DNA of 64,000 bases, taken from contig JAJPJQ010000027.1 in the NCBI GenBank assembly GCA_021324155.1, positions 1 to 64,000 of the forward strand, read 5' to 3'. Below the pieces are notes generated by a model. It had not been told where the DNA came from, ran no database searches, and worked only from the letters and a program-made list of their open reading frames with translations. Made by a program: the position numbers and the translations under genes. This document shows, piece by piece, positions 1-64,000 of this stretch (the first letter of the stretch is position 1; every line of letters begins with the position of its first letter). Source of the DNA: Pseudomonadota bacterium (GTDB lineage: Bacteria; Desulfobacterota; Binatia; UBA9968).

Positions 1-609
1 CTCGACCATCGCCCGGATGCCGGCCTTGTCCGCCTCCGCCTCGATCTCCTTCGAATACCCCTCGACCGCCGTTTTTACCCAGGCATCGGAGGCGGTGTCG
101 GCAAACATTCCCAACGCGGTCAGAATGAGCACGCCTTGGAGCACGCGGGCGCTGGCGCGGCGGCTCTCCTTGTGGCGTAGCTCGCGCATCGAATCGCGAT
201 GGAGGAAATGCGCGAGTTCATGGCCCATAATTGTCGCGAGTTGCGCCTCATTTTCCATGCGCGCAAGAAGACCGGTGTGAAAATAAATGCTGCCGTCGGC
301 GAACGTAAACGCGCTCAGGAAGGGGTCCTTGACCACTTTGACCTTAGGAGCGAGATTCGTTCCCTGCAGTCGGCCGCCGAGGAGGCGTGCGGCGACCGAA
401 TTTAAATATTGCTCAAGCTCGGGGTCTTCGTAGGCTAAGCCGGCCTTTTCCAGGCGCTGTCGGAAGATTTCCGACTGATCCCAAAGCTTCTTCTCGTCCG
501 CTCCTACTTGAAAAGATTTGGACGAATCGATCGGAGGAAGCGCGACGGGCGCGCAGGACCACCCCGCCGAAATCAAAGAAGACAGCAGTAGCAGCGATCT
601 TGCGACCAT
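1..609 (-). CDS. M48-family metallopeptidase, lipoprotein (partial, 3' end outside window)
   Basis: The minus strand reads open from an ATG at 609 to the window edge, 203 codons with no stop. Residues 1-20 look like a lipoprotein signal peptide (MVARS followed by LLLLSSLISAGWSC), with Cys20 as the likely lipidated residue. Residues 130-134 are HELAH, the zincin HExxH motif, and residues 192-197 are EADKAG, the M48 third-ligand motif with Glu192. M48 lipoproteins (Oma1/BepA/LoiP-like) are periplasmic zinc peptidases in envelope quality control. The start follows a plausible promoter at 623-651. The gene is divergent from uvrC. The family assignment is firm; the subfamily is not resolved because the C-terminal part is missing. 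Confidence 0.88.
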   Translation of the reverse strand, partial: MVARSLLLLSSLISAGWSCAPVALPPIDSSKSFQVGADEKKLWDQSEIFRQRLEKAGLAYEDPELEQYLNSVAARLLGGRLQGTNLAPKVKVVKDPFLSAFTFADGSIYFHTGLLARMENEAQLATIMGHELAHFLHRDSMRELRHKESRRASARVLQGVLILTALGMFADTASDAWVKTAVEGYSKEIEAEADKAGIRAMVE

Positions 610-622
610 CACCGAACAGCGA

Positions 623-651
623 CTTTTATTGCGTTTCAAAAGGAAAGTCAA
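623..651 (-). promoter_or_regulatory. Putative sigma-70 promoter of the M48 lipoprotein gene
   Basis: On the minus strand TTGACT (646-651) is followed after 17 bases by TAAAAG (623-628), about 14 bases before the ATG at 609. The -35 box is strong and the -10 box matches in four of six positions. This would leave a leader of only about 7 bases. Confidence 0.4.
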
Positions 652-716
652 ATCAATATCATTGCATCCACCTCGGAGCGGCGGTGGCGGGCTGGCGACG
701 CGATAAAGTCGTTTGA

Positions 717-722
717 TATAAT
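717..722 (+). promoter_or_regulatory. -10 box (TATAAT) just before uvrC
   Basis: A perfect TATAAT lies at 717-722, only 8 bases before the uvrC ATG at 731, and no Shine-Dalgarno sequence fits between them. A start site about 7 bases downstream would give a leaderless or nearly leaderless uvrC mRNA. The -35 box is weak (TGGCGA at 693-698). Confidence 0.4.
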
Positions 723-730
723 TAACAAAC

Positions 731-2575
731 ATGGCGGACATCCAGGAAAAACTCGAAGCGCTCCCGGCGCAGCCGGGCGTCTACCTCATGCGCGACAAGG
801 CCGGCAAGGTCATCTACGTCGGCAAGGCCAAGAACGTGCGCGCGCGGGTGCGCGCCTATTTCCGCGGTGGGGAAGGGCGCTCGCAGATCGAGTTCCTGAT
901 GAACCGGGTGGGCGACATCGAGACGCTGCTCACGAGCAACGAAAAAGAAGCGCTGATCCTGGAAAACAACCTGATCAAGCAGTACAAGCCGCGCTACAAC
1001 ATCCGGCTTAAAGACGACAAGAGCTACCTGAGCATCAAGATCAACGTGCGCCATCCGTGGCCGCGCATTACGACCACGCGAAAGATTGTCAAGGACGGCA
1101 GCCGCTATTTCGGGCCATATTCCTCGGCGATCGCCGCGCGGGAAACCCTCGACGTCATCGAGAAACATTTTTTGCTGCGAAACTGCACCGAATACAATTT
1201 CAAGAATCGCGCGCGGCCGTGTCTTCAATACCAGATCAAGCGCTGCCTCGCGCCGTGCGTGCTGCCGGTCGATCCGAACGAGTATCAAGAGAATCTTCGC
1301 GAGGCGACGCTGTTTATCGAGGGGAAACGCCAGGAGCTGATCGACGAGCTCCGCCGCCGCATGCAGGAGAAGTCCGACGCGCTGGAATTCGAGGCGGCGG
1401 CTAAGATTCGCGACCAGATTCAGGCGGTGGAAAAGACGATCGAGAAGCAGCGCATGGTCTCGCACTGGGGCGCGGACCAGGATATCTTCGGCCTCTACCG
1501 CGAGGGCGGCTTCATCGAGGTGCAGGTGCTGTTCGTGCGTCAGGGGAAGCTCACCGGCAATCAGGCCTATTCGCTCGAAGATCTGGAATTCGCCGACGAG
1601 GAGATTTTGGAGATGCTGCTGACGCAGTTCTACCAGGGCGAGCGCTTCGTGCCCGAAGAGATCCTCCTGCCGTTAGACGTCGAGGACCGCGAGGCGCGGG
1701 AGGAATACCTCGGCGAGCGACGCGGCAAGAAGGTATCGATCCTCTCGCCCCAGCGCGGCGACAAACGCCGGCTCGTCGACATGGCCGAGGAAAACGCGCG
1801 CCAGAGCTACGCTGAGCGGCACGACCAGGAAAAAGAGCGCGAGCGCATGCTGCTGGAGCTGAAAGATAAGCTGCGCCTGAAGAATTATCCGGCACGGATC
1901 GAGTGCTATGACATCTCCAACATCCACGGCACCCATGCGGTGGGGTCGATGGTCACTTTTATCAACGGCGAGCCGGACAAGCAGTACTACCGCCACTTTC
2001 GCATTCGCACGGTCGCCGAGGACGTCGGCGGCGACGACTTCGCGATGATGCACGAAGTCTTGAAGCGCCGCTTCGCGCGCGGCGTCGCCGAGGGCGACCT
2101 GCCCGATCTCGTGGTCGTCGACGGCGGCAAGGGGCAGCTCGGCATGGCGATCGCCGCGCTCCACGAGCTCGGCGTCCGTGACGTCGATCTCGCCGCGCTG
2201 GCCAAGATGCGGGTCGAGCGCGCACCGCGGAGCGCGGAGATTCAGCGCTCGGAAGAAAGGGTCTTCCTGCCCGGCCAGAGCAATCCGGTGATCCTCAAGC
2301 GCAATTCAAACGCGCTGTTTCTGCTTCAGCGCGTGCGCGACGAGGCGCACCGCTTCGCGATCACCTACCACAAAAAAATCCGCGCCAAGCAGACGCTCTA
2401 CTCGGCCCTGGACAAGATTCCCGGCATCGGAGGCGTGCGCAAGCGCGCGCTGCTGCGCGCCTTCGGCAGCGTACGACGGATAGAAGAGGCGTCGCTCGAA
2501 GAACTCATCAAGGTGCCGTCGATCAATCCGAAAGTCGCCCAGGAAATTCTTGACAGCTTCAAAGCAGCGCAATAG
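731..2575 (+). CDS. uvrC: Excinuclease ABC subunit C
   Basis: This 614-residue protein is the dual-incision nuclease of UvrABC nucleotide excision repair. The N-terminal GIY-YIG nuclease is seen as GVYLM at 16-20 and VIYVGKAKNVRARV at 28-41. A Cys-rich segment (CLQYQIKRCLAPC) follows near 165-177, and a UVR coiled motif lies near 203-238 (RMQEKSDALEFEAAAKIRDQ). The RNase H-like 5' nuclease has Asp394 in CYDISNIHG. Two helix-hairpin-helix motifs (IPGIGGVRKRALLRAFGS) sit at the C-terminus. Length is typical. The ATG at 731 fits because the GIY motif begins 15 residues later. No uvrA or uvrB is in the window. Confidence 0.97.
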   Translation: MADIQEKLEALPAQPGVYLMRDKAGKVIYVGKAKNVRARVRAYFRGGEGRSQIEFLMNRVGDIETLLTSNEKEALILENNLIKQYKPRYNIRLKDDKSYLSIKINVRHPWPRITTTRKIVKDGSRYFGPYSSAIAARETLDVIEKHFLLRNCTEYNFKNRARPCLQYQIKRCLAPCVLPVDPNEYQENLREATLFIEGKRQELIDELRRRMQEKSDALEFEAAAKIRDQIQAVEKTIEKQRMVSHWGADQDIFGLYREGGFIEVQVLFVRQGKLTGNQAYSLEDLEFADEEILEMLLTQFYQGERFVPEEILLPLDVEDREAREEYLGERRGKKVSILSPQRGDKRRLVDMAEENARQSYAERHDQEKERERMLLELKDKLRLKNYPARIECYDISNIHGTHAVGSMVTFINGEPDKQYYRHFRIRTVAEDVGGDDFAMMHEVLKRRFARGVAEGDLPDLVVVDGGKGQLGMAIAALHELGVRDVDLAALAKMRVERAPRSAEIQRSEERVFLPGQSNPVILKRNSNALFLLQRVRDEAHRFAITYHKKIRAKQTLYSALDKIPGIGGVRKRALLRAFGSVRRIEEASLEELIKVPSINPKVAQEILDSFKAAQ

Positions 2576-2608
2576 CCTGAGGCGATTGAACCCGATCGAG
2601 GCTGCGCA

Positions 2609-2687
2609 GGCAGTTCGCTCTTTAAACTGCCCGTCATTCCCGTAAAAGCGGGAAGCCTGATTTTCGAGAAAGACTCCAGCCTGGAGT
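2609..2687. repeat. Cluster of three hairpins after uvrC, including a dispersed-type repeat
   Basis: Three inverted repeats occur in series: GGCAGTT (2609-2615) with AACTGCC (2625-2631); TTCCCG (2637-2642) with CGGGAA (2649-2654), embedded in CGTCATTCCCG-N6-CGGGAAG; and ACTCCAG (2673-2679) with CTGGAGT (2681-2687). The middle one resembles the GTCATTCCCGCGAAAGCGGGAATC intergenic element seen in many proteobacteria. None has a convincing T-run, so it may work as a weak terminator or mRNA 3' end stabiliser for uvrC. Confidence 0.5.
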
Positions 2688-2713
2688 TCGGCCCTAGCGA
2701 TGAGGAAAGGACG

Positions 2714-3907
2714 ATGCTGAAAAAAGGCTACCGCTACATTTCCGGCGATTCTCACCTGGAAATCGATACGAAACACTGGACCGGCCGCGTTCCCGCTCGT
2801 TGGCGCGAACAGGCGCCGCGCCTCGTGCACCAGCCGGACGGCAGCGACGCCTGGGCGATTAACAACAAGATCGCGCGTGCGGCCGCCGCAGCGGATCTTT
2901 ACGGCGGCAAAGGACGCGATCAGTATGTTCCCTTCGGCGCCAGGTACGAAGGCACGCCGGGGACGGGCAGCGCGGAGCAGCGGCTGCGGGAGCAGGATCA
3001 AGACGGCATCGACGCCGAAGTTCTGTTTCCCTCGCAGCAAGGCGGACCCAAGCTCTGGCGCCGCATCGAGGACGACGACGCTTATAAGTCGGTCGTCCGC
3101 GCGTATAACGGCTGGCTTGCTGAAGAATATTGCGCCGTCGATCCCCGCCGCCTGATCGGCGTTGGAATTCTGCCGTTGACGCACGATGTTCAGGACACAA
3201 TCGGCGAGATCGAATACTGCGCGAAAGCCGGACTCAAGACGGTTCTTCTGCAGGGATTTCCCAGCGGCCTGCCGTATCCTTCGGCGGATGACGACCGCTT
3301 TTGGTCCGCCGCGCTCGACCTGAACATGCCGGTGAGCGTTCACGTCGATCTCGACCGCTCCGGCGACCGCGCCGGTCCCTTGCTCCGCTTTCCACGCGAG
3401 CCGGAGGATATTATGGACAAGCTCGTTCCCGGACTCGTCGATCAGGTGGCGCGCTTCGGCCCGGTGCGCGGCAACGGCGCGATCCCAGCCGTACAGTGGG
3501 TTCTATCGGGGCTCTTCGACCGGTTTCCGAAACTGAAAATTCTTTTCGCGGAAAATCAGATCGGCTGGATTCCATTTTTTCTCCAGGGCGCCGACGTGCG
3601 CTACGACCGCCACTATCATTGGGCGCAGCGGCTGCTCGGTTTCAAACCGCTGCGCCGTGCGCCGAGCGAAATCATCCGCGAGCACTACTTCTGGGGTTTT
3701 CAATTCGACCGCGTCGGCGTCGAGCTGCGCCACAAGATCAACGTCGATCGGCTCATCTGGGGCTCCGACTTTCCGCACCAGGAATCCGACTGGCCCGATT
3801 CGCTCGGCGTGATCGAGAGAAATTTCGCGGGCGTGCCCGAAGACGAGAAACACAAGATGGTCTGCGGCAACGCCGTCGACTTTTTCCGGCTGAGCGGTTC
3901 AAATTAA
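2714..3907 (+). CDS. Amidohydrolase-2 family metal-dependent hydrolase/decarboxylase
   Basis: The 397-residue protein has the amidohydrolase-2 (ACMSD/gamma-resorcylate decarboxylase-like) TIM-barrel pattern. An N-terminal metal motif DSH occurs at residues 12-14. A central VHVDLD strand carries His, a RFPKLKILFAENQIGWIP segment follows, and a C-terminal WGSDFPHQESDWPDS holds the catalytic Asp. The canonical D-x-H-x-H start is altered (DSHLEID). Known relatives decarboxylate or hydrolyse carboxylated aromatics with a Zn or Mn centre. A Shine-Dalgarno-like AGGAAAGG precedes the ATG. There is no signal peptide, so it is cytoplasmic. A second family member lies at 54947-56059. The substrate is unknown. 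Confidence 0.85.
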   Translation: MLKKGYRYISGDSHLEIDTKHWTGRVPARWREQAPRLVHQPDGSDAWAINNKIARAAAAADLYGGKGRDQYVPFGARYEGTPGTGSAEQRLREQDQDGIDAEVLFPSQQGGPKLWRRIEDDDAYKSVVRAYNGWLAEEYCAVDPRRLIGVGILPLTHDVQDTIGEIEYCAKAGLKTVLLQGFPSGLPYPSADDDRFWSAALDLNMPVSVHVDLDRSGDRAGPLLRFPREPEDIMDKLVPGLVDQVARFGPVRGNGAIPAVQWVLSGLFDRFPKLKILFAENQIGWIPFFLQGADVRYDRHYHWAQRLLGFKPLRRAPSEIIREHYFWGFQFDRVGVELRHKINVDRLIWGSDFPHQESDWPDSLGVIERNFAGVPEDEKHKMVCGNAVDFFRLSGSN

Positions 3908-3922
3908 ATCGTTTTCATCGGG

Positions 3923-6406
3923 ATGAACGCCGAGCGCTCCGACGCCGCTCCGGGATTGCTCCAGCGACATCCTTCCGCGTGGCTCATCGGCCCGACGCTC
4001 GCCCTGCTTGCGGGCCAGGCGTTCGCCGCTAGCCCGCTGCGCCCGCCGATTCACTTTCTTGCAGTACTCCTTCTGCCGCTGCCCTTCGTTTTCCGGTTTA
4101 GGACCCGCGCGTGGGCGCTTGTCTTCCTGATCGCCGGCATCGCCTTTGCCGTCGGCTACCGCCGCCATCTCGACCAGCTGGAGCCGGCGTTTGCTCCCAA
4201 CCATATTCGGTCGCTCATGCAACCCGGCAAAGAGCTCTACCTGGAAGGGCGGCTGATCGCCGAGCCCGACCGTCTGCCGCAGAGGATGCGCTGGAGCGTG
4301 CGGCTGCTGCGCGTCTGGCATCCCACGGGCGCCGAGGCAGCCTCCGGGGATATCCTCATCACGATCCGCTTCGCGGCGCGCGACTGGCGTTACGGCGACC
4401 GCGTGCGCTTCCGCACCGAGCCCTTCATCCCGCGCGGCGGCGCCAATCCCGGCGGTTTCGATTACGCTGCTTATCTGGCGCGCCGCGATATCTATGCGAC
4501 GGCGTTCCTGGTGAGCGACAGCCGCGTGGAGCTGTTGTCCCGCGCGCCGCCCGGCCCGCGCGTCGCGCTCGAAACCCTCCGCCGTAAGATCCGCGTGTTT
4601 ATCGAGGAAAGGTTTTCCTCGCCCGATAACGCCGCGCTGATGAAGGCGCTCGTCGTCGGCGATATGGGCGGCATCTCGCGTCAGGTCCGCGACGACTTCA
4701 CGGCCGCCGGCGTCAATCACGTGCTGTCGATCTCGGGTCTCCACGTCGGCATGCTGGGCGCCGTGGTCTTTTTGCTCGTGCGCTTTGTCGGATCCCGCAG
4801 CGAAACTGCGTTGCTCAAGTGGAGCCTGCTGAAGATCGCGACATTCTCGTCTTTCGCGACGGTGTTGTTCTACAGCGCGCTCGCCGGTTCGGCGGTGCCT
4901 ACGGTTCGCTCGGCGATCATGATCGGCATCTACGAGATCGCCGTGCTGCTCGACCGCGAGGAAGAGATCTTCGCGAGCCTCGCGTTCGCGGCGCTCCTCA
5001 TCGGCCTCGTCTGGCCGGGCGTCGTCATGGATATATCCTTCCAGCTCTCGTTCCTCGCGGTGCTTTTCATTGTTTGGGGCTCCCGAAAAATCGAGGTATG
5101 GTGGCCCGTCTCGCGTGCTCGCGATCAACTGCCGGTGGAGCGGAGCCGCTGGGGGATTTGGCTCCGGCGGCTTGGGCTGTCGCTGGCGGTGCCGATCCTG
5201 GCGACGATCGGCACCGGTCCGATGATCGCGCACCACTTTGGCCATCTCTCCTGGGCGGGATTTCTCTCCAATCCATTGATCGTGCCGCTCGTCGGCTTCG
5301 TCGTCGTGCCGCTCGGGCTGGCGATCGGCGTCTGCGCGCTGACCGCCCCAATTCTCGCCGCGCCGTTCGTCTTCGCCGCCGATCCGCTGCTTACGCTGGT
5401 CCAGCGCCTGGTGCACTATTTGGCCGAGCTGCCGATGGCGAACCTCGCCGTGCCCATTCCCGACTATCGCGAAGTCGCCGTGCTCTACGCGGCGATTTTG
5501 TCGCTGCTCATTTTCCGCCGCCGGCCGCATCTCGCGCTGGCCCTCGGGGTGAGCGTCTCGCTGATCGCCGCCGACGCGGTTTACTGGTGGCGCGAGCGCT
5601 GGCACGGCGCGCGGCTGAGAATCACGCACCTGAGCGTCGGTCACGGCGACGCCGCGGTGGTGGAATTCCCCGGCTCGCGCGTGCTCGTGATCGACGCGGG
5701 CGGTACGCCGAATCCCGATTTCGATCCCGGCGAATTCATCGTCGCGCCGTTCCTCCGATCACGAAAAATTCTCCGCGTTGATTATGCGTTCGTAAGCCAC
5801 CCGCGCATCGATCACTATGGAGGCATGGAGACGGTTGCGGCGCAATTCACGCCGGAAGAATTCTGGACCGGCGCGGCCAAGGGCCGCACCGCGCGCTACG
5901 AACGGCTTGACGATGCCGTCGACCGTGCCGGCATCAAGCGGCTGAATCTCGCCGTCTCTTCGCCGTGCCGCGTCATCGAAGGCGTGAAACTCTGCGTGAT
6001 GTATCCGCCCGACGACTACGAAGGCGATGCGTCCGTCGTCTTGCGCTTAAGCTACGGCCGCTTCGACGTGCTCTTTGCCGGTGACCTCGACGCCAAGGAT
6101 GAGAAATGGTTCGTCGCGAACGGCGTCCCGGTCACGAGCGCGGTGCTTAAGGCGCCGCGCCACGGCAGCCCGCGCGCGAACAGCGAGGAATTCGTCCGCG
6201 CGGTCGCACCGCGTCTCGCAGTCTTCTCGGTCGGTCCGAGAAGCGCCGCGGACGCCGAGGAGATCATCGAGCGTTACGCGTCCGCGGGCGCCGCCACGCT
6301 TCGCACCGACAGCGACGGCGCGATCATGCTCGAGACCGACGGCGAGACGCTTCGGTATCGCACGCATCGAAGCAAAAAAACCGGCGCGATCCCCGCCGGA
6401 AGTTGA
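3923..6406 (+). CDS. comEC: ComEC/Rec2-like DNA uptake membrane protein
   Basis: The 827-residue protein has the three-part ComEC layout. An N-terminal membrane and soluble region (DUF4131-like) is followed by a central Competence domain with many membrane segments (near 220-500, with SISGLHVGMLGA) and a C-terminal metallo-beta-lactamase domain from about residue 570 (HLSVGHGDAAVVEFPGSR, then VIDAGG). The family forms the inner-membrane channel for single-stranded DNA in natural transformation. The metal motif reads HPRIDH at 626-631, where relatives usually have HPDADH, so Arg628 replaces one acidic ligand and the C-terminal domain may have reduced nuclease activity. No other com genes are nearby. 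The gene is 15 bases after the amidohydrolase. Confidence 0.9.
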   Translation: MNAERSDAAPGLLQRHPSAWLIGPTLALLAGQAFAASPLRPPIHFLAVLLLPLPFVFRFRTRAWALVFLIAGIAFAVGYRRHLDQLEPAFAPNHIRSLMQPGKELYLEGRLIAEPDRLPQRMRWSVRLLRVWHPTGAEAASGDILITIRFAARDWRYGDRVRFRTEPFIPRGGANPGGFDYAAYLARRDIYATAFLVSDSRVELLSRAPPGPRVALETLRRKIRVFIEERFSSPDNAALMKALVVGDMGGISRQVRDDFTAAGVNHVLSISGLHVGMLGAVVFLLVRFVGSRSETALLKWSLLKIATFSSFATVLFYSALAGSAVPTVRSAIMIGIYEIAVLLDREEEIFASLAFAALLIGLVWPGVVMDISFQLSFLAVLFIVWGSRKIEVWWPVSRARDQLPVERSRWGIWLRRLGLSLAVPILATIGTGPMIAHHFGHLSWAGFLSNPLIVPLVGFVVVPLGLAIGVCALTAPILAAPFVFAADPLLTLVQRLVHYLAELPMANLAVPIPDYREVAVLYAAILSLLIFRRRPHLALALGVSVSLIAADAVYWWRERWHGARLRITHLSVGHGDAAVVEFPGSRVLVIDAGGTPNPDFDPGEFIVAPFLRSRKILRVDYAFVSHPRIDHYGGMETVAAQFTPEEFWTGAAKGRTARYERLDDAVDRAGIKRLNLAVSSPCRVIEGVKLCVMYPPDDYEGDASVVLRLSYGRFDVLFAGDLDAKDEKWFVANGVPVTSAVLKAPRHGSPRANSEEFVRAVAPRLAVFSVGPRSAADAEEIIERYASAGAATLRTDSDGAIMLETDGETLRYRTHRSKKTGAIPAGS

Positions 6407-6431
6407 CATGCGGATTTTCGGCCGTTAGTCT
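6403..6431 (+). promoter_or_regulatory. Putative sigma-70 promoter for the GNAT gene
   Basis: TTGACA (6403-6408) and TAGTCT (6426-6431) are separated by exactly 17 bases. The -35 box overlaps the comEC stop codon. A transcript would begin near 6438, just before the 20-bp palindrome at 6441-6460. Confidence 0.5.
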
Positions 6432-6440
6432 CCGCATCAT

Positions 6441-6460
6441 GCGCCGGCGCGCGCCGGCGC
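6441..6460. repeat. Perfect 20-bp GC palindrome at the GNAT transcription start
   Basis: GCGCCGGCGC occurs twice in tandem (6441-6450 and 6451-6460), which makes a perfect 20-bp palindrome. It lies between the predicted -10 box and the start codon at 6470, so it could be an operator or a 5' leader hairpin that limits translation. No matching regulator is identified. Confidence 0.55.
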
Positions 6461-6469
6461 GCGTTATCG

Positions 6470-7003
6470 ATGATCCCGCCCGAAGTTATCGAGACTGCAC
6501 GCCTCCGTCTCTGCAGCGCGTGGGAGAGCGACGCTGAAGAAGTGTTCGCCGCGTATGCGCAGGACCGGGATGCGACCCGCTATCTAGCGTGGCGCCCGAC
6601 CGGCAAGATCGAGGACACGCGCCAGCACCTTCGCCTCACCGTCCGGCAGCGTTCCGACGGCACAGCGCTTCAATGGGTGATTCGCCGAAAAGAAGACGGC
6701 CGACTCATGGGTACGATCGGCGGCCGCGTCGACGGCCACAAGGTCGAGCTCGGATACGTGCTGGCCAAGGCATTTTGGAACTCCGGCTACATGACGGAGG
6801 CGGTGCGCGCCGTCGTCGAATGGGCGCTCCGCGAGGCCGATATCTTCCGCGTCTGGGCGGTGTGCGACGTCGACAATCCGGCGTCGGCGCGCGTCATGGA
6901 AAAGGCGGGGATGAAGCGCGAGGGACTCCTGCGCCGCTGGTCGATCCATCCGACCATCGGCCCCGAGCCGCGTGACTGCTACTGCTACGCAATCACGAAG
7001 TAA
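6470..7003 (+). CDS. GNAT family N-acetyltransferase (RimJ/RimL-like)
   Basis: The 177-residue protein begins ETARLRLCSAWESDAEEVFAAY in the RimJ/RimL manner. It carries LMGTIGGRVDGHKVELGYVL, then the acetyl-CoA site region FWNSGYMTEAVRAVVEWAL, and ends with the ARVMEKAGMKREGLLRRW block typical of this subfamily. Such enzymes transfer acetyl groups from acetyl-CoA to protein N-termini or small amines. The acceptor cannot be told. It has its own predicted promoter and is convergent with the TPR gene; the two stop codons are adjacent. Confidence 0.88.
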   Translation: MIPPEVIETARLRLCSAWESDAEEVFAAYAQDRDATRYLAWRPTGKIEDTRQHLRLTVRQRSDGTALQWVIRRKEDGRLMGTIGGRVDGHKVELGYVLAKAFWNSGYMTEAVRAVVEWALREADIFRVWAVCDVDNPASARVMEKAGMKREGLLRRWSIHPTIGPEPRDCYCYAITK

Positions 7004-7012
7004 TTACTTCGT
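6995..7012. repeat. 18-bp perfect palindrome containing both convergent stop codons
   Basis: ACGAAGTAATTACTTCGT at 6995-7012 is its own reverse complement. The plus-strand TAA (7001-7003) ends the GNAT gene and the minus-strand TAA (7004-7006) ends the TPR gene, so both C-termini are written by one palindrome. It may fold as a weak bidirectional 3' end. Confidence 0.55.
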
Positions 7013-7753
7013 CGATGCCATCCGCTGAAGCTCGATGCGAGCACCCTCGTACTCGACGAATTTCGTCACATTGGTCGCGAGCGCGGCCTTGAACATCTTG
7101 GCCGCTTCGGCTTTCTTGCCTTCGATTAGCAGCTGCTCGCCGATATAAAAATTCGTCTCGCACTGCTTCTCGCGCCGGCGCTTGGGATCGGAATCGTTTG
7201 CCGCCTTGAGCAGCTCCTGTTGATTTATGTTGCCGAGATAGTACGCGAGAATGATGCCCGGCCACTGGTTCAAATCGACCTCTCTAGAGACACTCCGGAC
7301 AATGTCTTTCGCGTCGTTTTCGCCGACGCGAGAGCGCGCGATATAAATCCAGAGCATCGCATAAACGTCGTCGCGCCTGAGTTCGAGCGAGTCGGCGAAG
7401 TTCCGCGCCGCCCGCGAGAAATCGCCGACGAAAAAGCGCGCGAAGCCCAACGTCTGGTGCGCCTGGGGTAACGTCGGGTCGAGATTGCCCGCTTCCGTGA
7501 AATCCTCGATCGCGCGCTTGTAGTCCTTCTTATCCATCCAGATCGTGCCGCGGTAATAATACATTTGGGCGAGATTTCGTTTCGTGAGCTCGCCGGACCG
7601 CATGGCACGCTCGCACGCGGGCAGAGCTTTTTCGGCATTAAAAGACTCGGGTTTGGTATCTTCGTAGCAATCCTGCGCGTCTTCGTTCCATTGCGCAAAA
7701 GCGGGAGCGCTAAGCGCAAGCAGAACAACGACCGGCCCTAACCGTCGTAGCAT
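7004..7753 (-). CDS. Secreted tetratricopeptide repeat protein
   Basis: The 249-residue protein starts with a Sec signal peptide (MLRRLGPVVVLLALSAPAFA, cleaved before QWN). It then carries three to four TPR-like helical pairs, for example MYYYRGTIWMDKKDYKRAIEDF and PQAHQTLGFARFFVGDFSRAARNF. TPR proteins are scaffolds; no catalytic motif is present. A GGAGG lies upstream of the ATG. It stands alone, divergent from the DUF5666-like gene. Its partner is unknown. Confidence 0.82.
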   Translation of the reverse strand: MLRRLGPVVVLLALSAPAFAQWNEDAQDCYEDTKPESFNAEKALPACERAMRSGELTKRNLAQMYYYRGTIWMDKKDYKRAIEDFTEAGNLDPTLPQAHQTLGFARFFVGDFSRAARNFADSLELRRDDVYAMLWIYIARSRVGENDAKDIVRSVSREVDLNQWPGIILAYYLGNINQQELLKAANDSDPKRRREKQCETNFYIGEQLLIEGKKAEAAKMFKAALATNVTKFVEYEGARIELQRMASTK

Positions 7754-7786
7754 CGGAAAGCCTCCATTGTTAATTTAAAGACCCCC

Positions 7787-7816
7787 ATCATAAAGTATCG
7801 TTTCATCAAAATCCAA
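7787..7816 (-). promoter_or_regulatory. Possible promoter of the TPR gene
   Basis: On the minus strand TTGGAT (7811-7816) and TATGAT (7787-7792) are 18 bases apart, about 34 bases before the start codon at 7753. The -10 box is good and the -35 box is weak. Confidence 0.35.
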
Positions 7817-7971
7817 ACCTCAGACCGATCAGCCGTGAAGGTCGGCTCGGGTGACGGAAAACGGTAAGCCGTCGCCGATTCGCGCACCATAGTGGCGGGC
7901 GGAACGTTCCCTGATGAACCAAGTGCGACCACGACGCTGAAACTCACTCCGGTACGCCCACCCAATCCCTA

Positions 7972-7987
7972 TTGGCACCCGGCTTGC
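7972..7987 (+). promoter_or_regulatory. Sigma-54-type (-24/-12) promoter
   Basis: TTGGCACCCGGCTTGC matches the RpoN consensus TGGCAC-N5-TTGC, with the invariant GG (7974-7975) and GC (7986-7987) 12 bases apart. It lies about 67 bases upstream of the DUF5666-like start codon, which leaves room for a leader with its AGGAGG. No enhancer-binding activator is in the window. Confidence 0.5.
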
Positions 7988-8053
7988 GTTAGCGTCTGAA
8001 GCCTACAACGGGCATCGATGCCGGTCATTGAGCAACGATGCGATAACTAGGAG

Positions 8054-9088
8054 GTGTGGATGTTTCGTAAATACATCGGAATCTTTGTCGTAGCGCTTGC
8101 GGTGCTGATTACCGGGCAAGCCGATGCCAAGGGCAAGAAGGGGCAAACCACGGTGCAGGGTACCGTTTATGCGGTCGACGTGAGCGGCGGCACCGTAACG
8201 CTGCAATCGAACGACGGCACGCTCACGGCGCTGAACATCGTCCGCAGCAGCAAGCTTAAACGCAACAATAAGAAGGTGACCTTGATGGGCCTCGTCTTGG
8301 GCGATAACGCGACGGCGCAGTATGATGCCTCGAACAACACCAAGCAGCTGACCGCGACCGGCGCTATCGTATCGACGCTTTCCGGCGCCGTCGTCGGGGT
8401 AAAATCCGGAACCGGCGTCGTCCAACTCGACAGGGGAAGCTTTGGCACCAACGCGCATACCCGTATTATTCGCAATGGCGAGGTGACCACGCTCGGCACG
8501 CTGACAGGCCGCGACCACGTCGTCGCACACGTCAAGCAGGGCAGCTCGCAGTCGCACGGGACGCAATCCGAGGGCGACGGCACCGCGATCGACGTCCAGG
8601 TCGAGGGACCGGAAGAATGCGAGATCGAAGGGACGATCACGCAGATTGATCTTGATGCCAACACCGTTACGATCAGTTCCGAGTACGATGACTGGGGCGT
8701 GACCGTCAATGTGACGCCCGACACGATCATCGAAGTCGAAGGCATCGAGACGCCGACGATCGCCGATCTCGCCGTCGGCCAGTACGTCGAGGCCGTTTAC
8801 GCCTCCGACACACAGGACGCCTTCCGCATTGAAGTGCAGAACGAGGAAGAGGAAGGCTACGCCGAAGGCCCGATTACGGCGATCGACCCCGTCGCCGGCA
8901 CGATCACGATCGATTGCTACGGCTCGCCGGTCACGCTCTTCGTCACCGCGAGCACGAAGATCGAAAAGAACGACGACGTGGCGGGATTCGGCGATCTCCA
9001 GGTCGGCGACGAAGGCATGGCCGAATACAACACGACGACCATGATCGCTAAGGAAATCGAAGTTGAATCTGCCGAGGATGAGGACTGA
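8054..9088 (+). CDS. Secreted DUF5666-like repeat protein
   Basis: The 344-residue protein has a signal peptide (MFRKYIGIFVVALAVLITGQADA) and then at least three beta-rich repeats of the type seen in DUF5666/OB-like proteins. Examples are VQGTVYAVDVSGGTVTLQS near 35, IEGTITQIDLDANTVTISS near 190 and AEGPITAIDPVAGTITID near 273. Each is followed by an LxVGxxVxAxY-like strand. It ends in an acidic tail (VESAEDED). The role is unknown; such proteins are exported to the periplasm or surface. A strong AGGAGG precedes the ATG, a sigma-54-like promoter lies upstream and a hairpin terminator follows. Confidence 0.75.
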   Translation: MWMFRKYIGIFVVALAVLITGQADAKGKKGQTTVQGTVYAVDVSGGTVTLQSNDGTLTALNIVRSSKLKRNNKKVTLMGLVLGDNATAQYDASNNTKQLTATGAIVSTLSGAVVGVKSGTGVVQLDRGSFGTNAHTRIIRNGEVTTLGTLTGRDHVVAHVKQGSSQSHGTQSEGDGTAIDVQVEGPEECEIEGTITQIDLDANTVTISSEYDDWGVTVNVTPDTIIEVEGIETPTIADLAVGQYVEAVYASDTQDAFRIEVQNEEEEGYAEGPITAIDPVAGTITIDCYGSPVTLFVTASTKIEKNDDVAGFGDLQVGDEGMAEYNTTTMIAKEIEVESAEDED

Positions 9089-9111
9089 CCCGCGGCGGTC
9101 AGACTTCACAC

Positions 9112-9164
9112 GCGCGGCCGCCGCGGCTGAAACACTCGGCTCATGTGGCGGCCGCGCTTTTTTT
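9112..9164 (+). terminator. Rho-independent terminator after the DUF5666-like gene
   Basis: An 11-bp perfect stem, GCGCGGCCGCC (9112-9122) with GGCGGCCGCGC (9147-9157), has a 24-base loop and is followed by seven T residues (9158-9164). The T-run overlaps the stop codon of the convergent asparaginase-like gene. Confidence 0.8.
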
Positions 9165-10167
9165 AGTACGTGTCGAACATGCGCTGAATCTCGTCGGCGT
9201 TATTCGTCTTCGATAGCGCCAATGCCAGCAGCACGCGCGCCTTCCATGCCTGTAGATTGTCTCCGGCGACGAAACCGCGCTTGGCGAGCCCGGGGCTGCG
9301 CACCACGCGGCCCGAGCCGACGCGGCTGCACAGGCACATGAGCACTCCCTTCTCCTTGTAGACGCGGTCGAACGCCGCGTCCTCGGCCGGCGTCGGCCGG
9401 CCGGCTCCGGTTGCCGCGCTGACGATGCCTTTTGCGCCCGCCGCGGCCGCGGCTTCGATCATCTTGCCGTCGGCACCCACATAAGAAACCACCACGTCGA
9501 CGCGCGGCAGCGAATCGAGCGTGCGCACGTCGAATTCCGTCGCGGTCGTGTGCTTCTTCGCCGGCATATGATAATAGACGACCTTCCCATCCGCGTCGGC
9601 GTAGCCGAGCGGTCCCAGATCCCGCGACTGAAAGGCTTCCACCCGATACGTTGCGTTCTTGGTTACGTCGCGCCCGCTGTAAATCGCGTCGTTCATGACG
9701 AGCAGGCAGCCGCGCCCGCGCGACTGCGGATCGGCGGCGACGCGCACGGCATTAAATAAATTCAAGTAGCCGTCCGCGCTCAACGCTGAAGCCGGGCGCA
9801 TCGAGCCGACGATGACGACCGGCTTGTCGGTCTTCAGCGTCAGATTGAGAAAGTAGGCGGTCTCCTCGATCGTGTTCGTGCCGTGCGTGATGACTACGCC
9901 ATCGGCCTTACTGTTGTCGAGAATATCGTGGATCGTGCGCACCATCTCGAGCCAGTCTTTGTCGACCAGCGCGTGGCTCGGCAGCCGGCGGAACGGAACG
10001 CTTTCGACCGCCGCGACGGTTTGCAGCTCCGGAAGCTGCGCCAGAAGCTCCGGCGTGTCGATGCGCTTGTTCGCCTCGATGTACCAGGCGAGATCCAGCC
10101 GGTCCTTGCCTAGAGAATCGATCGTGCCCCCCGTGATGATCAATGCGACGCGACGCTTATCGCTCAT
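9163..10167 (-). CDS. Asparaginase-family amidohydrolase with altered active site
   Basis: The 334-residue protein has the L-asparaginase fold: ITGGTID at 11-17 (nucleophile Thr15), ITHGTNTIEETAYFLNL at 93-109, GSMRPASALSADG near 121-133 and Lys170 in VTKNATY. It lacks a signal peptide and is cytoplasmic. In type I/II enzymes the second motif reads THGTDT and the substrate loop ends Ser-Gln. Here Asn98 replaces the catalytic-triad Asp, and Ser64-His65 replaces Ser-Gln. The family assignment is secure, but the substrate may not be asparagine. It lies upstream-adjacent to the LLM gene on the same strand with a 94-base gap. Confidence 0.85.
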   Translation of the reverse strand: MSDKRRVALIITGGTIDSLGKDRLDLAWYIEANKRIDTPELLAQLPELQTVAAVESVPFRRLPSHALVDKDWLEMVRTIHDILDNSKADGVVITHGTNTIEETAYFLNLTLKTDKPVVIVGSMRPASALSADGYLNLFNAVRVAADPQSRGRGCLLVMNDAIYSGRDVTKNATYRVEAFQSRDLGPLGYADADGKVVYYHMPAKKHTTATEFDVRTLDSLPRVDVVVSYVGADGKMIEAAAAAGAKGIVSAATGAGRPTPAEDAAFDRVYKEKGVLMCLCSRVGSGRVVRSPGLAKRGFVAGDNLQAWKARVLLALALSKTNNADEIQRMFDTY

Positions 10168-10261
10168 GTTCGTGTGCTCCTCCGTGTCGAATGAAAAAGC
10201 TTTCGTGTGATTCAGTGAAGAGCTTACCTATATAACACGCACGCGACGGCGGCAACCGCGG

Positions 10262-11191
10262 TCAGAGGATATGCGGCATGACTTCACGCGCGAAGCGCTC
10301 GATCTGCTCGACGCGCTCCGGCCAGCGCGGCACCATGAATTGGAGCGCGAGGTGCTCGACCCCGATCTCTTCGTAGCCGTGAAGCGCGTCCGCGATCTGG
10401 TTCGCCGAGCCGCGGAGGCGATCTTCTTCCCAATCCAACGGTTTTTGCGAAAGCTCGATCGGCAGGCAGCAGTTCAGGCGCACACTTTGCGGGTCTCTTC
10501 CTGCCTTTTCCGCGGCGCGCCGTACATTGTCGAACCGGCGTTTGAGCTCTTTCGGCGTCATTCGCACGAAATAGGGAAACCACGCGTCGCCGTACTCACC
10601 GGCGCGGCGCTGCGCGCGCGTACCTTCTCCGCCGACCCAGATCGAGATGCGCGGCTGCTGAAGCGGCTTCGGCGCGAAGGCGATATTCTCGAACTGATAA
10701 TGCGCACCGGAAAAATCCGCGCGCTCGGCGCTCCACAAGACTTTCAAAAGATCGAGTTGTTCGTCCGAGACTTTGCCGCGCTCGGGAAAGTTCGCGCCTA
10801 GCGCGTCGAATTCTTCCTTCATCCAGCCGACTCCGACCCCGAGAATCAGCCGGCCTTTAGAGAGATGGTCGATGGTCGTGGCAATCTTCGCCCAGTAGAG
10901 CGGCTGACGGTAGGGGAGGACGAGCACGCTGATGCCCAGCATTATTTTGTCCGTGCGGCCGGCGAGGTAGGCGAGGCAGGTGAGCGGCTCGAAGAACGGC
11001 CGGTCCGGCGGCACGATGAAACTGCTGCCTTCGGCGTATGGATAAGGCGTCTTGATCTCCCACGGGATGACGATCCGATCGGCGCACCAGACGGAGTCGA
11101 AGCCGAGACTTTCCGCCTGGCGCGCGGCCTGCGTCAAAGTCTCGGGCCCAGCGGCGCGGCCCGAGATGGGAAGAAAGACGCCGAATTTCAC
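10262..11191 (-). CDS. LLM-class (F420/FMN-dependent) oxidoreductase
   Basis: The 309-residue protein begins MKFGVFLPISGRAAGPETL and continues with SLGFDSVWCADRIVIP. It has the family block GVGVGWMKEEFDALG near 120-134 and PRISIWVGGEGTRAQRRAGEYG near 180-200. This is the luciferase-like TIM barrel, most like F420-dependent or TIGR03619-type enzymes. Members oxidise aldehydes, alkanes or N/S compounds with FMNH2 or F420. The cofactor and substrate cannot be fixed from sequence. It is divergent from the binding-protein gene at 11276, which could supply its substrate. Confidence 0.85.
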   Translation of the reverse strand: MKFGVFLPISGRAAGPETLTQAARQAESLGFDSVWCADRIVIPWEIKTPYPYAEGSSFIVPPDRPFFEPLTCLAYLAGRTDKIMLGISVLVLPYRQPLYWAKIATTIDHLSKGRLILGVGVGWMKEEFDALGANFPERGKVSDEQLDLLKVLWSAERADFSGAHYQFENIAFAPKPLQQPRISIWVGGEGTRAQRRAGEYGDAWFPYFVRMTPKELKRRFDNVRRAAEKAGRDPQSVRLNCCLPIELSQKPLDWEEDRLRGSANQIADALHGYEEIGVEHLALQFMVPRWPERVEQIERFAREVMPHIL

Positions 11192-11275
11192 GGGAGCAGC
11201 TCTCCTGCGTTCTTGACCATGGGGTCCGAGATAGATAGCTTACGTTGCGAAGTTTCTAGCACATAAGGAGTTGCT

Positions 11276-12250
11276 TTGGCCATTCGATACGTGCTCGCTT
11301 TCTTTTTTCTTTTTCTCGCGACGGCGGCTCACGCACAGGAGTCGAGAAAAATCTACGTTGCGATTCCCGCCGTGACGCCGTCGGTTTCGACCTTCGCCAT
11401 CTCTAGAGACAGAGGCTACTACCGCGAGGAAGGCCTCGACGTCGAGCTGGTCGTGATGCCTTCCGCCGTCGGCACCCAGGCGCTCATCGGCGGCAACGTC
11501 AAGTTTTCCACTCTCGGGGGCGCGAGCCTGCCGCCGCTGCTCCGCGGCGCGCCGCTCAAGTTCCTTTTCAGCACGTTTCAGCGGCCGATGTTCTGGCTCT
11601 ATGCCAAGCCGGAAATCAAGACGGTCGCCGACTTGAAGGGGAAAAAAATCGGCGTCTCGAGCCTCGGCAGCGGCCCCGATTCGATCCTCCGCGATATCTT
11701 GAAAAAACACGGCCTCGACGGCGGCCGCGATTCCGTCATCCTGCCGGTCGGCTCCGGCACCGCGCGCTACTACGCATTGCAGGCCGGCTCGGTCGACGCG
11801 GCGATGCTCTCGATCCCGGCGATTTTCCTCGCGCAGGACGCGGGCTATCGCGAGCTCGTATCGTTGCCCGACCAGGACGTGGTCGAGCTGCAGGGGAGCA
11901 TTCTGGCGCCGACCTCCGTTATGGAATCAGAACAAGCGCTAGTCGAGAAGTTCGTGCGCGGCTCCTTGAAGGGCTTTATCGCGTTTCGCGACAGCCGCGC
12001 GATTGCGATTCAGGTGCTAATGAGATTTCTGCGGCTGAAAGAGGATATGGTGGGGAGAATTTACGACCGCTTCCGCGTCTCTCTGACGCCGGACGGGACG
12101 ATCAGCGAGGCGGTGCAGAGAAAGTCGCTCGAGCATGTCATCGATCGTGTCGGTCTTAAAGAGCCGCCGCCGCTCGCGAAGATTTTCGATTTTTCGCTCA
12201 CGCGCAAGGTGAACGATGAACTGAAAGCGAAAGGCTGGAAGCCCAGCTAG
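11276..12250 (+). CDS. NMT1/THI5-like ABC substrate-binding protein
   Basis: The 324-residue protein has a signal peptide (MAIRYVLAFFFLFLATAAHA) followed by the family pattern RGYYREEGLDVELVVMPS, a LRGAPLKFLFSTFQRPMFWL segment and VADLKGKKIGVSSLGSG. The start is a TTG at 11276, supported by AAGGAG six bases upstream. It belongs to one subtype with 31107-32078: both carry a QRPxxWLYAxP block and end in LKEPPPLxKIFDxSxTRK and GWKP. It has no permease beside it. It is convergent with the sulfite-oxidase-like gene with 3 bases between. Confidence 0.85.
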   Translation: MAIRYVLAFFFLFLATAAHAQESRKIYVAIPAVTPSVSTFAISRDRGYYREEGLDVELVVMPSAVGTQALIGGNVKFSTLGGASLPPLLRGAPLKFLFSTFQRPMFWLYAKPEIKTVADLKGKKIGVSSLGSGPDSILRDILKKHGLDGGRDSVILPVGSGTARYYALQAGSVDAAMLSIPAIFLAQDAGYRELVSLPDQDVVELQGSILAPTSVMESEQALVEKFVRGSLKGFIAFRDSRAIAIQVLMRFLRLKEDMVGRIYDRFRVSLTPDGTISEAVQRKSLEHVIDRVGLKEPPPLAKIFDFSLTRKVNDELKAKGWKPS

Positions 12251-12253
12251 AGA

Positions 12254-13492
12254 TTATTTTACCTGGATCGGGTGGTCCACCATCGCGTTGTATAGATAAC
12301 CCTGCTGGTTGAAAGGCACCTTGTCCGGCTGCACGTTTCCCTTGTCGTCTGTCGCGCGCACGCGAATAGTCTGCTTCCCTGGCTTGGGTTCCCAGTCGAA
12401 ATCCCATCGCACCCACGCGGCCGCGATGTTGGGCTCTCTCAGACGAGCGGCTTGCCATCGCTGCCCCTGGTCGAGGCTGTATTCCACGTTCGCGATCTTG
12501 CCGAACGGCGACCAGCTGCGCCCCCGAACCAGGCGGCGAGCGGCGCTCACCTCGCCGTTCCACGGAAGCTCGACGGCGCTCTTCAAGTCCTGATTGGAAA
12601 GAACCGGTCCCTTGGAAGGCGGCTGCGGCTGATAGTCCGGGCCGACGAGAACGTAAGTCTCCGTGTTCCAGGAGGAGAAGAGCGGCTGCTCCGAGACTTC
12701 AATACGTCCGAGCCATTTAACGTTGGCGACGCCGATCCAGCCGGGAACGAGCGCGCGCACGGGAAAGCCATGGTCTGCCGGCAGCGGCTGCCCGTTCATC
12801 GCGTACACGAGCAGAGTATCTTCGGCTAACGCTTTCGCCACCGGCATCGGTCTCCGCACCTTGAGATCATCCAACCCCTCGGGCATAACGTCTCTCGCGC
12901 TCTTCTTGATTCCTGCGCCATTCAGAACCTCGCTGAAAGGCACTCCCGTCCATTCGGCCACTCCGATCCCGCCGAGCTTCCACTGCGTGCCGTCGGCCTT
13001 CTTGCCGTAAGCGGTTTCGAAGAAGCTGCGGCCGTTGCCGGCGCACTCGATATAACGGGTCGCCGATACCGACGGCATCGAGAGAAGCTCGTCGTAAGTC
13101 AGCTCCATTGGCTTCTGGACGCCCGATCCTTCGATCTTTAAGCGCCATGTCTTCGCGTCGATCATGGCGGTCTTCGTATGATTGCGCACGAAGAAAAGCT
13201 CGTTAGGCACGAGATAGCCGCGCCCGTACATGTTCTCCCAGCGCATCTCTTTGTTGCTGCCGTAGTCGTTGAAAAGCTCCTTTGGCGTCGGCTTGACGAC
13301 AGGCGTGGGGGCGGCCTGGGCCCAGGCTTTCGACGGGAGCCGGCCGCTGAGCGCGGCCGCGACGCTTCCCGCCGTAAGCATTTGAAAAAAACGTCGGCGC
13401 GTTACGCCGAGTTCCCGCGCGCGCCGCCACGCGTATTCGTCGGCGGCGGATTGCAGGTAATCTGCCTCGCGTATGAATTTTTCGTAGGCCAT
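12254..13492 (-). CDS. Mo-cofactor sulfite-oxidase-like dehydrogenase (SorA/SoxC type)
   Basis: The 412-residue protein has a twin-arginine signal (TRRRFF at 31-36, processed after AWA). The Mo-pterin domain follows with RYIECAGNGR, where Cys150 ligates molybdenum. A C-terminal dimerisation domain (near 300-412) contains WSPFGKIANVEYSLDQGQRW. It is therefore a periplasmic Mo enzyme. Sulfite dehydrogenases of this type pass electrons to cytochrome c, and a c-type cytochrome gene lies 31 bases upstream on the same strand. Sulfite is the most likely substrate, though related proteins act on other sulfur or sulfoxide compounds. Confidence 0.88.
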   Translation of the reverse strand: MAYEKFIREADYLQSAADEYAWRRARELGVTRRRFFQMLTAGSVAAALSGRLPSKAWAQAAPTPVVKPTPKELFNDYGSNKEMRWENMYGRGYLVPNELFFVRNHTKTAMIDAKTWRLKIEGSGVQKPMELTYDELLSMPSVSATRYIECAGNGRSFFETAYGKKADGTQWKLGGIGVAEWTGVPFSEVLNGAGIKKSARDVMPEGLDDLKVRRPMPVAKALAEDTLLVYAMNGQPLPADHGFPVRALVPGWIGVANVKWLGRIEVSEQPLFSSWNTETYVLVGPDYQPQPPSKGPVLSNQDLKSAVELPWNGEVSAARRLVRGRSWSPFGKIANVEYSLDQGQRWQAARLREPNIAAAWVRWDFDWEPKPGKQTIRVRATDDKGNVQPDKVPFNQQGYLYNAMVDHPIQVK

Positions 13493-13523
13493 GACAAGCC
13501 TCCTTTACGCGCGTCTTATTAAT

Positions 13524-13886
13524 TTACTTTTTGCATAGACCGCGAATGAATTGAACCATGCCGCGAATCTCCGAGTCGCTCAAGCTGTCGCCCCACGCCG
13601 GCATAACGGTGGAGCGCCCCGCGCTCGATCCGCCACTCTTGATGATCTTGAAGAGCACGTCGTCGGAATCCTTCGTCATCCTCTTGCAGTCCGTGAAGTC
13701 CGCAGGCTTCGGCTCCAGCCCCTGGGAACTCGGGCCGTCTCCCTTGCCGCCGATGCCGTGGCACACCGAGCAAGTGTCTTTGAAGATCGCCGCGGGCTCG
13801 GCGGCCGATAAAACAACCGGACATAAATGTATCGCTGTGATTAAAAGAAACGACGAAAGCAGGATTCTGCTTATGAAAGGTAGCAT
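13524..13886 (-). CDS. Periplasmic mono-heme cytochrome c
   Basis: The 120-residue protein has a signal peptide (about 1-28), one heme site CSVCH at 39-43 and a likely axial Met in STVMPAWGD (Met95). The KGDGPSSQGLEPKPADF stretch is typical of small class I cytochromes. It is directly upstream of the sulfite-oxidase-like gene, so it is probably the electron acceptor, as SorB is for SorA. Confidence 0.85.
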   Translation of the reverse strand: MLPFISRILLSSFLLITAIHLCPVVLSAAEPAAIFKDTCSVCHGIGGKGDGPSSQGLEPKPADFTDCKRMTKDSDDVLFKIIKSGGSSAGRSTVMPAWGDSLSDSEIRGMVQFIRGLCKK

Positions 13887-13991
13887 GGCTGACGTAACCG
13901 ATGCTTTCCTATTCCTGGGAAATAGTACGAATTCTCATGCCCTACAAGCCAGTGGAGAAGTGCGATGTCGCCGGACAGAAACGGAAATTCT

Positions 13992-15053
13992 TTATAAACC
14001 CGGCTGGCCTTCTTCGCGGTACAGGCCGAACGCCTGGAGGATCGGCTGGTCGTGCATCGAGAAAAGCACGGCTTCTTCCTTGGAGGAGCGGTTAACGTGC
14101 TCGTGCCAATGCCAGAGCGGCACGACGAACGTGTCGCCTTTTTCCCATTCGTATTTCTTGCCGTCGATGACCGTCGCGCCGCTGCCGCTGAAGGCGTGAT
14201 AAATCGTTGTGCTCGTGTGGCGATGCGCGCGCGTGTGCGCGCCGGGATTGAGCAGTTGAAGCCGCATCGACATGGTCGGCAGCGTCGCGCCGCCGGTGAG
14301 CGGGTTGACGTATTCGAGCGCGGCGCCATCGTAGGGATCGGGCGATTGCTCGGCGAGGCGCTTGAGCGCCGGATACGAATCGCGCCATCGGTAATGCAGC
14401 GGCCGAGCGGCCTCGGCATCCTTCGCGCCGACCGCGCGCGTTAGACTATATGACGGATCCTCCGATGTGCTCGTGACGTCGAGGCGCCGCTCTTCGCCGC
14501 CGACTTTGTAAGGCTCGAACGAGATCACCTGCAGCGCGTTGATGAACGGCACGTCGAGGCCGTCGATCCATACCATCGGCTCGCTGCCTTCGTGCGCGTG
14601 CTCGTGCCACGTCCACTGCGGCGTCAAGATGAGATCGCCCGCTTCCATCATCATGCGGTGGCCGTTCACCGTCGTGTAGCCGCCGTGCCCCTTCAGAATG
14701 AAGCGGATCGCCGCCATCGTGTGGCGGTGCGCCGGCGCGACCTCGCCGGGCTGGATCAACTGGAAGGACATGAGCATCGTGTGCGTCGTCATCTCGGATT
14801 TTTCCAAGCCCGGATTGACGAGGCGAATGACGCGCCGCTCTACGTTGCCCTGCTGAATGCCGATCTTCTCGCGCGCCTGGAGCAGGCCGTCGTAGATGTC
14901 AGCCCACTTCCATAGATAAGGCTGGACCGTCGTCTTGGGATCCTTCGGGCGCTCTCCGCGCGGCAGGCGCCAGATGCCCGAGAGCCATTTTTTCGCCAGC
15001 TCGCGGTCGAGCTCTTCGACGACGGCGGAGGGTGCGGTTTTAGATTCGATCAT
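13992..15053 (-). CDS. Bicupin, gentisate 1,2-dioxygenase-like
   Basis: The 353-residue protein has two cupin barrels in the gentisate/1-hydroxy-2-naphthoate dioxygenase arrangement. Cupin 1 shows HRH at 109-111 with GDLILTPQWTWHEH (His150, His152). Cupin 2 shows HRH at 277-279 with GDTFVVPLWHWHEH (His317, His319). Known relatives are cytoplasmic Fe(II) enzymes that cleave the ring of gentisate or related hydroxybenzoates. Most use only the N-terminal iron site, but here both barrels keep a full set of candidate histidines. It is first in a minus-strand set with the cytochrome and the Mo enzyme (105-base gap). Confidence 0.85.
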   Translation of the reverse strand: MIESKTAPSAVVEELDRELAKKWLSGIWRLPRGERPKDPKTTVQPYLWKWADIYDGLLQAREKIGIQQGNVERRVIRLVNPGLEKSEMTTHTMLMSFQLIQPGEVAPAHRHTMAAIRFILKGHGGYTTVNGHRMMMEAGDLILTPQWTWHEHAHEGSEPMVWIDGLDVPFINALQVISFEPYKVGGEERRLDVTSTSEDPSYSLTRAVGAKDAEAARPLHYRWRDSYPALKRLAEQSPDPYDGAALEYVNPLTGGATLPTMSMRLQLLNPGAHTRAHRHTSTTIYHAFSGSGATVIDGKKYEWEKGDTFVVPLWHWHEHVNRSSKEEAVLFSMHDQPILQAFGLYREEGQPGL

Positions 15054-15150
15054 GAGCCACCATTATAAATGATCGTACGGGCGGACGAAAGCAGCAGCCC
15101 GTGGAAAAGACTTTGTCCGAATTTCAAGCGGCGGTCAAACCCGCTGTTGC

Positions 15151-15179
15151 TTGACATGCCGGAAAGCTTTTCCTATCGT
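15151..15179 (+). promoter_or_regulatory. Sigma-70 promoter for the iron-type binding protein
   Basis: TTGACA (15151-15156) and TATCGT (15174-15179) are exactly 17 bases apart, and a start near 15186 would give a leader of about 54 bases. Because it lies inside the longer open frame from 15069, it supports the GTG at 15240 as the true start. Confidence 0.65.
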
Positions 15180-15239
15180 CCAACCGTTTATCGCGCAGCA
15201 TTTGTCTATCGTCGTCAAGAAACTATCGGAGGACAGCAG

Positions 15240-16343
15240 GTGAGTCGAAAGAATTACAGCGCCGGCCTAGTCGTCTCTGCCGCGGTCGTTCTGCTTTTCA
15301 CCGTTCAGGCAAGGGCGCAATCGCCGGAAGCCGAGTGGCAGCGTACGCTCACCGCGGCCAGGAAGGAAGGCAAAGTCGTCGTCTCGATACCGCCTGGCGC
15401 GGAGCTGAGAAATGCCTTGAAAGAGGTGTTCGAGAGGCGCTTCAGAATCGAGCTCGAGCTCGTCACCGGCCGCGGCGGCTCGAGCGCGAAAAAGATCGCG
15501 GACGAATACAGCGCGGGGCTGCGCCTCACCGACGTCCACACCGGCGGCTCGTCGCCGATCATCTATACGCTCGCCGGGATGCTCGATCCCGTCGAGAGCC
15601 AGTTCATTCTTCCCGAAGTCTCCGGAGCCCGGCAGTGGTGGGGCGGGCACATGTACGTCGATAAGGCGAAGCGCTACGGCTACTCGTTTCTCGCCTTCGT
15701 GCAGGACGCCGTCTGGTACAACGCCAGTCTGGCGAAGCCCGACGAGTTGCGTTCCTACGACGACTTTCTCAATCCCAAGTGGAAAGGCAAGATCGGCTAC
15801 AGCGATCCGCGGCGCGGCGGCGCCGGGCAGGGGAACTGGAATTTCCTGTGGAAGACGAAAGGCGAGGAATATCTCAAAAAGCTGGTGCAGCAGAATCCCG
15901 TCATCATGAGCGAAGAGCGCCCGCTCGCGGAGGCGCTCGCCAAAGGCTCGCTCGCCGTCACGATCGGCCTCGACATCGACAACTTCATGCCGTTCGTAAA
16001 AGCCGGCATCCCGGTGAAGCCGCTACCGCAGATGAAGGACGGGATTTATCCGGTAACCGGCTCCGGCGTCCTCGCCGTGATGAAGAATCCGCCGCATCCG
16101 AATGCGGCCAAGGTCTTCGTTAACTGGCTGCTCAGCAAGGACGGACAGGAGACCTATCAGAATGCGATCGGCGAGCCGACGCGGCGCCTCGACGTCGCGC
16201 CGCCTAAAGAAGAATACGCGCTGAGACCCGCCCGCGAGTTCATGAGCGTCGAGCAGTATCATCAGCTCGAGGGCCACACCGAGGAAAAGCAGGAATCGAT
16301 GCGCAAGCCGTCCGTTGCCGTGGCGGAGCGATTGATAAAGTGA
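15240..16343 (+). CDS. Iron(III)-type ABC substrate-binding protein (solute-binding family 1)
   Basis: I place the start at the GTG at 15240. It follows GGAGG, and residues 1-27 then form a clean signal peptide (SRKNYSAGLVVSAAVVLLFT, cleaved near ARA-Q). The frame stays open upstream to 15069 but a promoter lies in that part. The mature 340-residue domain shows EWQRTLTAARKEGKVVVSIP, WWGGHMYVDKAKRYGY, LRSYDDFLNPKWKGKIGYSD and INWxLSKDGQ-like motifs of the FbpA/AfuA fold. It is a clear paralogue of 18181-19287. No transporter genes are adjacent, so the ligand is unknown. Confidence 0.82.
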   Translation: MSRKNYSAGLVVSAAVVLLFTVQARAQSPEAEWQRTLTAARKEGKVVVSIPPGAELRNALKEVFERRFRIELELVTGRGGSSAKKIADEYSAGLRLTDVHTGGSSPIIYTLAGMLDPVESQFILPEVSGARQWWGGHMYVDKAKRYGYSFLAFVQDAVWYNASLAKPDELRSYDDFLNPKWKGKIGYSDPRRGGAGQGNWNFLWKTKGEEYLKKLVQQNPVIMSEERPLAEALAKGSLAVTIGLDIDNFMPFVKAGIPVKPLPQMKDGIYPVTGSGVLAVMKNPPHPNAAKVFVNWLLSKDGQETYQNAIGEPTRRLDVAPPKEEYALRPAREFMSVEQYHQLEGHTEEKQESMRKPSVAVAERLIK

Positions 16344-16446
16344 TTGGAAAACGGCATGATCAGCGACACAGGAGCCCGGGAGATCGATAGCGATTTTTCC
16401 GTCGTAAAGCTGAATCGTAGCGACGCATACAACGAGGAGGTGACAC

Positions 16447-17316
16447 ATGCTGCAGGAGATATTTCTCGGAGAGAAGCTCAAATGGCCGGCGCCGTACCGC
16501 TGCGCGGTCAATCTGGTTTTCAACTACCAGGGCGCCGAGGGGCTTGAGCCGGATTCGAAGGGCCGCATCGACGCCGAGGAATACGCCCGCCGCGAATACG
16601 GGCCGCGCGTCGGCGTCTGGCGCGTGCTGCGTGTGCTCGAGAAGCACGACATCAAGGCGACGTTCGTCATCTGCGGCGCGCTCGCGGAGCGCTATCCCGA
16701 CTCCGTGCGCGCGATTCACGCGGCCGGGCATGACGTCGCCGGCCACGGCTACCACCACGAGAAGGCGTGGAAGCTGACTGAGCCGCAGGAGCTCGAGACG
16801 ATCACCAAGACAGTCGACGTGCTCGCGGGCCTCACCGGCGAGCGCATCAACGGCTGGCGCTGCTGTTTCCAGAGCCACGTGACGCCCGAGCTCGGTATCG
16901 GCCAGGGCTTTATGTGGAACAGCAACTCCTTCTCGCACGACCTTCCGTATCTGCTGAGAGACGGCGAGCGCATCATCGTCGAGATTCCGCGCCAGCCGTT
17001 CGGCGACATGTTCATCTTTCAGGGCGGAAAGACTGCCGATCCCGATGACGCGCTGTCGATCTGGAAAAAGTCGTTCGACACCTTCTACAAGGAGTCGAAC
17101 GACTTTCATACGTACTGCCAGTTCTCGCTGCATCCGTTCCTGGTCGGAAGGCCCGGACGCATCGAGGTTTTCGACGAGCTGATGACCTACGTGAAGAAGC
17201 ACGACGGCGTCTGGTTCGCGACCACCGAGCAGATCGCCAAGCGCGTGCTCGAATGCGCCGGCATCCAGCCGTCGCCGCGCGTGAGCTACGGCTCGCCGAC
17301 GATGGCGATGAAATAG
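16447..17316 (+). CDS. Polysaccharide deacetylase-family (NodB/PuuE-like) hydrolase
   Basis: The 289-residue protein has the NodB-like core: VGVWRVLRVLEKHDIKATFV, then ALAERYPDSVRAIHAAGHDV and AGHGYHHEK, which holds the two metal histidines. The first motif, normally TFDDG, reads VFNYQGAEG, so the usual catalytic and metal Asp pair is lost, as in some allantoinase-like PuuE relatives. It has no signal peptide, which favours a cytoplasmic amide hydrolase over cell-wall work. A GAGGAGG lies 6 bases upstream of the ATG. It sits between two paralogous binding proteins. The substrate is unknown. Confidence 0.82.
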   Translation: MLQEIFLGEKLKWPAPYRCAVNLVFNYQGAEGLEPDSKGRIDAEEYARREYGPRVGVWRVLRVLEKHDIKATFVICGALAERYPDSVRAIHAAGHDVAGHGYHHEKAWKLTEPQELETITKTVDVLAGLTGERINGWRCCFQSHVTPELGIGQGFMWNSNSFSHDLPYLLRDGERIIVEIPRQPFGDMFIFQGGKTADPDDALSIWKKSFDTFYKESNDFHTYCQFSLHPFLVGRPGRIEVFDELMTYVKKHDGVWFATTEQIAKRVLECAGIQPSPRVSYGSPTMAMK

Positions 17317-17343
17317 CGCCGCGCCGATTGTTATCGCAACTAA

Positions 17344-17372
17344 GGGACGGAGCCGCGCTGCGGCTCCGTCCC
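17344..17372 (+). terminator. Strong hairpin after the deacetylase gene
   Basis: GGGACGGAGCCGC (17344-17356) and GCGGCTCCGTCCC (17360-17372) form a perfect 13-bp stem with a three-base loop. The sequence after it is only moderately T-rich (GATTCCTTCC), so it may be an imperfect terminator or a 3' end stabiliser. Confidence 0.55.
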
Positions 17373-17435
17373 GATTCCTTCCTGACACGACCCGCACGCG
17401 CGGCTCGCTAAATCGTTTTTTTTCGAACAAAGCCT

Positions 17436-18158
17436 ATGAGTGAAATCGATGACCTCAAAGACAAGTTGAAGACGGCGACGCAGATTCTCCGCTGGGAGTT
17501 GGCGGACATGTGGGGGCACGTGAGCTGCCGTACTTCGCGCGGCACGTTTCTCATTCTGCCGCTCCGGCCGCCGATCGAGGAGGGCATTCCTGAGGACGAC
17601 GTGCTCGAGTTCGATCTCGAAGGCAACCTCCTCGGCGGCAAGAGAGACCTGCCCGAGGAGATTTTCTTTTTCACGACCGGCTACAAGGCGAGGAAAAACG
17701 TCGGCGCGATGATCCACTGCCATCCGCCGGTCGCGGTCTCACTCGTATCGACGGGCAAGAAAATCGTGCCGATCCACCAGCATTCGATCAAATTCGGCAG
17801 CAAGGGCGTACCGACGAGCCCATGGCTCTACGGCACGTTTCAGGAGGACGGCGAGCGCGCGATGAAGACGATGGGTGAGAGCTGCGCGCTGATGATCAAA
17901 GGCCACGGCGCCAACGTCGTCGGGGGCTCGGTGCAGGAGGCGTGCATGAATGCCGTCCACGTCGAGCGCACGGCGAAGATGCTCATGTGGGCTAACGGCG
18001 TCGGCAAGCCGGGGCCCATGCCGCCCGCGGTCGTGAAAAAATACGCGCTTGTCGAAGCCGAGCGCGCCAAGCGCCGCGGCGCGCGCCCGCCGCGCTCGCC
18101 GGAGTGGAACTATTACGAGCGCATGGTCAAGCGCGGCGAGCGCTGGAATGTATGGTAA
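17436..18158 (+). CDS. Class II aldolase/adducin-family protein
   Basis: The 240-residue protein shows the class II aldolase fold: WELADMWGHVSCR (N-terminal phosphate or carboxylate loop), then the zinc motif AMIHCHPP and the distal GHGANVVGGSVQEA with its metal His. Relatives are fuculose-phosphate aldolases, ribulose-phosphate epimerases and decarboxylases such as HMGA or OtnC type. The reaction cannot be assigned. It lies 22 bases upstream of the iron-type binding protein at 18181, in the same direction, and is likely co-transcribed with it. Confidence 0.85.
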   Translation: MSEIDDLKDKLKTATQILRWELADMWGHVSCRTSRGTFLILPLRPPIEEGIPEDDVLEFDLEGNLLGGKRDLPEEIFFFTTGYKARKNVGAMIHCHPPVAVSLVSTGKKIVPIHQHSIKFGSKGVPTSPWLYGTFQEDGERAMKTMGESCALMIKGHGANVVGGSVQEACMNAVHVERTAKMLMWANGVGKPGPMPPAVVKKYALVEAERAKRRGARPPRSPEWNYYERMVKRGERWNVW

Positions 18159-18180
18159 AGACCGACGAGGGATAATCATC

Positions 18181-19287
18181 ATGCGGCGATATAACGCGCT
18201 CGCGGCGATCGTCTGCGCATTTCTTTCTTTCGTCCTCCTGGAAACCGTCGCAGCGCAGAGCGATTGGGAGAAGGCGCTGCAAGCCGGCAGGGCCGAGGGC
18301 AAAATCACGATCGCGATTCCGCCGAGCGCTTCGCTCAGAAAAGAATTGGAGCCGCTGCTCAAGCAGAAGTTCGGCATCGCCGCCGAGCTCATCGTCTCGC
18401 GGGGCGCGGATTCTGCTGCGAAGATCGCCTCAGAGCTGCGCGCCGGCGTGCGCTCGACCGACGTCATCATCCAGGGAACGACCACCGCCATGTCGCTCCA
18501 GGACGAAGGTATGCTCGACGCGATTCCCATTTACATGATCCTGCCCGAGGTGAGGGATCCGAAGTACTGGTGGGGCGGACACATCTGGAACGACAACCTT
18601 AAGACGAACCGCTTTCTTTATTCTTTCGTAGCCAACGCCGGCACCGAGGGGCTTTTCTACAACACGGAAGTGGCGAAAGCCGAAGAGCTGCGCTCCTTCG
18701 ACGATCTGCTCAATCCAAAATGGAAGGGAAAGATCGGCCTGAACGACCCGCGCGTCGGCGGCTCCGGCATCTCGCTGTGGTCGTTCATGTGGGACGTGAA
18801 AGGCGAGGATTATTTACGCAAGCTCGTCCAGCAGGATCTATTCCTCAGCCGTAACCTGCGCCAGGTCGCCGAGGCGCTGGCGAAGAGCAAGCTCGCGGTG
18901 ACGATCGGCCTCGGCCACAGCGAGTACGAGCCGTTTATCAAGGCCGGACTTCCAGTGCGGGAGCTGCCGCGGCCGAAGGAAGGATTGCCCGCAAGCAGCG
19001 GCTACGGAGTGCTCGGTATCATCAAGGAGCCGCCGCACAAAGCCGCGACGATTGTTTTCGTCAACTGGTTCCTGAGTAAAGAGGGTCAGGAATTCTACGC
19101 GCGCGTCATGGAGCAGGCGACGCGGCGCCTCGACGTCGACACCAAATGGATGACGCAGGTCGGCGTCGAGGCCGCCAAAGACACCATGACCCTCGCGGAA
19201 TATCACCGTGTCCGCAACCACCTCGAAGACAAAGTCATCAACGTCCGCCGTCCCGCCGCGAAATTCGCCGAACAGATACTAAAATAG
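18181..19287 (+). CDS. Iron(III)-type ABC substrate-binding protein
   Basis: The ATG at 18181 gives a proper signal peptide (MRRYNALAAIVCAFLSFVLL, cleaved near VAA-Q). The frame is open further upstream but overlaps the aldolase gene. The protein is 368 residues and parallels the paralogue at 15240 throughout: WEKALQAGRAEGKITIAIPP, KYWWGGHIWNDN, LRSFDDLLNPKWKGKIGLND and VNWFLSKEGQEFYARVMEQA. Both lack neighbouring permeases. The pair probably arose by duplication around the deacetylase and aldolase genes. Confidence 0.85.
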   Translation: MRRYNALAAIVCAFLSFVLLETVAAQSDWEKALQAGRAEGKITIAIPPSASLRKELEPLLKQKFGIAAELIVSRGADSAAKIASELRAGVRSTDVIIQGTTTAMSLQDEGMLDAIPIYMILPEVRDPKYWWGGHIWNDNLKTNRFLYSFVANAGTEGLFYNTEVAKAEELRSFDDLLNPKWKGKIGLNDPRVGGSGISLWSFMWDVKGEDYLRKLVQQDLFLSRNLRQVAEALAKSKLAVTIGLGHSEYEPFIKAGLPVRELPRPKEGLPASSGYGVLGIIKEPPHKAATIVFVNWFLSKEGQEFYARVMEQATRRLDVDTKWMTQVGVEAAKDTMTLAEYHRVRNHLEDKVINVRRPAAKFAEQILK

Positions 19288-19315
19288 GCCCACGCACTAC
19301 GCCGGCGGCACCGCC

Positions 19316-19350
19316 GGTCACAAGACGGGGTCGTTTGTGTGACCCTTTTT
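19316..19350 (+). terminator. Rho-independent terminator
   Basis: GGTCACA (19316-19322) pairs with TGTGACC (19338-19344) and five T residues follow (19346-19350). It lies 29 bases after the stop of the binding-protein gene at 18181-19287. A second small GC hairpin (GCCGGCGG/CCGCCGG) precedes it. Confidence 0.6.
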
Positions 19351-19445
19351 ATCTTGACGGCGTTCGCCCGGCTATGAAATGGTCGGACAAATAAAGCCTT
19401 AATTTCCTGCACCGCTTCACATTCCGTCCTGGAGGTTAGGTTGTC

Positions 19446-22400
19446 ATGATCCCCCGCAGCCAGTACCGAAGACCTCGGTTTCCCGTTATAGCCTTCGCAT
19501 TGGTAGCCGCCCTCGCTTGGCCGCGGTATGCCAACGCCGTGATCCACAACTTCTATATGGAAGATGTGGCCCAACCCTGCGGTGATGCCGCCTTTGCACT
19601 CGTATATCCCATTTTTGGCTTCGCTGGCGTCGTACTATTAACCAAGAATGGGAAGGTCGTCGGTAGAACATTAACTTTGGGTGAATCTTTAGAATTTGTT
19701 ATTGACGACCTATGCGAAGGGCTAGAGAATCAGGGACTACACTCCGTGGGCCAGACGCGGCTCGCTGCCGTCGCGACGACCCCCGTAGACGCCGTTTTCG
19801 ACAACTTCAACGGTGACGGCAATCCCGACCTTGCCGTAGCCAATGAGGGCTCGAGCAATGTCTCTATTTTTCTCGGCAATTCCGATGGCACTTTCGGCCC
19901 GCCGACACTGTTTTCCACCGGCACCAGTACCAGTCCGCAGCACATCAAAGCCGGCGATTTCAACAAGGACAATAACATCGACCTGGTCACGGCGAACGCA
20001 AGCAATGTATCGCTGTTGCTAGGCGACGGACACGGAAACTTTCAAGCTCCGGCTTCAATCTCCCTTGGAGCCGCAGCCTCTCCGGCGGATGTCGCCGTCG
20101 GCGATTTCAATAAGGACGGCAAACTGGACCTCGCCGCCGCCGATTCTTCATCGCACGAAGTCGTGGTGCTGCTGGGCAACGGCAACGGCACTTTTGGTTC
20201 TACGACCAGATTCAATGTGAACCCGAATTTTCTGCTCTCGCTGGTGGTCGACGATATGGACGGCGACACCAATCCCGATATCATCACGCCCGGCTCTATC
20301 CTACTCGGCAACGGCAGCGGCGGTTTTCCGACCATAAAAGATTTCCCGGCTGGAGGTCTCGGCGGCAACCCGCTAACGGTGCGCACCGGCGATGTGAACG
20401 GCGACCATATACCGGACGTAGTGGTGCTGAGCGGCTCCAACAACATGGTTAGCGTCTTCCTGGGCAACGGCGACGGCACGCTGCAAGCGCCGCACCGCTA
20501 CGTCACCGGCAACCAGCCGAACGAGGTTTCCATCGTCGACCTCGACGGCGACGGGAAAGCCGATCTGCTCGTTTCACACGTTGGGGACGACCACTTATCG
20601 ATGTTCTTCGGCAACGGCAACGGCACGTTTCAGGGTGCGCCCGCATATTTCACCGATTCCAATCCATCGGGATTCGGCGGCTTCGACGCGGCGGTGGCGG
20701 ACTTCACCGGCGACAACATTCCCGATGTAGTCGTGGCGAACGGCGGCGACCTTGCGCTCCTTACCGGTCTCGGCGGCGGCGCGTTCGGCCCGCCGTCGGC
20801 GATCACGGGACTGGACGGCAATCGGGTCATCGCCGGCGATTGGAACCATGACAACAAGCAGGATCTCGCCTTTACCAACGGGGGCAACCCTTCGAAGCTG
20901 AAAGTCGCGCTCGGCGACGGCCAGGGCGGCTTCAACGCGCTGGCGCCCATCATTCTACCGGGACCCGACTCGAATACCGATTTTCTCACCTCGGCCTTGG
21001 TGAATAACGACACCATACCCGATCTGCTCGTCGCCAACACCGGCGCGAACAATATCTCTGTATTCTTGGGCGACGGTAACGGTGGGTTTGCATCCCCCGT
21101 GTCACAGCCCACGCTATCGGTGGGAGCGTTTCCCAACGGCATCGCGACGGGAGATTTCAACAATGACCAAAAGCTCGACCTGGCGATAAGCAATCGGGGC
21201 AGCTTTGTTACGCCGTTCACCGGCAGCCTGCAGTTTGCGCTCGGCAATGGCGACGGCACGTTCCAGACGCCGGTGACTTTACACGGTACTGTCAAGGCGG
21301 ATTCGGTGGTCGTCGCCGACTTCGACGGAAAAAATGGACCCGACATCGCCGCCGTTGTGGAAGGCCCGGAGTTCGACTGGGAGATCGAGGTCTATCTTAA
21401 CAACGGCAACGGTACTTTCCCGCAGACGCCGCTGAAGCTGGGCGTGACGCAGGACCTCGTGCACGATCTCCGCGTCGCCGATTTCGACCACGACAACATA
21501 CCGGATCTCGCGGTCTCGCTGGAGGGCACGAAAGGGGCGCTTTACCGCGGCAAGGGCGACGGCACCTTCGAGGCGCCGTTCTTTTTAGATCTGGGCGGCG
21601 ACGCAAGGATTGTGACCGCCGACCTGGACCAGGACTCTCTTCCCGATATCGTCGCACCCGCCGCCGGTACTATCGGCCTCATGGCGGTGCTGATCAATAT
21701 CTCCGATCAGGTGCCGACCGACGCCATCAATCTGTCCGTCAGTCCTTCACCCTTAAACTTCGGCAACGTTGCCGTCGGTCAGTTTGCTGATTTGCCGCTG
21801 ACGATCACCAACCAGGCCGCCTCCACGCAAACGTTGACGGTCAGCGTCGGCACGCTCGCGGCGCCGTTTTCCATTCAATCCGGCGGCGGGGCGATCAATC
21901 TCACCCCCGGCCAGTCGCAAATCGTCACGATCCGATTCTCGCCGACGGTGGCGGGACCGGCTTCGATCAACCTTTCGATCACGCACAACGCCACCAACCG
22001 GACGAGTCCGACAAGCGTGGTGTTGAGCGGAGCGGGCCTGGCGGCGGCCGGGCCGAATCTCGTCGTCTCGGCTTTGAGCGGACCTTCGACGGCGCAGCTC
22101 AAAGGCAAACTCGCGCTTTCCTACACGGTTCAAAATCAAGGGAACGCGAACGCGGGCGCTTTCAACGTCGGCTTCTACCTGTCGAGCGATAATGTCATCA
22201 CCTCGCAGGATACGCTCCTGGCGAGCAGCAAGGCCTTGAAAAACGGCCTTGCCGCGGGCGGGTCCACCGGCTCGACTCCATTGTCCATCACGCTGCCGAA
22301 AACAACGGCGCCGGGCTCCTATTTCATCGGCGCTATCGCCGATCCGGCGAATAAAGTCTCGGAAACGAACGAATCGGACAACACAAGGTCCTTTGCCATC

Positions 22401-22700
22401 ACTGTCTGCGCCGCAATGACGGCTCCGTCGCTGCAGACGCCGAAGAAGGGAGCGACCGGGGTTTCCACCACTCCGGCTCTGGACTGGTCCGATGTCAGCG
22501 GCGCATCGTCCTATGAAGTGCAACTGGCAAACGACTCGAAATTTAACAATATAGTGACGTCGCAGACCGGCCTTACGTCTAGCGACTGGACGGTCGCACC
22601 GCCGCTCGGCAGCGGCGCAACTTTATTCTGGCGCGTCAGGGCGGTCGGCCCCTGCGGTGCTGGACCGTTCAGCAAGGCGCTGAGTTTTAAGACCAATTAA
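19446..22700 (+). CDS. Large secreted FG-GAP/VCBS-repeat protein with CARDB and Ig-like domains
   Basis: The 1084-residue protein has a signal peptide (ending near RYANA, about residue 31). About twelve FG-GAP/VCBS repeats follow from residue 110 to 755, each with a calcium-type loop such as DFNKDGKLDLAAADSS followed by a VLLGNGNGTF-like strand. This predicts a beta-propeller or two. Next come a choice-of-anchor-D-like domain (near 775-870, NFGNVAVGQFADLPLTITN), a CARDB domain (near 875-990, YTVQNQGNANAG) and a fibronectin-like domain to the end. It is extracellular, probably adhesive or ligand-binding. A GGAGG precedes the ATG. I see no sorting motif at the C-terminus. Confidence 0.88.
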   Translation: MIPRSQYRRPRFPVIAFALVAALAWPRYANAVIHNFYMEDVAQPCGDAAFALVYPIFGFAGVVLLTKNGKVVGRTLTLGESLEFVIDDLCEGLENQGLHSVGQTRLAAVATTPVDAVFDNFNGDGNPDLAVANEGSSNVSIFLGNSDGTFGPPTLFSTGTSTSPQHIKAGDFNKDNNIDLVTANASNVSLLLGDGHGNFQAPASISLGAAASPADVAVGDFNKDGKLDLAAADSSSHEVVVLLGNGNGTFGSTTRFNVNPNFLLSLVVDDMDGDTNPDIITPGSILLGNGSGGFPTIKDFPAGGLGGNPLTVRTGDVNGDHIPDVVVLSGSNNMVSVFLGNGDGTLQAPHRYVTGNQPNEVSIVDLDGDGKADLLVSHVGDDHLSMFFGNGNGTFQGAPAYFTDSNPSGFGGFDAAVADFTGDNIPDVVVANGGDLALLTGLGGGAFGPPSAITGLDGNRVIAGDWNHDNKQDLAFTNGGNPSKLKVALGDGQGGFNALAPIILPGPDSNTDFLTSALVNNDTIPDLLVANTGANNISVFLGDGNGGFASPVSQPTLSVGAFPNGIATGDFNNDQKLDLAISNRGSFVTPFTGSLQFALGNGDGTFQTPVTLHGTVKADSVVVADFDGKNGPDIAAVVEGPEFDWEIEVYLNNGNGTFPQTPLKLGVTQDLVHDLRVADFDHDNIPDLAVSLEGTKGALYRGKGDGTFEAPFFLDLGGDARIVTADLDQDSLPDIVAPAAGTIGLMAVLINISDQVPTDAINLSVSPSPLNFGNVAVGQFADLPLTITNQAASTQTLTVSVGTLAAPFSIQSGGGAINLTPGQSQIVTIRFSPTVAGPASINLSITHNATNRTSPTSVVLSGAGLAAAGPNLVVSALSGPSTAQLKGKLALSYTVQNQGNANAGAFNVGFYLSSDNVITSQDTLLASSKALKNGLAAGGSTGSTPLSITLPKTTAPGSYFIGAIADPANKVSETNESDNTRSFAITVCAAMTAPSLQTPKKGATGVSTTPALDWSDVSGASSYEVQLANDSKFNNIVTSQTGLTSSDWTVAPPLGSGATLFWRVRAVGPCGAGPFSKALSFKTN

Positions 22701-22727
22701 CGTGTCAGTGTAGCCGATCAGCAAAGG

Positions 22728-23060
22728 CTAGAGAAGGTGCTCGAGGTCGATGTCGCCGATCTGCTTGATCGTCATGCCGCGTAGCGCGGATAGGACTGTT
22801 CCGATCTGCCGGCACGCTGCGGCGTCGTCGAGAATCAGACAGCCGACGAATTCGCTGTCGCGATAGTCCATGAATAGATAAATGCGGTTGTCGTGGGTCA
22901 TGGCCCCGGGCTCCTTGGGACCGACGACAGACGTGCGGACTTTTCTTAGAACCCCGGCCTCGCCGTGCGGCTGTTTGTCTTCGCCTTTCCCGGTCCATGT
23001 CCAGGTAGGCGGCCAAGTACGGATGCCGCGATGCGAGATTACTGGCATATCGCGCAGCAC
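22728..23060 (-). CDS. Small conserved-looking protein of unknown function
   Basis: The 110-residue frame starts at GTG (23060), or more likely at ATG (23048). Residues near 8-28 are rich in Trp and basic residues (GIRTWPPTWTWTGKG). A C-terminal alpha/beta segment follows, with RIYLFMDYRDSEFVGCLIL and LRGMTIKQIGDIDLEHLL. It has no signal peptide and no catalytic motif. A good promoter lies immediately upstream (23068-23095). I do not recognise the family with certainty. The structured C-terminus argues that it is a real gene. Confidence 0.65.
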   Translation of the reverse strand: MLRDMPVISHRGIRTWPPTWTWTGKGEDKQPHGEAGVLRKVRTSVVGPKEPGAMTHDNRIYLFMDYRDSEFVGCLILDDAAACRQIGTVLSALRGMTIKQIGDIDLEHLL

Positions 23061-23067
23061 GACTTGG

Positions 23068-23095
23068 TGAATATCGCAAAAAATATTTCTGTCAA
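23068..23095 (-). promoter_or_regulatory. Sigma-70 promoter giving a very short leader
   Basis: On the minus strand a perfect TTGACA (23090-23095) is followed after 16 bases by TATTCA (23068-23073). Transcription would begin near 23061, so the downstream gene would be leaderless from the GTG at 23060 or have a 13-base leader before the ATG at 23048. Confidence 0.5.
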
Positions 23096-23139
23096 TAGGG
23101 TGAAACCCCGGTCCTAATTTCGGCTTTCGGGGGGCGCGG

Positions 23140-23442
23140 CTAAGAATTGCCCGAAGAAATTAGCCGGCGGCGGGGTGGATTGGGGATGTGCTTTTTCGTC
23201 GGGGTCGCAAGGCGAACGCTTTCCCAGATTTCCGGCATCGCCTCCGGACAATGCGCCGCCGCGCATCGGAGCAGCGAGGTCGCCGTGAGTACGTTGCAGG
23301 TTACGAGTCTGATTTTATGCGGCCGTGGATGTGTCGAATAAATTTCGGCGGCGTTTTTTACCGCGACGCGGGCGGATGAGCGCGGCAGGTGATCGAGTAG
23401 TTGTTCCCACGATTTCGGATCCAGCCGAATTTTCACCTGCAT
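23140..23442 (-). CDS. Hypothetical 100-residue protein
   Basis: The protein starts MQVKIRLDPKSWEQLLDHLP and contains VAVKNAAEIYSTHPRPHKIRL and LRCAAAHCPEAMPEIWESV. It looks like a small alpha/beta or helical soluble protein with three cysteines. There is no clear ribosome-binding site and no known domain that I recognise. It lies 79 bases upstream of the small gene at 22728-23060 on the same strand. It is kept because its composition is protein-like and nothing lies opposite. Confidence 0.5.
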   Translation of the reverse strand: MQVKIRLDPKSWEQLLDHLPRSSARVAVKNAAEIYSTHPRPHKIRLVTCNVLTATSLLRCAAAHCPEAMPEIWESVRLATPTKKHIPNPPRRRLISSGNS

Positions 23443-23594
23443 GCGACCGAACGTTACGTCCGCGTGTATGAAGTGTCAAGAAAATTTTACAAAACGCGTG
23501 CTACTTTTGCGTTTACCGAAAATGTGCGCGCCTTGTCGAACTCATTTGCATGGGCAGTGCAAAAAATATCTCCCACGAGTGATTCCAGACAAGG

Positions 23595-23629
23595 CAAAGC
23601 CGTTCGTCCACGCGGGACGAACGGCTTTG
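23595..23629 (-). terminator. 15-bp perfect hairpin between minus-strand genes
   Basis: CAAAGCCGTTCGTCC (23595-23609) and its exact complement (23615-23629) form a 15-bp stem with a five-base loop. It lies 34 bases beyond the stop of the diiron-oxidase-like gene at 23663. No long T-run follows on either strand, so termination strength is uncertain. It could also be a mobile intergenic repeat. Confidence 0.5.
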
Positions 23630-23662
23630 CGGAATTAATAGGCGGCTGCCGTCAAGCGCTTC

Positions 23663-24442
23663 TTACAGCTTGATGCCTTTGTACCTTCTGTAGATGCCGT
23701 CGTAGAAGGTCGTCATCATTTGCACGGAGACGCGCGAGCAGTATTCGAGCGGCCAGCCGGCGCGCTCCTGCCCGTAGCCGTCCATCAGCGCGGCCTCGAG
23801 GATGCGCTGGTTGGTGCCACCATGCTCTTCGCTGAGGTCCGCTTCCTCGTGGATCTTGAAGTACTCCATCTGCTCTTTGCTGAGCCCGTACTTCGGTAGC
23901 CCTGCGCGGTAGTCCGCCGCAATGTGGCCGAAGATCTCCTCTTCGAGGTGAATCGCGTAGCACTCCGCGAGCGGCACGTCGATCCACGAGCGCACGAAGA
24001 AATCGACCAGGCCTCGCGCCTCCGGGATCAGCTCGCATTCGATCATCTCTTCCTTGCTTACGCCGAGCGCGGCGCCGAGCTTCAAGAGCACGCGCGCATG
24101 TCCGCCGAGGCCGGGCGTCGTGAACTCCTCGCCGATTTTCTGCGCGACCATGTCCTCGAGCTCGGGATGTCTTTTGAAGAACCCCACGAACTGGTGATAG
24201 ACGGTCGCCATGCCGGTGTTCACCTCGACGGCGAAGGCGTGCCAGTTCTTGACCCAGAACTGGAGATGGCCTTTTTCCAGCGTCCCAGCGCGCAGCTCGC
24301 GAAAATACGGATGGTTGCGGATCTCTTTTTCGTACGTGTCGAGCACGATCTGACGAAGAGCGGCAACTTTAGCTTTTGCTTCCTCTTGTGTCATTTTGAT
24401 ATGTTCGCTCATCTGGTGGAACCTATCGAAAGAGATTTCCAT
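23663..24442 (-). CDS. TenA/PqqC-like iron-containing redox enzyme (heme-oxygenase-like diiron oxidase)
   Basis: I choose the ATG at 24442 (AAGGGA 11 bases upstream), which gives 259 residues. The helical protein has EEFTTPGLGGH at 105-115 (candidate ligands Glu105 and His115, spacing x9 as in SznF), then AIHLEEEIFGH (Glu167-169) and FKIHEEADLSEEH (His198, Asp202, with Glu205 at the place usually held by His). Relatives include PqqC-like and SznF/CADD-like oxidases that use O2 on amino acids or fatty acids. It is divergent from the binding protein at 24500 with 57 bases between. It is more distant from the four paralogues at 38.5-42.4 kb. Confidence 0.8.
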   Translation of the reverse strand: MEISFDRFHQMSEHIKMTQEEAKAKVAALRQIVLDTYEKEIRNHPYFRELRAGTLEKGHLQFWVKNWHAFAVEVNTGMATVYHQFVGFFKRHPELEDMVAQKIGEEFTTPGLGGHARVLLKLGAALGVSKEEMIECELIPEARGLVDFFVRSWIDVPLAECYAIHLEEEIFGHIAADYRAGLPKYGLSKEQMEYFKIHEEADLSEEHGGTNQRILEAALMDGYGQERAGWPLEYCSRVSVQMMTTFYDGIYRRYKGIKL

Positions 24443-24499
24443 TGTCAACAATCCCTTATGGATTCGCGCCGCGATTCCAGGTAAGAGGAGAGAACAGCG

Positions 24500-25462
24500 A
24501 TGCGACAACTGTGGATTTTACTCGGCATTGCGCTTTTCGCGCTCACCCCGGCGCCGGCCGGCGCGCAGAAGCTCGAGCGCGCGCTGCTGACGCACTCGAG
24601 CGAGAGCATCAGCATCGCGCCGCTGCTCTACGGCATCGAAAAAGGACTCTATAAAAAGGAAGGCGTCGACCTCCAGTTCCGCATCCTGCGCGGCGATCTC
24701 GCGATCAGCGCGATGGTGAGCAGCCGCGATGTCGATTACATCTACGGCGCGGGCACGGCGTTTCTCGCGGCGGTGCGCGGCGCGCCGGTGAAGATCCTCT
24801 CGCACGATTTCAAGAGCGTGCTGTTTTATTTCATGGGACAGCCGGGCAAGTCCGCCAAGGACTTGAAAGGCAAGAAGGTCGCCATCAGCTCCATCGGCGG
24901 GACCGGCTTTGCGTCGACACGCGCCGTGTTGAAGGCGATGGGCCTCGATCCGGATAAGGACGTGACCTACATCGTGATCGGGGCCGCGTCGGTTCGCATG
25001 GCGGCGATGGAGGCGGGCTCGGTCGAAGGCGCGATCATGCCGGTGCCTTGGAATTTCCGCATGCGCCAGAAGGGATTCAAGGAGTTGATGTTCGCGGGGA
25101 ATGTAATGCAGCAGCCGCTCACCGGCATCGCCACGACGAAGGAGAAGGTCGAGAAGAATCCCGAACAAGTAAAAAAGGTGCTGCGGGGCTTCCTGCGCGC
25201 ACTGCGCGCGATGCGCCAGGAGAAGAAAGACGTGATCGAGTTCATCGGCAGGAAGTTCAGCCTAGACCCGGCGACGGCCGAGGAGACCTATAAGGTCGTG
25301 CTCCAGACGCTGAGCGAAGACGGCACGGTGAGCCAAGAGGCGCTGGAAGATCTGATGCAGCAGGTGAAGAAGGAGACCGGCGTGACCCGAGACATTTCGG
25401 TAAACGATATCGTCGATTACCGGTTGCTGCGCGAAGTGGCCAAGGAAGGCATCAAAAACTAA
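24500..25462 (+). CDS. NMT1/THI5-like ABC substrate-binding protein
   Basis: The 320-residue protein has a signal peptide (MRQLWILLGIALFALTPAPAGA). The binding-protein core follows: LLYGIEKGLYKKEGVDLQFR, then VRGAPVKILSHDFKSVLFYF and SAKDLKGKKVAISSIGGTGF. It is the first gene of the 21-kb plus-strand run and is 10 bases upstream of a molybdenum hydroxylase subunit, which suggests that it binds that enzyme's substrate or precursor. AAGAGGAGAG precedes the ATG. Confidence 0.85.
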   Translation: MRQLWILLGIALFALTPAPAGAQKLERALLTHSSESISIAPLLYGIEKGLYKKEGVDLQFRILRGDLAISAMVSSRDVDYIYGAGTAFLAAVRGAPVKILSHDFKSVLFYFMGQPGKSAKDLKGKKVAISSIGGTGFASTRAVLKAMGLDPDKDVTYIVIGAASVRMAAMEAGSVEGAIMPVPWNFRMRQKGFKELMFAGNVMQQPLTGIATTKEKVEKNPEQVKKVLRGFLRALRAMRQEKKDVIEFIGRKFSLDPATAEETYKVVLQTLSEDGTVSQEALEDLMQQVKKETGVTRDISVNDIVDYRLLREVAKEGIKN

Positions 25463-25472
25463 CTAGACTATC

Positions 25473-27767
25473 GTGACTTCCCCGATCGGACAAAACATTC
25501 CGCGCGCGGACGGGCGCGACAAAGTGACCGGCGCCGGGCTTTACGCGGGCGATTTGAAATTGCCCGGCATGCTGTACGGCAAGGTGCTGCGCAGTCCGTT
25601 CGCGCACGCGAAGATCAAGCGCATCGACTCCCGGAAGGCGGAAGGGATGCCCGGCGTCTTCGCCGTGCTGACGCGCGAGAATCTGAACGTCGCAGAGAAG
25701 CTCTACGGGCCGTACGTGAAGGATCAGCCCGTGGTGGCGCTCGACAAGGTCCGGTACGCGGGCGACATAGTAGCCGCAGTCGCGGCGGTCGATGAGCGCG
25801 CAGCGATCGCCGCATTGGCTGAATTCGAAGTCGAATACGAAGAGCTGCCGGTCATGGCGACTTTCGAGGATGCGCTGCGCGAGGGCGCGCCGCTCGTCCA
25901 CGAGATTCTGGAGGGGAGGAAGTCGCCCGACTTCGGGACCGGCGCGAGCCATATCGTACACGAGAACAGCAACGTCTGCTTTCATTTCCGCTACGAGCGC
26001 GGCGACGCCGAGGCCGGCTTCGCCGCCGCCGACCACGTCTTCGAGGACACGTTCGATTTCCCCAGCGCGCAGCACTATCCGATGGAGCCGCACACGAGCG
26101 TCGCGAAATTCGACGGCGACATGCTCACGGTCTGGTCGGCGACGCAGAGCCCATTCCCGCAGCGCCAGGAACTGGCGCGCGTCTTCGGCCTGCCGCTCGG
26201 CCGCGTGCGGGTGATCGTGCCGTACGTCGGCGGCGGCTACGGCGCGAAGAGCGGCATAAAGACGGAAGCGATCGCGGCGGCGCTGTCGCGCATGGCGCGT
26301 CGGCCGGTACGCATTGCCTACGCCTCGGAAGAGACCTTCCGCACGATGTGCCAGCCGCGAGCGAGCATCACGATCAAGACCGGCGTGAACAACGACGGCA
26401 CATTCGTTGCGCGGCAATGCAAGCTCTATTTGAACGGCGGCGCGTACTCGAACTCCGGTCCGTCCGTGACGGAGAAAGCCGGCTATCGCGCGCACGGGCC
26501 CTATCCGATCCCGAACGTGCGCACCGACGCGTACACTGTATATACGAACACCGTTCCCGCGGGAGCGTTTCGCGGCTTCGGCGCTCCGCAGGCTGCTTAC
26601 GCCTACGATTCGCATCTCGAGATGATCGCGCGGCGCTTGAATATCGATGCGAACGCGCTGCGCCTCAAAAATCTTCTTCGCCGCGGCGACGAATACGCCG
26701 CCGGCGACACGCCGATCGATTGTGACCTCCACGGCGCGCTCAAACGCGTCGCCAGTGAGGTCGACCGCGTCAATGCAAAGTTTTCGGACTCTCATATAAT
26801 GCACGGGCGCGCCGTCGCCGCCGCTGTCAAAGACGGCGGCGGGACGAACAAGGCCGCGCACGCCCTGGTGAAAATTTTACTGGACGGCAGCGTCGTCTAT
26901 TCGACCGGCTCGGTCGAGATCGGTCAGGGGTTGCGCACGGCTTTCCTGCAGATGGTCGCGAACGAGCTGACCGTCCCGCTCGACAGCGTCCAGGCAGCCG
27001 AGCTCGACACGCAATATACCCCATTCGACAAAGGCACGAACGCGAGCAGCGCCACGACGGTCATGGGTCTCGCGATGCAGCAGGCTGCCCGCGACGCGCG
27101 CGCGCAGATCATCGCAGCGGCGGCCGGGCTGTTCGGCGTTTCCGCGGACGAAGTCTCGCTGAATGACGGCAAGCTCGCCGGCGGCGGCAGGACGATGCCG
27201 GTCCGCGAGGTCATGCGGCGTCACTTCGGCGCCGCCGAAGGGGAAATTGTCGGCCGCGGCTACTTCAAAGTGCCAAAAAATTCCGCCGTGCCGCTCGGCT
27301 ATCCATCGCCGTTCTGGGAGATTGGCTTCGGCGCGGCGGAGATCGAAATCGATACGGAGACGGGTACCGCGAAGCTGGCGAATTATATTTCGCTCACCGA
27401 CGCGGGCAAGATGATCAATCCGCAGCAGTGCCGCGGGCAGGACGAGGGCGCGGCGGTATTCGGCATCGGCCAGACATTTTTCGAGGATCTCGTCTATGAA
27501 AACGGCGAGCTGATGAACGGCTCGCTCATCGACTATCGCTTGCCGCGCTTCAGCGATGTGCCGGCGAATTTCAAGACGATCATTCTGGAAGAAGGCGGCG
27601 GGCGCGGGCCGTACGGCGCGAAAGGCATGGGCGAGGGCGGGATTCTCGCCGTCGCTCCGGCGGTATGCAACGCGGTCGAAAACGCGATCGGCGTGCGCAT
27701 GCAACAGGTGCCGCTCACGCCGGAAAGAATCTGGCGCGCAATGAAAGAACGCGGATCGAAAAAATGA
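25473..27767 (+). CDS. Molybdenum hydroxylase large subunit (xanthine dehydrogenase/CoxL family)
   Basis: The 764-residue protein starts at GTG 25473. It has the a/b hammerhead (GAGLYAGDLKLPGMLYGKVL), then VPYVGGGYGAKSGIKTEAIA, GAFRGFGAPQAAYAYDSHLE, SVEIGQGLRTAFLQMVANEL and the C-terminal GAKGMGEGGILA, whose Glu is the conserved base of Mo hydroxylases. Family members hydroxylate N-heterocycles, aldehydes or aromatics with water at a Mo-MCD centre. The usual FeS (CoxS) and FAD (CoxM) subunits are not adjacent, so it must use partners elsewhere. It overlaps a 35-codon gene by four bases. Confidence 0.9.
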   Translation: MTSPIGQNIPRADGRDKVTGAGLYAGDLKLPGMLYGKVLRSPFAHAKIKRIDSRKAEGMPGVFAVLTRENLNVAEKLYGPYVKDQPVVALDKVRYAGDIVAAVAAVDERAAIAALAEFEVEYEELPVMATFEDALREGAPLVHEILEGRKSPDFGTGASHIVHENSNVCFHFRYERGDAEAGFAAADHVFEDTFDFPSAQHYPMEPHTSVAKFDGDMLTVWSATQSPFPQRQELARVFGLPLGRVRVIVPYVGGGYGAKSGIKTEAIAAALSRMARRPVRIAYASEETFRTMCQPRASITIKTGVNNDGTFVARQCKLYLNGGAYSNSGPSVTEKAGYRAHGPYPIPNVRTDAYTVYTNTVPAGAFRGFGAPQAAYAYDSHLEMIARRLNIDANALRLKNLLRRGDEYAAGDTPIDCDLHGALKRVASEVDRVNAKFSDSHIMHGRAVAAAVKDGGGTNKAAHALVKILLDGSVVYSTGSVEIGQGLRTAFLQMVANELTVPLDSVQAAELDTQYTPFDKGTNASSATTVMGLAMQQAARDARAQIIAAAAGLFGVSADEVSLNDGKLAGGGRTMPVREVMRRHFGAAEGEIVGRGYFKVPKNSAVPLGYPSPFWEIGFGAAEIEIDTETGTAKLANYISLTDAGKMINPQQCRGQDEGAAVFGIGQTFFEDLVYENGELMNGSLIDYRLPRFSDVPANFKTIILEEGGGRGPYGAKGMGEGGILAVAPAVCNAVENAIGVRMQQVPLTPERIWRAMKERGSKK

Positions 27768-27871
27768 AAACAGAGCCCAGGCAGCACTGGCAGAGCGAGC
27801 CGTTCCCCGGGTCGCGGCGCGAAGTCCTGAAGCTTCGCGACGACGAGAATTTCATCGCCATCGACAAATGA
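27764..27871 (+). CDS. 35-residue coupled small protein
   Basis: An ATG at 27764 overlaps the preceding stop (ATGA), and its own TGA (27869-27871) overlaps the next ATG at 27868 (ATGA again). The product begins MKTEPRQHWQSEPFP and ends DDENFIAIDK, a hydrophilic peptide with no Cys or membrane segment. The two four-base overlaps are the normal sign of translational coupling in this operon and fill an otherwise unexplained gap. I recognise no family. It could also be the remnant of a longer gene. Confidence 0.5.
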   Translation: MKTEPRQHWQSEPFPGSRREVLKLRDDENFIAIDK

Positions 27872-28827
27872 ATAAGTTTTTATGGATTTGCGCCGCGGCG
27901 GCGGTACTGATCGCCGCGCCCGCGCATGCCGCCGATCGCATCCGTATTTCCGTGACCAACTTCAACATGAGTTTTTTGCCTTCTGGCATCGCGCAGAAAA
28001 AGGGCTTCTTCAAGGAAGAAGGGCTCGAAGCCGAAGTCATCCGGATGAACGCCAACGTTGCGATCGCCGCGCTCGCGAGCGGCGACGTCGACTACACCAT
28101 GGTCTTCGGCTCGGTCGTGCGCGCTGCGCTTCGCGGCCTGCCGATGAAAGTAGTGGCGAGTTTTATCGATAGCTCCACCCATGCGTTGATCGCGCGCGCG
28201 GATATCAAGTCCGCCAGGGATCTCAAAGGAAAAACCATCGGCGTGCAGGCGTACGGCGCGACCGACCATCTGGCAGGCTCGATGATGCTGAGGCATTTTG
28301 GTCTCGACGCGGAGAAAGACGTGAAAACCGTCGCGCTAGGGTCCGCTTCCGCGCGGCTCGCCGCGCTCAAAGAAGGGGTGATCGACGCGGCGGTGATATC
28401 GCCGCCGGCCGACGCCGAAGCGAAGAAGCTCGGCTTCGCCGTGCTCAATCGCGCTTACGAGGTCTTCAACTTTCCTTTTGTTGGACTGGGCACGCAAGCG
28501 AAAAAAATCTCCGACCGGCCGGACGAAGTTAAGCGGACTATCAAAGCGCTGATCAAGGCAAACCGCTATCTGAGGCAGAATAGGGACGGCGCAATCGCGG
28601 TGCTTGCCGATTGGGGGCGCACGGAGCCCGCGCTCGCGTCGGCGGCCTACGATTCCGCCTATAAAGTCTACAACATGGACGGCAGCATACCGGAAGACGG
28701 CCTGCGCGCCGTCATCGACCAGGCGCGCCGGGAAGCGAAAATTCAGCGCGAGGTGCCGCTGGGCGAAGTCTCCGACATCGCGTTGCTGCGTGAGGCGCAA
28801 AAAGAATTGGGAGTAAAGGCACGATGA
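27868..28827 (+). CDS. NMT1/THI5-like ABC substrate-binding protein
   Basis: The 319-residue protein has a signal peptide (MNKFLWICAAAAVLIAAPAHA). The core shows SGIAQKKGFFKEEGLEAEVIRM, DYTMVFGSVVRAALRGLPMK and SARDLKGKTIGVQAYGATDH. It is closely related to the next gene (28824-29798): both have FGSVVRxAxRGLPMKVVASF and DSSTHALIAR, so the pair is a tandem duplication. Adjacent genes overlap by four bases on both sides. There is no permease nearby. Confidence 0.87.
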   Translation: MNKFLWICAAAAVLIAAPAHAADRIRISVTNFNMSFLPSGIAQKKGFFKEEGLEAEVIRMNANVAIAALASGDVDYTMVFGSVVRAALRGLPMKVVASFIDSSTHALIARADIKSARDLKGKTIGVQAYGATDHLAGSMMLRHFGLDAEKDVKTVALGSASARLAALKEGVIDAAVISPPADAEAKKLGFAVLNRAYEVFNFPFVGLGTQAKKISDRPDEVKRTIKALIKANRYLRQNRDGAIAVLADWGRTEPALASAAYDSAYKVYNMDGSIPEDGLRAVIDQARREAKIQREVPLGEVSDIALLREAQKELGVKAR

Positions 28828-29798
28828 CAATGGCAACGGGCTGTCGCAAAGCGCTTCTCGTCGCCGCGGTGACGATGCTGTTCACCGCGGACGCTTTCGC
28901 GGCCGACAAAATACGCATCTCCGTCTCCAGTCTCGACGTCGCCTTTCTCACCAGCGGCGTCGCGTACAAGCGGGGATTTTTCAAGGAAGAGGGTCTCGAC
29001 GTCGAGCTGATCCGCATGAACGCCAACGTTTCGATCACCGCGCTCGCGACCGGCGATATCGATTACACGATGATCTTCGGCTCGGTCGTGCGCGGCGCGA
29101 TTCGCGGGCTGCCGATGAAAGTCGTCGCGAGTTTCATGGATAGCTCGACCCACGCCCTGATCGCACGGCCCGAGTACAAATCGATCAAGGACCTGCGCGG
29201 CAAGACGCTCGGTGTGAGCTCTTTCGGCGCGACTGCCGACGTCGCCGCGCGCATGATGTTTCAGAAGTCCGGAATCGATCCGGAAAAAGACATCAAGATC
29301 ATCGCGCTCGGCTCCGACCGCGCGCGGTTCACCGCGCTCAAAGAAGGCATCGTCGACGTCGCGGTGATCTCGCCGCCGGCCGACGTCGAGGGAAAAAAGA
29401 TGGGCTTCAACGTCGTGGCGCGAGCGTACGAGATGTTCTCGTTCCCGTTCGTCGGCCTGGGGGCCAACAACAAGAAAATCAAGGAGCGTTCCGACGAAGT
29501 CAAACGCGCCATCAAGGCCTTGATCAAGGCGAACCGCTTCATCACCGCCAATCGCGACGGCGCGGTTCAGATACTCGCCGAATGGAGCCGATCCGACCGG
29601 GCGAGCGCGGCCGCTTCCTACGATGGCACGGTCAAAGTATTCAACAGCGACGGCAGCATTCCGGAGAGCGGTCTCAAGCTCGTGATCGAGCAATCGAGAC
29701 AGGCGCTGAAAGTGGACAGACCGGTCACGCCGGAAGAAGTCGCCGATCTCGGGCCGTTGAGAGAGTCGCAGAAAGAACTCGGCATCAAGGGACGCTGA
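28824..29798 (+). CDS. NMT1/THI5-like ABC substrate-binding protein
   Basis: This 324-residue tandem duplicate of the preceding gene starts with ATGA overlap at 28824. The signal peptide covers about residues 1-26 (ending DAFA). Motifs are SGVAYKRGFFKEEGLDVELIRM, DYTMIFGSVVRGAIRGLPMK and IKDLRGKTLGVSSFGATADV. The two copies differ most in the second lobe and C-terminus, which may mean different ligands. It is followed after 16 bases by an M20 peptidase. Confidence 0.87.
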   Translation: MTMATGCRKALLVAAVTMLFTADAFAADKIRISVSSLDVAFLTSGVAYKRGFFKEEGLDVELIRMNANVSITALATGDIDYTMIFGSVVRGAIRGLPMKVVASFMDSSTHALIARPEYKSIKDLRGKTLGVSSFGATADVAARMMFQKSGIDPEKDIKIIALGSDRARFTALKEGIVDVAVISPPADVEGKKMGFNVVARAYEMFSFPFVGLGANNKKIKERSDEVKRAIKALIKANRFITANRDGAVQILAEWSRSDRASAAASYDGTVKVFNSDGSIPESGLKLVIEQSRQALKVDRPVTPEEVADLGPLRESQKELGIKGR

Positions 29799-29814
29799 GT
29801 AAAGAGGAGACGCG

Positions 29815-31098
29815 ATGCCACTCGCAGAAGAAGCTGTAGCGCGGATCGACAAACAAGAGCTCATCCAGCTCGCGCTCACGATCTGCAACATCGACAGCGC
29901 CGGCCCGTCGGAAAAGCCCGTTGCCGATTACGTCGCCGATTGGCTAGGTGCCGAAGGCTTCAAGGTCAGGAAAGTCGGGCTGCTCGCCGACCGCTACAAC
30001 GTCATCGGAAGACTTTCCGGCAGCGGAGGCGGGTACAGCCTGCTGTTCAACGCGCACATGGATACTGCGGTGCGGGCGACGGACATCTGGCGGCGGCGTA
30101 ATCCCGATGCCGACGTTTTCCATAAAGCATGGATCGAGGGCGACGAGCTGGTCGGCGAGGGCATCGTCAACGACAAAGGACCGATGGCGGCGTTCATGAT
30201 CGCCGGCAAGGCGGTCAAGGCGACCGGCGTGCCGCTCAAAGGCGATCTTCTGCTTACGGCGGTCGTCGGCGAGACGAGCCGCGAGCCCTCGGACGATGCG
30301 CCGGGCGTCATGATGGAAACCAAAGACCTCGGTGCGCGCTTTCTCATCACCCATGGCGGCGTGGCCGACTATGCGTTGATCGCCGAGGGGACCGGCTTCA
30401 GTCTCGTCTCTGTCGAAGCCGGCGAAGCCTGGTTCAAAATCACCTGGCTCTCCGACCGGCCCGGATATTACACGCCGTATCTTCCCGATCGAACGACCAT
30501 GCAGGACAGCCCGAACATGATCGTTCGCAGCGCGGTCGCGATCGAGGCGCTGGAGCGCTGGGCGACGGAATATCAGAAGCGCTATTCGTACGAGTCCTCC
30601 GGCGGTCCGGTCGTTCCGAAGGCGCAGGTATGCGCGATCCGCGCCGGCGACTCGACCGGCATCGGCGGCACGCCGCAGGTTTGCAGTCTCTACGTCGGCG
30701 CCTTCACGCCGCCGGGACAGAATCCGCTCGACGTGCGCGACGAGATTCACAACGCGCTGAAAGCAGCCGGCGTGCCGGCGACCGATATCGAGCTCTATCA
30801 TTTCCGGCGCGGTTACGAGGCGCAGAACGCCGAGCGCATCAAGGAATCCGTCCTGGGCGCGCATCGCGCGACTTTCAATGCCGAGCCGCCGCGGCCGAAT
30901 CCTGCGACCTGCAGCATGTGGCGCGACGTCAATATCTTCAACGAGCTCGGTATCCCGTCGATTACCTACGGGCCGCGTTCCGAGCATCATGCGGAAAAGC
31001 GCGCCTTCAAGATCGAGTCGCTGTATCAGGCGGCCTGCGTTTACACGCGGATTATTCTCGATCTCTGTAACCAGGAAAAACCGCGCCGCAAGCGATAG
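29815..31098 (+). CDS. M20-family metallopeptidase/deacylase
   Basis: The 427-residue cytoplasmic protein has the M20/M25/M40 pattern: LLFNAHMDTAV (His and Asp metal ligands), GEGIVNDKGPMAAFMIAGKA (bridging Asp), VVGETSREPSDDAPG (Glu pair) and a late GPRSEHHAEKRAFKIES (His). A dimerisation domain lies between. Family members (ArgE, DapE, acetylornithine or carbamoyl-amino-acid hydrolases) release acyl groups from N-acyl compounds with two zincs. In this cluster it may deacylate an imported ligand. The substrate is not predictable. Confidence 0.88.
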   Translation: MPLAEEAVARIDKQELIQLALTICNIDSAGPSEKPVADYVADWLGAEGFKVRKVGLLADRYNVIGRLSGSGGGYSLLFNAHMDTAVRATDIWRRRNPDADVFHKAWIEGDELVGEGIVNDKGPMAAFMIAGKAVKATGVPLKGDLLLTAVVGETSREPSDDAPGVMMETKDLGARFLITHGGVADYALIAEGTGFSLVSVEAGEAWFKITWLSDRPGYYTPYLPDRTTMQDSPNMIVRSAVAIEALERWATEYQKRYSYESSGGPVVPKAQVCAIRAGDSTGIGGTPQVCSLYVGAFTPPGQNPLDVRDEIHNALKAAGVPATDIELYHFRRGYEAQNAERIKESVLGAHRATFNAEPPRPNPATCSMWRDVNIFNELGIPSITYGPRSEHHAEKRAFKIESLYQAACVYTRIILDLCNQEKPRRKR

Positions 31099-31106
31099 AA
31101 AGTCTC

Positions 31107-32078
31107 GTGAGCAAATCGGCCTTGCATATCGCTCTATTGGGCTTTGTGCTTCTTTACGCGTCGGAGGCCGCCGCACAAAAAATCCGGGTCGCGCTGCCGG
31201 ATTTCAGCATGTCGCTGATCGCATTCATCGCCGCGCAGGAAAAGGGATTCTACCGCGACGAAGGTCTGGACGCGGAGCTTATCAAGATGAGCGCGCCGGT
31301 GGCGAACCTCGCGATCCTGGCCGGCAACGTGGAGTTCGGCGCGGCCGGCGCGGCGGCGATCCCTTCGGTCGTGCGCGGCGCGCCGCTGCAGTTTCTCTTC
31401 CATACGTACCAGCGGCCGCTTTACTGGCTGTATGCGCGGCCGGACATTCGCGACATCCAGGGACTCAAAGGAAAACGGGTCGGCGTCTCGGGCATCGGCT
31501 CGGGTCCGGATCTGCTGCTGCGCGAGCTGCTCAAGAAATACGGCGTCGAAGCGGCGCGCGACGTGACGATCATGGCACTCGGCGCAGGGACGGCGCGCTT
31601 CGCCGCCCTCAAGGCGGGCTCGGTGGAATCCGCCGTGCTCTCGCCGCCCTCTAATTTTCTCGCCGAAGAATCCGGCTTTCGCGAGCTCGTCTCCTTCGTT
31701 AAAGAGGATCTCATCGAGCTTCAGTCCGCGGTCGTCGTGCGGGAGGGGATGCCGCAGTCGAATCCCGCGCTGGTCGAGAGATTTGTCCGAGCCACGCTCA
31801 AAGGATTCATCTACGCGCGCGACAACCGCGCGGGTACGATTCCCATTTTAACCAAGATCCACGCTGGCAGCCCGGAGATCGCCGCGAAGACCTATGACGC
31901 TTCGCGCCCGGCGATGACGCCCGACGGCACGGTCGCCGAAGAGCTGCAGCGAAAGACGATCGAGCAGGCCGCGATTCGCCTCGATTTGAAAGAGCCTCCG
32001 CCGCTGAAAAAGATTTTTGATTACTCGTTCACGCGCAAGGCCCGCGCGCAGTTGACCGCGCAGGGGTGGAAGCCGTAA
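31107..32078 (+). CDS. NMT1/THI5-like ABC substrate-binding protein
   Basis: The 323-residue protein starts at GTG 31107, with signal peptide through about residue 23 (ASEAAA). Motifs are AAQEKGFYRDEGLDAELIKM, QRPLYWLYARPDIRDIQGLK and GVSGIGSGPDLLLRELLKKY. It is the closest relative in the window of the protein at 11276-12250; both end with LKEPPPLKKIFD-type and GWKP sequences. It lies 8 bases after the M20 gene and 36 before a cupin gene. Confidence 0.86.
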   Translation: MSKSALHIALLGFVLLYASEAAAQKIRVALPDFSMSLIAFIAAQEKGFYRDEGLDAELIKMSAPVANLAILAGNVEFGAAGAAAIPSVVRGAPLQFLFHTYQRPLYWLYARPDIRDIQGLKGKRVGVSGIGSGPDLLLRELLKKYGVEAARDVTIMALGAGTARFAALKAGSVESAVLSPPSNFLAEESGFRELVSFVKEDLIELQSAVVVREGMPQSNPALVERFVRATLKGFIYARDNRAGTIPILTKIHAGSPEIAAKTYDASRPAMTPDGTVAEELQRKTIEQAAIRLDLKEPPPLKKIFDYSFTRKARAQLTAQGWKP

Positions 32079-32114
32079 CATCACCGTCAGGCAGAAGAGA
32101 AAGGAGACTGCATC

Positions 32115-33203
32115 ATGCCCGAACCGAAAATTTCCGACAAGCAGATTGCGGAGAAGAAAAGCTCTTACCGCAAATGGATCGAATCCGAGGGAGTGCCGCT
32201 CGTCGAAGGCTTCTTTATCGAGGACATCAACGACGTGCCGCTCAAGCACTGGGCGCGGCTCAACGCCCCCGCCGTGCGCGTCTGCCTCGAAGGCACCGGC
32301 GAGACCAACGATGCTTACATCTGCGAGATTCCGCCCGGTAAATCGCTCAACCCGCAGAAGCATATGTACGAAGAGCTCGTGTACATCGTCAGCGGCCGCG
32401 GCGCGACGACGATCTGGAACGACGGCGGGCAAAAGCGCACCTTCGAATGGCAGGAAGGCTCACTGTTCTCACCGCCGCTCAACACGAACTATCAGCACTT
32501 CAACGGCAGCGGCACTCAGCCGGCGCGCTATCTCGCCGTCACGAGCGCGCCGCTCATGATCAACCTGATTCATAATATCGATTTCATCTTCAATTGTCCT
32601 TACGTCTTCAAGGATCGCTTTAACTCCGAGGACGACTACTTTTCCAAGGAAGGCACTTGGTGGGCCGGGCGCGTGTGGGAAACGAACTTCGCTCCCGACG
32701 TGAAAAACCTGAACCTGATCGAATGGAAGGAGCGCGGCGCCGGCGGGTCGCAGGTGCGCTTCCAGATCGCCGAGAATACGATGTGCGGGCATGTCTCGCA
32801 GTTTCCCGTGGGCACCTATAAAAAGGCGCACTATCACGGTCCGGGCGCGCACGTCATCATCCTCTCCGGCAAAGGCTATTCGCTGATGTGGCCCAAGGGG
32901 CAGGAGATCAAGCGCTACGATTGGAAGCCCGGCAGCATGGTCGTGCCGCCGGGAGACTGGTTCCACCAGCACTTCAACTCGGGCGCGACCCCGGCGCGCT
33001 ATCTAGCGCTCCGCTGGGGCAGCAAAAAATATTACGGCATCATGGGCGAGGGCGGCGGCCAGACCGACGTCGACATCAAGCTCGGCGGTCATCAGATCGA
33101 ATACGAGGATGAAGACCCGATGGTGCGGCGCATCTTCGAGGAGGAATGCCTCAAGTCGGGCGCCAAGAGCCAGATGGACAAGTACTACAAGAAGTCCGCT
33201 TAG
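32115..33203 (+). CDS. Bicupin protein
   Basis: The 362-residue protein has two cupin domains. The first, near 60-145, has His83, Glu87 and His128 and a GRGATTIWNDGGQKRTFEWQ barrel. The second, near 225-305, has HYHGPGAH (His239, His241, His246) and GDWFHQHFNSG (His284, His286). The second barrel keeps a full metal site; the first is partial. It is cytoplasmic. It differs from the gentisate-type bicupin at 13992 in its extra N-terminal helix and spacing. It may be a dioxygenase or isomerase on an acidic substrate. AAGGAG precedes the ATG. Confidence 0.8.
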   Translation: MPEPKISDKQIAEKKSSYRKWIESEGVPLVEGFFIEDINDVPLKHWARLNAPAVRVCLEGTGETNDAYICEIPPGKSLNPQKHMYEELVYIVSGRGATTIWNDGGQKRTFEWQEGSLFSPPLNTNYQHFNGSGTQPARYLAVTSAPLMINLIHNIDFIFNCPYVFKDRFNSEDDYFSKEGTWWAGRVWETNFAPDVKNLNLIEWKERGAGGSQVRFQIAENTMCGHVSQFPVGTYKKAHYHGPGAHVIILSGKGYSLMWPKGQEIKRYDWKPGSMVVPPGDWFHQHFNSGATPARYLALRWGSKKYYGIMGEGGGQTDVDIKLGGHQIEYEDEDPMVRRIFEEECLKSGAKSQMDKYYKKSA

Positions 33204-33208
33204 ACTTC

Positions 33209-34210
33209 ATGTACTACTTTAAAATTGTTCCGGCGCTCATCGCGTCCGCGGTGGTCGTTTGGAGCAGCCCCGCGTTTTCTCAAACGCAGAAGAAATTCAT
33301 CTTCGGCCTCGCCGGTAGCGGCGGCGGCGTCGATCTGCTGCACGTGACCAAGCGGATCGGCGCCTTCAAGCGCCAGGGACTCGACATCGATCTGGTGCTG
33401 TTCCAGGGCGGCTCGCAGGCATTGCAAGCGCTGATCAGCGGCGAAGTCAAAATGATCAGCGGCGGCGGCGGGAGCGCCGCGCAGCAGGCGCGCATCAAGG
33501 GCGCCGGCAACGTCCTCGTCTCGACCTACACGCCGACGATGCCGTACAGCCTGTACGTCAATCCGCGCATTAAATCGGCCAAAGATTTGAAGAGCGGCAA
33601 GCTGGCGGTGTCGCGCTTCGGCAGCTCGTCCGAATTTGCCGCGCGCTTCATGCTGAAAGGCCTCGGCCTCGATCCCGCTAAAGACGTCACGCTCATGCAG
33701 ATCGGTAATCAGCAGGGGCGCTTCTCCGCACTGGTCAGCGGCGTGGTCGACGGCGCGGTGATCGATTCGCCCAACACGCTGCTCGCCAAAAGACAGGGCT
33801 TCGTCCAGCTCACCGACGCCTCGACGCTTGGACTCATCTACCCGCACAACAATATCGCAACCATCGATGCTTTTAATCGCACCGAGCCCGAAACCGTCCG
33901 CGCCTTCCTGCGCGCCTTCGTCGAAGGGATCGCCTTCTACAAAACGCGCAAGAGCGAGACGATTCCGCTAATCAAGGAATTTCTCCGCCTGAGCGACGAT
34001 GCTATCGCCGAAGAGTCGTACGATTATTTCTCGCGCGTGACGCCCGCCAAACCATATCCCAGCGTCGAAGGCATTCGCACGGTGCTGGGCGAAATGGCGG
34101 CGACGAATCCCGACGCGAAGTCGATGAAGCCGGAATATTTCGTCGATGCCACGTTCGTCAAACAGCTCGACGACAGCGGCTTCATCGACAAGCAGTACCA
34201 GAAACGCTGA
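33209..34210 (+). CDS. NMT1/THI5-like ABC substrate-binding protein
   Basis: The ATG at 33209 gives 333 residues with a signal peptide (MYYFKIVPALIASAVVVWSS, cleaved near AFS-Q). The upstream open part overlaps the cupin gene and is rejected. Motifs are KRIGAFKRQGLDIDLVLFQG, ALISGEVKMISGGGGSAAQQ (a Gly-rich ligand loop) and KSAKDLKSGKLAVSRFGSSS. It belongs to a subtype distinct from its neighbours. Only 5 bases separate it from the cupin and 1 base from the next binding protein. Confidence 0.85.
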   Translation: MYYFKIVPALIASAVVVWSSPAFSQTQKKFIFGLAGSGGGVDLLHVTKRIGAFKRQGLDIDLVLFQGGSQALQALISGEVKMISGGGGSAAQQARIKGAGNVLVSTYTPTMPYSLYVNPRIKSAKDLKSGKLAVSRFGSSSEFAARFMLKGLGLDPAKDVTLMQIGNQQGRFSALVSGVVDGAVIDSPNTLLAKRQGFVQLTDASTLGLIYPHNNIATIDAFNRTEPETVRAFLRAFVEGIAFYKTRKSETIPLIKEFLRLSDDAIAEESYDYFSRVTPAKPYPSVEGIRTVLGEMAATNPDAKSMKPEYFVDATFVKQLDDSGFIDKQYQKR

Positions 34211-34211
34211 C

Positions 34212-35165
34212 ATGCGCGGCAAAACAGCGATCGTTCTGGCCGGGCTCCTCGCGCTCGTCCGGACTGCCGGCGCCCAGCCGGCGGAGAAAGTCCGCGTCGG
34301 CATGCCGAGTTTCTCGCTCAGCTTCGTCGCGCCGAAAGTCGCTCAGGTCAAAGGCTTCTTCGCCGCCGAAGGTCTCGACGTCGAGCTGATTCAAATGGCG
34401 ACGAACATCACCGTCGTCGCCCTGACGACGAAAGACATCGATTACTCCACCGCCTCGGGCGCGGTGCTGCGGAGCGCCGTGCGCGGCCTGCCGGTGAAAG
34501 TCGTCATGTACTTCAACGGCAAGCCGCTGCATACGCTGGTCGCGCGCCGCGAGATCAGCGGCGTCGGCGATCTCAAAGGCAAGATCGTCGGCTTCGCCGG
34601 CTACGGCGACACGACGGAATTCATGCTGCGCGCGATTTTCCAGAAGCCCAAGCTTGAGTTGGAAAAGGATGTCAAGGCGCTCGCGATCTCCGGCAGCGGT
34701 CCGCGCCTGACGGCGCTGCTCACGGGAAAAGTCGACGCGGCGATCCTGCCGCCGCCGTATAATATCGAGGCGGAGGCGAAGAGATATAAGCGCCTCGCCG
34801 CCGCAGCGGACGTTTTCGATTCGGCGACGTCGGGTCTCGGCGTCATCGCGGATAAGCTCAAAGACAATCCGGAACAAGTGCGGCGGATGATCCGCGCCCT
34901 GCTCCGCACGCAGGCGTTTATGAAGGAGAACAGGGGCGACAGCGTGCGCATCATCGCCGACTGGCTGAAGCTCGAGCCCGCGGCGGCCGCCGCGTCCTAT
35001 GAGCTGTACGTGCGCGGCTTGACGCCCGACGGCCTTGTTCCGGAGAAGACGCTGCGCGCCGACGTCGACCGCGCGCGCGAATCGCTCAAAATGACGGAGC
35101 CGGTGCCGCTCGACCGCGTCGTAGATTTCGCAATCCTGCGTCAAGTATTGAAGGAGAAGCGATGA
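34212..35165 (+). CDS. NMT1/THI5-like ABC substrate-binding protein
   Basis: The ATG at 34212 gives 317 residues with signal peptide MRGKTAIVLAGLLALVRTAG. Motifs are VAQVKGFFAAEGLDVELIQM, DYSTASGAVLRSAVRGLPVK and GVGDLKGKIVGFAGYGDTTE. It is related to the pair at 27868-29798 in the DYSxASGAVLRxAVRGLPxK block. It overlaps the next gene by four bases (ATGA). The upstream extension of the frame lies inside the previous gene and is not used. Confidence 0.86.
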   Translation: MRGKTAIVLAGLLALVRTAGAQPAEKVRVGMPSFSLSFVAPKVAQVKGFFAAEGLDVELIQMATNITVVALTTKDIDYSTASGAVLRSAVRGLPVKVVMYFNGKPLHTLVARREISGVGDLKGKIVGFAGYGDTTEFMLRAIFQKPKLELEKDVKALAISGSGPRLTALLTGKVDAAILPPPYNIEAEAKRYKRLAAAADVFDSATSGLGVIADKLKDNPEQVRRMIRALLRTQAFMKENRGDSVRIIADWLKLEPAAAAASYELYVRGLTPDGLVPEKTLRADVDRARESLKMTEPVPLDRVVDFAILRQVLKEKR

Positions 35166-36100
35166 AGCGCCTCGCCATGGTTCTCGCGTTGCTCGCGTGC
35201 GCGAGCTTTGTCCAAGCTGCCGAGAAGATCCGCTACGCTTATCCGGCGAAAAGCCTCAACTACCTGCCGCTGTTTCTCGGCAAAGACAAAGGCATCTACG
35301 CCGCCGAAGGCATCGACCTCGAGCTCGTGCTCGTCACGTCGCGCATCCAAGTGACGGCGCTCACGACAGGCGATCTTGAATTCTCCGGCGCGCAGAGCCA
35401 GGTCTCCGGCGCCGCCGCCGTGGGATTCCCGGTCAAGGTCATCGGTTTCATCACCGTCAAGCCGACTTTCTGGCTGACGGCGCGTCCGGAGATCCGCTCG
35501 ATCTCCGATCTGAAAGGAAAGATCATCGGCATCACGGCGATCGGCTCATCGACCGATACGCTCGCGCGCTATCTCGTGCGCAAGTACGGGCTCATTCCAG
35601 ACAAAGAAGTGGCGCTTTTCGCCACCGGCACGACCGCCAACATTCTCGCGGCCTTGAACGGCGGCTCGGTCCAGGCCGGCATGCTGTCGCCGCCGTTCCA
35701 CTCGATGGCGAAGATGATGGGCTTTCATATCCTCGCCTATCTCGGCGATCACGTCGAGCAGTCGCTTTCCGGGGTCGGGACTTCCGACAAAATGCTGCGC
35801 GAGCGTCCGGAGACGGTCGTGCGAGTTCTGCGGGCGACTCTGAAGAGTCTTCGCTTCGTTCGGCAGAACAGGGACGAGACCATTCAATACATCGCGCGCG
35901 AGTGGAGGGTCGAGCGGCCGCTCGCGGGAGAGCTTTACGCGTCGATGCTTTCGGCGTTTTCTCCCGACGGCGGCATGAACGAGAAGGGCATCCGCGACGC
36001 GCTCGAAAGAGAGATGGGGCGCGTCGACAAGAAAGATGAGATACCGCTCTCGCGCGTTGTCGATTTGCGGCCGCTGAGGGAAGCGCAGAAGGGATTGTAA
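35162..36100 (+). CDS. NMT1/THI5-like ABC substrate-binding protein
   Basis: The 312-residue protein overlaps the previous stop. It has a short signal peptide (MKRLAMVLALLACASFVQAA). Motifs are LGKDKGIYAAEGIDLELVLV, SGAQSQVSGAAAVGFPVKVI and ISDLKGKIIGITAIGSSTDT. It is the third binding-protein gene in a row with essentially no spacing, so all three must be made from one mRNA. Confidence 0.86.
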   Translation: MKRLAMVLALLACASFVQAAEKIRYAYPAKSLNYLPLFLGKDKGIYAAEGIDLELVLVTSRIQVTALTTGDLEFSGAQSQVSGAAAVGFPVKVIGFITVKPTFWLTARPEIRSISDLKGKIIGITAIGSSTDTLARYLVRKYGLIPDKEVALFATGTTANILAALNGGSVQAGMLSPPFHSMAKMMGFHILAYLGDHVEQSLSGVGTSDKMLRERPETVVRVLRATLKSLRFVRQNRDETIQYIAREWRVERPLAGELYASMLSAFSPDGGMNEKGIRDALEREMGRVDKKDEIPLSRVVDLRPLREAQKGL

Positions 36101-36134
36101 GCAAGTTAAAAGACAAAAGTTAAAAGGTGCTTCT

Positions 36135-37097
36135 ATGCCAAGGAAAATCACTTTCGCCGGCGGCGACTACGACCGGACGCACGCGCTGATCGAAGGCACG
36201 ATTAAGCCCGAAGGGTTGGAGCTCGATTGGAAAGTCCTGCCGTACCACGACATCTGGACGCGCATGCTCAACCGCTACGAGTTTCACGCCTCCGAGCTGT
36301 CGCTGTCGTCGTATCTGATCGCGCGCACGATGGGAAAACCGCTGATCGCGATTCCCGTCTTCCCCGCGCGCGCTTTCCGCCACTCGTGCATTTTCGTCAA
36401 CGCGAAGAGCGGCATCAATGCGCCGCGCGACCTCATGGGCCGCAAAGTCGCCATTGCGGAGTTCCAGCAAACCGCGACCGTCTGGGTGCGCGGCGCTTTG
36501 CAGCACCATTACGGCGTCGATTTGCATAAAATACGCTGGTTCACGTGGGCGAAGAGCCGAATGGACATCGAGATGACCGGCGGCTTCGATCTCACGCAGC
36601 TGCCGCCCGGCAGCGCGCCGGACGAAATGCTCGCTGCGGGCGAGCTCGACGCGATGATCTGCGCCAACTTGTTCCCCTCGATGCTGAACGGGCGGCCGGA
36701 AATCCGGCGCCTATTCCTAAACTACCCGGAAGTCGAAGCGGAGTACTTCAAAAACACCGGCATCTTTCCGATTATGCATACCGTCGCGATGCGCGAGGAG
36801 CTCTGGAAAGAATCGCCCGAAATCGCCGTCAACCTTTTCAAAGCCTTCCAGCAGGCGAAGCTTCAGGCCTATGATCGGCTGAACGATCTCTCTCCTTACA
36901 AGATCAGCCTGGTCTGGTTTCGCGAGCCGCTACGGCAACAACGCGAGGTTCTGGGTGACGATGCCTGGCCGTACGGGCTCGCGAAGAACCACCACGTCGT
37001 CGAGGCGCTGATGGGATATCTTCACGAGCAGGGGCTCGCCTCGCACAAAATTCCCGTCGAGGAACTGTTTGCGCCCAATACGCATACCTTGTCCTGA
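36135..37097 (+). CDS. 4,5-dihydroxyphthalate decarboxylase-like protein (periplasmic-binding fold, no signal)
   Basis: The 320-residue protein starts MPRKITFAGGDYDRTHALIE and shows VLPYHDIWTRMLNRYEFHAS, SELSLSSYLIARTMGKPLIA, IPVFPARAFRHSCIFVN and AEFQQTATVWVRGALQHHYG. These are typical of the Pht5 4,5-dihydroxyphthalate decarboxylase group. It has the same two-lobed fold as binding proteins but no export signal, so it acts in the cytoplasm. In phthalate degraders the enzyme yields protocatechuate. Here the exact substrate is inferred only. It closes a series of three binding proteins. Confidence 0.82.
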   Translation: MPRKITFAGGDYDRTHALIEGTIKPEGLELDWKVLPYHDIWTRMLNRYEFHASELSLSSYLIARTMGKPLIAIPVFPARAFRHSCIFVNAKSGINAPRDLMGRKVAIAEFQQTATVWVRGALQHHYGVDLHKIRWFTWAKSRMDIEMTGGFDLTQLPPGSAPDEMLAAGELDAMICANLFPSMLNGRPEIRRLFLNYPEVEAEYFKNTGIFPIMHTVAMREELWKESPEIAVNLFKAFQQAKLQAYDRLNDLSPYKISLVWFREPLRQQREVLGDDAWPYGLAKNHHVVEALMGYLHEQGLASHKIPVEELFAPNTHTLS

Positions 37098-37184
37098 CGT
37101 AAATGAAACCCATTGCGCCGTGCTTGGGTGGACAAACTTTTCGGGAAGGGTTAAACAGCGGTTAAGATAAAGGAGGGCGTTTCC

Positions 37185-37523
37185 ATGGAAAAGCCGCGCA
37201 TTCGTCACATCGCCATCAACGTGCAGGACCGCGAGAAAACCGCCGCGTACTACAAAAAAGTGTTCAATATGGAAGAGAAGCACCGCGGCGAAAACGGCAC
37301 GATCTATCTTTCCGACGGCTTCGTCGACGTCGCGCTGATCAGCACGCCGCGCCATCCGTGGGGCATCAACCATTTCGGCTTCAAGGTCGACAGCGTGCCG
37401 GAGATGGAGCAGCGCGCCGATACGACGGCCGAGGCGAACACCTTCGGCGCGATCGCCGAGAGCTGGATCAAAGACCCCGAAGGCAATCGCGTCGACATCT
37501 CCGAGCATGGATGGCCGGTTTAG
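37185..37523 (+). CDS. VOC-superfamily (glyoxalase-like) protein
   Basis: The 112-residue protein is one vicinal-oxygen-chelate module: RIRHIAINVQDREKTAAYYK at the start, INHFGFKVDSVPEMEQRA in the middle and WIKDPEGNRVDISEHGW at the end. Candidate metal ligands are His7, His63 and Glu105 in a usual pattern. VOC proteins are small dioxygenases, isomerases or lyases. A perfect AAGGAGG lies 9 bases before the ATG. It precedes the duplicated oxygenase module. Confidence 0.8.
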   Translation: MEKPRIRHIAINVQDREKTAAYYKKVFNMEEKHRGENGTIYLSDGFVDVALISTPRHPWGINHFGFKVDSVPEMEQRADTTAEANTFGAIAESWIKDPEGNRVDISEHGWPV

Positions 37524-37565
37524 ACGAAGCGGCACAGTGCGCGGCTAAACAGCGCAACCGGCGCC

Positions 37566-38519
37566 ATGATGCGCGAATTCGCTCTCATCTTTGCAATTGC
37601 GCTGCTCCTGTTACCAGGGAAGCTCGCGGCGCAGCCGAAGATGAAAGCGGCGTACGCCTCGATCAGCGCTAACTTCGCCGGCCTGTGGATGGCGAAGGAG
37701 ATCGGCGCGTTCGAGAAATACGGACTCGGCGCGGAGCTCGTTTACATCGCGTCGGGCAGCGTCACGGTGCAAGCGATGATGGGCGGGGACGTCCAGCTGG
37801 CGGTCGGCGCCAGCAACGCCGTGGTGAGCGCGATTCTACGCGGCGCGCCGCTGGTCGCGGTCGGCAGCGTGGCGAATCGCCCGGGAATGGTCTTGTGGGT
37901 ACAGCCCGAGATCACGCGCCCCGAGCAGCTTCAAGGAAAGGTGCTGGGGATTTCTCGATTCGGCTCGACGACGCACTTTTTGATGAACATGGTGCTGGAG
38001 AAATACGGTCTCAAGGACAAGGTCAAAATCCAGCCGCTCGGCGGCGTGCCCGAGATGGAGGCCGCTTTCGGCACGGGAATGATCGCCGGCGCGATTTTAT
38101 CGATCCGGCCCGCATCGAAGGCGCATATGCTCGTCGACCTTCCTGATCTCGGCATTCCCTACTCGATGAACCTCATGGCGGTGAAGCGCGATTATCTCAA
38201 ATCTTCGCCGAAGGCGGTCGAAGCAATCCTCAAGGCTTATATCGAAGGCATGTACGTTCTGAAAACCAGAAAAGAGATCGGGCAGAGAGTGCTCGCAAAG
38301 TACATGCGGCGCTCGCCCGATAGCGTTGCCGAGCCGTACGATTATGCCGTCAAGTATCTCGATACGGTTCCGGCCGTCGAACCCGCCACGATCCATACGG
38401 TCCTCAATTGGGAAGGCAAGGGTGACATGGCCGTCGACGGATTCTTCGACAACGCGCCTGTCGAGCGGCTCGTGAAAGACGGCTTCGTCGAGCGGCTGGC
38501 GAAGGAAAGGGGAAAGTGA
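37566..38519 (+). CDS. NMT1/THI5-like substrate-binding protein, copy A of the duplicated module
   Basis: The 317-residue protein has a signal peptide (MMREFALIFAIALLLLPGKL). Its core reads FAGLWMAKEIGAFEKYGLGA, VGASNAVVSAILRGAPLVAV, NRPGMVLWVQPEITRPEQLQ and GISRFGSTTHFLMNMVL. It is strongly similar to 39961-40938, especially the RPGMVLWVQP block and the ALGASNAVV ligand loop. Its TGA shares a base with the ATG of the first diiron oxidase, so both proteins are coupled in translation. Confidence 0.88.
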   Translation: MMREFALIFAIALLLLPGKLAAQPKMKAAYASISANFAGLWMAKEIGAFEKYGLGAELVYIASGSVTVQAMMGGDVQLAVGASNAVVSAILRGAPLVAVGSVANRPGMVLWVQPEITRPEQLQGKVLGISRFGSTTHFLMNMVLEKYGLKDKVKIQPLGGVPEMEAAFGTGMIAGAILSIRPASKAHMLVDLPDLGIPYSMNLMAVKRDYLKSSPKAVEAILKAYIEGMYVLKTRKEIGQRVLAKYMRRSPDSVAEPYDYAVKYLDTVPAVEPATIHTVLNWEGKGDMAVDGFFDNAPVERLVKDGFVERLAKERGK

Positions 38520-39226
38520 TGGACGCCGCCGGCTGGAGGCGGACTATCGGAGAGATGGTCCGCGAGAATATGCGCTCTCCGCAAGTCCAGTACTATTTCT
38601 CCGTCAAGACGACCGAGCCGCGCGCGCGGATGCTGCTGCAGCAGCTGGCGCTTTTTGTCCGCCACCGCCGCGATTGCTGGTCGTTCCTTTCCAGCAATTG
38701 TCCGGTAATGGCGGTCAAGCAGCAGATCCTTAAGCACGAGTTCGGCGAGGTCATTAAGGACGAATATACCGACCGCGGCCACCTCGACCTGCTCGTCCGG
38801 CAGGGAAGATTCATCGGACTCAGCGAGGACGAGGTGCTCAACCCGACGCCGATTGCGACGACGCTTGCGACACTGTACGGCTGGGGCTGGATCTGCCGGG
38901 AAAAACATTGGCTCCAAGGCATGGCGGCGCTGACTGTTACCGAATGGACCAACGACGACCGTCTGCTGGCGGACCAGGGCGGCGGTCACTCCAGCCGGAT
39001 GGCGCGGAAATGGATGGCCGAACTGGGTCTTACGATGGAGCAGCTGCCGCAGTTCAAAGTCCACGGCGCGGCGGACGAGGAGCACAGCGACATGTTTCTG
39101 CCTTTTCTCGCGGAGTACGCGACGGGCGCAAATGAACGTATCGCGCTCGACGGCGTTCGCGAATCGCTCGAGCTTTCCGCAATGTATCGCGAGGGCGTCG
39201 GTCGGGCTATGGAACAGCTGAAATAA
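38519..39226 (+). CDS. Heme-oxygenase-like diiron oxidase, paralogue 1
   Basis: I use the ATG at 38519 (TGATG overlap); a GTG at 38516 is possible. The 235-residue all-helical protein has Asp81-x6-His88, Glu142 (in LTVTEW) and His182-x3-Asp186-x2-His189 (VHGAADEEH). CADD/UndA/SznF-type oxidases use E-x6-H, E and H-x3-D-x2-H to hold two irons, so all six positions are filled, with Asp for the first Glu. TenA thiaminase Cys chemistry is not suggested. Known members cleave or hydroxylate amino acids or fatty acids with O2. There is no signal peptide; the substrate is probably linked to the coupled binding protein. Confidence 0.85.
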   Translation: MDAAGWRRTIGEMVRENMRSPQVQYYFSVKTTEPRARMLLQQLALFVRHRRDCWSFLSSNCPVMAVKQQILKHEFGEVIKDEYTDRGHLDLLVRQGRFIGLSEDEVLNPTPIATTLATLYGWGWICREKHWLQGMAALTVTEWTNDDRLLADQGGGHSSRMARKWMAELGLTMEQLPQFKVHGAADEEHSDMFLPFLAEYATGANERIALDGVRESLELSAMYREGVGRAMEQLK

Positions 39227-39248
39227 GAATCAACCGGAGGCAAGCAAA

Positions 39249-39953
39249 ATGAACGAACAGGGTTGGAGACAGGCGCTCGGAGAGCTGGCCCGCGAGACGA
39301 TGTCGTCGCCGGAGCTCGACCGCTACTATTCGATACCGATCACGCGGCCGCGCGCGCAGATCATCTTAAAACAGCTTTCGCTCTACGTGCGTCACCGCCG
39401 CGATTGCTGGGCATACGTCTCGGGCAATTGCCCGATTCTCGCCGTCAAGCAAAAGATCCTCGGCCATGAATACGAAGAGGTGATTCGCGATCAGCACTCC
39501 GAGCACGGCCATCTCGATTTGCTCATCCGCCAGGGGAAACCGATCGGCCTCACGGCCGACGACATCATACAGACCAAACCGATCGCCTCGACGATGGCGG
39601 TGCTTTACGCCTGGGGCTGGATGACGAAAAATAAGCCGTGGCTCGAAGGCTTGGCGTCGATGACGATCACGGAGTGGAACCAGGACGACCGACTGCTCGG
39701 CGATCAGGGCGGCGGTCACGCTTACAAGATGGGCCAGCGCTGGGTGGATCACCTCGGCATAACGTGGGACGATCTCCCCAACTGGCGCGCACACCGCGAG
39801 GCCGATAAAGAGCACAGCGACATGTTTCTCTCCGTGCTCGCAGAACACGCCGTCGGCGATAAAGAGGAGGCGGTGCTCAACGCGGCACGCGAGTCCGAGG
39901 CGCTCTACCGCGCGTATCAGGCCGGCATCGCGTCGGCAATGGAGGCCGTCTGA
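39249..39953 (+). CDS. Heme-oxygenase-like diiron oxidase, paralogue 2
   Basis: The 234-residue protein keeps the ligand set at the same positions as its neighbour: Asp81-x6-His88, Glu142 in MTITEW and His182-x3-Asp186-x2-His189 (AHREADKEH). It shares YVRHRRDCWAYVSGNCP near 46-62 and WNQDDRLLGDQGGGH near 144-157. The RHRRDCW and DDRLLxDxGGG blocks are specific to this group and may form the substrate channel. It follows paralogue 1 after 22 bases and precedes the second binding protein by 7 bases. An AACCGGAGG precedes the start. Confidence 0.85.
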   Translation: MNEQGWRQALGELARETMSSPELDRYYSIPITRPRAQIILKQLSLYVRHRRDCWAYVSGNCPILAVKQKILGHEYEEVIRDQHSEHGHLDLLIRQGKPIGLTADDIIQTKPIASTMAVLYAWGWMTKNKPWLEGLASMTITEWNQDDRLLGDQGGGHAYKMGQRWVDHLGITWDDLPNWRAHREADKEHSDMFLSVLAEHAVGDKEEAVLNAARESEALYRAYQAGIASAMEAV

Positions 39954-39960
39954 GAATCCG

Positions 39961-40938
39961 ATGATGCCGACGCGGATCAGGGTCTTCTCGCTGCTGCTCG
40001 CGGTAATACTGACCGCGCCGGCGGCGCGCTCTTTCGCTGCCGACGCGCCGAAAGAAAAGATCACCTTCGGCTACTCCGCGGTCAGCCCGACCATGGCGGG
40101 CGTGTGGATGGCGAAAGACATCGGCGCCTTCGAGAAGTACGGCCTCGACGCGCAGCTCATCTATATCGCCTCCGGCGCGGTCGTGATCCAGGCGCTGGTC
40201 GGGGGCAGCCTGAACGCCGCGCTCGGCGCGAGCAATGCGGTCGTCGCAGCGACGTTAAAAGGCGCGCCCATTCTCGCCGTCGGAAGCAACACGAGCCGGC
40301 CCGGCATGGTTCTGTGGGTGCAGCCCGACATTAGCCGCCCCGAGCAACTGGCCGGCAAGCGACTGGCGATTACGCGGTACGGCTCGTCGAGCGACTTCGT
40401 CACACGGCTGATCACGAAGAAGCTCAATCTTGACGGCAAGGTCGAGATTAGACAGTTCGGCGGAGTGGTCGAAGCCGACATGGGCTTTCGCGCCCACCAG
40501 GCCGAGGGGAGGGTCGCATCACAATCGCCGGCCCCGGGGGCGCGCGCGCTAGTAGACGCGGCCGAGCTCGGCATCCCGTATTCGATGAACCTCCTCGCCG
40601 TGAGCAACGAATATCTTAAAAAGTCGCCGGGAACTGTCGAGCGGATCATCAAGGCCTATATCGAAGGTATCGCCGCGCTTCGATCGAGAAAACAGCAAGC
40701 GCTACAAATGCTGGCGAAATACATGGGGCCGCGCGGCGGTGCGCCTGAGATGCACTATGAGTTCGTCACCAAGTATCTGGACGCCGTGCCGCGCGTTGAT
40801 CCGGCAGCCGTAGACACGATTTTAGAAATGGTCGGCCACTCCGGGCCGGTCAACGTCAAGCTTTACGACAACGCGATCATCGACAAACTCAAAGCCGAAG
40901 GCTTTTTCGACAAACTACAACAGGCAGGGGGCAAATAA
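39961..40938 (+). CDS. NMT1/THI5-like substrate-binding protein, copy B of the duplicated module
   Basis: The 325-residue paralogue of 37566-38519 has signal peptide about 1-27 (ending SFA). It matches copy A in MAGVWMAKDIGAFEKYGLDA, LGASNAVVAATLKGAPILAV, SRPGMVLWVQPDISRPEQLA and SMNLLAVSNEYLKKSPG. Its stop (TAA, 40936-40938) and the next ATG share one base. A stretch near residues 180-200 (RAHQAEGRVASQSPAPGARA) differs from copy A, so the ligand pocket edge has changed. Confidence 0.87.
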   Translation: MMPTRIRVFSLLLAVILTAPAARSFAADAPKEKITFGYSAVSPTMAGVWMAKDIGAFEKYGLDAQLIYIASGAVVIQALVGGSLNAALGASNAVVAATLKGAPILAVGSNTSRPGMVLWVQPDISRPEQLAGKRLAITRYGSSSDFVTRLITKKLNLDGKVEIRQFGGVVEADMGFRAHQAEGRVASQSPAPGARALVDAAELGIPYSMNLLAVSNEYLKKSPGTVERIIKAYIEGIAALRSRKQQALQMLAKYMGPRGGAPEMHYEFVTKYLDAVPRVDPAAVDTILEMVGHSGPVNVKLYDNAIIDKLKAEGFFDKLQQAGGK

Positions 40939-41648
40939 TGAAACAAGCCGTATGGCGTGAAACGCTCGGCGAGATGGTGCGCAAGTACATCCGCTCGCCC
41001 GCGCTCGAGCGCTATTTCGCTGTCAAGATGAACAAGCCGCGCGCCGCGGTGATGGTGACGCAGCAGAGCCTTTTCGTGCGGCATCGCCGTGATTGCTGGG
41101 CGAACGTCTCGGGAAACTGTCCAGTGCTCGCGATCAAACAGCGCATCCTCGAGCACGAATACGAAGAAATCATTCGCGACCAGTTCTCCGAATACGGCCA
41201 CCTCGCGCTGATCATCAAACAGGGACAGTCGGTCGGTCTTGCGCCCGAGGAGGTCATAGGAGCGAAGCCGCTTCCGTCGACGCTGGCGACGCTGTACGCG
41301 TGGGGCTGGATGACGCGCGAGAAAAGCTGGGTCGAGGCCCTCGCCGCGCTGACGATCACGGAGTGGTGCAACGACGATCGCCTGCTCGGCGACTTGGGCG
41401 GGGGACAATCGACGCGCATGGCGAAAAAATGGATGGAAGACATGGGCTTCACATGGAAGCAGATCCCGAATTTGGAGGCGCACAGTCAGGCCGACGAGAA
41501 GCACAGCGATATGTTCCTGCCGTTTCTCGAGAAGTATGCGACGGGCGAGAAGGAATCGCTCGCGCTTCAGGCGGCCCAGCAATCGCTTGATTTGAACCAG
41601 ATTTTCCGCGACGGCATCGCCGCCGCCCAAGAGCAAATTAAATTGTAA
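40938..41648 (+). CDS. Heme-oxygenase-like diiron oxidase, paralogue 3
   Basis: The 236-residue protein has Asp81-x6-His88, Glu142 (LTITEW) and His182-x3-Asp186-x2-His189 (AHSQADEKH). It is closest to paralogue 2 in FVRHRRDCWANVSGNCP and paralogue 1 in LPFLEKYATG-like sequence near the end. Gln replaces the last His of the QGGGH block (GDLGGGQ). It is coupled by a one-base overlap to binding-protein copy B, as paralogue 1 is to copy A. Confidence 0.85.
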   Translation: MKQAVWRETLGEMVRKYIRSPALERYFAVKMNKPRAAVMVTQQSLFVRHRRDCWANVSGNCPVLAIKQRILEHEYEEIIRDQFSEYGHLALIIKQGQSVGLAPEEVIGAKPLPSTLATLYAWGWMTREKSWVEALAALTITEWCNDDRLLGDLGGGQSTRMAKKWMEDMGFTWKQIPNLEAHSQADEKHSDMFLPFLEKYATGEKESLALQAAQQSLDLNQIFRDGIAAAQEQIKL

Positions 41649-41685
41649 TCTGATACCCTAGGGGACACGACATTTAGGAGGTCGT

Positions 41686-42372
41686 ATGAGCTACTGGCAA
41701 AAAGCGCGGGCGGAAATCGACGACACGATCAACCGGCATTTCGACACGCCGGAATACCGGCGGCTCTTCGGAGTCAAAATCACGCCGAAGCGCAATGAGG
41801 TCTTGGGTCGCCATTATCCGCATTACATCAAGAGCCGGCGCGACTGCTGGGCTGCGTCGATGGCGAAGGCGCCGCTCGACGTCAAGCGGTCCATCTGGGA
41901 GCACGAGAAAGACGAGCTCATCTACGACGAGCGGCTCGGCGCCGCGCACCTGACCGACGACGACATGTCGCGGGCGGTCGGCGAAGAGACACTGCTCCCG
42001 AGCGCGCGCGCGGCAATTTACAGCTGGCTGTATCTCTGCACGACGCGGTCGTGGATCGAGAGCCTGATGATCAATCATACGACCGAGCGCAAGAACAATT
42101 CAGAGCTCGTCAAGGGCGGCGGCTTCACGCAGCGCATGGCGATGAAGCAAGTCGCCGACCTCGTCGGCTCCGTCGATAACCTCGACAAAAATACCAAGGT
42201 GCATATGGTTGCCGACATCGACCATTCCAACATGTTCGAGTCGGTGTTCGAGCGCTACGTCACCGACGAGCGCATTGCACGCATGGTGGTCAGAGCGGCG
42301 AACGATTGTCTGGCGATCGACCGGGCCTATCGCAACGCACTCGCCGTCGGTATGATGGAAATCCCGGAGTAG
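41686..42372 (+). CDS. Heme-oxygenase-like diiron oxidase, divergent paralogue 4
   Basis: The 228-residue protein is clearly of the same family but more divergent: IKSRRDCWAASMAKAPLDVK near 48-67, Asp81-x6-His88, Glu134 (INHTTERKN) and His173-x3-Asp177-x2-His180 (VHMVADIDH). It has lost the conserved TEWxxDDRLL block but keeps all six metal positions. A perfect AGGAGG lies six bases before the ATG. It is second in the B half of the module, as paralogue 2 is in the A half. It is followed by cydA. Confidence 0.82.
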   Translation: MSYWQKARAEIDDTINRHFDTPEYRRLFGVKITPKRNEVLGRHYPHYIKSRRDCWAASMAKAPLDVKRSIWEHEKDELIYDERLGAAHLTDDDMSRAVGEETLLPSARAAIYSWLYLCTTRSWIESLMINHTTERKNNSELVKGGGFTQRMAMKQVADLVGSVDNLDKNTKVHMVADIDHSNMFESVFERYVTDERIARMVVRAANDCLAIDRAYRNALAVGMMEIPE

Positions 42373-42404
42373 GAGCGCGCGAATCAGGCGCGCCCCTGGT
42401 CGAC

Positions 42405-43748
42405 ATGGACAGCGCGCTCGCCATTCATCGGCTGCATTTCGCGTTTACCGTAACCTACCACTATATCTTTCCCCAGCTCACGATGGGCCTTGCCCCGCTC
42501 ATTGTGATCTTCAAGTCGCTCGCGTTGTGGAAGGCGGACGAGCGTTATAACGGGGCGGCGCGGTTCTGGGCGAAAATATTCGCCGTCAATTTCCTTTTCG
42601 GCGTGATCACCGGGATTCCCATGGAGTTCCAGTTCGGCACGAACTGGGCGCGCTTCTCGCACTACGCCGGCGGGGTGATTGCTACGGCGCTCGCGATGGA
42701 AGGCGTGTTCGCGTTCTTCCTCGAATCGTCCTTTCTGGGTCTCTTTCTCTTCGGCGAGAAGCGCTTCGGCCAGCGAGTTCATTGGATCGCGGCATTCATG
42801 ATTTTTCTTGGCTCTTGGATTTCCGGTTTCTTCATCATTGTGACGAATGCCTGGATGCAGCATCCCGTCGGCTATACGCTCGACCCGGACGGGACGGCTC
42901 ACTTGACTAGCTTTTGGAGCCTGCTGTTCAACGAATGGGCGCTGTGGCAATACCTCCACACTATGAGCGGAGCCGTCATCACAGGCGCCTTTGTCATGGC
43001 CGCCGCCGGCGCATTTTATTTCCTGTCCGGGAAACAGCCGGAATACGGCCGCATGTTCCTGCGGCTGGGCGTAATCACCGGCGTCCTCGCGTCGGCGTTT
43101 CAATTGTGGCCGACGGGCGACATGAAGGGGCAGCTCGTCGCGCGACATCAGCCGGTGACACTCGCGGCGATGGAGGGACTGTTTCACACCGAGTCGGGCG
43201 CCGCCATCGTCATCCTCGGCCAGCCCGATCCCGATCGGCAAAAGTTGGACAACCCGCTCTTCGTGCCCAAGGCGCTGAGCTTTCTCACGCACCGGCGCTG
43301 GGAGGCGGAGGTAAAAGGATTGAGCGACTTTCCCCGCGAGCAATGGCCGGACAACATCCCGCTGCTCTATTACTGCTATCACATCATGGTCGGCCTCGGG
43401 ACGATCTTCATCGCGATCATGGTAGTTGCGGCGTGGCTTCTCTGGCGCGGCAACCTGTTCGAGAGCCGATGGATGCTCTGGGTGCTGATGCTGAGCTTCC
43501 CGTTCCCGTACATCGCGAACACGGCGGGCTGGATCACGGCGGAGATCGGGCGCCAGCCGTGGGTAGCCTACGGGCTCATGCGGACGGAGCATGGCTTTTC
43601 GTCGAACGTCTCGGCGAGCAATGGGCTTTTCACGCTGCTGGGCTTTATGGGCATGTACGCTTTGCTCGGCGTTTTGTTTGTGCTGCTCATCTGGCGCGAG
43701 GTTATGCACGGTCCGCAGCCCGTGGACATCGAGACGGTCCGGAACTGA
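42405..43748 (+). CDS. cydA: Cytochrome bd ubiquinol oxidase subunit I
   Basis: The ATG at 42405 is the true start: MDSALAIHRLHFAFTVTYHY places the heme b595 ligand His near residue 19, as in other CydA. The 447-residue protein has nine or so membrane segments, the GRQPWVAYGLMRT signature and a short Q-loop, as in cyanide-insensitive (CIO) forms rather than E. coli CydA. It transfers electrons from quinol to O2 with high affinity. The frame is open upstream but overlaps the preceding gene. Confidence 0.93.
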   Translation: MDSALAIHRLHFAFTVTYHYIFPQLTMGLAPLIVIFKSLALWKADERYNGAARFWAKIFAVNFLFGVITGIPMEFQFGTNWARFSHYAGGVIATALAMEGVFAFFLESSFLGLFLFGEKRFGQRVHWIAAFMIFLGSWISGFFIIVTNAWMQHPVGYTLDPDGTAHLTSFWSLLFNEWALWQYLHTMSGAVITGAFVMAAAGAFYFLSGKQPEYGRMFLRLGVITGVLASAFQLWPTGDMKGQLVARHQPVTLAAMEGLFHTESGAAIVILGQPDPDRQKLDNPLFVPKALSFLTHRRWEAEVKGLSDFPREQWPDNIPLLYYCYHIMVGLGTIFIAIMVVAAWLLWRGNLFESRWMLWVLMLSFPFPYIANTAGWITAEIGRQPWVAYGLMRTEHGFSSNVSASNGLFTLLGFMGMYALLGVLFVLLIWREVMHGPQPVDIETVRN

Positions 43749-43749
43749 A

Positions 43750-44799
43750 ATGGAAACCGTCTGGTTCATGCTCGTCGCCGGCATGGTGATCGCGTACGTC
43801 GTCCTCGACGGATTCGATCTCGGCGCCGGAGCCATCCACCTCTTCGCCGCGAAGAATCGGGCAGAGCGCGCGCAGATCCTCAAGGCGATCGGTCCCGTGT
43901 GGGACGGCAACGAAGTGTGGCTGATCGCCGCCGGCGGCGCGCTCTTTTTCGCTTTCCCGCGTCTTTACGCGTCGAGCTTCAGCGGTTTTTATCTTCCGCT
44001 GATGATCGTGCTCTGGCTCTTGATGTTGCGCGGCGTGGGCGTCGAGCTGCGTTCGCACGTGGAGGATCCGCTGTGGCACGCGCTTTTCGACTTCGTCTTT
44101 TTTGCCTCCAGCGCGCTTCTCGCCGTCTTTTTCGGCGCCGCGATCGGCAACGTCGTTCGCGGCGTGCCGCTCGACGCCGACGGTTATTTCTTCGCGGCGC
44201 TCTGGACCGACTTCACCGCAGGACCTGACGCCGGCATCCTCGATTGGTACACGCTGCTCACCGCCGCGCTGGCGCTCGCGGCGCTTATTGTCCACGGCTC
44301 ACATTACATAGCGCTTAAAACGCTCGGCGATGTCGAAGCCCGCGCTCGGCTGATCGCCGCCCGCGGCTGGCGTGCCCTGGTTTTGCTGACCGTCGCATCG
44401 CTGCCGGCAACGCTATACGTTCGTCCCGCGCTGTTGAATAATTTCTTCGCGCACCCGTGGGGCTGGATCATTCCAGCCGCAGCAGTCGCCGCCCTGGCCG
44501 TGATGCCGTATTTTCATCGTCGGAGGCGTGACCTCGCCGCGTTTCTATGCTCCGCGCTGTATCTCGCCGGCACAATCACCGGAGCGGCGTTCGCGCTCTA
44601 TCCCGTCGTGCTGCCGTCGAGCGGCGATCCTGCATACAGTCTGACCGTCTACAACTCGAAAGCCGGCTCTTACAGTATGAACGTTGGACTGGTTTGGTGG
44701 CTGCTGGGCATCACGCTTGCCGTTCTGTATTTCGTGATGGTCTATCGTCTCTTCCGCGGCAAGGTAGTGCTCGGCGAAGAAGGCGGATACGGCTCGTAG
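43750..44799 (+). CDS. cydB: Cytochrome bd ubiquinol oxidase subunit II
   Basis: The ATG at 43750 follows the cydA stop with one base between. The 349-residue protein starts METVWFMLVAGMVIAYVVLD and shows the family hallmark LDGFDLGAGAIHL and GPVWDGNEVWLIAAGGALFF, with about eight membrane segments. It forms the bd oxidase with CydA. No cydX, cydC or cydD is adjacent. Beside four O2-dependent oxidases it may serve respiration at low oxygen or lower free O2. Confidence 0.92.
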   Translation: METVWFMLVAGMVIAYVVLDGFDLGAGAIHLFAAKNRAERAQILKAIGPVWDGNEVWLIAAGGALFFAFPRLYASSFSGFYLPLMIVLWLLMLRGVGVELRSHVEDPLWHALFDFVFFASSALLAVFFGAAIGNVVRGVPLDADGYFFAALWTDFTAGPDAGILDWYTLLTAALALAALIVHGSHYIALKTLGDVEARARLIAARGWRALVLLTVASLPATLYVRPALLNNFFAHPWGWIIPAAAVAALAVMPYFHRRRRDLAAFLCSALYLAGTITGAAFALYPVVLPSSGDPAYSLTVYNSKAGSYSMNVGLVWWLLGITLAVLYFVMVYRLFRGKVVLGEEGGYGS

Positions 44800-44812
44800 A
44801 CAGGGAGAAACC

Positions 44813-45598
44813 ATGAAGCTCAAGGGACAGAGCGCGGTTATCGTCGGCGGCGCGCGCGGCATCGGCGCCGCCATAGCGGAGAGATTCGCCGCCGAAGGCG
44901 CGCGCATCATGCTCGTCGATCTGCCGAAGATGAAAGCTGAGGCCGACGAAGTCGCGCGTGCGATCGCATCGGCCGGGCGAGAAGCGCTTTTCTTCGCCGC
45001 GGATTGCACCGACGACGTTCAGGTCAATCGTATGGTCGATGAAACCGTCCGGAGCTTCGGCGGCATCGACATCCTGGTCAACAGCGCGGGACTCCGCGGG
45101 CCTCTGGTCCCGGTAGAAGATATCGCCGAGGCTGAGTACGACGCGGTACTCGAGGTTAATTTGAAAGCGCCGTTTCTCTGCTGCCAGGCCGTCCTCCGGG
45201 TCATGAAAAAGCAAAAGCGCGGCAGCATCGTCAGCATCGCGGGCACCGCCGGCAAGGAAGGCATGGCGCTGCGCGGCTCGCTCGTTGCCGCGAAATGGGG
45301 ACTCTTAGGCCTGACGCAAACGATCGCCAAAGAGGCGGGGCCCTACGGCGTCCGCGCGAACGTCATTTGTCCCGGCGGCATGGACGAGCCCGATTTGCGC
45401 GTCATGTACGCGGAGCGCGCGAAAAATCTCGGCATGGAGTTCAAGGAACTGGAAAGCAAAATTCTCCAGGACACGCCGCTCCGCAAATACGCCAAGCACG
45501 AAGAGGTTGCCGCTGCGGCTTTGTTTCTGGCCTCGAGCGACTCCTCGCATACGACCGGAGAGTCTCTCAATGTTTCCGGCGGCCGCCTGATGCATTAA
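44813..45598 (+). CDS. SDR-family protein lacking catalytic Ser and Tyr
   Basis: The 261-residue protein has a Rossmann nucleotide site GGARGIG at 12-18 and NSAG at 90-93, Asn116 and Lys161. The catalytic region reads VSIAGTAG and GSLVAAKWG, so Gly144 occupies the Ser position and Leu157 the Tyr position. The spacing (13 residues) and the retained Lys support the alignment. It may be a pseudoenzyme or use other residues. AGGGAG precedes the ATG. It ends the 21-kb run and overlaps the convergent gene by four bases. Confidence 0.85.
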   Translation: MKLKGQSAVIVGGARGIGAAIAERFAAEGARIMLVDLPKMKAEADEVARAIASAGREALFFAADCTDDVQVNRMVDETVRSFGGIDILVNSAGLRGPLVPVEDIAEAEYDAVLEVNLKAPFLCCQAVLRVMKKQKRGSIVSIAGTAGKEGMALRGSLVAAKWGLLGLTQTIAKEAGPYGVRANVICPGGMDEPDLRVMYAERAKNLGMEFKELESKILQDTPLRKYAKHEEVAAAALFLASSDSSHTTGESLNVSGGRLMH

Positions 45599-46038
45599 TC
45601 CGGCAATAAAAGAACCGCGATACACGTCGCGAGCTGCGCGATAAAAAGCGTTGCGTGCGACGCCTGCCTTTCGTATTGAAGAAAGATCTCGTCGGCGAGC
45701 ATAAAAGCGGCCGGCAGTTCCACTCCGGCGACAAAAGCCGCGCCCGCCGAGGCCCCGGCGACATGACCGTCGAGACAAGCTAAGACGGCGGCGCGAGCGA
45801 AAAGAAACGCAGCGATGAGCTGCCAGAGAATCACACCGGTAAATAAAATTGGCGCCAGCCAACGGGGTGCGTCGTACACTGATGTCGCGTCGGCAACAGC
45901 GCGATAATTTTCTGAAGCAAATCTCCATCGCCCGGGTAGTAATTTCAGCGCCTTCAGACCTGCGCAAAGATTGCTGGCGAGAGTGATTAAGAACCACACG
46001 GCCCAAAAAACGAGTAGGCCAAGCTTCACCGCAAACAT
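45595..46038 (-). CDS. Small integral membrane protein
   Basis: Starting at the ATG 46038, the 147-residue protein has about four membrane helices: FAVKLGLLVFWAVWFLITLA, WLAPILFTGVILWQLIAAFL, a central Ala-rich segment and LFIAQLATCIAVLLLP. Between the first two lies a soluble loop with LLPGRWRFASENYRAVADAT. I recognise no catalytic motif. Its stop overlaps the SDR stop on the other strand. The function is unknown. Confidence 0.65.
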   Translation of the reverse strand: MFAVKLGLLVFWAVWFLITLASNLCAGLKALKLLPGRWRFASENYRAVADATSVYDAPRWLAPILFTGVILWQLIAAFLFARAAVLACLDGHVAGASAGAAFVAGVELPAAFMLADEIFLQYERQASHATLFIAQLATCIAVLLLPD

Positions 46039-46210
46039 GAGGTCCAAGGAATCCGTTCGGCGGCCGCGTGTCAAGTGAGGCGCATGCACGACACGATGAA
46101 GTCTATTAGATGTCTCGGCTTTCCTGTAAAGTGATCAAAGGCGCGCCGAGCGATGCGCTTCTGAGCAGATCGTTGCCGGCGGAGATTGTCGGTTCTGGAG
46201 CAGGAGGCCT

Positions 46211-46972
46211 ATGTTTCCTTATCGCGACGAAAATGAGACCCAGCGGCCGGCGGTGGTCACGCTCGCGATCATCGCCGTCAACGTCCTCGTTTGGCTGTTG
46301 ATTCAGGGCGCCGGCTCGGAGGCGAGCGTGGCGGCTTCGATATGCAATCTCGGTCTGATCCCCGGCGAGCTCACCGGCGCTCTGGCGCCCGGCACGAACG
46401 TGCCGCTCGGTGAGGGACTTGCCTGCGTGGCAGGGTACGGTCGCGGTCTCGTGCATCTCTTCACTCACATGTTCCTGCACGGGTCGTGGATGCATCTGCT
46501 CGGCAACATGTGGTTTCTGTGGCTCTTCGGCAACAACATCGAAGACTCGATGGGCCACTTTCGCTTTCTTCTTTTTTATCTTTTGTGCGGGCTTGCCGCA
46601 GCCTTCGCACAGATCTCCACCGGCCCGGATGCGGCCGTCCCGATGGTCGGCGCCTCAGGGGCGATCAGCGGCGTCATGGGCGGATACCTGCTACTCTATC
46701 CGAAGGTTCGCGTCTACACGCTCGTGCCGATCGGCTTTTTTATTACCTCGCTGGCGCTCCCAGCGTGGGTCATGCTGGGTTATTGGTTTGTGCTCCAATT
46801 TTTCAGCGGCATCGCCGCCTTTGGCGGCCAAATGGGCGGCGTGGCGTTCTGGGCCCATGTCGGCGGCTTCGTGGCCGGCATCGTGCTCATCAAGCTTTTC
46901 GCGCGCGGTGACTATATCGACGAGCACCAGGCGCAACGCTGGCGGCCGCGAAGCGTTATCGGCGGGTACTGA
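46211..46972 (+). CDS. Rhomboid intramembrane serine protease
   Basis: The 253-residue membrane protein shows HMFLHGSWMHLLGNMWFLWL (first catalytic-region helix), the nucleophile motif MVGASGAISGVMGGYL with Ser149 and the general base His216 in WAHVGGFVAGI. Six membrane helices follow the bacterial rhomboid plan. It cleaves membrane proteins within the bilayer. GGAGG lies 7 bases upstream of the ATG. It stands alone. Confidence 0.9.
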   Translation: MFPYRDENETQRPAVVTLAIIAVNVLVWLLIQGAGSEASVAASICNLGLIPGELTGALAPGTNVPLGEGLACVAGYGRGLVHLFTHMFLHGSWMHLLGNMWFLWLFGNNIEDSMGHFRFLLFYLLCGLAAAFAQISTGPDAAVPMVGASGAISGVMGGYLLLYPKVRVYTLVPIGFFITSLALPAWVMLGYWFVLQFFSGIAAFGGQMGGVAFWAHVGGFVAGIVLIKLFARGDYIDEHQAQRWRPRSVIGGY

Positions 46973-47024
46973 GATATGAAGGACTTTGCGGCGGCGGCGA
47001 TTCTTCGAAACGCTGCCGGGAATT

Positions 47025-47972
47025 TTATCCCGCTTTTAGTCGTTCCTCGATATGGCCTGAGGGGGATGAGTCGTTGCCTGAGCGGTACTCCCGGATCGTC
47101 TTGGTAAAGTTCGCAAGAAGAGCCGATTCGTTCTGAGGTCTCCACGTGAGTGCGAGCTCCAGCTTTGGATACGCCGCGGGCAAGTCGCAGCAGACGACGC
47201 CGGGAATACTATGCGTCGAAGTATACGGCAAAATCGTGATTCCTAAACCGGCGGCCACGAGCCCCAAAACCGTGGAAGGATGATCGGCTTCGTGGCGGAT
47301 ATTGAGCCGCAGCCCGTTGCGGTGATAAAAGCTGATGACGTAATCGTAAAAGACCTGCCCGCTCTCGCGCTTAAATAAAACGTAAGGCTCATCGGCAAGC
47401 TCAGCGATCTCGACTCGCCCCGAAGCGGCGAAGCGGTGGTTTTGCGGCACGAGGACGACGAGCGGCGGTTTAAGAATAATCTCCGTCTTTAAACGCCCTG
47501 TGCGCGCCGGCCGTCCGAAGTCCGAGGTCCAAAGCACGAAGCCCGCGTCGATCGCCCCCGCATGGAGCGCTTCGAGCTGCCCCTCGGCGCTGAGACTGCG
47601 CACGTCGAGGTGCACGTCCGGAAAGCGCTCACAGAAGTCCCTGATCATGAACGGAAGCGGAGTTAAAACCGACCAAGGCATCCACCCGATCAACAACCGT
47701 CCTGCTTCGCCGCGCTGTACGCGGCGGGTTCTTGCCACGGCGTCCTCGCTCTGCTGCAGCAGCGCGCGCGCCTCGAGCAAAAAAACTTTGCCGATACTCG
47801 TCAGCTCTACCCGTCGGCGCGTCCGGTGGAAAAGCATCATGCCCAATTCGCGTTCCAAAATTTGTATCTGCTGGCTAAGCGGGGGCTGCGTGATGTGCAA
47901 TTTTTTCGCCGCACGGCCGAAGTGAAGCTCCTCCGCAACAGTGACGAAGTACTTCAAACGCTTTAAATCCAT
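47025..47972 (-). CDS. LysR-family transcriptional regulator
   Basis: The best start is the ATG at 47972 (MDLKRLKYFVTVAEELHFGR), giving 315 residues. Residues 1-60 are the winged helix-turn-helix (AAKKLHITQPPLSQQIQILE), followed by the linker helix and a two-lobed effector domain. LysR proteins usually control a divergent or nearby gene in response to a small molecule. The divergent neighbour is a small zinc-ribbon gene and an inverted repeat lies just upstream of the start. Confidence 0.9.
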   Translation of the reverse strand: MDLKRLKYFVTVAEELHFGRAAKKLHITQPPLSQQIQILERELGMMLFHRTRRRVELTSIGKVFLLEARALLQQSEDAVARTRRVQRGEAGRLLIGWMPWSVLTPLPFMIRDFCERFPDVHLDVRSLSAEGQLEALHAGAIDAGFVLWTSDFGRPARTGRLKTEIILKPPLVVLVPQNHRFAASGRVEIAELADEPYVLFKRESGQVFYDYVISFYHRNGLRLNIRHEADHPSTVLGLVAAGLGITILPYTSTHSIPGVVCCDLPAAYPKLELALTWRPQNESALLANFTKTIREYRSGNDSSPSGHIEERLKAG

Positions 47973-47977
47973 GACGC

Positions 47978-47995
47978 ATCTTTTATATGAAAGAT
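47978..47995. promoter_or_regulatory. Possible LysR operator
   Basis: ATCTTT (47978-47983) and AAAGAT (47990-47995) form an inverted repeat with a six-base centre in an AT-rich stretch, five bases before the LysR start codon. Its size and place fit an autoregulatory LysR box (T-N11-A type). Confidence 0.4.
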
Positions 47996-48099
47996 ATATT
48001 AATGGCAAATAAAAAATCTATTGGACAAATCATAGACGCATCAGCTATGTCAGATTCAAGGAGCTCAGGTCTCCCACTTAATCGTGTAGCCGAGATTTT

Positions 48100-48297
48100 A
48101 TGGCTTCTCAAAGGATTTGTTTGCTTAGGTGCTTTGCTTGCTCCGCGGAGTTTGAAAAGCAGCTGGACTCCGGCGAGGCAATCACCTCAGCTGCGCGTGA
48201 AGCGGAGTGTCCTAAATGCGGCCACCAGCCGAAGCTGACCAGGCCGGGCGATCTCTGGAGCGCCGTAGACGTTCACCACATTATCGGAATGAAATAG
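48100..48297 (+). CDS. Small zinc-ribbon protein
   Basis: The 65-residue protein has two CxxC pairs, CFAC at 11-14 and CPKC near 37-40, with AEFEKQLDSGEAITSAAREA between. This is a zinc ribbon of rubredoxin-like size. The C-terminus is DLWSAVDVHHIIGMK. The ATG at 48100 has no ribosome site; a TTG at 48121 follows AAAGG closely and may be the real start. It is divergent from the LysR gene. The role is unknown. Confidence 0.6.
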   Translation: MASQRICLLRCFACSAEFEKQLDSGEAITSAAREAECPKCGHQPKLTRPGDLWSAVDVHHIIGMK

Positions 48298-48376
48298 CGC
48301 TAGGATATCGATACTTTAGGGGACACTGCCAGATACGCCTCGCTCGCTTCAAGTTCGAAGACGTTCGGACTCTCTT

Positions 48377-49225
48377 CTACAATCGTCTTGTTTTCGGGTC
48401 GAGAATATCGCGCAGTCCGTTCCCGAGAAAATTGAACGAGAGGATTGTCAGGAAGATCGCCGTCGCGGGAAAGAAGATGAGATGCGGGTAGCTGCGCATC
48501 GCGCGCCAGCCGTCCTGCGCAAGCGTCCCCCAGCTCGTTCCCCAGTTGCTATAAGGATCGTTGATCCCGAGACCGATGAAGCTCAGCGTCGATTCCGCCA
48601 GGATCGCCGCCGGTATGCTGAACGTGAGCGTCACGAGCAGCTGCGCGAAGATATTCGGAAGAATATGCCGCAACAGGACGCGGGCGTGCGAAGCGCCGAT
48701 CGAGCGCGCGCTCTCGACATACACGAGCTCTTTGGCCTGGAGCACCTGCCCGCGGGCGACGCGAGCGAACCGCACCCACGAAATGAAGCCGAGCGCGATC
48801 AGGACACCGACGATATTCCGCCCCAAAAAGAGCGACAGCAACACGAATATCAAAAGATCCGGCAGGCCGTAGAATATATCGACAATCCGCATCAGCAGAT
48901 TGTCGACCGATCCCCCGGCGTAGCCCGACAGAAGTCCATATAATGTCCCGACGATCAGCGCGACGAGCGCGGTGCCGATGCCTACCGTCAGCGACACGCG
49001 CGCGCCGTAAAGAATCCGGGTGAAAAGGTCGCGCCCGAGCTCGTCGGTGCCGAACCAGTGATTCGTGCCCGGACTTTCGAGCATGCGATTTTCCTCCAGA
49101 CCGCCGGGAGTATACGGAGAAATTGCCGGCGCGAGGAAACCAACCGTCATGACAAGGAGAATGAACGCCAGACTTAAAGCAAAAGTCGGTGAGCGCCAGC
49201 GCGCCGGAATAGTTTTCGCCATCAC
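48377..49225 (-). CDS. Peptide/dipeptide ABC transporter permease (DppC-like)
   Basis: The 282-residue membrane protein has the DppC signature GTDELGRDLFTRILYGARVS near 75-94, an N-terminal helix and the EAA-type loop ARSIGASHARVLLRHILPN. It forms the inner-membrane channel with the DppB-like product of the upstream gene, which ends 3 bases before it. The DppD/DppF ATPase genes that normally follow are absent; the operon ends here. Confidence 0.9.
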   Translation of the reverse strand: MMAKTIPARWRSPTFALSLAFILLVMTVGFLAPAISPYTPGGLEENRMLESPGTNHWFGTDELGRDLFTRILYGARVSLTVGIGTALVALIVGTLYGLLSGYAGGSVDNLLMRIVDIFYGLPDLLIFVLLSLFLGRNIVGVLIALGFISWVRFARVARGQVLQAKELVYVESARSIGASHARVLLRHILPNIFAQLLVTLTFSIPAAILAESTLSFIGLGINDPYSNWGTSWGTLAQDGWRAMRSYPHLIFFPATAIFLTILSFNFLGNGLRDILDPKTRRL

Positions 49226-49228
49226 GGT

Positions 49229-50146
49229 TCAGCGGGTGCGCACGCGTGGGTCAACGACCGAATAAAGCATATCGACCGCGAGATTCGCGCATACGAGAAT
49301 CGCCGTGTAGACCAGCGTCACGCCCATGACCAGGGGGTAGTCGCGGTCTGTCACCGCGGTGATAAAGAACCGGCCCATGCCGGGAATCGCGAAGACGTAT
49401 TCGATGACGAAAGAGCCCGCGACGAGAATCGCGAACAGCGGGCCGAGGAGCGTCAAGACCGGAATGAGGGAGTTTCTCAGCGCGTGCTTGAAGAGAACCA
49501 ACGCCTCGCGGACGCCTTTGGCGCGCGCGGTGCGGATGAAATCTTCGCCGAGCGTTTCGAGCATCGACGAGCGCAAGAGATACGTTAGCTGCGCGCACGG
49601 CATCGCGCCCAGCGTGATCGCCGGCAGCACCGCGCTGCCCGGAGATCCCCAGCGCGCCGCCTGAAACCACCCGAGCTTGAGCGAAAAAATCCAGATGAGC
49701 ACCGCGCCGAGGATGAAATTCGGCAGCGAGATGCCGAGCGTCGCCATCGTCGTGCAGGCGCGGTCGATCCAGCGATCGTGCCACGCGGCGGCCGCGACGC
49801 CTAGCGGGAGGGAAACCGCCAAGGCTAGGGCGAGGGCGAATATGCCGAGAAACATCGACGGCGGGAGTGTATCCCGGACGACGTCGGCGACCGTGCGGTC
49901 GATGTATTTATAAGATGGGCCGAGGTCGCCGGCGGCGATGCCGCGTATGTAGCGCGCGTACTGCGCGAGAAACGGCTCGTTGAGATGATACTTCGCCTCG
50001 ATATTCGCCATGACTTCCGGCGGCAGGCGCCGGTCCCGGTCGAAGGGGCCGCCGGGAAGCAGGCGGAGCAAAGCGAACGTGAGCGTCGCCACGACCCACA
50101 GGACGGCGACACCGTGGAGCAGGCGCTTTATGAGGAAAGGGGCCAT
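49229..50146 (-). CDS. Peptide/dipeptide ABC transporter permease (DppB-like)
   Basis: The 305-residue protein begins MAPFLIKRLLHGVAVLWVVA and shows the OppB/DppB pattern with six membrane helices, LPGGPFDRDRRLP near 30-43 and the loop RTARAKGVREALVLFKHALR near 190-210. It pairs with the DppC-like permease just downstream. The binding protein gene lies upstream beyond a short repeat region. Confidence 0.9.
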   Translation of the reverse strand: MAPFLIKRLLHGVAVLWVVATLTFALLRLLPGGPFDRDRRLPPEVMANIEAKYHLNEPFLAQYARYIRGIAAGDLGPSYKYIDRTVADVVRDTLPPSMFLGIFALALALAVSLPLGVAAAAWHDRWIDRACTTMATLGISLPNFILGAVLIWIFSLKLGWFQAARWGSPGSAVLPAITLGAMPCAQLTYLLRSSMLETLGEDFIRTARAKGVREALVLFKHALRNSLIPVLTLLGPLFAILVAGSFVIEYVFAIPGMGRFFITAVTDRDYPLVMGVTLVYTAILVCANLAVDMLYSVVDPRVRTR

Positions 50147-50149
50147 GAG

Positions 50150-50265
50150 CCGGTGCGAAGTGAGGCGCGAGATGTGAGGAGTAAACGGAGAAGAGAGTCG
50201 TGAGTCGTGAAATCGCGAGTTCTTATCCGCTCACGGCTCACTTCTCACTCCTCGCTTTTACGTTG
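50150..50265. repeat. Degenerate GTGAG/CTCAC repeat and inverted repeat
   Basis: The stretch is made of short GTGAG-, GAGAG- and CTCAC-type units. It includes GAGGAGT (50176-50182) paired with ACTCCTC (50247-50253) and several GTCGTGAG copies. It spans the gap between the binding protein and DppB-like genes and also encodes the last residues of the binding protein, ending ARSEK. It is probably an intergenic hairpin element that has grown into the gene end. Confidence 0.5.
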
Positions 50266-51836
50266 CGCAGCACGAGTCGGCCCATCGAATTGTATTCGAG
50301 GCCGGTATAGTGCGGATTCAGAAGCGTGCTCTCGGAGGTGCTGAAGAGCGGCACGATCGGAACATCGACCTCGCATAAAATTTTCTGCGCGTCGTTGTAG
50401 AGGCGCACGCGTTTTTGCTCGTTCATTTCTCGCGCCGCCTGCTCGAGCAGCTGATCGTAACGGCTGTTTTTCCAGCGACTATAGTTCTGCGGACTGTACG
50501 AGGCGAACAGCTTGATGAAGTTGTCGGGATCGGGGTAGTCCGCGCCCCAGCCGGCGCGGAAAATCGCCGGCGGGTCGTTTTGGAGACGCTTCAGGTACAC
50601 TTTCCATTCGAGATTCTCCAGGCGCACCAGCACGCCGAGGTTCCGTTTCCACATCCCTTGGACCGCCTCGGCGACGGTCTTTTTGTCATCCAGCGTATTA
50701 TAGATGAGCGTCACCGCGGGAAAGCCTTTACCCTCGGGATAACCCGCTTCGCGGAGCAGGCGGCGCGCCTCGGGCGGGTTGTAGGGCAGGCCGATCTTCG
50801 CGTTGTAGGCGAGCATGCCGGGCGGAATCCATGAGGTGGCGGCTTGCTCGCCACCACGCAGCAGCGAGGGTAGAAAGTTGCGGTCGATCGCCATCGCGAA
50901 CGCCTTGCGCACGCGCACATCGTCGAAAGGTTTCTTGTTGACGGCGAAGCCGTAGTACTCGCCGCGCAGCTGCGGCACGTGCTGGAACCCTTGCGCCTTG
51001 GCTAGCCGCGGTTTTTCGAGAATCGGGATACTGTGGTTATCGAGGAAATCGAGCTGCCCCTGCTCGTAGAGCGCCAGCGCCGTGGTCATCTCGTTCACCA
51101 TCATCATCTCGACGTTGTCGATCGCCGGCTTGCCGAGAAAGAAATTCGGATTGGCCTTGAGCCGTATTTCGTTTTCGTGCTTCCACGACGAGAGCAGGAA
51201 CGGCCCGTTGGTTACGATGTTGTCCGGCTCGGTCCATTTCGAGCCGTATTTTTCCACAGCATCACGGCGTTGCGGAAACGTCACTTCGAAGGTCATGAGG
51301 GAGAGAAAATACGGCGCGGGATTTTTGAGGCGCACTTCCAGTGTCGTATCGTCGAGCGCCGAGACGCCGACCTCTTTGTCGTCGGTAATCTTGCCGTGGT
51401 TGTATTCCTCGGCGTTCACGATGTCGAAGAGCGTATACGAGTACTCGGAGGCGGTCTTCGGGTCGAGCAGCCGCTTCCAGGAGAATTCGAAGTCGCCGGC
51501 GACGACTTTCTTGCCGTCGCTCCACGTCGCGTCCTCGCGCAGGTGAAAAATAATTCTTTTGCCGCCGTCGACCACGTCCCACGACTTCGCGATGACCGGA
51601 GCGGGCTTCAAAGTTTTATCGAACTCCGCGAGGCCGACCATGAGATTCGCGATTACGTTGAACGAGACGTGGTCGGTCGCGAGCGACCAGTCGAGGCTCG
51701 GCGGCTCGGTGCCTAAATTGACGCGAAACGTCTTGCCGTCCGCGCTCCCGGAATTGCGGTTACAAGCGGCGACAACGAGCAGGAAAACGAGCGGGAGAAT
51801 CAGGCGGCAAAGGGATTTTCCGAATGAAAATGTCAA
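50238..51836 (-). CDS. Oligopeptide ABC transporter binding lipoprotein (OppA/DppA family)
   Basis: The 532-residue protein has a lipoprotein signal (LILPLVFLLVVAAC with Cys25). The SBP family 5 core includes LGTEPPSLDWSLATDHVSFN, KSWDVVDGGKRIIFHLREDA and WSDGKKVVAGDFEFSWKRLL. It is the periplasmic peptide receptor for the two permeases downstream. The start codon is TTG at 51836. It is divergent from an M19 dipeptidase, which is a natural partner for peptide uptake. Confidence 0.9.
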   Translation of the reverse strand: MTFSFGKSLCRLILPLVFLLVVAACNRNSGSADGKTFRVNLGTEPPSLDWSLATDHVSFNVIANLMVGLAEFDKTLKPAPVIAKSWDVVDGGKRIIFHLREDATWSDGKKVVAGDFEFSWKRLLDPKTASEYSYTLFDIVNAEEYNHGKITDDKEVGVSALDDTTLEVRLKNPAPYFLSLMTFEVTFPQRRDAVEKYGSKWTEPDNIVTNGPFLLSSWKHENEIRLKANPNFFLGKPAIDNVEMMMVNEMTTALALYEQGQLDFLDNHSIPILEKPRLAKAQGFQHVPQLRGEYYGFAVNKKPFDDVRVRKAFAMAIDRNFLPSLLRGGEQAATSWIPPGMLAYNAKIGLPYNPPEARRLLREAGYPEGKGFPAVTLIYNTLDDKKTVAEAVQGMWKRNLGVLVRLENLEWKVYLKRLQNDPPAIFRAGWGADYPDPDNFIKLFASYSPQNYSRWKNSRYDQLLEQAAREMNEQKRVRLYNDAQKILCEVDVPIVPLFSTSESTLLNPHYTGLEYNSMGRLVLRNVKARSEK

Positions 51837-51916
51837 GGATATAGCGCTTGCGAAGCGATTGGTTTGCCGATATTAGTACCGCAAGGATCGTCTATCTTCA
51901 AGCGAAAAGGAAAGAT

Positions 51917-52948
51917 ATGGACGCGCGTGAACTCCTTAAGAAACATGTCGTCGTCGAAGGACACCGTGACGTATACGAACAGCTCTATCGCAAGTCCGTC
52001 GGCGAAGAATCGCCGATCCGCGACGGGATCGCTCCGAGGCTCATTCGCGACGGCATCAATCTATGCGTCTACGCGATCAGCGGCGATTCCTATTCGCACA
52101 CACAAAACACCGGCCGGTATTTGGAGACTGCGCTCGAAAATATCGACATGTTCCTCGAAGAGGCGCCGCGCTCCGAGGGAATGATCTCGATGGTCCGGAC
52201 GCGCTCCGACCTGCCGGAGAAAGTCCAGCCCGGGCAGATCTCGTTCATTCTGCATTTCGAAGGCGGCATGCCGCTCCAGGGGAGCATCCACCAGCTGAGG
52301 AACTTCTACCGCCTCGGGCTCCGCTCTATGCAGCTTACCTGGAACTTCCGCAACGAGCTCGGCGACGGCGTATGGGAAAACCGCACGAAGGGGGGCCTCA
52401 CCAACTTCGGCGTCGAGGTGATCAAGGAGATGAATCGTCTCGGCATGATCGTGGACCTGGCGCATATGAACCGGGAAGGATTTTTCCAGGCGCTCGATGT
52501 CGCGCAGGCGCCGCTCATCGTGAGCCACGCCAACGCGTGCGGCATGCTCGACAACCCGCGCAACCTCGCCGACGACCAGATCAAGGCGATCGCCGACCAG
52601 GGCGGCCTCGTGGGCATCCTCGCGCTGCCCGAGCGCACGGCGAAAAAGGACGCGACCATCGAAGACCTTCTCGACCATATCGATTATATGGTCAATCTCG
52701 CCGGCATCGAGCACATGGCGCTCGGCATGGACTTCATCAAGTACGACGGCCCGCGGACGCTCAAAGACCGCCATCATCCGCTGCACGAGCGGACTTACGT
52801 CAAGGACTTCGAGGAGATCGAAGATCTGCCGAACCTGATCGATCGCCTGCAGCGCCGCGGCTACAAGGAAAGCGACATAGCGCTCATCCTCGGAGGCAAT
52901 TATCTACGCGTGCTGAAAACCATTCTGCCGGAACAGTCGGTTATCTAA
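51917..52948 (+). CDS. M19-family membrane dipeptidase (renal dipeptidase-like)
   Basis: The ATG at 51917 gives 343 residues. The zinc motif reads EGHRDV near 14-19 (His-x-Asp). Further family residues are FILHFEGGMPLQG (Glu), IVDLAHMNREGF (His), LIVSHANACGML (His) and GMDFIKYDG near the end. M19 enzymes cleave dipeptides, including some with D-amino acids. There is no signal peptide. AAAGGAAAG lies close to the start. It is divergent from the oligopeptide binding protein and is followed by two NMT1-like binding proteins. Confidence 0.87.
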   Translation: MDARELLKKHVVVEGHRDVYEQLYRKSVGEESPIRDGIAPRLIRDGINLCVYAISGDSYSHTQNTGRYLETALENIDMFLEEAPRSEGMISMVRTRSDLPEKVQPGQISFILHFEGGMPLQGSIHQLRNFYRLGLRSMQLTWNFRNELGDGVWENRTKGGLTNFGVEVIKEMNRLGMIVDLAHMNREGFFQALDVAQAPLIVSHANACGMLDNPRNLADDQIKAIADQGGLVGILALPERTAKKDATIEDLLDHIDYMVNLAGIEHMALGMDFIKYDGPRTLKDRHHPLHERTYVKDFEEIEDLPNLIDRLQRRGYKESDIALILGGNYLRVLKTILPEQSVI

Positions 52949-52964
52949 CCGGAAGGAGTCTTCC

Positions 52965-53915
52965 ATGCGGCAAGCGCTTCGCTGGACCCTGTTCGTAGTT
53001 TTCCTTTTGGCCTTGCCTGCGCTCGCCGGCGCCAAAATCGTTGTCGGGCTTTCCTCCGTCAACATCGCCTTCCTGCCCGTTTACGTCACCCAGGAAAAAG
53101 GCTTCTTCAAGGACGAGGGACTCGACGTCGTTTTCGTCATGTTCAACGCCGGCGCGACTAACATCCAGGCGCTCGCCGGCGGCGACGTGCAGATCATGGG
53201 CAGCGCCTTCGTCGAGACGATCGGCGGGCGCGCGAGCGGCATCGTGGACGTAAAGAACTTCTGGGGCATCAGCAACATCATGCCGTTCCAGCTTTACTCG
53301 AATCCCAATTTCAAATCGATGAAAGACGCGAAGGGGAAGCGCTTCGCGATCAGTCGCTTCGGCTCGCTGACGGATTATCTCACGCGCGCGACGGTGCAGC
53401 ACTTCGGGATTAATCCGAAAGAGGTGACAATACTGCAAATCGGCAGCACGCCGGCGCGCTTCGCGGCGCTGGAGGCCGGCGGCGTCGATGCCAGCATCGT
53501 GTGGTTTCCCGTTACCGAGATCGCCAAAGCGAAAGGCTACAACAAGCTCTTCGACCTGAAGGAAATTTTCCCGCAGTGGCCTTACGAGACCTTCGCCGCG
53601 CGAGAGACGTGGCTCGCGAAGGAAAAGGACCAGGTGACGCGCTTCCTCCGCGCTTATCAGCGCGGCGTCCGCCACACGCACGAAAACAAACAGGATGCGA
53701 TCGCCGCCATCAGGAAGTACGTCAAGATGGATCCGGCGATGGCGCCGGCCGGATACGACGAGTACAAAGATTCCTTTCCGATAAACGGCGAGATCGCCGA
53801 GAAGCCGGTTCCGACCGTGATTCAGGAGGAATTCGACGCCGGCCGCATCAAGCGCAAGTTCTCGCTCGACGAACTGATCGATAAATCTTTCATGAAAGCA
53901 TTGGGAGGAAAATAA
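52965..53915 (+). CDS. NMT1/THI5-like ABC substrate-binding protein
   Basis: The 316-residue protein has signal peptide MRQALRWTLFVVFLLALPAL. Motifs are YVTQEKGFFKDEGLDVVFVM, QALAGGDVQIMGSAFVETIG and SMKDAKGKRFAISRFGSLTD. It lies 16 bases after the dipeptidase and 4 bases before a second binding protein, with no permease in either direction for about 8 kb. AAGGAG precedes the ATG. Confidence 0.85.
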   Translation: MRQALRWTLFVVFLLALPALAGAKIVVGLSSVNIAFLPVYVTQEKGFFKDEGLDVVFVMFNAGATNIQALAGGDVQIMGSAFVETIGGRASGIVDVKNFWGISNIMPFQLYSNPNFKSMKDAKGKRFAISRFGSLTDYLTRATVQHFGINPKEVTILQIGSTPARFAALEAGGVDASIVWFPVTEIAKAKGYNKLFDLKEIFPQWPYETFAARETWLAKEKDQVTRFLRAYQRGVRHTHENKQDAIAAIRKYVKMDPAMAPAGYDEYKDSFPINGEIAEKPVPTVIQEEFDAGRIKRKFSLDELIDKSFMKALGGK

Positions 53916-53919
53916 ATCG

Positions 53920-54933
53920 ATGCGCGCGGCGCTTGCGATCGTCTTTGCCTGCCTCGTTTGGGTCCACGGCGAGGCTCGCGCCGCGTCGGCACCGGGGAAG
54001 ATCGTCATCGCCCACGCGGCGATGAACGCCCGCGTCGCGCCGCTTTGGGTGGCCGAGGATCACGGCTTTTTCGCCAAATACGGCACTCCGGCGAGTACGA
54101 TTTTCATCCGGCAGGCGCCGATACTCGTGGCCGCGCTCACCGCCGGCGACGTGAAGGTGGGCTACACGGGCGGCAGCTCGGTGCTGGCCGCCGTCATGGG
54201 CGGCGCCGATCTCAAAATGGTCGCGACGCTGACGAACCGGCTCGGCTACGACCTCGTCGCCGCGCCGTCAATCAAGACTTCCAAGGATCTTCGCGGCAAG
54301 CGCTTCGGCGTGCAGAGCATCGGCGGGACGCTGTGGATGGCCGGCATGCTCGGCCTCGAGCACGTCGGCATCGACCCCAACCGCGACGACGTCAAAGTCC
54401 TCGTCATCGGCGATCAGACCGTGCTGGCGCAGGCGCTGGAAGCCGGCCACATCGATGCGACGATCCTGGACGGCGTCTTCAGCCGCCGTCTGAAGCAAAA
54501 AGGCTATACGATTTTATCGGAGCTTTACGACAGCGGCATCCCGTTCTCCGGGCAGGCGATCGTCGTGCGCGCGCCGTACCTCCAAGAGCAGCGCGGGACT
54601 ATGGAAAACATTCTTAAAGGGCTGGTTGAAGGGATCGCGTTCACGCTCGCGCCGAAAAACAAGGCGCAGGTCATCGCCACGTTCAGCAAACACCTCAAGA
54701 TTTCCGATCCGGCGGTCGCCGAGGAAGGATATATCGACATCGTCAGGAACACCGATCGCGTGCCTTATGCCGGCCCCGACGGCTTGCGCAATATCCAGCG
54801 GTTCATGAAGCTTCGCACCCCGGCGGCGGAAAAGATCAAGATCAACGAAGTTATCGACGACAGCATCCTCAAAGGCCTCGAGCGGAGCGGCTTTGTCGCC
54901 CGCCTTTACGAGAGCTACGGCATGAAATACTGA
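53920..54933 (+). CDS. NMT1/THI5-like ABC substrate-binding protein
   Basis: The 337-residue protein has a signal peptide (MRAALAIVFACLVWVHGEAR, cleaved near RAA). Motifs are VAEDHGFFAKYGTPASTIFI, VGYTGGSSVLAAVMGGADLK and TSKDLRGKRFGVQSIGGTLW. The subtype differs from its upstream neighbour, so this is not a simple tandem copy. It is 13 bases upstream of an amidohydrolase. Confidence 0.85.
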   Translation: MRAALAIVFACLVWVHGEARAASAPGKIVIAHAAMNARVAPLWVAEDHGFFAKYGTPASTIFIRQAPILVAALTAGDVKVGYTGGSSVLAAVMGGADLKMVATLTNRLGYDLVAAPSIKTSKDLRGKRFGVQSIGGTLWMAGMLGLEHVGIDPNRDDVKVLVIGDQTVLAQALEAGHIDATILDGVFSRRLKQKGYTILSELYDSGIPFSGQAIVVRAPYLQEQRGTMENILKGLVEGIAFTLAPKNKAQVIATFSKHLKISDPAVAEEGYIDIVRNTDRVPYAGPDGLRNIQRFMKLRTPAAEKIKINEVIDDSILKGLERSGFVARLYESYGMKY

Positions 54934-54946
54934 AAAGGAGAGCACC

Positions 54947-56059
54947 GTGTATATCGACGGCGACACACATTACTGGCCGGTTCGCTTTATCGACCGTGTC
55001 TCGCATCCGGGGCGCGGCCATGTCGAGATCAAAGAAGACAATGGCAAGTACATCCGCTTCGGTGAGCGGGTGGCGGGGAAAGTGGCGACCTACTATCGCG
55101 ACGGCAACGTCGTGCACTCGTTCAAGGAAGGGCGCTGGAACCTGGATATCCGCCGCGAGTACATGAAGAAGGACGGCTTCGACTGCCAGGTGCTCATCCC
55201 GGACAACCGCCAGCTGATTTACGAGCTCGATCCCGAGCTCGGGCGGCAGCTCGCGCGTGCGTACAATGATACCGTGGCCGAGGACATCAAAGGACAGGAT
55301 GAGTTCATCGGCGTCGCCTGGGTTTATCTGCCCGACGTCAAAGAGGCCGTGCGCGAAATCAGAAGGTCGGTCGAGGAGCTGGGATTAAAAGCCGTCAAGC
55401 TCTCCGGCGGCTATCAGAACGGCGATCTGGATTCCGAGGTGCTATGGCCGTTTTACGAAGAGGTCGCGCGCCTGGATATCCCGATCCTCGTTCATCCGGG
55501 CGCACGCGTTTACGAGCACCAGCACAGCCATCCGTGGCTCATAGGCAGCGAGCGCTACGAAGGCTTCCCGCTTTTTCCCACAGCGCTGGGCTTTCCGTTG
55601 ACCTACATGGTTACCGCCTCGCGCCTCATATTCAGCGGCGTGCTCGACCGCTTCCCGTCGCTGCGCTTCGCCTTCTTCGAAGGCGGTATCGGCTGGGTGC
55701 CGTGGCTCATGGCGACGCTCGATCATCACATGCCGTCGGAGGCGCCGGTCTCGACGGCGGTGGCGCAGTTCTTCAAAGGCGAAAGCAAGCTCCAGAAAAT
55801 GCCCAGCGAATACTTCCGTCATTTCTACATCGCCGCCGTCGCCTGGGAGACGTACCTGCCGGAGATCGTCAAAGTGTGGCCCGATCACAACATCATTATC
55901 GGCAGCGATTTCGACCACGGCGACGCGATCTCGACCTGGCCGAACACCGTGCGGCCGATCAAGGCGATGACGAATCTGTCCGAGGAAGAGAAGGAAAATA
56001 TTCTCGGCCGGAACATGATGCGGCTGTTCAAGATGAACGGCGCGGCAGCGCACGTCTGA
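54947..56059 (+). CDS. Amidohydrolase-2 family metal-dependent hydrolase/decarboxylase
   Basis: The 370-residue protein starts at GTG 54947 (AAGGAGAG upstream) and has DTH at residues 5-7, LVHPGARVYEHQHSHPWL in the middle (metal His), RFPSLRFAFFEGGIGWVPWL and IGSDFDHGDAISTWPN at the end (catalytic Asp). It belongs to the same family as 2714-3907. In context with the UbiD gene 132 bases downstream it may supply or consume a carboxylated intermediate. The substrate is unknown. Confidence 0.85.
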   Translation: MYIDGDTHYWPVRFIDRVSHPGRGHVEIKEDNGKYIRFGERVAGKVATYYRDGNVVHSFKEGRWNLDIRREYMKKDGFDCQVLIPDNRQLIYELDPELGRQLARAYNDTVAEDIKGQDEFIGVAWVYLPDVKEAVREIRRSVEELGLKAVKLSGGYQNGDLDSEVLWPFYEEVARLDIPILVHPGARVYEHQHSHPWLIGSERYEGFPLFPTALGFPLTYMVTASRLIFSGVLDRFPSLRFAFFEGGIGWVPWLMATLDHHMPSEAPVSTAVAQFFKGESKLQKMPSEYFRHFYIAAVAWETYLPEIVKVWPDHNIIIGSDFDHGDAISTWPNTVRPIKAMTNLSEEEKENILGRNMMRLFKMNGAAAHV

Positions 56060-56089
56060 TCTCGCGCGCGATTAGTCATGCCTTCATTA

Positions 56090-56118
56090 GTAGGGGCGGG
56101 TTTGAGACCTGCCCCTAC
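56090..56118. repeat. GTAGGGGC/GCCCCTAC hairpin element
   Basis: GTAGGGGC (56090-56097) and GCCCCTAC (56111-56118) form an 8-bp stem, extended by GGG/CCT. The pattern GTAGGGGCGGGTTT...CCTGCCCCTAC resembles a dispersed intergenic repeat known from several phyla. It lies 31 bases after the amidohydrolase stop and may also serve as a weak transcript end. Confidence 0.5.
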
Positions 56119-56191
56119 GTCGTTTGATTGACAACGCCGCGAACGCGGATGTAGTTAATAATTTACATCCAAAGCTTGGAGAAAGAGCTGT

Positions 56192-57640
56192 ATGCCTAAA
56201 AGTTTACGCACATTCCTGGAGGATTGCCGCCGGGAGATTCCGAACGAGGTCGTCCACGTCGGCAAGGAAGTTGACCCGGCGCACTACGACGTTACCGCGA
56301 TCATTAAGCATCTCGGCGCGCAGAAGAAATTCCCCATTCTCGTCTTCGACAAGCCGCTCAATCTGCACGGCAAGCCGAGCAACGATTTCAAGCTCGTGAT
56401 GAACTGCGAGATCTCGCAGCGCAAGACGCAAATCGCCCTCGGCGTCCCGAAAGAGACTACACGGGCGCAGATGGCCGAGGTCTGCCTCGAGCGTGAGGAG
56501 CAGCGCGTCCCGCCGACGATCGTCGATAAGAAGCACGCGCCGGTGAAGGAGGTCGTCAAGGCGGGTAAAGACGTCGACCTGTTCGAGCTGCCGATCATGC
56601 GCCATCATTACATGGACGGCGGACCCTACATCGTGCTTTCCACGATCACCAAAGACCGCAAGTCGGGCACTTACAACGTCTCGTATCACCGGATGGAGGT
56701 GAAAGGGAAAAATACCACGGCGCTCTACGCCTCGCCGCGCCATCTGTGGAAGATCTACAAAGATTACGAGGCGAACAAGATGGAGACGCCGGTTGCGACC
56801 GTGCTCGGGCACCATCCCGCGTATCACATGGGCGCCTGCTATACGGGCGGATTCGACGTCAGCGAATACGAAGTGATCGGCGGCTACCTGCAGGAGCCGC
56901 TGCGGCTGACAGCTTCAGAAACGTACGGCGACGATCTGCTGATTCCCGCCGACGCCGAGATCGTGATCGAGGGCGCGCTGCTGCCCAGCAAGCGCGTCGT
57001 CGAGGGTCCATTCGGCGAGGCGCCGGGCTACCTCGGCCCACAGCGCTATACAACGTGCGTCGAATATCAGGTACGCGCGATCAATTACCGGAAAGGCGGA
57101 ATGTACCAGTCGGTGATCACCCCGGAAGGAGACAAGCCGTGGATGGACTTGCCCCGCGAAGGAGCGTATCTCCGTCGCTGCCGCGAGGCAGTGCCGGGCG
57201 TCACTGCGGTCTGCAAGTTCGGCCGCCACGCGCAGTACAATATTTTCATCGCGATGAAGAAGATGTCGGAAGGCGACCCCGGCCGCGCCGCCGCCGCGGC
57301 GCTCACGTTCGACCACGCGAAGAACGTCTTCGTCTTCGACGACGACATCGACGTCTACGATCCGACCGATATCCTGTGGGCGCTCGCGACGCGCGTACAG
57401 CCGCATGCGCAAGTCTCGATCCTTCAGCCGCTTTTCCGCGGGAATTTTCTCGATCCGTCCCTGATGGACGAGATCAAAACTTCGGGCATGATCATCGACG
57501 CGACGCGGCCGCTCGACCGGCCGTTCTCCCCGGTCTCGAAGTGCCCGGACGACGCGATGGCGCGCGTCAAGCTCGAGGACTACATCCCCGGCGAGGTGTT
57601 GCAGCACATCCCGACCGATCGGACGACATACTGGGCCTAA
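56192..57640 (+). CDS. UbiD-family prenyl-FMN decarboxylase
   Basis: The 482-residue protein carries UbiD landmarks: PIMRHHYMDGGPYIVLST near 130-147, SYHRMEVKGKN near 165 and VEGPFGEAPGYLGPQRYTT near 270-288, including the Arg and Glu residues of the catalytic network. UbiD enzymes use prenylated FMN to (de)carboxylate aromatic or alpha,beta-unsaturated acids. No ubiX (prFMN synthase) is in the window, so the cofactor must be made from another locus. It lies between an amidohydrolase and a molybdenum hydroxylase subunit. Confidence 0.9.
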   Translation: MPKSLRTFLEDCRREIPNEVVHVGKEVDPAHYDVTAIIKHLGAQKKFPILVFDKPLNLHGKPSNDFKLVMNCEISQRKTQIALGVPKETTRAQMAEVCLEREEQRVPPTIVDKKHAPVKEVVKAGKDVDLFELPIMRHHYMDGGPYIVLSTITKDRKSGTYNVSYHRMEVKGKNTTALYASPRHLWKIYKDYEANKMETPVATVLGHHPAYHMGACYTGGFDVSEYEVIGGYLQEPLRLTASETYGDDLLIPADAEIVIEGALLPSKRVVEGPFGEAPGYLGPQRYTTCVEYQVRAINYRKGGMYQSVITPEGDKPWMDLPREGAYLRRCREAVPGVTAVCKFGRHAQYNIFIAMKKMSEGDPGRAAAAALTFDHAKNVFVFDDDIDVYDPTDILWALATRVQPHAQVSILQPLFRGNFLDPSLMDEIKTSGMIIDATRPLDRPFSPVSKCPDDAMARVKLEDYIPGEVLQHIPTDRTTYWA

Positions 57641-57644
57641 AAAT

Positions 57645-57688
57645 AATTTTGAATTTTGAATGAGGAATTTAATTCAAAATTCAAAATT
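57645..57688. repeat. AT-rich 17-bp perfect inverted repeat
   Basis: AATTTTGAATTTTGAAT (57645-57661) and its exact complement (57672-57688) flank a 10-base loop just after the UbiD stop. Each arm is itself made of a GAATTTT-type repeat. It stands out as AT-rich in GC-rich DNA, so it is likely a mobile or slippage-made intergenic element that may end the UbiD transcript. Confidence 0.6.
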
Positions 57689-57711
57689 TAACATTCAACA
57701 TTGGAGTTGAG

Positions 57712-57858
57712 ATGGGGCAAACGATCGAAATCACCTGTCCGAAATGTCAGAAAACTTTTGTCGCCAACCCGCATATGATCGGCTCGGGAATGAATTTCCA
57801 CTGTCCGTTTTGCGATACGTACTTTGCGGAGAAGGAAAGTCCGAAAATACGAAAATAG
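57712..57858 (+). CDS. 48-residue zinc-ribbon protein
   Basis: An ATG at 57712 (after GGAGTTGAG) opens a 48-codon frame ending in TAG at 57856-57858. It starts MGQTIEITCPKCQKTFVANP and continues with a second pair, FHCPFCDTYF. The two CxxC knuckles (9-12 and 32-35) form a compact zinc ribbon like the MJ0042 or small rubredoxin-like families. It lies between two intergenic repeat elements, one on each side. Such proteins often bind nucleic acid or serve as metal or assembly factors. The role here is unknown. Confidence 0.7.
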   Translation: MGQTIEITCPKCQKTFVANPHMIGSGMNFHCPFCDTYFAEKESPKIRK

Positions 57859-57870
57859 CTGGGAAGGATC

Positions 57871-57925
57871 AGCTTTCAGCATTCAGCTAAGGCGGTTTAG
57901 CTGACAGCTGATCGCTGACAGCTAA
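57871..57925. repeat. CAGCT/AGCTG interrupted repeat
   Basis: AGCTTTCAGCATTCAGCTAA (57871-57890) is followed by the imperfect complement TTAGCTGACAGCTGATCGCT and GACAGCTAA. The unit (T)CAGC is repeated at least six times over 55 bases, forming a large imperfect hairpin. Together with the AT element it brackets the small zinc-ribbon gene. Confidence 0.5.
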
Positions 57926-57946
57926 CGTTCGCCAGAGCCGACCAAC

Positions 57947-60265
57947 GTGGAAAGAAAGAAGACAGTCGCAAAACGCAGCTCTCTGAAGATCGCCGGCAGC
58001 TCGGTGCCGCGCGTGGACGGCGCGGAAAAGGTCACCGGCGCGGCGGTATATACCGGCGACGTCGATCTGCCCGGCATGGGCTACGCCAAAATTCTACGCA
58101 GTCCGCTGCCGCACGCTAAAATCGTCAACATCGACGCGAAAAAGGCGGAGAAGCTTCCCGGCGTGTATGCTACGCTGACGCGCGACGACTTTTCCGGACT
58201 CAACGCGCGCTACGGCGCGATCTACAAAGACCAGTCGATCGTCGCCGCGGACAAAGTGCGTTACGCGGGCGATCCGGTCGCCGCCGTCCTCGCGGCGGAC
58301 GAAATGATCGCCGAAGAGGCGCTGAGCCTCATCGACGTCGAATACGAAGAGCTGCCGGCGCTGACGGAAATCGAAGAGGCGCTCGCCGAAGGCGCTCCCC
58401 TCGTGCACGACCAATGGTTCGGCAAGGCCGAGCTCCGCGGCTCGAGCTACGGCGCGCCGGACCGCTTCAAGGGCACCAACGTCTGCTCGCATTTCGGCTA
58501 CGCGCGCGGCGACGTCGGAAAAGCGTTTAACAACGCCACGCACGTCTTCGAAGATACGTTCCGCTTTCCCAAGGTGCAGCATTATTCGCTGGAGCCGCAC
58601 GTCATGCTCGCGCACTACGAGCAGGGGCATCTCACGGTGTGGAGCGCCTGCCAGGATCCGTTCGGACTGCGCGACCACTTGGCATCGATCTTCAATCTGC
58701 CGCTCAGCCGCGTGCGCATCATTGTGCCGTACGTCGGCGGCGGGTACGGCGGGAAGCTTTACGTGAAGGCGGAGCCGATCGCTGCGGCGCTGTCGTGGAA
58801 GGCGCGCCGGCCGGCGAAGCTCGTGATGGGCGTGGGCGAAAGCTTCAAGACCGTCACGCGGCATCCCGCGCGCATCCGAATCAAGAGCGCCGTCGCTAAA
58901 GACGGCCGCCTGCTCGCGCGCGAGTGCGAGATTTACATGAACACCGGCGCCTACGCCGACGCCGGGCCGCGCGTGACGCAGAAAGCCGGCTATCGCGCGC
59001 TCGGGCCGTACCGGATTCCGGATGCGAAGATCGACGCGTACTGCGTCTATACGAACACCGTCCCTGCAGGCGCGTTTCGCGGCTTCGGCGCAGTGCAGGT
59101 CGCGTGGGCGTACGAATCGCACACGGATCTGATTGCCGAGCGGCTCGGCATGGACCCGGTCGAGTTCCGGCTTAAAAATATTCTCAAGAAGGGCGAGGAG
59201 TATACGCCCGGCGATACGCCGGTCGACTGCGATCTGAAAGAAGGGTTGCTGAAGGTCGCCGGCGCGCTCGACTGGAAAGCGAAACCGAAGCCGAGCGTCG
59301 GAAAAGGCGTCAGCGTCTGCCTCAAGGACGCGGGCGGCACTTTCAAAATCGCCGGCGCTACGGTGAAGATGTCGTCCGACGGCAGCGTCGTGCTTTTGAC
59401 CGGCACGGTCGAGGTCGGCCAAGGTTCGAAGACCGCGCTGTCGCAGGTCGTCGCCGAGGTGCTCGGGCTCCCGCTTGAACGCGTTTTCGTCGCGCAGCTC
59501 GACACCGACACAACGCCATACGACGTATCGACAAGCGCCAGCAGCTCGATGACGGTCATGGGACTCGCCGTAAAGCGCGCCGCCGAAGACGCGAAAAAAC
59601 AATTGCTCGACGCGGCGGCGCAAGTATTAGGCTGCAACGCGAGCGAGCTGAAGCTCGCCGATGGCAAAGTGGTCGGGAAGCGCGGTAAGGATCTTTCCTA
59701 CGGCGGCGTCATTACCGAATTTTTCGGTAGCAAGGCGGGCGAGATCATCGGCCGCGGCGTCTATCGCGATCTAAGGACGAAGAAGGCGGCGCTCGGCGCG
59801 ACCACGACGTTCTGGGAAGTCGGCTGGGGCGGCGCCGAAGTCGAGGTCGACTCCGACACGGGTAAAATTCGGCTAAAAAAATACGTCTCCGTCGCCGATG
59901 TCGGCAAGGCGATCCATCCGATTCAATGCGAAGGACAGGACGAGGGCGGCGTCCTCTTCGGCCTCGGCCATACGCTTTTCGAGCAGATGGTCTATGAAGA
60001 CGGGCAGCTGCTGAATCCAAACCTGGTCGATTACCGCGTGCCGAATTTCGGCGACCTGCCGGAGGAGTTCTCTTCTTTCCTGATCGAGAACGCGAACGGA
60101 CCGGGGCCGTTCGGCGCCAAGGGCATGGGCGAGGGCGGGCTTCTGCCGGTCGCCTCGGCGATCGCGAATGCGATCGCGCGCGCCGTCGGAGTGCGCTTTT
60201 ACGAGCTGCCGATCACTCCGGAGAAGCTCTGGCGCTCGCTGGAATCGGCGAAAAAGCCGCGCTAA
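57947..60265 (+). CDS. Molybdenum hydroxylase large subunit (xanthine dehydrogenase/CoxL family), second copy
   Basis: The 772-residue protein starts at GTG 57947. It shows GAAVYTGDVDLPGMGYAKIL, IVPYVGGGYGGKLYVKAEPI, GAFRGFGAVQVAWAYESHTD, VEVGQGSKTALSQVVAEVLG and the C-terminal GAKGMGEGGLLPVAS with its catalytic Glu. It is a paralogue of 25473-27767 with similar length. FeS and FAD subunits are again missing from the locus. Its stop overlaps that of the convergent AI-2E-type gene by three bases. The substrate is likely an N-heterocycle or aromatic compound, by inference only. Confidence 0.9.
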   Translation: MERKKTVAKRSSLKIAGSSVPRVDGAEKVTGAAVYTGDVDLPGMGYAKILRSPLPHAKIVNIDAKKAEKLPGVYATLTRDDFSGLNARYGAIYKDQSIVAADKVRYAGDPVAAVLAADEMIAEEALSLIDVEYEELPALTEIEEALAEGAPLVHDQWFGKAELRGSSYGAPDRFKGTNVCSHFGYARGDVGKAFNNATHVFEDTFRFPKVQHYSLEPHVMLAHYEQGHLTVWSACQDPFGLRDHLASIFNLPLSRVRIIVPYVGGGYGGKLYVKAEPIAAALSWKARRPAKLVMGVGESFKTVTRHPARIRIKSAVAKDGRLLARECEIYMNTGAYADAGPRVTQKAGYRALGPYRIPDAKIDAYCVYTNTVPAGAFRGFGAVQVAWAYESHTDLIAERLGMDPVEFRLKNILKKGEEYTPGDTPVDCDLKEGLLKVAGALDWKAKPKPSVGKGVSVCLKDAGGTFKIAGATVKMSSDGSVVLLTGTVEVGQGSKTALSQVVAEVLGLPLERVFVAQLDTDTTPYDVSTSASSSMTVMGLAVKRAAEDAKKQLLDAAAQVLGCNASELKLADGKVVGKRGKDLSYGGVITEFFGSKAGEIIGRGVYRDLRTKKAALGATTTFWEVGWGGAEVEVDSDTGKIRLKKYVSVADVGKAIHPIQCEGQDEGGVLFGLGHTLFEQMVYEDGQLLNPNLVDYRVPNFGDLPEEFSSFLIENANGPGPFGAKGMGEGGLLPVASAIANAIARAVGVRFYELPITPEKLWRSLESAKKPR

Positions 60266-62130
60266 GTTTTCGCGGCGTTTTGCTTCGCATCCCGATTCCG
60301 CGGGCCGGCGACCGATTTATCCGGCGATTCACAGAAATCGAGAATCGCTTTCCGCGCTTCCATGAGAGTCGTAACGACCTGATCCGCTCCGGCGGCGAGC
60401 AAAAGCTTTCGCTGTTCTTCGATCTCGTTGAACTCGTTGGTCAGTCCCCACCGGCCGACGAGGATTCGAGCCTTGGTCGCGCGCGCGCGGAGTTTCTTGG
60501 CGAGGTGGCGTGCCCTGGCGATGCCGCCGGGAGCGACGCTGCCGATACAAATCAAAACCGGCTTTTTCTCCGCTTCGATCCGCTCAAGATTGAGCGCACC
60601 AGGCCGTGGCTCAATATGCAGGGCGCAATGCTCGGCTTCGAGCAGACGCTGGAGCATGCGGAGAGCGAGCGCGTCGTTTTCGTCCTGCGCGGGACAGGCC
60701 CAAACGTCGGCCTTATTAAAAATGACTGTTCGCACATTGCGTGACTCCTCCGCGTCGCCGCCGTGACCGTTTTTTCCGTTAAGATGCTCGACATCAATCT
60801 CCTGGACGATATCGTCGGTCGCTTGGCGCAAGAACAATTCATCTTCCTGGGTCAGCTTGCCGCGGCGGTAATCAAATTTCGCCTGATACAGGGCCGGAAG
60901 CAGAATCTGATCGTAGACCTGCTCCGGTGCATGCTCGTTTTCCAGATAGTTCTCCACGATCTCGACGGCTTCGTCGTAATCCGAGGCGAGAAGGCGCTGG
61001 TAGTAGGTGGTCTCGGTTCGCATCACCGGCTCGTCACTCATGAGCACGACGAGGAAGTTGAGCTGCGGAATATATTTTCCGAGTACGACGAGGCAGACCG
61101 TCATCGGAGTCGCCATGATCATGCCCACCGGCCCCCAGATCAACGCCCAAAACGCGATAGCGATCAGTAGCGCGACCTGCGAGATGCCAGCGCTGTGCCC
61201 ATAGAGCAGCGGCTCTAGGATCATCGCGACAGTGAACTCGAGTACGAGAAAGAGACCGACGACGACGAGCGGCCAGAGCCATCCGGGAAAGATGGCCCAG
61301 GCGAGCGCGCTGGGCAGTACGAGACCGATCCACACGCCGGCATAAGGAATGAAACGCAGGAAGCCGGCGAAGAGCCCCCACATCAACGCATAGGGCAACC
61401 CGACGAAATAGAGGCTCAAGCCGACGGCGATCCCATAACTGCCGTTGATGACCGACTGCATGATAAGGTAACGGCTGATACGTCGCGCCACCTCTTCGAG
61501 CGCCTTCGTGGTAATGTTCATCCGCCCGAAGCCGAAAAGCCGTATCAGACGGTTTCGCAGCTCGACGCGGTCGACCAACATGAAGATCACCAGGATGACG
61601 ACGAGGCCGGCGCTGCCCAGGAGTTCGATCGCGCTAGCCGCGCCGAGCGGCAGCGACCACGGCGGCGCTGCGGGTTGCGGCGCGGGCGGCCTCGGAGTAG
61701 TTTTGCCGCCGTCCTCTTTGTCGATCTGCTTCTTAACTTCTTCGACCGTTTGCTGAACTTTGCCAATGGGGCCGCCTTTGCCGAAGCGTTTCAAGTCTGC
61801 GATCTTCTCGACAATATTCCCTCTGTATTGCGGTAATTCGTTGGCGAACGAGACGACTTGGCGAACTGTCATCCAGCCGAACGAGCCGATAAGCGCAACC
61901 GCGAGGAGAACGACGAGGATGACCGCCGGAACGCGCGGCAACCGCAGCTTTTGCAGGCCGTCGACGATCGGGCTCAGCAGGAAGGTAAGGAGAACGGATA
62001 GCGCGATGGGAATGAGGACGGGACTTGCCCAATAGAGGGATGCTATGATGATGCCTGCGCTGACGAGCACGGCCCAGCCGGGAGGGGTCTTTTCGCGGAG
62101 AGCCGCAGTTCCTGCCGCCGCATCCACCAT
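60262..62130 (-). CDS. AI-2E-family transporter with long C-terminal extension
   Basis: Starting at the ATG 62130, the protein has 622 residues. The first 350 follow the AI-2E exporter pattern: PPGWAVLVSAGIIIASLYWA, LSVLLTFLLSPIVDGLQ, a soluble insert, and the paired helices ending near AFWALIWGPVGMIMATPMT. Normal family members have about 350 residues. Here a further 270 residues follow, including a Rossmann-like part with KKPVLICIGSVAPGGIARA and RILVGRWGLTNEFNEIEE, and phospho-acceptor-like regions. The extension may be a sensor or regulator. The transport substrate is not certain. Confidence 0.82.
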   Translation of the reverse strand: MVDAAAGTAALREKTPPGWAVLVSAGIIIASLYWASPVLIPIALSVLLTFLLSPIVDGLQKLRLPRVPAVILVVLLAVALIGSFGWMTVRQVVSFANELPQYRGNIVEKIADLKRFGKGGPIGKVQQTVEEVKKQIDKEDGGKTTPRPPAPQPAAPPWSLPLGAASAIELLGSAGLVVILVIFMLVDRVELRNRLIRLFGFGRMNITTKALEEVARRISRYLIMQSVINGSYGIAVGLSLYFVGLPYALMWGLFAGFLRFIPYAGVWIGLVLPSALAWAIFPGWLWPLVVVGLFLVLEFTVAMILEPLLYGHSAGISQVALLIAIAFWALIWGPVGMIMATPMTVCLVVLGKYIPQLNFLVVLMSDEPVMRTETTYYQRLLASDYDEAVEIVENYLENEHAPEQVYDQILLPALYQAKFDYRRGKLTQEDELFLRQATDDIVQEIDVEHLNGKNGHGGDAEESRNVRTVIFNKADVWACPAQDENDALALRMLQRLLEAEHCALHIEPRPGALNLERIEAEKKPVLICIGSVAPGGIARARHLAKKLRARATKARILVGRWGLTNEFNEIEEQRKLLLAAGADQVVTTLMEARKAILDFCESPDKSVAGPRNRDAKQNAAKT

Positions 62131-62218
62131 GGTCCATTCAAGCAAATGAGCGGGCTTGGGGCAATAACGTGGGTTATGGTATCTTTCGGCCCGGCTGCTT
62201 CTTGCCTAAAATAGACTA

Positions 62219-63028
62219 ATGGCCGAGATGATCGAACAAGGCGCGCTGGCTCTACCGCAGCGGCGGGGCATCCGCTTCGGTGTATTGCTCGAGCGTCTGT
62301 CGCTCGTCGCCGGGCTGGTTACGATTTGGTGGCTTCTGTCGTTCTCCGCGCCGCCATACGTGCTGCCTGGCCCGCAGCGCGTTTGGAGCGCCCTCAGCAT
62401 CATCGCCGCACACGGTGACTTGTGGAGGAACCTCGGCATAACTTTCTGGCGCGTGGCCCTCGGTTTTGTGTTGGCAACTATCATCGGGCTGCCATTCGGA
62501 ATCGTTTTGGGCGCCAACCGACGGCTCGGCGAGTTCTTCGAGCCGGTGCTGCCGGTTCTCAACACCGTGTCTTCGGCGATCTGGGCGATCTTCGCGATCA
62601 TCTGGTTTGGCATTTCCAACGCGACTACCATCTTCGTCGTCTTCATGACGGCGATGCCGCTTATCATCACGAATGTCTGGCAGGGGACGCGCGCGGTCAA
62701 CGCCGACTTCATCGAGCTCGCGCGCGTCCTACGCATGCCGGACTGGAAGATCATGGCCAAGATCTATCTGCCGACGATCCTGCCGTATTTTTTTTCCGGC
62801 GCCCGGCTCGCGTTCGGTTTCGGTTGGCGCGTCTCTCTCGTAGCGGAGACGATCGGCTCGTCGAGCGGCGTCGGCTACCGGCTGCGCCAGGCGGCGGACC
62901 TCGTACGCACCGATCAGGTGTTTGCATGGACGCTCACGATGGTTGTTTTGATGGCCGCCCTCGAAATGGGCGTGCTGTCGCCGCTGGAGCGGCACCTGTT
63001 TCGTTGGAAAAAGGAAGCGGAAGCATGA
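62219..63028 (+). CDS. ABC transporter permease (SsuC/TauC type)
   Basis: The 269-residue permease has six membrane helices and the EAA loop ARVLRMPDWKIMAKIYLPTI, followed by GFGWRVSLVAETIGSSSGVG. This is the nitrate/sulfonate/taurine class that pairs with NMT1/SsuA-type binding proteins. It overlaps the ATPase gene by four bases. It is the only permease of this class in the window, while thirteen or more binding proteins of the class are present. Confidence 0.92.
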   Translation: MAEMIEQGALALPQRRGIRFGVLLERLSLVAGLVTIWWLLSFSAPPYVLPGPQRVWSALSIIAAHGDLWRNLGITFWRVALGFVLATIIGLPFGIVLGANRRLGEFFEPVLPVLNTVSSAIWAIFAIIWFGISNATTIFVVFMTAMPLIITNVWQGTRAVNADFIELARVLRMPDWKIMAKIYLPTILPYFFSGARLAFGFGWRVSLVAETIGSSSGVGYRLRQAADLVRTDQVFAWTLTMVVLMAALEMGVLSPLERHLFRWKKEAEA

Positions 63029-63822
63029 TGCCAGCCGGCGAAGAGCGAACGGCGCCCGCGCCTTGCGCGGACGATACTCTGCCGATCAGCCTCTCGAAAG
63101 TCGGCAAAAGCTTTCCTGGCCCGAACGGCGCACGCCTCGAAGTGTTGCGGGACATCGATCTCGCGGTCAAGGAACATTCGATCGTCGGCTTGCTCGGCGC
63201 TTCCGGCGCCGGAAAGAGCACGCTGCTCAACATCATCGCCGGCATCGTCAAACCGGACCGCGGCCGCGTCTGCATCTGCGGCGCACGCAGCGACGAGCTG
63301 AACGACTGGTGCGCGGCGAGTTACATGTTTCAGGACGACCGACTGCTCCCGTGGCGCACCGCCGTGCGGAACGTCGAGTTCGCGCTCGAGGCCAGCGCGA
63401 CTCCGAAAGCCGAGCGCGTCCGGCGCGCGAGGGAAGCGTTTCGACTGGTCGGCCTCGACACGTTCGAGGATGCGTTCCCGTACCAGCTATCAGGAGGCAT
63501 GAGGAGCCGCGTCGCGCTGGCGCGGAGCCTCGTCACAGAGCCGAAAATTCTTTTAATGGATGAGCCGTTCTCGCGGCTCGACGCGCAGACGCGCAGCCAC
63601 TTGCACGGCGAGCTGCTGCGCATCCACAGTCTCATGGCCATGACCGTAGTTTTCGTCACGCACGACGTGGAGGAGGCGGTTCTGCTGGCGGATGAGGTCG
63701 TGGTCATGTCGCCCCGTCCCGGCACGATCCGCGAGATCGTGCCGATCGCGCCGTCGCGGCCGCGCGATCCTATCGAGCCTGAAGTCGCCGCTTACATCCG
63801 GCGGCTTAGAGCGCTAATCTAA
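63025..63822 (+). CDS. ABC transporter ATPase (SsuB/TauB type)
   Basis: The ATG at 63025 overlaps the permease stop (ATGA). The 265-residue protein has Walker A GASGAGKST at 58-66, the Q-loop region SYMFQDDRLLPWRT, signature LSGGMRSRVALARSL, Walker B ILLMDEPFSRLD and the switch His in VFVTHDVEEA. It powers the permease encoded just upstream. The open frame reaches back to 62422 but that part overlaps the permease gene. Confidence 0.93.
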   Translation: MMPAGEERTAPAPCADDTLPISLSKVGKSFPGPNGARLEVLRDIDLAVKEHSIVGLLGASGAGKSTLLNIIAGIVKPDRGRVCICGARSDELNDWCAASYMFQDDRLLPWRTAVRNVEFALEASATPKAERVRRAREAFRLVGLDTFEDAFPYQLSGGMRSRVALARSLVTEPKILLMDEPFSRLDAQTRSHLHGELLRIHSLMAMTVVFVTHDVEEAVLLADEVVVMSPRPGTIREIVPIAPSRPRDPIEPEVAAYIRRLRALI

Positions 63823-63837
63823 AGCAATGGAGGAGTA

Positions 63838-64000
63838 ATGAAGCCTATATACCTGGTTCTCATCCTGATTCTGACGTTCTTCACTGCCTCGCCGGCTAGC
63901 GCGCAGCAGATGAAAGTAGGCTATTGGACGAGCGGTTTCAGCCTTGGATTCGGCACTGTGATGGAACAGATGAAATTCGCCGAGCAGGAGGGAATTAAGG
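63838..64000 (+). CDS. NMT1/THI5-like ABC substrate-binding protein (partial, 3' end outside window)
   Basis: The ATG at 63838 follows GGAGGAGTA by a few bases. The 54 visible codons start with a signal peptide (MKPIYLVLILILTFFTASPA, cleaved near ASA) and continue QQMKVGYWTSGFSLGFGTV into the first lobe. This is the binding protein for the transporter encoded just upstream and the only one in the window with a complete partner set. The frame runs off the window. Confidence 0.85.
   Translation, partial: MKPIYLVLILILTFFTASPASAQQMKVGYWTSGFSLGFGTVMEQMKFAEQEGIK

Follow-up and report, generated by a model that had tools for sequence, protein, structure and literature searches.

Characterised heme-oxygenase-like dimetal oxidases (HDOs) are placed in natural-product and cofactor biosynthesis by a review that counts about a dozen of them, against more than 10,000 predicted, and calls their deorphanising key (PMC13108848). 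In the ThiXYZ/ThiY and TenA system, an NMT1/THI5-like binding protein is encoded with a heme-oxygenase-fold enzyme. TenA is not known to have a dimetal site. Among amidohydrolase-related dinuclear oxygenases, which include AibH1H2, PtmU3 and SfbO, AibH1H2 provides a catabolic precedent in Aib catabolism; its subunits AibH2 and AibH1 are those with and without a DxxH motif, respectively (PMC7782822). A very large family of binding proteins within a single genome is described for Rhodoplanes, where 434 members of the TTT family form an orphan expansion (PMC5994714).

Here we describe a gene cluster of Candidatus Binatia with likenesses to each of these systems. As in the thiamine system, NMT1/THI5-like binding proteins (SBPs) are encoded with heme-oxygenase-fold enzymes, but no permease gene lies near and four dimetal-type enzymes are present. 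The genome resembles Rhodoplanes in the size of one SBP family (151 PF09084-type matches reported in 4.8 Mb); the family here is NMT1/THI5, however, and one of its subfamilies is tied to one enzyme family. Unlike known HDOs, those of the cluster occur as four paralogs in one gene run, carry an extra invariant glutamate (E77), and are linked to uptake-type SBPs and catabolic-looking enzymes. A pair encoded by two adjacent PF04909 genes elsewhere in the genome combines, as in AibH1H2, one protein with a DxH-H-E-DxxH set and one without that DxxH. This pair differs from AibH1H2 in occurring with HDOs, and no counterpart of AibG, the Rieske ferredoxin partner of AibH1H2, was seen among the labelled genes, most neighbours being unlabelled. 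A description of SBP-HDO pairing was not found among openly licensed PMC papers.

The window analysed is a stretch of 64,000 nt (contig JAJPJQ010000027.1, positions 1 to 64,000) from Pseudomonadota bacterium GCA_021324155.1. The cluster lies at 37185-42372 of this contig, labelled C29, and opens with VOC112, a VOC-superfamily protein of 112 amino acids (37185..37523, + strand; PF00903 32.2 bits, cut-off 20.6). Six genes follow: SBP1 (37566..38519; PF09084 74.5 bits), HDO-A (38519..39226; PF14518 51.7 bits), HDO-B (39249..39953; PF14518 36.3 bits, and an AlphaFold2 model), the SBP1 paralog SBP2 (39961..40938; PF09084 57.5 bits), HDO-C (40938..41648; PF14518 44.3 bits), and HDO-D (41686..42372), with cut-offs of 20.5 bits for PF09084 and 28.9 bits for PF14518. 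HDO-D is divergent: it scores 14.4 bits with PF14518, below the cut-off, and was identified by its 31-34% identity to HDO-A, HDO-B and HDO-C and by an AlphaFold2 model. The order SBP-HDO-HDO-SBP-HDO-HDO given in the initial annotation is thus borne out by the open reading frames, all on the + strand, and by the Pfam and model identities. The two SBPs are paralogues, as had been proposed, sharing RPGMVLWVQP and GASNAVV and 47.3% identity. The one-base overlaps between each SBP gene and the HDO gene after it are visible as the junctions TGATG and TAATG; that of SBP1 and HDO-A holds if HDO-A starts at the ATG at 38519, a GTG at 38516 being an alternative start. An Rfam scan of the window gave no match at gathering scores.

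SBP1 has an apparent Sec signal peptide, judged by eye. SBP2 gave only weak matches in the PDB (3qsl, THI5, SsuA, TauA and ThiY), from which no ligand could be assigned. No permease-domain gene lies within 6 kb of the cluster; the nearest PF00528 matches on C29 are at 48383, 49238 and 62486.

Structure prediction, suggested in the initial annotation, gave models of HDO-B and HDO-D that match HDO structures. For HDO-B (pLDDT 92.2) the top Foldseek match was CtCADD (E 3.3e-7), and VIA Z values of 22.6-23.6 were obtained to the TenA/THI-4-domain protein SSO2700, CADD and PqqC; for HDO-D (pLDDT 89.6) the matches were PqqC (E 1.0e-4) and CtCADD (E 2.9e-4). Both proteins are thus predicted to adopt the heme-oxygenase/HDO fold common to UndA, BesC, CADD, SznF, HrmI, FlcD and PolF. 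HDO-A and HDO-C share 52-54% identity with the modelled HDO-B. Alignments recover in all four HDOs the motifs first read from the sequence, D81-x6-H88, a central Glu and H-x3-D-x2-H. The residues D81, H88, E142, H182, D186 and H189 are invariant in 11/11 aligned HDO sequences, and their equivalents are kept in all seven HDO-D sequences. In a profile alignment read by eye, this set aligns with the 3-His/3-carboxylate set of chain 9pj4, a solved HDO that is a 4-aminobenzoate synthase, the first Glu of 9pj4 being Asp in the window HDOs. Six candidate metal ligands, three His and three carboxylates, are therefore conserved in all four enzymes, which are probably metal-dependent oxidases. A first alignment had pointed to E77 as the first ligand; D81 is kept for now because the profile alignment pairs it with the Glu of 9pj4. 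E77, four residues before D81, is also invariant, and might contribute to a 3H/4C site as in SznF.

The four HDOs do not fall into two equivalent pairs. HDO-A, HDO-B and HDO-C are about equally related (A-B 51.7%, A-C 54.0%, B-C 53.4% identity), whereas HDO-D is distant from each (A-D 33.6%, B-D 31.3%, C-D 32.3%) and sits on a different deep branch of the tree. HDO-B, HDO-C and HDO-D each fall, with support, into an ortholog group that also includes sequences of other genera; HDO-A does not resolve among the A/C-like sequences. A three-gene module repeated twice, as read in the initial annotation, is rejected on the low B-D identity and the separate ortholog groups. At most, SBP1 and SBP2 (47%) with HDO-A and HDO-C could represent one duplicated SBP-HDO pair. 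Nor do SBP-HDO-HDO units stand alone, since the conserved set is larger and includes a VOC protein, a gamma-glutamyltransferase (GGT)-like hydrolase, a dinuclear oxygenase pair and a third SBP.

The first three of these partners had not been noted in the initial annotation. Each of the 17 VOC112 orthologs with 71% identity or more has an HDO no further than 1.2 kb away on its contig. Of the 21 genomes with HDO-D, 10 have a GGT ortholog within 550 bp of it, a lower bound, as several contigs end beside HDO-D. In the window's genome both the GGT-like gene and the AibH1H2-like pair are apart from the HDO cluster, on another contig, C41. There the gene for the third SBP (SBP3) lies between the GGT-like gene and a TPP-enzyme pair, and the run further includes a VOC gene, one XDH-type gene and two PF04909 genes. 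The GGT-like protein scores 417.0 bits with TIGR00066 (cut-off 357.85), and is the sole enzyme among cluster and partners to pass a curated model that would name a substrate. Its ortholog in one family of the order, f3, has no signal peptide by eye, and the protein may act in the cytosol as an amide hydrolase. The PF04909 proteins (114.3 and 110.6 bits, cut-off 26.4) have DitZ and PtmU3 as best PDB matches; the first keeps DxH, H, E and DxxH in 4/4 sequences, and the second is without the C-terminal DxxH in 4/4. The pair resembles an AibH1H2-like dinuclear oxygenase, the first protein being mapped to AibH2 by motif, not structure.

The gene complement varies among relatives. One (G011, locus L070) carries on a single contig an XDH gene, a TPP pair, SBP3 and VOC112, then HDO-A, HDO-B, SBP2, HDO-C and HDO-D. 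In another (G017, locus L069), the genes after HDO-D are PF04909-PF04909-VOC-binding protein-GGT, and a UbiD-type gene starts at the contig end. A sister HDO operon encodes a DHDPS-type aldolase, a gentisate-dioxygenase-like bicupin, two UbiD proteins, a binding-protein-fold protein and a GST. A scan of contigs with two peptide patterns, which distant relatives would escape, found 33 loci, labelled Candidatus Binatia, Deltaproteobacteria or, for 2 loci, Syntrophobacter; all are taken as Binatia, since a number of them coincide with contigs of the relatives compared. A profile of HDO-A, HDO-B and HDO-C run against 395 genomes of the phylum gave matches at E <= 1e-25 in no listed genome but the window's own, with at most 7 candidates scored per genome, and HDO-B had no match in plasmid records at E 1e-3. 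All occurrences of the proposed pathway seen so far come from a single order of Candidatus Binatia.

We propose that the cluster encodes part of a pathway by which a scavenged compound is broken down aerobically, a reading whose chances we judge to be evenly balanced. Exported SBP1, SBP2 and SBP3 would bind a small compound, probably with a carboxylate group, that would enter the cell through a permease encoded away from the cluster. In the cytoplasm, HDOs with a His/carboxylate-bound dimetal centre would use O2 to oxidise the compound and its successive products, with a separate step (desaturation, C-C cleavage or hydroxylation) for each HDO type. The products would be carried on by VOC metalloproteins, the AibH1H2-like oxygenase pair and the GGT-like amide hydrolase; some relatives would also use a UbiD-type decarboxylase. 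An amino-acid-like or an aromatic or unsaturated acid fits best as substrate. The absence of a near permease gene, the variable gene complement and the location of the GGT-like gene and the oxygenase pair on another contig count against the pathway. More tentative, at somewhat under an even chance, is the specific picture in which degradation depends on dinuclear-metal oxygenases of two unrelated classes, four to five HDOs and the AibH1H2-like pair, with individual HDOs genetically wired to cognate periplasmic SBPs.

A catabolic role for HDOs is an extrapolation, because the review of the family puts characterised members in biosynthesis (PMC13108848). The HDOs could instead modify an amino acid to make a small molecule for secretion, such as a metal chelator, that the SBPs recapture. 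HDOs are known from natural-product biosynthesis, according to that review, and a PF04909 oxygenase can be biosynthetic too, as PtmU3, a beta-hydroxylase of diterpenoid biosynthesis, illustrates (PMC7782822). Against this, no obvious assembly gene was present among the neighbours labelled or read (most are unlabelled), the SBPs are members of an uptake-type family with a huge expansion in this genome, and UbiD, XDH-type and TPP enzymes are encoded nearby in relatives. We regard a biosynthetic direction as unlikely.

Returning to the catabolic proposal, its link between SBPs and HDOs has to be weighed against the abundance of SBP genes. In 20 random 20-kb regions of the genome, 28/364 genes encode NMT1-type SBPs, one gene in 13, so the SBPs might be bystanders brought beside HDOs by chance or generic clustering, with no substrate in common. 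The comparison used 15 independent HDO loci, drawn from 22 HDO genes (one met in a random region), the genome having 26 PF14518 matches, and control genes from 19 of the 20 random regions, the one left out holding 8 genes; p values are uncorrected and rest on one gene per region. An SBP lay within five genes of 12/15 HDO loci and of 77/165 controls (p 0.029), and a bicupin within five genes of 5/15 and 11/165 (p 0.046). HDOs were not closer than controls to UbiD (4/15 versus 41/165); the remaining counts were 2/15 versus 15/165 for PF04909, 2/15 versus 3/165 for DHDPS, 1/15 versus 10/165 for VOC and 1/15 versus 16/165 for XDH. Directly adjacent SBP genes on the same strand were found for 6/22 HDOs and 41/335 control genes. 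On contigs of known length, and with SBPs taken from an incomplete list of PF09084 matches, 4, 7 and 13 of the 22 HDOs had a PF09084 locus within 0.7, 1.5 and 3 kb, versus 5.9, 11 and 20.9% of random points. Adjacency to an SBP within this genome is weak evidence, and as sole proof of a link it was set aside in view of the base rate.

Conservation in relatives is stronger evidence. The HDO-linked SBPs, including SBP1, form a single tight clade of 24 sequences (FastTree support 1.0), all from HDO-cluster loci, and 18 of the 24 directly adjoin an HDO gene. SBP2-type proteins form their own clade of 10 (support 1.0), and SBP2 and HDO-C overlap by 1 or 4 bases in 9/10 loci, the window included; the exception, L061, has no recognisable overlap. 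The SBP1-HDO overlap is seen in the window alone; five other SBP1-type loci have gaps of 11-107 bp. Only three proteins of the genome match SBP2 at E <= 1e-50 (150 scored of 240 candidates): SBP2 itself, SBP1 and SBP3. A bystander role gains from family f3, where NMT1-type SBPs of the HDO-linked clade are missing from 6/6 HDO loci, but in that family a TctC-type binding-protein gene adjoins VOC112 in the same direction. The monophyletic subfamily and the conserved overlap make an incidental association improbable. The pairing of solitary NMT1/THI5-like SBPs with HDO-type oxidases recognised in the initial annotation is thus conserved among relatives, and binding-protein genes do recur beside homologues.

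Salvage of the thiamine pyrimidine by a THI5-like SBP and a TenA-like enzyme, on the model of ThiY and TenA, is very improbable. The SBPs do belong to the NMT1/THI5 family, with THI5 and ThiY among the weak PDB matches of SBP2, and PF03070 (TENA/THI-4, cut-off 22 bits) is just exceeded by HDO-A (22.9) and HDO-C (24.5); HDO-B reaches 15.5 and HDO-D has no match. PF14518 nevertheless outscores PF03070 for HDO-A, HDO-B and HDO-C, none of the six candidate HDO ligands is missing, whereas the heme-oxygenase-fold thiamine enzymes covered in the review are metal-independent (PMC13108848), and thiamine salvage has no role for the VOC protein, the GGT-like hydrolase or the dinuclear oxygenase pair. A thiamine role is disfavoured; of the other compounds first suggested, an amino acid, an amine or a lipid may be the substrate. 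Synthesis of p-aminobenzoate by self-sacrificing, CADD-like HDOs is the most remote reading: CADD is the closest solved structure to HDO-B by Foldseek, but TIGR04305 gives 25.9, 22.2 and 17.8 bits for HDO-A, HDO-B and HDO-C and no match for HDO-D (cut-off 200), and the position of Lys152, the amine-donating lysine of CADD (PMC11965152), seems to be His, Gln or Asn in a weak, gapped alignment read by eye.

An SBP gene overlaps an individual HDO gene, and ligand screens of the SBPs are therefore a direct route to HDO substrates. We know of no earlier catabolic pathway based on HDOs. If the proposed pathway is true, it would be the first, and its SBPs would reveal what an HDO acts on. If confirmed, it would carry HDO chemistry beyond biosynthesis and into the degradation of compounds from the environment by an uncultured class.

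The gene order proposed by the initial annotation was confirmed as six plus-strand ORFs at 37566-42372: two NMT1/THI5-type substrate-binding proteins (SBPs), each followed by two heme-oxygenase-like dimetal oxidases (HDOs), namely SBP1 (37566-38519), HDO-A (38519-39226), HDO-B (39249-39953), SBP2 (39961-40938), HDO-C (40938-41648), and HDO-D (41686-42372). Both SBPs were assigned to Pfam family PF09084. Assignment to PF14518 holds for three of the four oxidases, HDO-A, HDO-B, and HDO-C; HDO-D scored 14.4 bits, under the 28.9 cut-off, and shares 31-34% identity with the other three. The AlphaFold2 models of HDO-B (pLDDT 92.2) and HDO-D (pLDDT 89.6) match solved HDOs and their relatives; the predicted HDO-B structure gave an E value of 3.3e-7 to CtCADD and Z scores of 22.6-23.6 to SSO2700, CADD, and PqqC, and that of HDO-D gave E values of 1.0e-4 to PqqC and 2.9e-4 to CtCADD. 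The candidate ligands D81, H88, E142, H182, D186, and H189 (HDO-B numbering), of which the initial annotation had recognized the pattern, are invariant in 11 A/B/C-type sequences, as is E77, and equivalents of the six are present in seven HDO-D sequences. In the family profile the six residues pair with chain 9pj4, a 4-aminobenzoate synthase, with D81-H88 ungapped (alignment read by eye). The window also has a fifth HDO-family gene, a distant one (23663-24442, minus strand), which is transcribed divergently from another NMT1-type SBP gene (24500-25462, plus strand).

The proposal that a three-gene module is repeated twice had to be abandoned: HDO-B and HDO-D are 31.3% identical, and a tree of 68 HDOs puts HDO-D on a separate deep branch. 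The B (6 sequences), C (10), and D (15) types form supported groups in this tree, each with members from other genera, and HDO-A falls in a polytomy of 21 A/C-like sequences (84/90). Identity is 54.0% between HDO-A and HDO-C and 47.3% between SBP1 and SBP2; the unit duplicated, if any, would be an SBP-HDO pair, a reading with moderate support. The cluster is not a tandem three-gene repeat.

Since SBP density in the window's genome (4.8 Mb, 53 contigs, with the window on contig C29) is high, an oxidase beside a binding protein is often to be expected there. PF09084 has at least 151 matches, with 150 of 264 candidates scored, and NMT1-type SBP genes account for 28 of 364 genes in 20 random 20-kb regions (about 1 in 13). 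PF14518 has 26 matches, 23 above cut-off. An SBP lies within five genes at 12 of 15 HDO loci versus 77 of 165 control genes, and direct same-strand adjacency is seen for 6 of 22 HDOs versus 41 of 335 controls. In this genome the NMT1/THI5-like matches outnumber the ABC permease-domain matches (PF00528, all kinds), of which there are 79.

Related HDOs were found in 25 of 58 genomes searched (E ≤ 1e-20), all 25 from the window's order. That search found none in the 23 remaining genomes of the class, and a sample of 394 further genomes from the phylum gave none at E ≤ 1e-25. A pattern scan of named records gave 33 loci, titled Candidatus Binatia, Deltaproteobacteria, or, for two loci, Syntrophobacter. 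In a FastTree phylogeny of 100 SBPs, comprising part of those in the window's genome and, from relatives, HDO-locus SBPs only, one clade of 24 sequences (support 1.0) comes entirely from HDO-cluster loci and subdivides into SBP1, SBP2, and SBP3 types; 18 of the 24 sit immediately beside an HDO, out of 23 SBPs that do so in the whole tree. SBP2 and HDO-C overlap by one or four bases at 9 of the 10 loci having both (window counted). In one family of the order (f3) none of the six loci has an SBP of this clade. There, a TctC-type gene (an 84-residue fragment in one case) adjoins the small VOC-superfamily gene VOC112 instead; the PF03401 label of the TctC-type genes was tested on one member of that protein cluster. 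The SBP1-HDO overlap is confined to the window, with gaps of 11-107 bp at five other SBP1-type loci. We conclude that the cluster of HDO genes and their linked binding-protein genes is real and conserved.

The cluster is part of a larger gene set. VOC112 (37185-37523, plus strand) belongs to it: each of the 17 orthologs at ≥71% identity, a count that leaves out five further sequences of 42-62% identity, has an HDO on its contig no more than 1.2 kb away, and every host genome also has the HDOs. Of the 21 genomes having HDO-D, 10 carry a gene for a gamma-glutamyltransferase-like hydrolase (GGT) ≤550 bp from it. Beyond HDO-D, genome G017 (locus L069) carries two PF04909-type genes, a second VOC gene, another binding protein, GGT, and, at the contig end, the beginning of a UbiD-type gene; in G011 (L070) HDO-A, HDO-B, SBP2, HDO-C, and HDO-D follow an XDH-type gene, a TPP-enzyme pair, SBP3, and VOC112. 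Contig C41 of the window's genome encodes, in one direction, an XDH-type large subunit, a binding protein, a TPP-enzyme pair, SBP3, GGT, two PF04909 proteins, and the VOC gene VOC107. Among 150 of 240 candidates scored, just SBP1, SBP2, and the C41 SBP3 reach E ≤ 1e-50 to SBP2, which ties C29 to C41 independently of relatives. Within the window, ORFs taken by eye for cydAB (cytochrome bd oxidase) start 33 bp past HDO-D (42405-44799, plus strand); such a neighbor was not recognized in the relatives' loci read.

Both C41 PF04909 proteins have DitZ and PtmU3 as nearest PDB entries (E values 1e-33 and 5.5e-31; 3.2e-33 and 1e-25). DxH, HxH, the Glu of FAETGLGW, and DxxH are kept in 4/4 sequences of the first, and that DxxH is missing from 4/4 of the second. 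PMC7782822 gives the AibH2 ligands as Asp25, His27, His211, Glu265, Asp337, and His340, and PMC10811679 names the class amidohydrolase-related dinuclear oxygenases; mapped by motif, the pattern is as expected if the first protein is the catalytic subunit and the second the partner subunit of an AibH1H2-like pair. The window protein at 2714-3907 (plus strand), PF04909-like by clustering, has DSH and DFPH motifs and so is possibly a dinuclear oxygenase and not a hydrolase.

Binatia also have a second type of HDO operon, with related HDOs, ordered aldolase-HDO-bicupin-UbiD-binding-protein-fold-UbiD-GST in L090, L092, and L093, truncated in L094, and partial in L099. Its families, tested on L090 alone, include a DHDPS-type aldolase, two UbiD proteins, a GST, a binding-protein-fold protein that we take to be Pht5-like, and a bicupin resembling gentisate and 5-aminosalicylate dioxygenases (279 and 291 bits, under cut-offs of 442 and 650). 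In the window's genome, an HDO on contig C45 is related to this type and lacks these neighbors, and another on C41 (L011 2952-8905, a span that takes in the whole run) overlaps a bicupin gene by 14 bp, followed on the same strand by UbiD, SBP, and UbiD. The window protein at 36135-37097 (plus strand), with no visible signal peptide and weak, below-cut-off PF12974/PF09084 matches, resembles the operon's binding-protein-fold protein; it may be a cytosolic 4,5-dihydroxyphthalate-type decarboxylase.

Among the openly licensed PMC papers that searches brought up, Binatota with substrate-binding or aromatic topics included, no title or abstract start describes this arrangement of HDOs and binding proteins, and as far as searched the cluster is undescribed. 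Signal peptides are apparent by eye on the SBPs and not on the HDOs, and no permease-domain gene (PF00528) lies within 6 kb of the cluster; we infer from this that a compound would be captured outside by the SBPs, imported via a permease encoded elsewhere in the genome, and oxidized inside by the HDOs. Several HDO types occur together with VOC metalloproteins, an Ntn-type hydrolase, and a pair of dinuclear oxygenases, which suggests stepwise oxidative breakdown. The content of the second HDO operon favors catabolism, with aromatic acids as possible substrates, and amino-acid-like substrates are suggested by analogy with AibH1H2 and by the substrate preferences of known HDOs that PMC13108848 describes.
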